NCBI GenBank assembly: GCA_030618495.1 | Contig: JAUXDE010000087.1 | Coordinates: 1-7,503, forward strand | DNA length: 7,503 nucleotides | Reading direction: 5' to 3' | Origin: Clostridia bacterium | Lineage (GTDB): Bacteria; UBA6262; WVXT01; JAUXBS01 | In this document: piece by piece, positions 1-7,503 of the stretch | Numbering within the stretch: the stretch's first letter is position 1 | Layout of the letters: each line of letters opens with the position of its first letter | Notes under the pieces: generated by a model | What the model was told of the DNA's origin: nothing | Seen by the model: only the letters and a program-made list of their open reading frames with translations | The model's database searches: none | Made by a program: the position numbers and the translations under genes

Positions 1-654
1 CCTTAATATACCCGCAATTTCCCTTAACACAGCATCTCCCCTGGGATGCCCGTTTGTGTCATTATACTTCTTAAAATGGTCAATATCGATCATTGCTATA
101 GAAATCGGGAACTTGAAACGCTGAGCCCTCAGCAACTCTTTTGTAAGCGCTTCATGGAAGTACCTGTGATTATAAAGACCCGTTAGTCCATCCATGTTAG
201 AGGACTTCTTTAGTTGCTCAATTTTTTCATGTAGGGATTCGTCATACAAATTGTGGTATGCCAGGTGGCTTATGCAGGGCATCAGTTTCATTACACTGAT
301 ATCCGGATGCTTGCTTTTGTTATAGTAGAATACAACTGTTCCTTCAACATCCTTTTCCTTGAAGGGGGTTACGATTAAGGAGTTAATGCCTATTTGTTTG
401 AGCTTCCTTAAACCGGCGCTGCGGTCTAAATTATCGATTACCAGGAGTTCTCTTTTCTTTAGGGCTGATTTAACCGCGGGAGCTGTAATGTCCGTGAGCT
501 TGAGCTTCCTTCGCCCCTCAAAGAGTTTATCCAGGGCCGGGGAGTTTATGTCCTGAACTTTGTCATTGCTCATTATTATCACGGATATCAGGGGAGTTTG
601 GGATACCCTGGCAAGCGTTGTAAAAACGTTCTTATTTGATTTTTTTATTTTCAT
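1..654 (-). CDS. GAF-like/GGDEF protein (putative diguanylate cyclase), 3' part cut by window edge
   Basis: An open frame of 218 codons runs leftward from the ATG at 654-652 off the window edge with no stop. Residues about 20-135 look like a compact GAF-type sensor: LLVIDNLD (70-77), then a strand-rich stretch with SLIVTPF (92-98) and EGTVVFY (104-110). A charged helix, LHEKIEQLKK (141-150), links this to the start of a GGDEF domain: DGLTGLYNHRYF (155-166), then DIDHFKKYND (190-199) and GHPRGD (202-207). These are family hallmarks, including the metal-binding Asp in the DIDHF motif. The GGDEF signature itself lies outside the window, so cyclase activity cannot be judged. A full protein would be around 310-330 aa. 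No membrane segment is seen, so it is probably cytoplasmic. It lies 103 nt downstream of the ROK kinase on the same strand. Its ribosome site is weak (CGGA), and I found neither a convincing terminator nor a good promoter in the gap. Confidence 0.88.
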   Translation of the reverse strand, partial: MKIKKSNKNVFTTLARVSQTPLISVIIMSNDKVQDINSPALDKLFEGRRKLKLTDITAPAVKSALKKRELLVIDNLDRSAGLRKLKQIGINSLIVTPFKEKDVEGTVVFYYNKSKHPDISVMKLMPCISHLAYHNLYDESLHEKIEQLKKSSNMDGLTGLYNHRYFHEALTKELLRAQRFKFPISIAMIDIDHFKKYNDTNGHPRGDAVLREIAGILR

Positions 655-757
655 AAAATTTCCGAGTTTAACAGATTTTTACATATGCTGGAAGTATTTT
701 GCTTCAGCGTCAAGGAGCGAAGAGTGAGAATACTATACTGCTCTGTGAATGATTACA

Positions 758-1642
758 CTATATGACCAGGCAGCAGGCTCCAATAAAACCGGCATTGTCC
801 CCAAGCATGGCCTTTACAACTTTTATATTTTCTCTCGGCATAGGATTGATGTTAGCGTTCATAGTTTCAATCATTTTACCGGAGAACAGGTCATACGCGT
901 TACTCAATGAACCGCCCACTATTATCACTCCCGGGTCCAGTATATTAACTGCAAAGGAAAGGGAAATCCCGAGGTGTTTGCCGAATTCCTCCCAGGTCTT
1001 CACCGAATCAGCATCGCCTTTCCTCGCCAGGTCGGCAATCTCGGGAGGTTTGCCTTCCTTTCCTGAAATTTCCTTGTATATCCTTACAACCCCTCGTCCT
1101 GATATATAATCCTCCAGCGTACCGCCAAGGTAGGGACACAGGTCTATTTCCGCTGCTGTATCCGTAGCCCCCGTGTAGATCTTCCTGTCTATCACTATTC
1201 CGCATCCGTACCCCGTGCCCAGGGTTACGCCGAAAGCGTCTTTTACGCCCTTTATAGCTCCGAAGCAGCACTCGCCAAGCGCAAAACAGTTGGCGTCGTT
1301 GTTAAGATAAAAGGGCACATTGAAAGCGGCAGCTATTTTTTCCTTAAGGTTATAATTATTCAGAGTCGGCAGGTTCGCGGTGTTAAGTATTATCCCGTTC
1401 TTAATATCAAGAGGCCCGGGGGAACCTATGCCTATACCGGCAATATCATCGATAGAAACGCCTGCATTGCCGATGGCGTCGTTTATTGCCTCCACCATCC
1501 TGGCTACTATCGTGTCGCCCGGTTCTTCTGCCTTCGTTGGTACTACAACGGGACTTCCCTTAACCTCGCCATTGAAATCTATAATACCCGCTTTTATCTT
1601 GGTACCGCCCAGGTCAACCCCGGCGATTAGTTTTTTTCCCAA
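758..1642 (-). CDS. ROK-family sugar kinase lacking the usual zinc motif
   Basis: This 294-aa protein has the ROK (actin/hexokinase-fold) layout. The N-terminal phosphate loop is DLGGTKIKAGI (10-20), GIGSPGP is at 71-77, the catalytic-base region NNDANCFALGE is at 114-124 (Asp116), and the second phosphate loop LGTGYGCGI is at 141-149. ROK kinases phosphorylate glucose, fructose, N-acetylmannosamine and related sugars with ATP in the cytoplasm. Two family features are missing. The Gly-Glu-Ile-Gly-His segment reads AEIDL (164-168), so the sugar- and zinc-contacting His is Leu. The Cys-rich zinc loop that normally follows is replaced by LCPYLGGTLEDYISGRG (168-184). Length is near normal (about 290-320). 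The start is TTG at 1642, supported by AAGGGAG seven bases upstream; no in-frame ATG has a comparable site. It is the last gene of the symporter operon, 19 nt after the preceding gene, which suggests it phosphorylates the imported sugar. The substrate is not determined. Confidence 0.9.
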   Translation of the reverse strand: MGKKLIAGVDLGGTKIKAGIIDFNGEVKGSPVVVPTKAEEPGDTIVARMVEAINDAIGNAGVSIDDIAGIGIGSPGPLDIKNGIILNTANLPTLNNYNLKEKIAAAFNVPFYLNNDANCFALGECCFGAIKGVKDAFGVTLGTGYGCGIVIDRKIYTGATDTAAEIDLCPYLGGTLEDYISGRGVVRIYKEISGKEGKPPEIADLARKGDADSVKTWEEFGKHLGISLSFAVNILDPGVIIVGGSLSNAYDLFSGKMIETMNANINPMPRENIKVVKAMLGDNAGFIGACCLVI

Positions 1643-1661
1643 AAAAGTACTCCCTTCTCTT

Positions 1662-1892
1662 TTATGCGCTGGTTTTGCCGGTTTTTTTTCCCTTCAGGTA
1701 TATTGATATCCCAAGTATAAACAGTATCAATCCCACCGAGAAGTTAGCAACCTTGCCGGGCCCCGTACTGGTAAATAATATGGCAAAGAACAGTATTGCC
1801 CCTATTATTATCGAAAAAATCCCGAGGATAAGTAATGATTCAGCTTCACGTTTTTTATCTTCTGCTTCTTTTTTTACATCTATATCAGCCAT
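1662..1892 (-). CDS. small two-helix membrane protein, function unknown
   Basis: This is a 76-aa protein I do not recognise. Residues 1-19 form a highly charged, Lys/Glu-rich segment, probably a cytoplasmic helix. Hydrophobic stretches at about 20-41 and 48-67 look like two transmembrane helices joined by a short Thr/Gly/Pro turn (TSTGPGKVAN). The tail is Lys-rich (KGKKTGK), which by the positive-inside rule puts both ends in the cytoplasm. The ATG at 1892 has an excellent ribosome site, AGGAGG, about six bases upstream. It sits 26 nt after the 68-aa membrane protein and 19 nt before the kinase gene, all on one strand, so it is co-transcribed with the sugar symporter. A role as an accessory or stabilising subunit is inference from position only. 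The strong ribosome site and operon spacing argue that it is a real gene. Confidence 0.8.
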   Translation of the reverse strand: MADIDVKKEAEDKKREAESLLILGIFSIIIGAILFFAILFTSTGPGKVANFSVGLILFILGISIYLKGKKTGKTSA

Positions 1893-1918
1893 CTCTACCT
1901 CCTTAAATTTAAAAGATA

Positions 1919-2125
1919 TTAAAATATCATGTATATAATTATCTGGACTATCATTAAACCTGTAACCCAGAGCTTAAGGTTGTGCCCCAGTTTCGGCTTA
2001 TCGATTCCCTTATAAATATACTTATTCGGGAGAGCCCAGACACTTATCATGATTACGGCCAGGACCAGTATTACAATAATTTTTGCGCCGAACATCGGTA
2101 TTTTGTCAAAAAATGAAAAGAACAT
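1919..2125 (-). CDS. small two-helix membrane protein next to the symporter, function unknown
   Basis: This is a 68-aa hydrophobic protein with two predicted transmembrane helices (about 13-31 and 50-68) separated by a basic loop, LPNKYIYKGIDKPKLGHN (32-49). The loop charge places it in the cytoplasm and both termini outside or within the membrane. The ATG at 2125 is preceded by AAAGGAGG at a short distance of about four bases. An overlapping ATG four bases further upstream is in another frame and gives no sensible protein. The gene begins 29 nt after the SSS symporter stop codon. Small membrane partners of SSS transporters are known elsewhere (the YhdT protein encoded beside the pantothenate symporter PanF), so an accessory role is reasonable. 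I see no sequence proof of homology to that family. Confidence 0.78.
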   Translation of the reverse strand: MFFSFFDKIPMFGAKIIVILVLAVIMISVWALPNKYIYKGIDKPKLGHNLKLWVTGLMIVQIIIYMIF

Positions 2126-2154
2126 ACATCCTCCTTTCGAAAATACGGTTTATT

Positions 2155-3669
2155 TTATTCATTAATCGCAGATGACGAGTAAGTAAGTTCCTTAAGCTTG
2201 TCATCCGACAATGCTTTTTTGCTGAACAGGCTTACCACTATTGTAACCACAAGTCCTACAACAAATGACCACCATGCAATAAACAGGAATGGGTCCGCGT
2301 AACCCGGGAAGATCTGCTTGCTGAATATAAACATCAGCACAGCCGCTACAACTCCTGTAATCATTCCCGCCAGCCCTCCTGCCGAATTCGCCTTCTTCCA
2401 GAACATACCCAGCAGCAATATCGCGAACGTTGGGCCCTGGAATACTGCAAGCATCGTCTGCATCGCGGCGAAGATACCGATATTCTCGAATATTTTACCG
2501 CGCGAGGATATCAGGATTCCAAGTAGAAGGACAACCACCGTTGAAATTCTTCCAACCAGCAGATAGTGCTTGTCAGGCTTGTTTTTAACAGCAATAAGCT
2601 GGTAGAAATCCTTTGTAAACATCGTTGCGGCAGAACTGGCAAGTCCTATTATTGTTGCAATCATGGCTCCGAAGAATATAGCGAATACGAGCCCCTTGAG
2701 CCCTATGGGCAGTAGTTCCTTTATCAGGAATGGGATTGCCCTGTCACCGTCGCTAAGCCCGTTTGCTGTCATGGAAAGCGCTATCAGCCCGGGAATGACT
2801 ATCAACAGCGGAATGAATGTTTTCAATACCGCTGCCCAGAGCATCCCTGCCTTTGCATTCCACTCGTTCTTTGCGCACAGCGCTTTCTGCACTATTGACT
2901 GGTTGGCAATCCAGTATGCCGGTGAAAGAACAAACGCCAGTCCGAATAATATGGCAGTCCACGGATACGGCGTTTTAGTATTCGTTGGCAGCATCAGTTT
3001 AAAGTGGTCTGCAAACTCGGGGCCAAGGTTATTGATATTGTCAACTATGTTCCCCATTCCGCCTGATGCGTGAATCCCAAGGCCGATTATGGCAATACCG
3101 CCCGCAAACATGACAACCAGCTGTAGTACGTTATTCATAACGACAGCGCCCATCCCTCCGGATACTACACATATACCTCCGACGATGGCGGTTACCAGTA
3201 TTGAAATATACATGGGCCAGCCCAGGGTTTCATTAAGGAATATAGAAATAATCCAGAACAGGATGCCTGTAAGGCCTATCATGAACAGTGTCCATACTAT
3301 AGCCTGAATTACCCTTATCCATATATTATACCTGCGTCCCAGGTACTCGGGTACGGTATAAACGCCGGCTCTCCAGAAGTAAGCAACAAAAAACAGCCCG
3401 GATATCACCATTGCCGGGATACAGCCTATCCAGTCATAGTTGCCCTGAACGAAACCGAACCTGTAGGCGCCCCCTGCTCCGCCTATAAACTCATGGGCGC
3501 CTATATCGGATACGACTATAGCCATTCCGATTGCCCACCAGGGGAGGGACCTGCCTCCAAGAAAATAGTCTTCTGATGATTTTACGTACTTCTTGAAAAT
3601 AAAACCAATTACCAGTATGCCGATGAAGTACAAAAAGATAATCAGCATGTCAAGCCATTGAATTCCCAT
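2155..3669 (-). CDS. Na+:solute symporter (SSS/SLC5 family, SGLT-like), probable sugar transporter
   Basis: This 504-aa polytopic protein has about 13-14 hydrophobic segments and no signal peptide, which is the normal size for bacterial SSS transporters. Family marks include YFLGGRSLPWW (35-45), the SSF signature region AYWIANQSIVQKALCAKN (251-268), GLASSAATMFTKDFY (342-356) and GMFWKKANSAGG (421-432). Ser345 and Ser346 occupy the expected Na2 sodium site of the LeuT fold. Aligned from memory to the Vibrio galactose transporter vSGLT, the Tyr-Trp gate pair (252-253) and a sugar-ring Gln (Gln404) are kept. Other sugar contacts appear conservatively changed (Asp55, Glu60, Asp79 for Asn, Gln, Glu). 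This favours a sugar or polyol substrate over an amino acid, and the ROK kinase in the same operon agrees. The exact sugar is unknown. The ATG at 3669 has AAAGGAG about 11 bases upstream, a long but workable spacing. It is the first gene of the operon driven from 3745-3773. Confidence 0.93.
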   Translation of the reverse strand: MGIQWLDMLIIFLYFIGILVIGFIFKKYVKSSEDYFLGGRSLPWWAIGMAIVVSDIGAHEFIGGAGGAYRFGFVQGNYDWIGCIPAMVISGLFFVAYFWRAGVYTVPEYLGRRYNIWIRVIQAIVWTLFMIGLTGILFWIISIFLNETLGWPMYISILVTAIVGGICVVSGGMGAVVMNNVLQLVVMFAGGIAIIGLGIHASGGMGNIVDNINNLGPEFADHFKLMLPTNTKTPYPWTAILFGLAFVLSPAYWIANQSIVQKALCAKNEWNAKAGMLWAAVLKTFIPLLIVIPGLIALSMTANGLSDGDRAIPFLIKELLPIGLKGLVFAIFFGAMIATIIGLASSAATMFTKDFYQLIAVKNKPDKHYLLVGRISTVVVLLLGILISSRGKIFENIGIFAAMQTMLAVFQGPTFAILLLGMFWKKANSAGGLAGMITGVVAAVLMFIFSKQIFPGYADPFLFIAWWSFVVGLVVTIVVSLFSKKALSDDKLKELTYSSSAINE

Positions 3670-3721
3670 TGTTTAATTTACTCCTTTCTTTTTTCTTTAA
3701 TTTCTTTAATATAACAGTTTT

Positions 3722-3770
3722 ACTAACTTTATTGCCGAGCCAAAATTATACTCATTTCAATCAAGTTAGT
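3722..3770. repeat. 8-bp inverted repeat flanking the symporter promoter core (candidate operator pair)
   Basis: ACTAACTT at 3722-3729 and its exact reverse complement AAGTTAGT at 3763-3770 face each other across 33 bases. One arm overlaps the -35 box of the minus-strand promoter and the other lies just past the predicted start of transcription. The centres are 41 bp apart, close to four helical turns, so a regulator could touch both arms on the same face. The bound protein is unknown; the adjacent Rrf2 regulator is one candidate. An 8-bp match this close could also arise by chance in AT-rich DNA. Confidence 0.4.
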
Positions 3771-3773
3771 CAA
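3745..3773 (-). promoter_or_regulatory. sigma-70-type promoter of the symporter operon
   Basis: On the minus strand, TTGACT (3773-3768) and TATAAT (3750-3745) are separated by exactly 17 bases, a five-of-six and a six-of-six match to consensus at optimal spacing. Transcription would start near 3738, leaving an untranslated leader of about 70 nt before the ATG at 3669. The leader is AT-rich and shows no obvious riboswitch fold. The promoter is divergent from the Rrf2 promoter at 3814-3842. Confidence 0.8.
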
Positions 3774-3813
3774 CCTTTTTTTTGGGTGTAAAAAAACATT
3801 CTCAAGAAAATAC

Positions 3814-3842
3814 TTGACAAGAATAAGGTTATAGTATATAAT
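3814..3842 (+). promoter_or_regulatory. perfect consensus sigma-70-type promoter of the Rrf2 operon
   Basis: TTGACA (3814-3819) and TATAAT (3837-3842) are both exact consensus and 17 bases apart. Transcription would begin around 3849, about 33 nt before the chosen ATG at 3882. An unrestrained promoter of this strength usually needs a repressor, which fits autoregulation by the Rrf2 protein it drives. Confidence 0.85.
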
Positions 3843-3869
3843 AAGACTAATAAGGTCATGTAAGTCATG
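3820..3869 (+). promoter_or_regulatory. iterated AATAAG / GTCATG elements, candidate Rrf2 operator
   Basis: AATAAG occurs at 3822, 3840 and 3849, and GTCATG at 3855 and 3864. All offsets within each set are multiples of nine bases. The array starts inside the promoter spacer and continues past the transcription start to just before the ribosome site, where a repressor would block polymerase. Its AGAATAA at 3820-3826 and the element TATATAATAAGACTAA at 3835-3850 have close counterparts in the nifS promoter. Assignment to Rrf2 is inference. Confidence 0.4.
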
Positions 3870-3881
3870 AAAGGAGAAGCC

Positions 3882-4268
3882 ATGTTCAAGTTATCGCGCG
3901 CGGGAGAATATGCCCTCAGAGGTGTTGTTTATATCGCTTCAAAGAACGTGGATGACGCAGTTCATGTCGCAGAAATCGCGAAGTGCCAGAACGTTCCCGA
4001 ATATTTTCTCGTGAAAGTATTCAGCAGGCTTGTGCGTAACGGGATAATTCATTCAATAAGGGGGAACAAGGGCGGGTTCAGGCTTTCAAAAAAGCCTGAG
4101 AATATATCCGTTTATGATATTATAACTGCCGTGGAGGGCCCCTTGAATTTAAATGACTGTTTTATCTGCAAGAATTCAAGTAAGTGCAAGATGAAACCGG
4201 TATGGGATGAAGCGAAGGAAAAAATGATGGAGGTGTTGAAACAGCACAATATTGCGGATGTTGCATAA
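3882..4268 (+). CDS. Rrf2-family Fe-S-type transcriptional regulator
   Basis: This is a 128-aa member of the Rrf2 family (IscR, NsrR, RirA, CymR). The N-terminal winged helix-turn-helix starts with the typical KLSRAGEYALRGVVYIA (3-19). It continues through a recognition-helix region, VPEYFLVKVFSRLVRNGII (38-56), and the wing, GNKGGFRLSKKPENIS (61-76). Next come the dimer-helix start VYDIITAVEGP and a cysteine cluster at Cys93, Cys96 and Cys102 (C-x2-C-x5-C). IscR has three similarly placed cysteines that hold a [2Fe-2S] cluster, so an Fe-S sensor of iron, oxygen or NO is likely. Cys35 is extra. I chose the ATG at 3882 over the in-frame ATG at 3867 because AAAGGAG lies five bases before it and the family normally begins at this Met-Phe-Lys-Leu-Ser. 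It heads an operon whose other products are cysteine-rich, and it probably represses its own promoter. Confidence 0.93.
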   Translation: MFKLSRAGEYALRGVVYIASKNVDDAVHVAEIAKCQNVPEYFLVKVFSRLVRNGIIHSIRGNKGGFRLSKKPENISVYDIITAVEGPLNLNDCFICKNSSKCKMKPVWDEAKEKMMEVLKQHNIADVA

Positions 4269-4291
4269 TATAAAGGAAAGGAGGAAGAGTA

Positions 4292-4591
4292 ATGGAAGTT
4301 AAGGATTTTATCGGTACGTGTATTGATGACGGGTTTGCCTGGAAGGAAGGGGAGAACGAAGGGGTTAACGGGTATTTTGTAGGTTCGGAGAAGTATGATA
4401 CAGTTACCCATTTTACTCCTGAAGCCATTGAGAACAATGAATGGCCGGTGTTAAGGAAGCAGGTGGTTCAGGGTAGAGACGTGTACCATATTACAAGGAT
4501 AGTAGGGTATTTTTCAAGGATAGAGAACTGGAATAAAAGCAAGTTGGGGGAACTCAAGGAGAGGCACGAAGGGGATTACAAGGTAAAGTAG
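4292..4591 (+). CDS. small protein with NrdD-like glycyl-radical C-terminal segment
   Basis: This is a 99-aa soluble protein. The N-terminal two thirds (about 1-62) is acidic and unfamiliar, with a single cysteine (Cys10). Residues 64-95 resemble the C-terminus of class III anaerobic ribonucleoside-triphosphate reductase: HITRIVGYFSRIENWNKSKL followed by GELKERH. In NrdD the Arg-x-x-Gly-Tyr loop carries the glycine that becomes the radical, here Gly72, and the Asn-Lys-x-Lys stretch follows it. Full NrdD exceeds 600 aa, and the Cys-x2-Cys zinc pairs that precede the loop there are absent. Possible roles are a stand-alone spare glycyl-radical domain, analogous to GrcA/YfiD for pyruvate formate-lyase, or a diverged protein that merely kept the fold. 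The ATG at 4292 has GGAGG seven bases upstream. It is 23 nt after rrf2 and 16 nt before the zinc-ribbon gene. The resemblance is clear by eye, but function is not established. Confidence 0.75.
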   Translation: MEVKDFIGTCIDDGFAWKEGENEGVNGYFVGSEKYDTVTHFTPEAIENNEWPVLRKQVVQGRDVYHITRIVGYFSRIENWNKSKLGELKERHEGDYKVK

Positions 4592-4607
4592 CAGAAGGAG
4601 GCTCAGG

Positions 4608-4850
4608 ATGTTTGGTAATTGTCCGGGACAGTCAAGCCGTTATTTAAAAGCAACTTATAAGAAATGCCCTCACTGCGGGTATGAGGTGGAAATATTTTCC
4701 AACGAAGTGAGGGTAAGGTGTTATAAGTGCGCCAAATACGTGTACAGGAAAAAGATGCCCTCCTGTGTTGACTGGTGCCCTGCGGCAAGAGACTGTATAG
4801 GTTACCTTAAGTGGAAGGAATTAAAAGGAGGAGGCAAGAAGGAGGATTGA
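4608..4850 (+). CDS. small cysteine-rich zinc-ribbon-like protein
   Basis: This 80-aa protein has eight cysteines: Cys5 in NCPGQ, a ribbon formed by CPHCG (20-24) and CYKC (38-41), and a third group at Cys53, Cys57 and Cys63 (PSCVDWCPAARDCIG). The two C-x2-C knuckles separated by 14 residues are a zinc-ribbon or rubredoxin-like arrangement. The first and last groups could hold a second metal site. From memory, the overall pattern (CPGQ start, ribbon, then Cys-x-x-x-Cys-Pro-x-Ala-x-x-Cys) recurs in anaerobe proteins often labelled phosphohydrolase, where it is fused to or sits near other domains. No hydrolase domain is present here, so I do not transfer that name. The ATG at 4608 has GGAGG six bases upstream. 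Only one base separates its stop from the TTG of the next gene, so translation is probably coupled and the two products may work together. A metal-binding or redox role is inferred. Confidence 0.82.
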   Translation: MFGNCPGQSSRYLKATYKKCPHCGYEVEIFSNEVRVRCYKCAKYVYRKKMPSCVDWCPAARDCIGYLKWKELKGGGKKED

Positions 4851-4851
4851 A

Positions 4852-5604
4852 TTGAAGAGGAAAATTGTGGAAATAGATGAGGAGAAGTGTAATGGCTGCG
4901 GGTTGTGCATACCCAACTGCCACGAGGGAGCGCTTAAGATAGTGGACGGGAAGGCGAAGCTTGCAAGCGAGGTCTACTGCGACGGGCTCGGCGATTGTCT
5001 TGGACATTGCCCCGAGGATGCGATCAGGGTTGTGGAGAAGGATGTGAAGGAGTTTGATTTTAAATCCACCAATAAGCATTTAAAGGAAATAGGCAGGGAG
5101 AAGCTAAAAGAAAACCCGATGGAAAAGAGGAAGGATGAAGATAAAATGAAACCTGATTTAGCCTGCGGCTGTCCGGGAACGATGGAAAGGGAATTAAAAA
5201 AGGAAGAAACGTCCGGAACATGCAATAAGGGAGAGATTGTTTCGCAACTGCAGCAGTGGCCTGTTCAGTTGAAATTGTTATCGCCCGGCGCATCTTTCTT
5301 TCAGGATGCTGATCTATTGATTGCGGCCGATTGCGTGGGGTTTGCCAGCCCGAATTTCCACAATCAATTGCTCAAGGGAAAAATACTTGTTATCGGCTGT
5401 CCCAAACTTGATGATTTAGAGGAATACAAGAAAAAGATAAGGGCGATAATAGACTACAATGATTTAAATACAATAACCGTTGCGGTAATGGAAGTGCCGT
5501 GTTGTAGCGGGATGTACAAGGCGGTAGAAGAGGCGCTTGACGAATCCGGCAAGAGGATTACCCTGAAGAAAATTGTTGTTGGTGTCGATGGCAGTAAAAG
5601 CTAA
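4852..5604 (+). CDS. ferredoxin-domain Fe-S protein with conserved cysteine-rich C-terminal domain
   Basis: This 250-aa cytoplasmic protein starts with a bacterial-ferredoxin module. Cluster 1 is C-x2-C-x2-C-x3-C at Cys13, 16, 19 and 23. Cluster 2 has only three cysteines (Cys43, 49 and 53), because the position expected for its second cysteine is Leu46. A charged linker (about 62-104) follows. The C-terminal domain has CGCPGT (105-110), WPVQLKLLSPGASFF (136-150), AADCVGF (158-164), VIGCPKLDD (180-188) and MEVPCCSGM (213-221). I know this combination as a widespread anaerobe family without a firm assigned function, and the scattered cysteines suggest further metal or redox sites. The start is TTG at 4852 with GGAGG six bases upstream, which includes the expected lead-in strand KIVEIDEEKC. 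It is the last gene of the Rrf2 operon. No convincing terminator lies before the next promoter, so some read-through into nifS is possible. Confidence 0.87.
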   Translation: MKRKIVEIDEEKCNGCGLCIPNCHEGALKIVDGKAKLASEVYCDGLGDCLGHCPEDAIRVVEKDVKEFDFKSTNKHLKEIGREKLKENPMEKRKDEDKMKPDLACGCPGTMERELKKEETSGTCNKGEIVSQLQQWPVQLKLLSPGASFFQDADLLIAADCVGFASPNFHNQLLKGKILVIGCPKLDDLEEYKKKIRAIIDYNDLNTITVAVMEVPCCSGMYKAVEEALDESGKRITLKKIVVGVDGSKS

Positions 5605-5612
5605 GAATATGT

Positions 5613-5641
5613 TTGACAGAATAATTCTATATATTTATAAT
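5613..5641 (+). promoter_or_regulatory. perfect consensus sigma-70-type promoter of the nifS-nifU unit
   Basis: TTGACA (5613-5618) and TATAAT (5636-5641) are exact consensus with a 17-base spacer, starting nine bases after the previous stop codon. The predicted transcription start is near 5648, giving a leader of about 47 nt. The architecture duplicates that of the Rrf2 promoter at 3814-3842. Confidence 0.85.
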
Positions 5642-5656
5642 ATATAATTAGAATAA
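5618..5656 (+). promoter_or_regulatory. candidate operator in the nifS promoter, shared with the Rrf2 promoter
   Basis: AGAATAA occurs at 5618-5624 and 5650-5656, and ATTCTA (5624-5629) faces TAGAAT (5649-5654) as an inverted repeat around the -10 box. TATATAATTAGAATAA (5641-5656) matches 14 of 16 bases of the element at 3835-3850 in the Rrf2 promoter. In both promoters AGAATAA directly abuts or overlaps the end of the -35 hexamer. Control by the same Rrf2 regulator is a reasonable inference; AT-rich composition makes chance similarity possible. Confidence 0.4.
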
Positions 5657-5694
5657 AGTTTAGTCGGGTAAAGAAGGGGAATGGTAAATTAACA

Positions 5695-6858
5695 ATGAAA
5701 CGCGTGTATTTTGACCATAATGCGGCAACACCGGTTCTTCCCGAAGCTCTCCGGGAGATGCAGTTGTACCTTAAAGAGGAGTTCGGCAATCCCTTGAGTC
5801 AGCACGGTTACGGTGAAAAGCCCAGGGAGGCAATAGAAGGGGCGCGGTCCGCTATCGCATCGATGATAGGTTCAAATCCTGATGAGGTGATATTCACTTC
5901 ATGCGGCAGTGAATCCAACAACCTTGCCGTAAAGGGCGCTGCCCTCGCTAATAAAACGAAGGGCAATCATATTATAATTTCCGCTATCGAACATTTCTCA
6001 GTCATTAATTCAGCCAAAGCGCTTGGCAGGATGGGATTTGAGGTTACGCAGGCGCCGGTGGACAAGTACGGTATCGTAGACCCGAAGGAAGTGGAGAAAG
6101 CAATAACCGATAAGACCATACTTGTATCAATAATGCACGCAAACGGAGTGATAGGCGTAATCGAGCCGATTGCAGAAATCGGTAAAATACTGAAGGACAA
6201 GAATATTATTTTTCATACGGATGCCGTACAAACGGCGGGAACGATAAAGACGGACGTTAATGAGCTTGGCGTTGACCTGCTGACACTGGCGGGAAACCAG
6301 TTCTACGGACCTAAGGGGACGGGCGCCCTGTACCTTAGGAAGGGTACGAGGCTCATGCCGTTGATAGACGGGGGTGTGCAGGAGGGGGGTAGAAGGGCAG
6401 GCACTGAAAATGTTTCCGCAGTGATTGGGATGGGTAAAGCGGCGGAGATTGCCGTAAAGGAGATGGATAAAAGGGCAGTGTATTTAAAGAACTTAAGAGA
6501 TAAACTCCAGAAAGGTATCTTAGATTCCGTGCCGGAAGTGATTCTTAACGGTCATCCCGACAGGAGGCTGCCGGGGGTTCTTAACGTATCGGTAAAGTAC
6601 ATAGAAGGGGAATCGATGCTGATGCTTTTAAACATGCAGGGTATTGCCCTCTCAAGCGGTTCCGCATGCACTTCAAAGGCGCTTAAGGCGTCTCACGTTC
6701 ACCTGGCGATAGGACTGAAGCACGAAGAAGCTCACGGTTCACTGTTGTTTTCACTCGGTATTGATAATACGGATGAGGACGTCAATTATCTTATAGAAGT
6801 TTTACCTCCGATAGTGGAGAAGTTAAGAAAGATATCACCAATATATAATAAGGATTAG
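5695..6858 (+). CDS. nifS: NifS/IscS-like cysteine desulfurase homologue lacking the PLP lysine
   Basis: This 387-aa protein is a full-length class V aminotransferase-fold protein of the NifS/IscS group, which normally moves sulfur from cysteine to an Fe-S scaffold using PLP. Recognisable parts are YFDHNAATPV (5-14), GSESNNLA (71-78), the PLP-stacking His100 in AIEHFSV, HTDAVQTAG (174-182) with Asp176 and Gln179, GGRRAGTENV (231-240), and the sulfur-carrying loop SSGSACTS (320-327) with Cys325. The Ser-x-His-Lys motif that supplies the Schiff-base lysine reads LAGNQFYGPKG (198-208), putting Asn201 for His and Gln202 for Lys. The Ser-Ile-Arg-Phe-Ser arginine that binds the substrate carboxylate is Leu351 (GSLLFSLG). 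The frame is otherwise intact, so this is a maintained variant and not decay. The ATG at 5695 has only a distant ribosome site (AAGGGG, 15 bases away), with a tiny ATG-GTA-AAT-TAA frame between. A nifU start follows 34 nt later. Canonical desulfurase activity is doubtful. Confidence 0.9.
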   Translation: MKRVYFDHNAATPVLPEALREMQLYLKEEFGNPLSQHGYGEKPREAIEGARSAIASMIGSNPDEVIFTSCGSESNNLAVKGAALANKTKGNHIIISAIEHFSVINSAKALGRMGFEVTQAPVDKYGIVDPKEVEKAITDKTILVSIMHANGVIGVIEPIAEIGKILKDKNIIFHTDAVQTAGTIKTDVNELGVDLLTLAGNQFYGPKGTGALYLRKGTRLMPLIDGGVQEGGRRAGTENVSAVIGMGKAAEIAVKEMDKRAVYLKNLRDKLQKGILDSVPEVILNGHPDRRLPGVLNVSVKYIEGESMLMLLNMQGIALSSGSACTSKALKASHVHLAIGLKHEEAHGSLLFSLGIDNTDEDVNYLIEVLPPIVEKLRKISPIYNKD

Positions 6859-6892
6859 ACACTATTAACAACACGCAGGAAAGGAGCGCATT

Positions 6893-6964
6893 ATGCCGCA
6901 ATACAATGAGAAAGTAATGGAATATTTCATGAACCCGAGAAACGTGGGTGAAGTGCCTGCTGCC
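6893..6964 (+). pseudogene. nifU: NifU/IscU scaffold gene, 5' fragment broken by a sequence junction
   Basis: The ATG at 6893 has AAAGGAG six bases upstream and encodes MPQYNEKVMEYFMNPRNVGE, the unmistakable N-terminus of the NifU/IscU Fe-S scaffold. The expected continuation (Asp-Ala-Asp-Gly-x-Gly, then the first cluster cysteine in the Gly-Asn-Pro-x-Cys-Gly-Asp motif) never appears. After about Pro22 the frame runs into unrelated Arg-rich sequence and stops near 7093. None of the three cluster cysteines is present. Spacing to nifS (34 nt) indicates one operon and a cognate pair. The break coincides with a sharp rise in GC, so the gene is probably intact in the real genome and truncated here by misassembly, though a genuine recombination cannot be excluded. 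Confidence 0.8.
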
Positions 6965-6972
6965 GGGCAAAG
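6956..6972. other. sequence junction: moderate-GC genome to GC-rich segment
   Basis: NifU similarity ends at about 6958-6964, and a different protein family begins in another frame by 6966-6975. Upstream codons are mixed to AT-leaning. Downstream, roughly three quarters or more of the 179 codons end in G or C by hand count. I see no insertion-sequence ends, target duplication, tRNA or integrase at the joint, which argues for an assembly chimera over a mobile element. Confidence 0.75.
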
Positions 6973-7503
6973 GGGACGACATCCGTCAGAAGGACATCGA
7001 GACGAGCCTCATCAACTCCTTCCTCTACCCCAAGTTCGGACCGGGCCAGCTATGGAAGGCCGTAGCCGACACCGTCAGCGACCGGGGCGGTGAAATCCGC
7101 CTTGGGCGCAAGGTCACGGGGATTCGCGTCCATCAGGGCCGCGTGGTCGAGGTGACGAGCCGCGGCTCTGACGGCAGCACCGAGTTTCACCCCTGCAGTG
7201 CCTTCTTCTCCACCATGCCCGTTAGCGAGCTCCTTCCCGCCATGGGAAAAGCCGTGCCCGCCGAGGCTGCCGAGGTCGCAACGGGCCTTCGTTTCCGGGA
7301 TTTTGTCTCGGTAGGGCTTCTACTCGACGAGCTCGAGGCGCCCGGCCTCGAGCTCGCTGGCGCACCCACGACGGGCGGTGTCCTGGTTACCGCCACCGTC
7401 ACGGGACACGCAGCCTACACGTTGCGCGAGCTCACCGTGACTGGCCGTTGTCACGGCCGCGTCGCGGTCCATGCCGACATCGACGGTGATGGCGCCCTCG
7501 ATC
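6966..7503 (+). CDS. fragment of FAD-dependent amine-oxidase-like protein, no start and no end
   Basis: The frame through 6966-7502 is open for 179 codons with strongly GC-biased third positions, so it is coding despite having no start codon. The part up to about 7340 resembles the middle of FAD/NAD(P)-dependent amine-oxidase-like proteins (protoporphyrinogen-oxidase or UDP-galactopyranose-mutase-like). It has SLINSFLYPKFGPGQLW (14-30 of the fragment), a Gly-Gly-Glu-Ile strand with GRVVEV, FFSTMPVSELLP, and the typical RFRDFVSVGLLLD. In such proteins this region follows the N-terminal FAD-binding Rossmann motif, which is missing here. After about 7340 the expected Trp/His-Pro continuation is not seen. 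The rest (with GHAAYTLRELTVTGR and ADIDGDGALD near the end) is unfamiliar and could be a divergent tail or a second foreign piece. It is unrelated to the Fe-S operon. Confidence 0.65.
7328..7356. repeat. 12-bp perfect inverted repeat with 5-nt loop
   Basis: CGAGCTCGAGGC (7328-7339) and GCCTCGAGCTCG (7345-7356) are exact reverse complements around GCCCG. The hairpin lies inside the open frame of the flavoprotein fragment, is not followed by a T tract, and so is not a standard terminator. It coincides with the point where similarity to the flavoprotein family fades. Confidence 0.6.

What the first reader, a model, noticed from the sequence alone, without database searches (positions are those of the whole stretch)
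5695..6858. Cysteine desulfurase homologue without PLP lysine or substrate arginine, upstream of nifU
Seen: the Schiff-base position is Gln202 (LAGNQFYGPKG in place of the Ser-x-His-Lys motif), and the Ser-Ile-Arg-Phe-Ser arginine is Leu351, while Cys325, His100, Asp176 and the full frame remain. Known: Archaeoglobus fulgidus IscS also lacks the active-site lysine (Asp there) yet pairs with IscU and contributes a ligand to a [2Fe-2S] cluster. Inference: this protein may be a scaffold partner using free sulfide in a sulfidic anaerobe instead of a desulfurase. Loss of both catalytic residues with an otherwise intact sequence points to a maintained alternative function.
Basis: partly seen in the sequence, partly recalled or inferred. 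Interest (0 to 1): 0.75.

Follow-up and report, generated by a model that had tools for sequence, protein, structure and literature searches.

The report
Lysine-less NifS paired with NifU scaffold
This gene encodes a relative of the enzyme that normally takes sulfur from cysteine to build iron-sulfur clusters; it has lost the residues needed for that reaction but kept the sulfur-handling cysteine and its scaffold partner, and a large family like it in anaerobic bacteria and archaea usually sits beside two sulfur-carrier genes, which suggests iron-sulfur clusters fed by inorganic or protein-carried sulfur.

Summary
In detail: window 5695-6858 encodes an intact 387-aa type-I NifS/IscS with Gln202 (Schiff-base Lys), Asn201 and Leu351 (substrate Arg), while Cys325, His100 and Asp176 stay. 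It is not a one-off. About 70 loci in Chloroflexota, Aminicenantes and other bacteria share GNQFYGPKG and Leu/Val351; Asgard archaea and Archaeoglobus fulgidus IscS carry Asp at the Lys and Gln/Glu/Leu at the Arg. All keep the Cys loop, nearly all (102/105) with a basic residue at Cys+3 that Lys-bearing homologues lack (2/71). The gene is under purifying selection (dN/dS 0.076 against its paralogue). Relatives form a conserved same-strand operon with an IscU that keeps every cluster ligand, usually with TusA and DsrE sulfur carriers (59/71 loci; 5/7 against 1/53 in a wider bacterial sample). In some genomes it is the only desulfurase homologue found. In the window's own genome a canonical NifS exists elsewhere, TusA, DsrE and SufB/D are not found, and the adjacent NifU is the only evident IscU-type scaffold (cut here by a chimeric contig end at ~6958). 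Best reading: a non-desulfurase partner of NifU of the A. fulgidus type. The DsrE-TusA-NifS*-IscU linkage looks unreported; the sulfur route is inferred.

The parts
5695..6858 (+). Lysine-less NifS/IscS homologue (387 aa)
6295..6300 (+). Asn201-Gln202 in place of the His-Lys Schiff-base pair
   Evidence: sequence
6667..6678 (+). Cys325-Thr-Ser-Lys328: retained sulfur cysteine and the basic residue at Cys+3 typical of Lys-less forms
6745..6747 (+). Leu351 in place of the substrate-binding Arg
   Evidence: sequence
6893..6957 (+). First ~21 codons of nifU/iscU (scaffold partner); gene continues intact in the same-genus locus L038 1142-1654
6958..7503 (.). Not part of the system: GC-rich (64-67%) PRK07208-type oxidoreductase fragment, probable chimeric contig end
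4852..5604 (+). 4Fe-4S ferredoxin-domain protein (250 aa) upstream; a similar gene lies near the Lys-less NifS in L073
4608..4850 (+). 80-aa Cys-rich protein, family also near Lys-less NifS in L050, L058, L073
3867..4268 (+). Rrf2-family regulator with Cys98/101/107 (possible Fe-S sensor), heads the gene group

Best explanation
The protein is a non-desulfurase member of the type-I NifS/IscS fold that works as a partner of the NifU/IscU scaffold. Shown by sequence: the Schiff-base Lys and substrate-carboxylate Arg are gone, while the sulfur-carrying Cys on the mobile loop, the glutamates facing IscU, and all cluster ligands of the cognate IscU are kept. Inferred: it cannot take sulfur from cysteine; it docks on NifU as a dimer and offers Cys325 either as an extra ligand for the nascent [2Fe-2S] cluster (shown for A. 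fulgidus IscS) or as an acceptor of sulfur supplied from outside. In most relatives that supply is probably a DsrE -> TusA relay encoded in the same operon. In the window's organism, where neither was found, it would be sulfide or sulfur from the unlinked canonical NifS.
For: Active-site losses with strict Cys retention: Gln group 25/25, Asp group 13/13, others 5/5. Basic residue at Cys+3 in 102/105 Lys-less versus 2/71 Lys-bearing. IscU-facing Glu304 and Glu306 invariant in the Gln, Asp and other Lys-less groups. IscU on the same strand in 100/108 loci, median frame gap -34 nt, all ligands conserved. dN/dS 0.076 against the 85% paralogue. AF2 model pLDDT 92.5 with a low-confidence Cys loop; nearest folds are headed by A. 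fulgidus IscS, which has no desulfurase activity and donates Cys321 to the cluster (PMC7585200; PMC9769115). TusA/DsrE linkage. H2S can feed IscU without IscS in anaerobic E. coli (PMC13015791).
Against: No biochemistry on any bacterial member. His100 and Asp176 are retained, so PLP may still bind and do some chemistry. The window genome holds a canonical NifS that could do the real work, and lacks TusA/DsrE. Most Gln-bearing genomes (33 of 47 by pattern) also carry a canonical desulfurase.
Confidence: 0.65

Rival explanations
1. Sulfur-relay platform: DsrE picks up inorganic sulfur, passes it to TusA, which loads Cys325 of the lysine-less NifS, which hands it to IscU (reverse of the E. coli IscS-to-TusA direction). 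This is a stronger form of the best explanation.
For: TusA/DsrE within 3 kb of 59/71 Lys-less loci, 5/7 vs 1/53 in the wider sample (Fisher p 2e-5), nearly all Asgard loci, always same strand. TusA keeps its CP-motif Cys in 90/90 and a second Cys in 84/90. E. coli TusA Cys19 sits ~4 A from IscS Cys328 (PMC2854127). DsrE of A. vinosum is persulfurated by sulfide (PMC3397948).
Against: No TusA or DsrE_2 found in the window's genome; the orthologous locus L038 runs NifS-NifU-PEP-utilising enzyme without them. Trp45 of the TusA site is not kept and E. coli TusA Arg27/Arg31 are not kept by eye. The phylogenetic sign test has no power.
Confidence: 0.4
2. Pure cluster-ligand co-scaffold using free sulfide, as proposed for A. 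fulgidus IscS; TusA/DsrE serve another pathway.
For: A. fulgidus (IscS-IscU)2 structure with IscS Cys321 as ligand (PMC9769115); window genome lacks TusA, DsrE, SufB/D.
Against: Does not explain the conserved TusA/DsrE operon of most relatives, nor the canonical NifS kept in many genomes.
Confidence: 0.3
3. Pseudo-enzyme that regulates or heterodimerises with the canonical NifS.
For: Canonical copy in the same genome (L001); tandem canonical plus Lys-less copies in several Dehalococcoidia.
Against: About ten genomes with the Lys-less form show no Lys-type desulfurase homologue, including single-contig G061; its constant operon partner is IscU, not the canonical NifS.
Confidence: 0.1
4. Still an enzyme: non-covalent PLP or PMP chemistry on another substrate.
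For: His100, Asp176 and Thr237 are kept in all 25 Gln-group members.
Against: Both Lys and substrate Arg gone; the Asn155 and Gln183 positions are changed in most of the Gln group.
Confidence: 0.12
5. Decaying gene copy.
For: Loss of catalytic residues.
Against: dN/dS 0.076, full frame, same residues fixed across phyla.
Confidence: 0.01

Closest known systems
Archaeoglobus fulgidus IscS2 (PDB 4eb5, 4eb7, 4hvk; Marinoni 2012, Pagnier 2014)
   Same: Lacks Lys (Asp199) and, as seen, the substrate Arg (Leu); keeps the Cys loop with Lys at Cys+3; pairs with IscU; no desulfurase activity
   Different: Archaeal Asp group; the window is in the bacterial Gln group (about 50% identity)
Methanosarcina acetivorans IscS1 (MA0808)
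   Same: Lacks the catalytic Lys; clustered with iscU1 and four genes of unknown function (PMC7585200)
   Different: Uncharacterised; whether its neighbours are TusA/DsrE could not be checked here
MIS system (MisS/MisU, Garcia 2022)
   Same: Minimal NifS-NifU type pair
   Different: MisS is described as a working cysteine desulfurase (PMC12442378, PMC12192291)
SMS (SmsCB)
   Same: Fe-S assembly in anaerobes without a cysteine desulfurase, using sulfide (PMC12192291)
   Different: Unrelated SufBC-type scaffold
E. coli IscS-TusA / IscS-IscU hub
   Same: One Cys loop serves TusA and IscU (PMC2854127)
   Different: PLP-dependent; sulfur flows from IscS to TusA

Membership tests
PLP-dependent type-I cysteine desulfurase (NifS/IscS) | Overall fold and sequence family | tested here: met
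PLP-dependent type-I cysteine desulfurase (NifS/IscS) | Schiff-base lysine | tested here: not met
   Q202. No replacement: GPK207 is shared with canonical forms and position 328 is Arg in most of the Gln group
PLP-dependent type-I cysteine desulfurase (NifS/IscS) | Substrate-carboxylate arginine | tested here: not met
   L351
PLP-dependent type-I cysteine desulfurase (NifS/IscS) | Persulfide cysteine on a mobile loop | tested here: met
   C325; loop 324-328 has pLDDT below 50
PLP-dependent type-I cysteine desulfurase (NifS/IscS) | Cysteine desulfurase activity | not testable with these tools
   needs an enzyme assay
A. fulgidus-type non-desulfurase IscS partner of IscU | No Schiff-base Lys, no substrate Arg, Cys kept | tested here: met
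A. fulgidus-type non-desulfurase IscS partner of IscU | Operon with IscU retaining the cluster ligands | tested here: met
A. fulgidus-type non-desulfurase IscS partner of IscU | Clade with A. fulgidus IscS | tested here: inconclusive
   Sister groups, SH-aLRT 83 (66 without active-site columns); one clade of all Lys-less forms not rejected, p-AU 0.738
A. fulgidus-type non-desulfurase IscS partner of IscU | Cys is a cluster ligand in the complex | not testable with these tools
   needs a structure of the complex

The most novel reading that the evidence does not exclude
A desulfurase-independent Fe-S assembly module, DsrE-TusA-NifS*-IscU, spread over anaerobic bacteria and archaea, in which a former desulfurase serves as a PLP-independent sulfur-receiving platform for IscU; in some genomes it is the only NifS/SufS-type protein.
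Probability: 0.4. Interest if true: 0.85.

Novelty: new variant of a known kind. Interest (0 to 1): 0.68.

Why it matters
Textbook Fe-S assembly takes sulfur from cysteine through a PLP enzyme. A widespread clade that lost that chemistry yet kept its Cys loop, carries a basic residue beside it, and stays in an operon with IscU and usually with sulfur carriers offers a testable answer to how anaerobes make Fe-S clusters from inorganic or carried sulfur. It also warns that NifS/IscS annotations in many MAGs do not imply cysteine desulfurase activity.

Tried and rejected
(1) Compensating lysine: GPK207G also occurs in canonical forms, and position 328 is Arg in 19 of 25 Gln-group members, so neither replaces K202. 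(2) Pseudogene: rejected by dN/dS 0.076 and cross-phylum fixation. (3) Independent losses: the first tree put the HTR form (L180, L185) apart, but with active-site columns dropped a single clade is not rejected (p-AU 0.738), so convergence is not claimed; L196 (NGT) and L206 (ERR) are long branches and were left out of that test. (4) Phylogenetically independent sign test for TusA/DsrE linkage: 1-3 pairs only, no power. (5) TusA docking-site conservation: mixed. (6) The Nfu profile drifted onto IscU in my iterative search and was ignored. (8) A first paper search for MIS returned mostly noise, and Garcia 2022 is not held. (9) A plasmid search for the origin of the contig tail found nothing.

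Full report
OBSERVATION. The ORF at 5695-6858 (+) is intact and codes for 387 aa. It belongs to the type-I NifS/IscS family over its full length. Aligned to E. coli IscS, the Schiff-base Lys206 is Gln202, His205 is Asn201, Ser203 is Ala199, Asn155 is Gly151 and the substrate Arg354 is Leu351; His104, Asp180, Gln183, Thr243 and Cys328 are kept as His100, Asp176, Gln179, Thr237 and Cys325.

WINDOW ANATOMY. The window is a whole contig (C30) of a 1.69 Mb MAG, 98% complete. Upstream on the same strand lie an Rrf2 regulator, a 99-aa protein, an 80-aa Cys-rich protein and a 4Fe-4S protein, then a 90-bp gap before the NifS gene. nifU starts at 6893. At about 6958 the sequence leaves the nifU of the same-genus genome (L038) and turns into GC-rich DNA coding for a PRK07208-type oxidoreductase piece: a probable chimeric contig end. 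In L038 nifU is complete, with the C, D, C, K, H and C ligands and a C-terminal Cys-rich tail.

NOT A SINGLETON. A search of 84,980 species genomes gave 80 loci; most carry GNQFYGPKG with Leu or Val at the Arg position, in Chloroflexota (Dehalococcoidia), Aminicenantes and bins labelled Deltaproteobacteria. The search used GNQFYGPK as one of its patterns, so these counts are not frequencies. A second sample, 60 type-I homologues taken from the top matches in genomes scattered over Bacteria (DNA), contained seven without Lys (QQL, QTL, HRL, HTR twice, NGT, ERR). It is ranked by similarity to the query, so it is wider but not random. Thirty Asgard loci all have Asp at the Lys and Gln or Glu at the Arg. 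A. fulgidus IscS has Asp and Leu there.

WHAT IS KEPT. In non-redundant sets the Cys is invariant in all groups. A Lys or Arg three residues after it is present in 102 of 105 Lys-less and 2 of 71 Lys-bearing sequences. IscU-facing Glu304/Glu306 (E. coli 309/311) are invariant in Lys-less forms. Cognate IscU proteins keep the ligands. dN/dS between the window copy and its 85% paralogue (L039) is 0.076.

NEIGHBOURS. The usual order is NifS*-IscU-(zinc ribbon)-DsrE-TusA (Pfam NifU_N, DrsE_2 and TusA confirmed). Among 71 Lys-less loci 59 have TusA or DsrE within 3 kb, versus 2 of 17 Lys-bearing ones, both of these lying beside a Lys-less copy. In the 60-locus sample it is 5 of 7 versus 1 of 53 (Fisher p 2e-5), and among IscU-linked loci 5 of 6 versus 0 of 17. 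All partners found are on the same strand. These tests do not correct for shared ancestry; conserved synteny across two domains is the stronger argument.

TREE. The Gln-type (SH-aLRT 97) and Asp-type (95 with one long branch) groups are sisters with support 83, or 66 when active-site columns are left out. One clade of all 41 Lys-less rows is not rejected (p-AU 0.738). A single ancient origin is plausible but not shown.

GENOME CONTEXT. Of 200 genomes related to G061, 47 carry the Gln motif; 33 of them also match a canonical Lys motif. For the other 14, a PF00266 search left about ten with only a weak, alanine-glyoxylate-type aminotransferase match besides the Gln form, including the single-contig G061, where that second match was read and is of this kind. 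MAG incompleteness may explain part of this. The window's own genome has a canonical NifS (C123, not beside nifU), no TusA, no DsrE_2 and no SufB/D, and no other full IscU-type scaffold. In G001 the orthologous locus also lacks DsrE/TusA, whereas the paralogous locus L039 has them. So the relay is not universal and is not supported for this copy.

MECHANISM. A. fulgidus IscS has no desulfurase activity and gives a Cys ligand to the [2Fe-2S] cluster on IscU (PMC7585200; PMC9769115). The window protein's model is closest to it. I therefore take it as a non-desulfurase partner of NifU. For relatives with TusA/DsrE I infer sulfur delivery through Cys325; E. coli TusA places its Cys ~4 A from the IscS Cys (PMC2854127), and a DsrE can be persulfurated by sulfide (PMC3397948). 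Each transfer step is inferred.

NOVELTY. Lysine-less IscS is known from A. fulgidus and noted in M. acetivorans. In the open-access papers I could search I found no report of the bacterial clade, the Cys+3 basic residue or the TusA/DsrE operon. Subscription literature, including Garcia 2022, could not be read.

Noticed in passing
window 6958-7503: Chimeric contig end: GC jumps from about 45% to 64-67% and nifU switches to a PRK07208-type oxidoreductase fragment.
   Followed up: partly
L039 3532-7749: The same-genus genome carries a second Lys-less NifS locus with NifU, DsrE, TusA and a PEP-utilising enzyme; the window-type locus (L038) has the PEP-utilising enzyme but no DsrE/TusA.
   Followed up: partly
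L180 2362-4851, L185 2358-4610: Divergent Lys-less form (His100->Asp, Lys->Thr, Arg kept) in the window's order, in a TusA-DsrE-NifS-IscU operon where IscU has a C-terminal extension; its loop STGSACFS matches that printed for M. acetivorans IscS1.
   Followed up: partly
L086 3709-7000 and other Aminicenantes loci: Nfu-domain protein, Lys-less NifS, IscU with zinc-ribbon tail, TusA and NadA in one run of genes.
   Followed up: no
window 3867-4268: Rrf2 regulator with Cys98, Cys101, Cys107, a possible Fe-S sensor of this gene group.
   Followed up: no
L206 3035-4255 and L196 3007-4224: Two further NifS homologues without Lys (Glu-Arg-Arg and Asn-Gly-Thr states) on very long branches, not linked to TusA/DsrE.
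   Followed up: no
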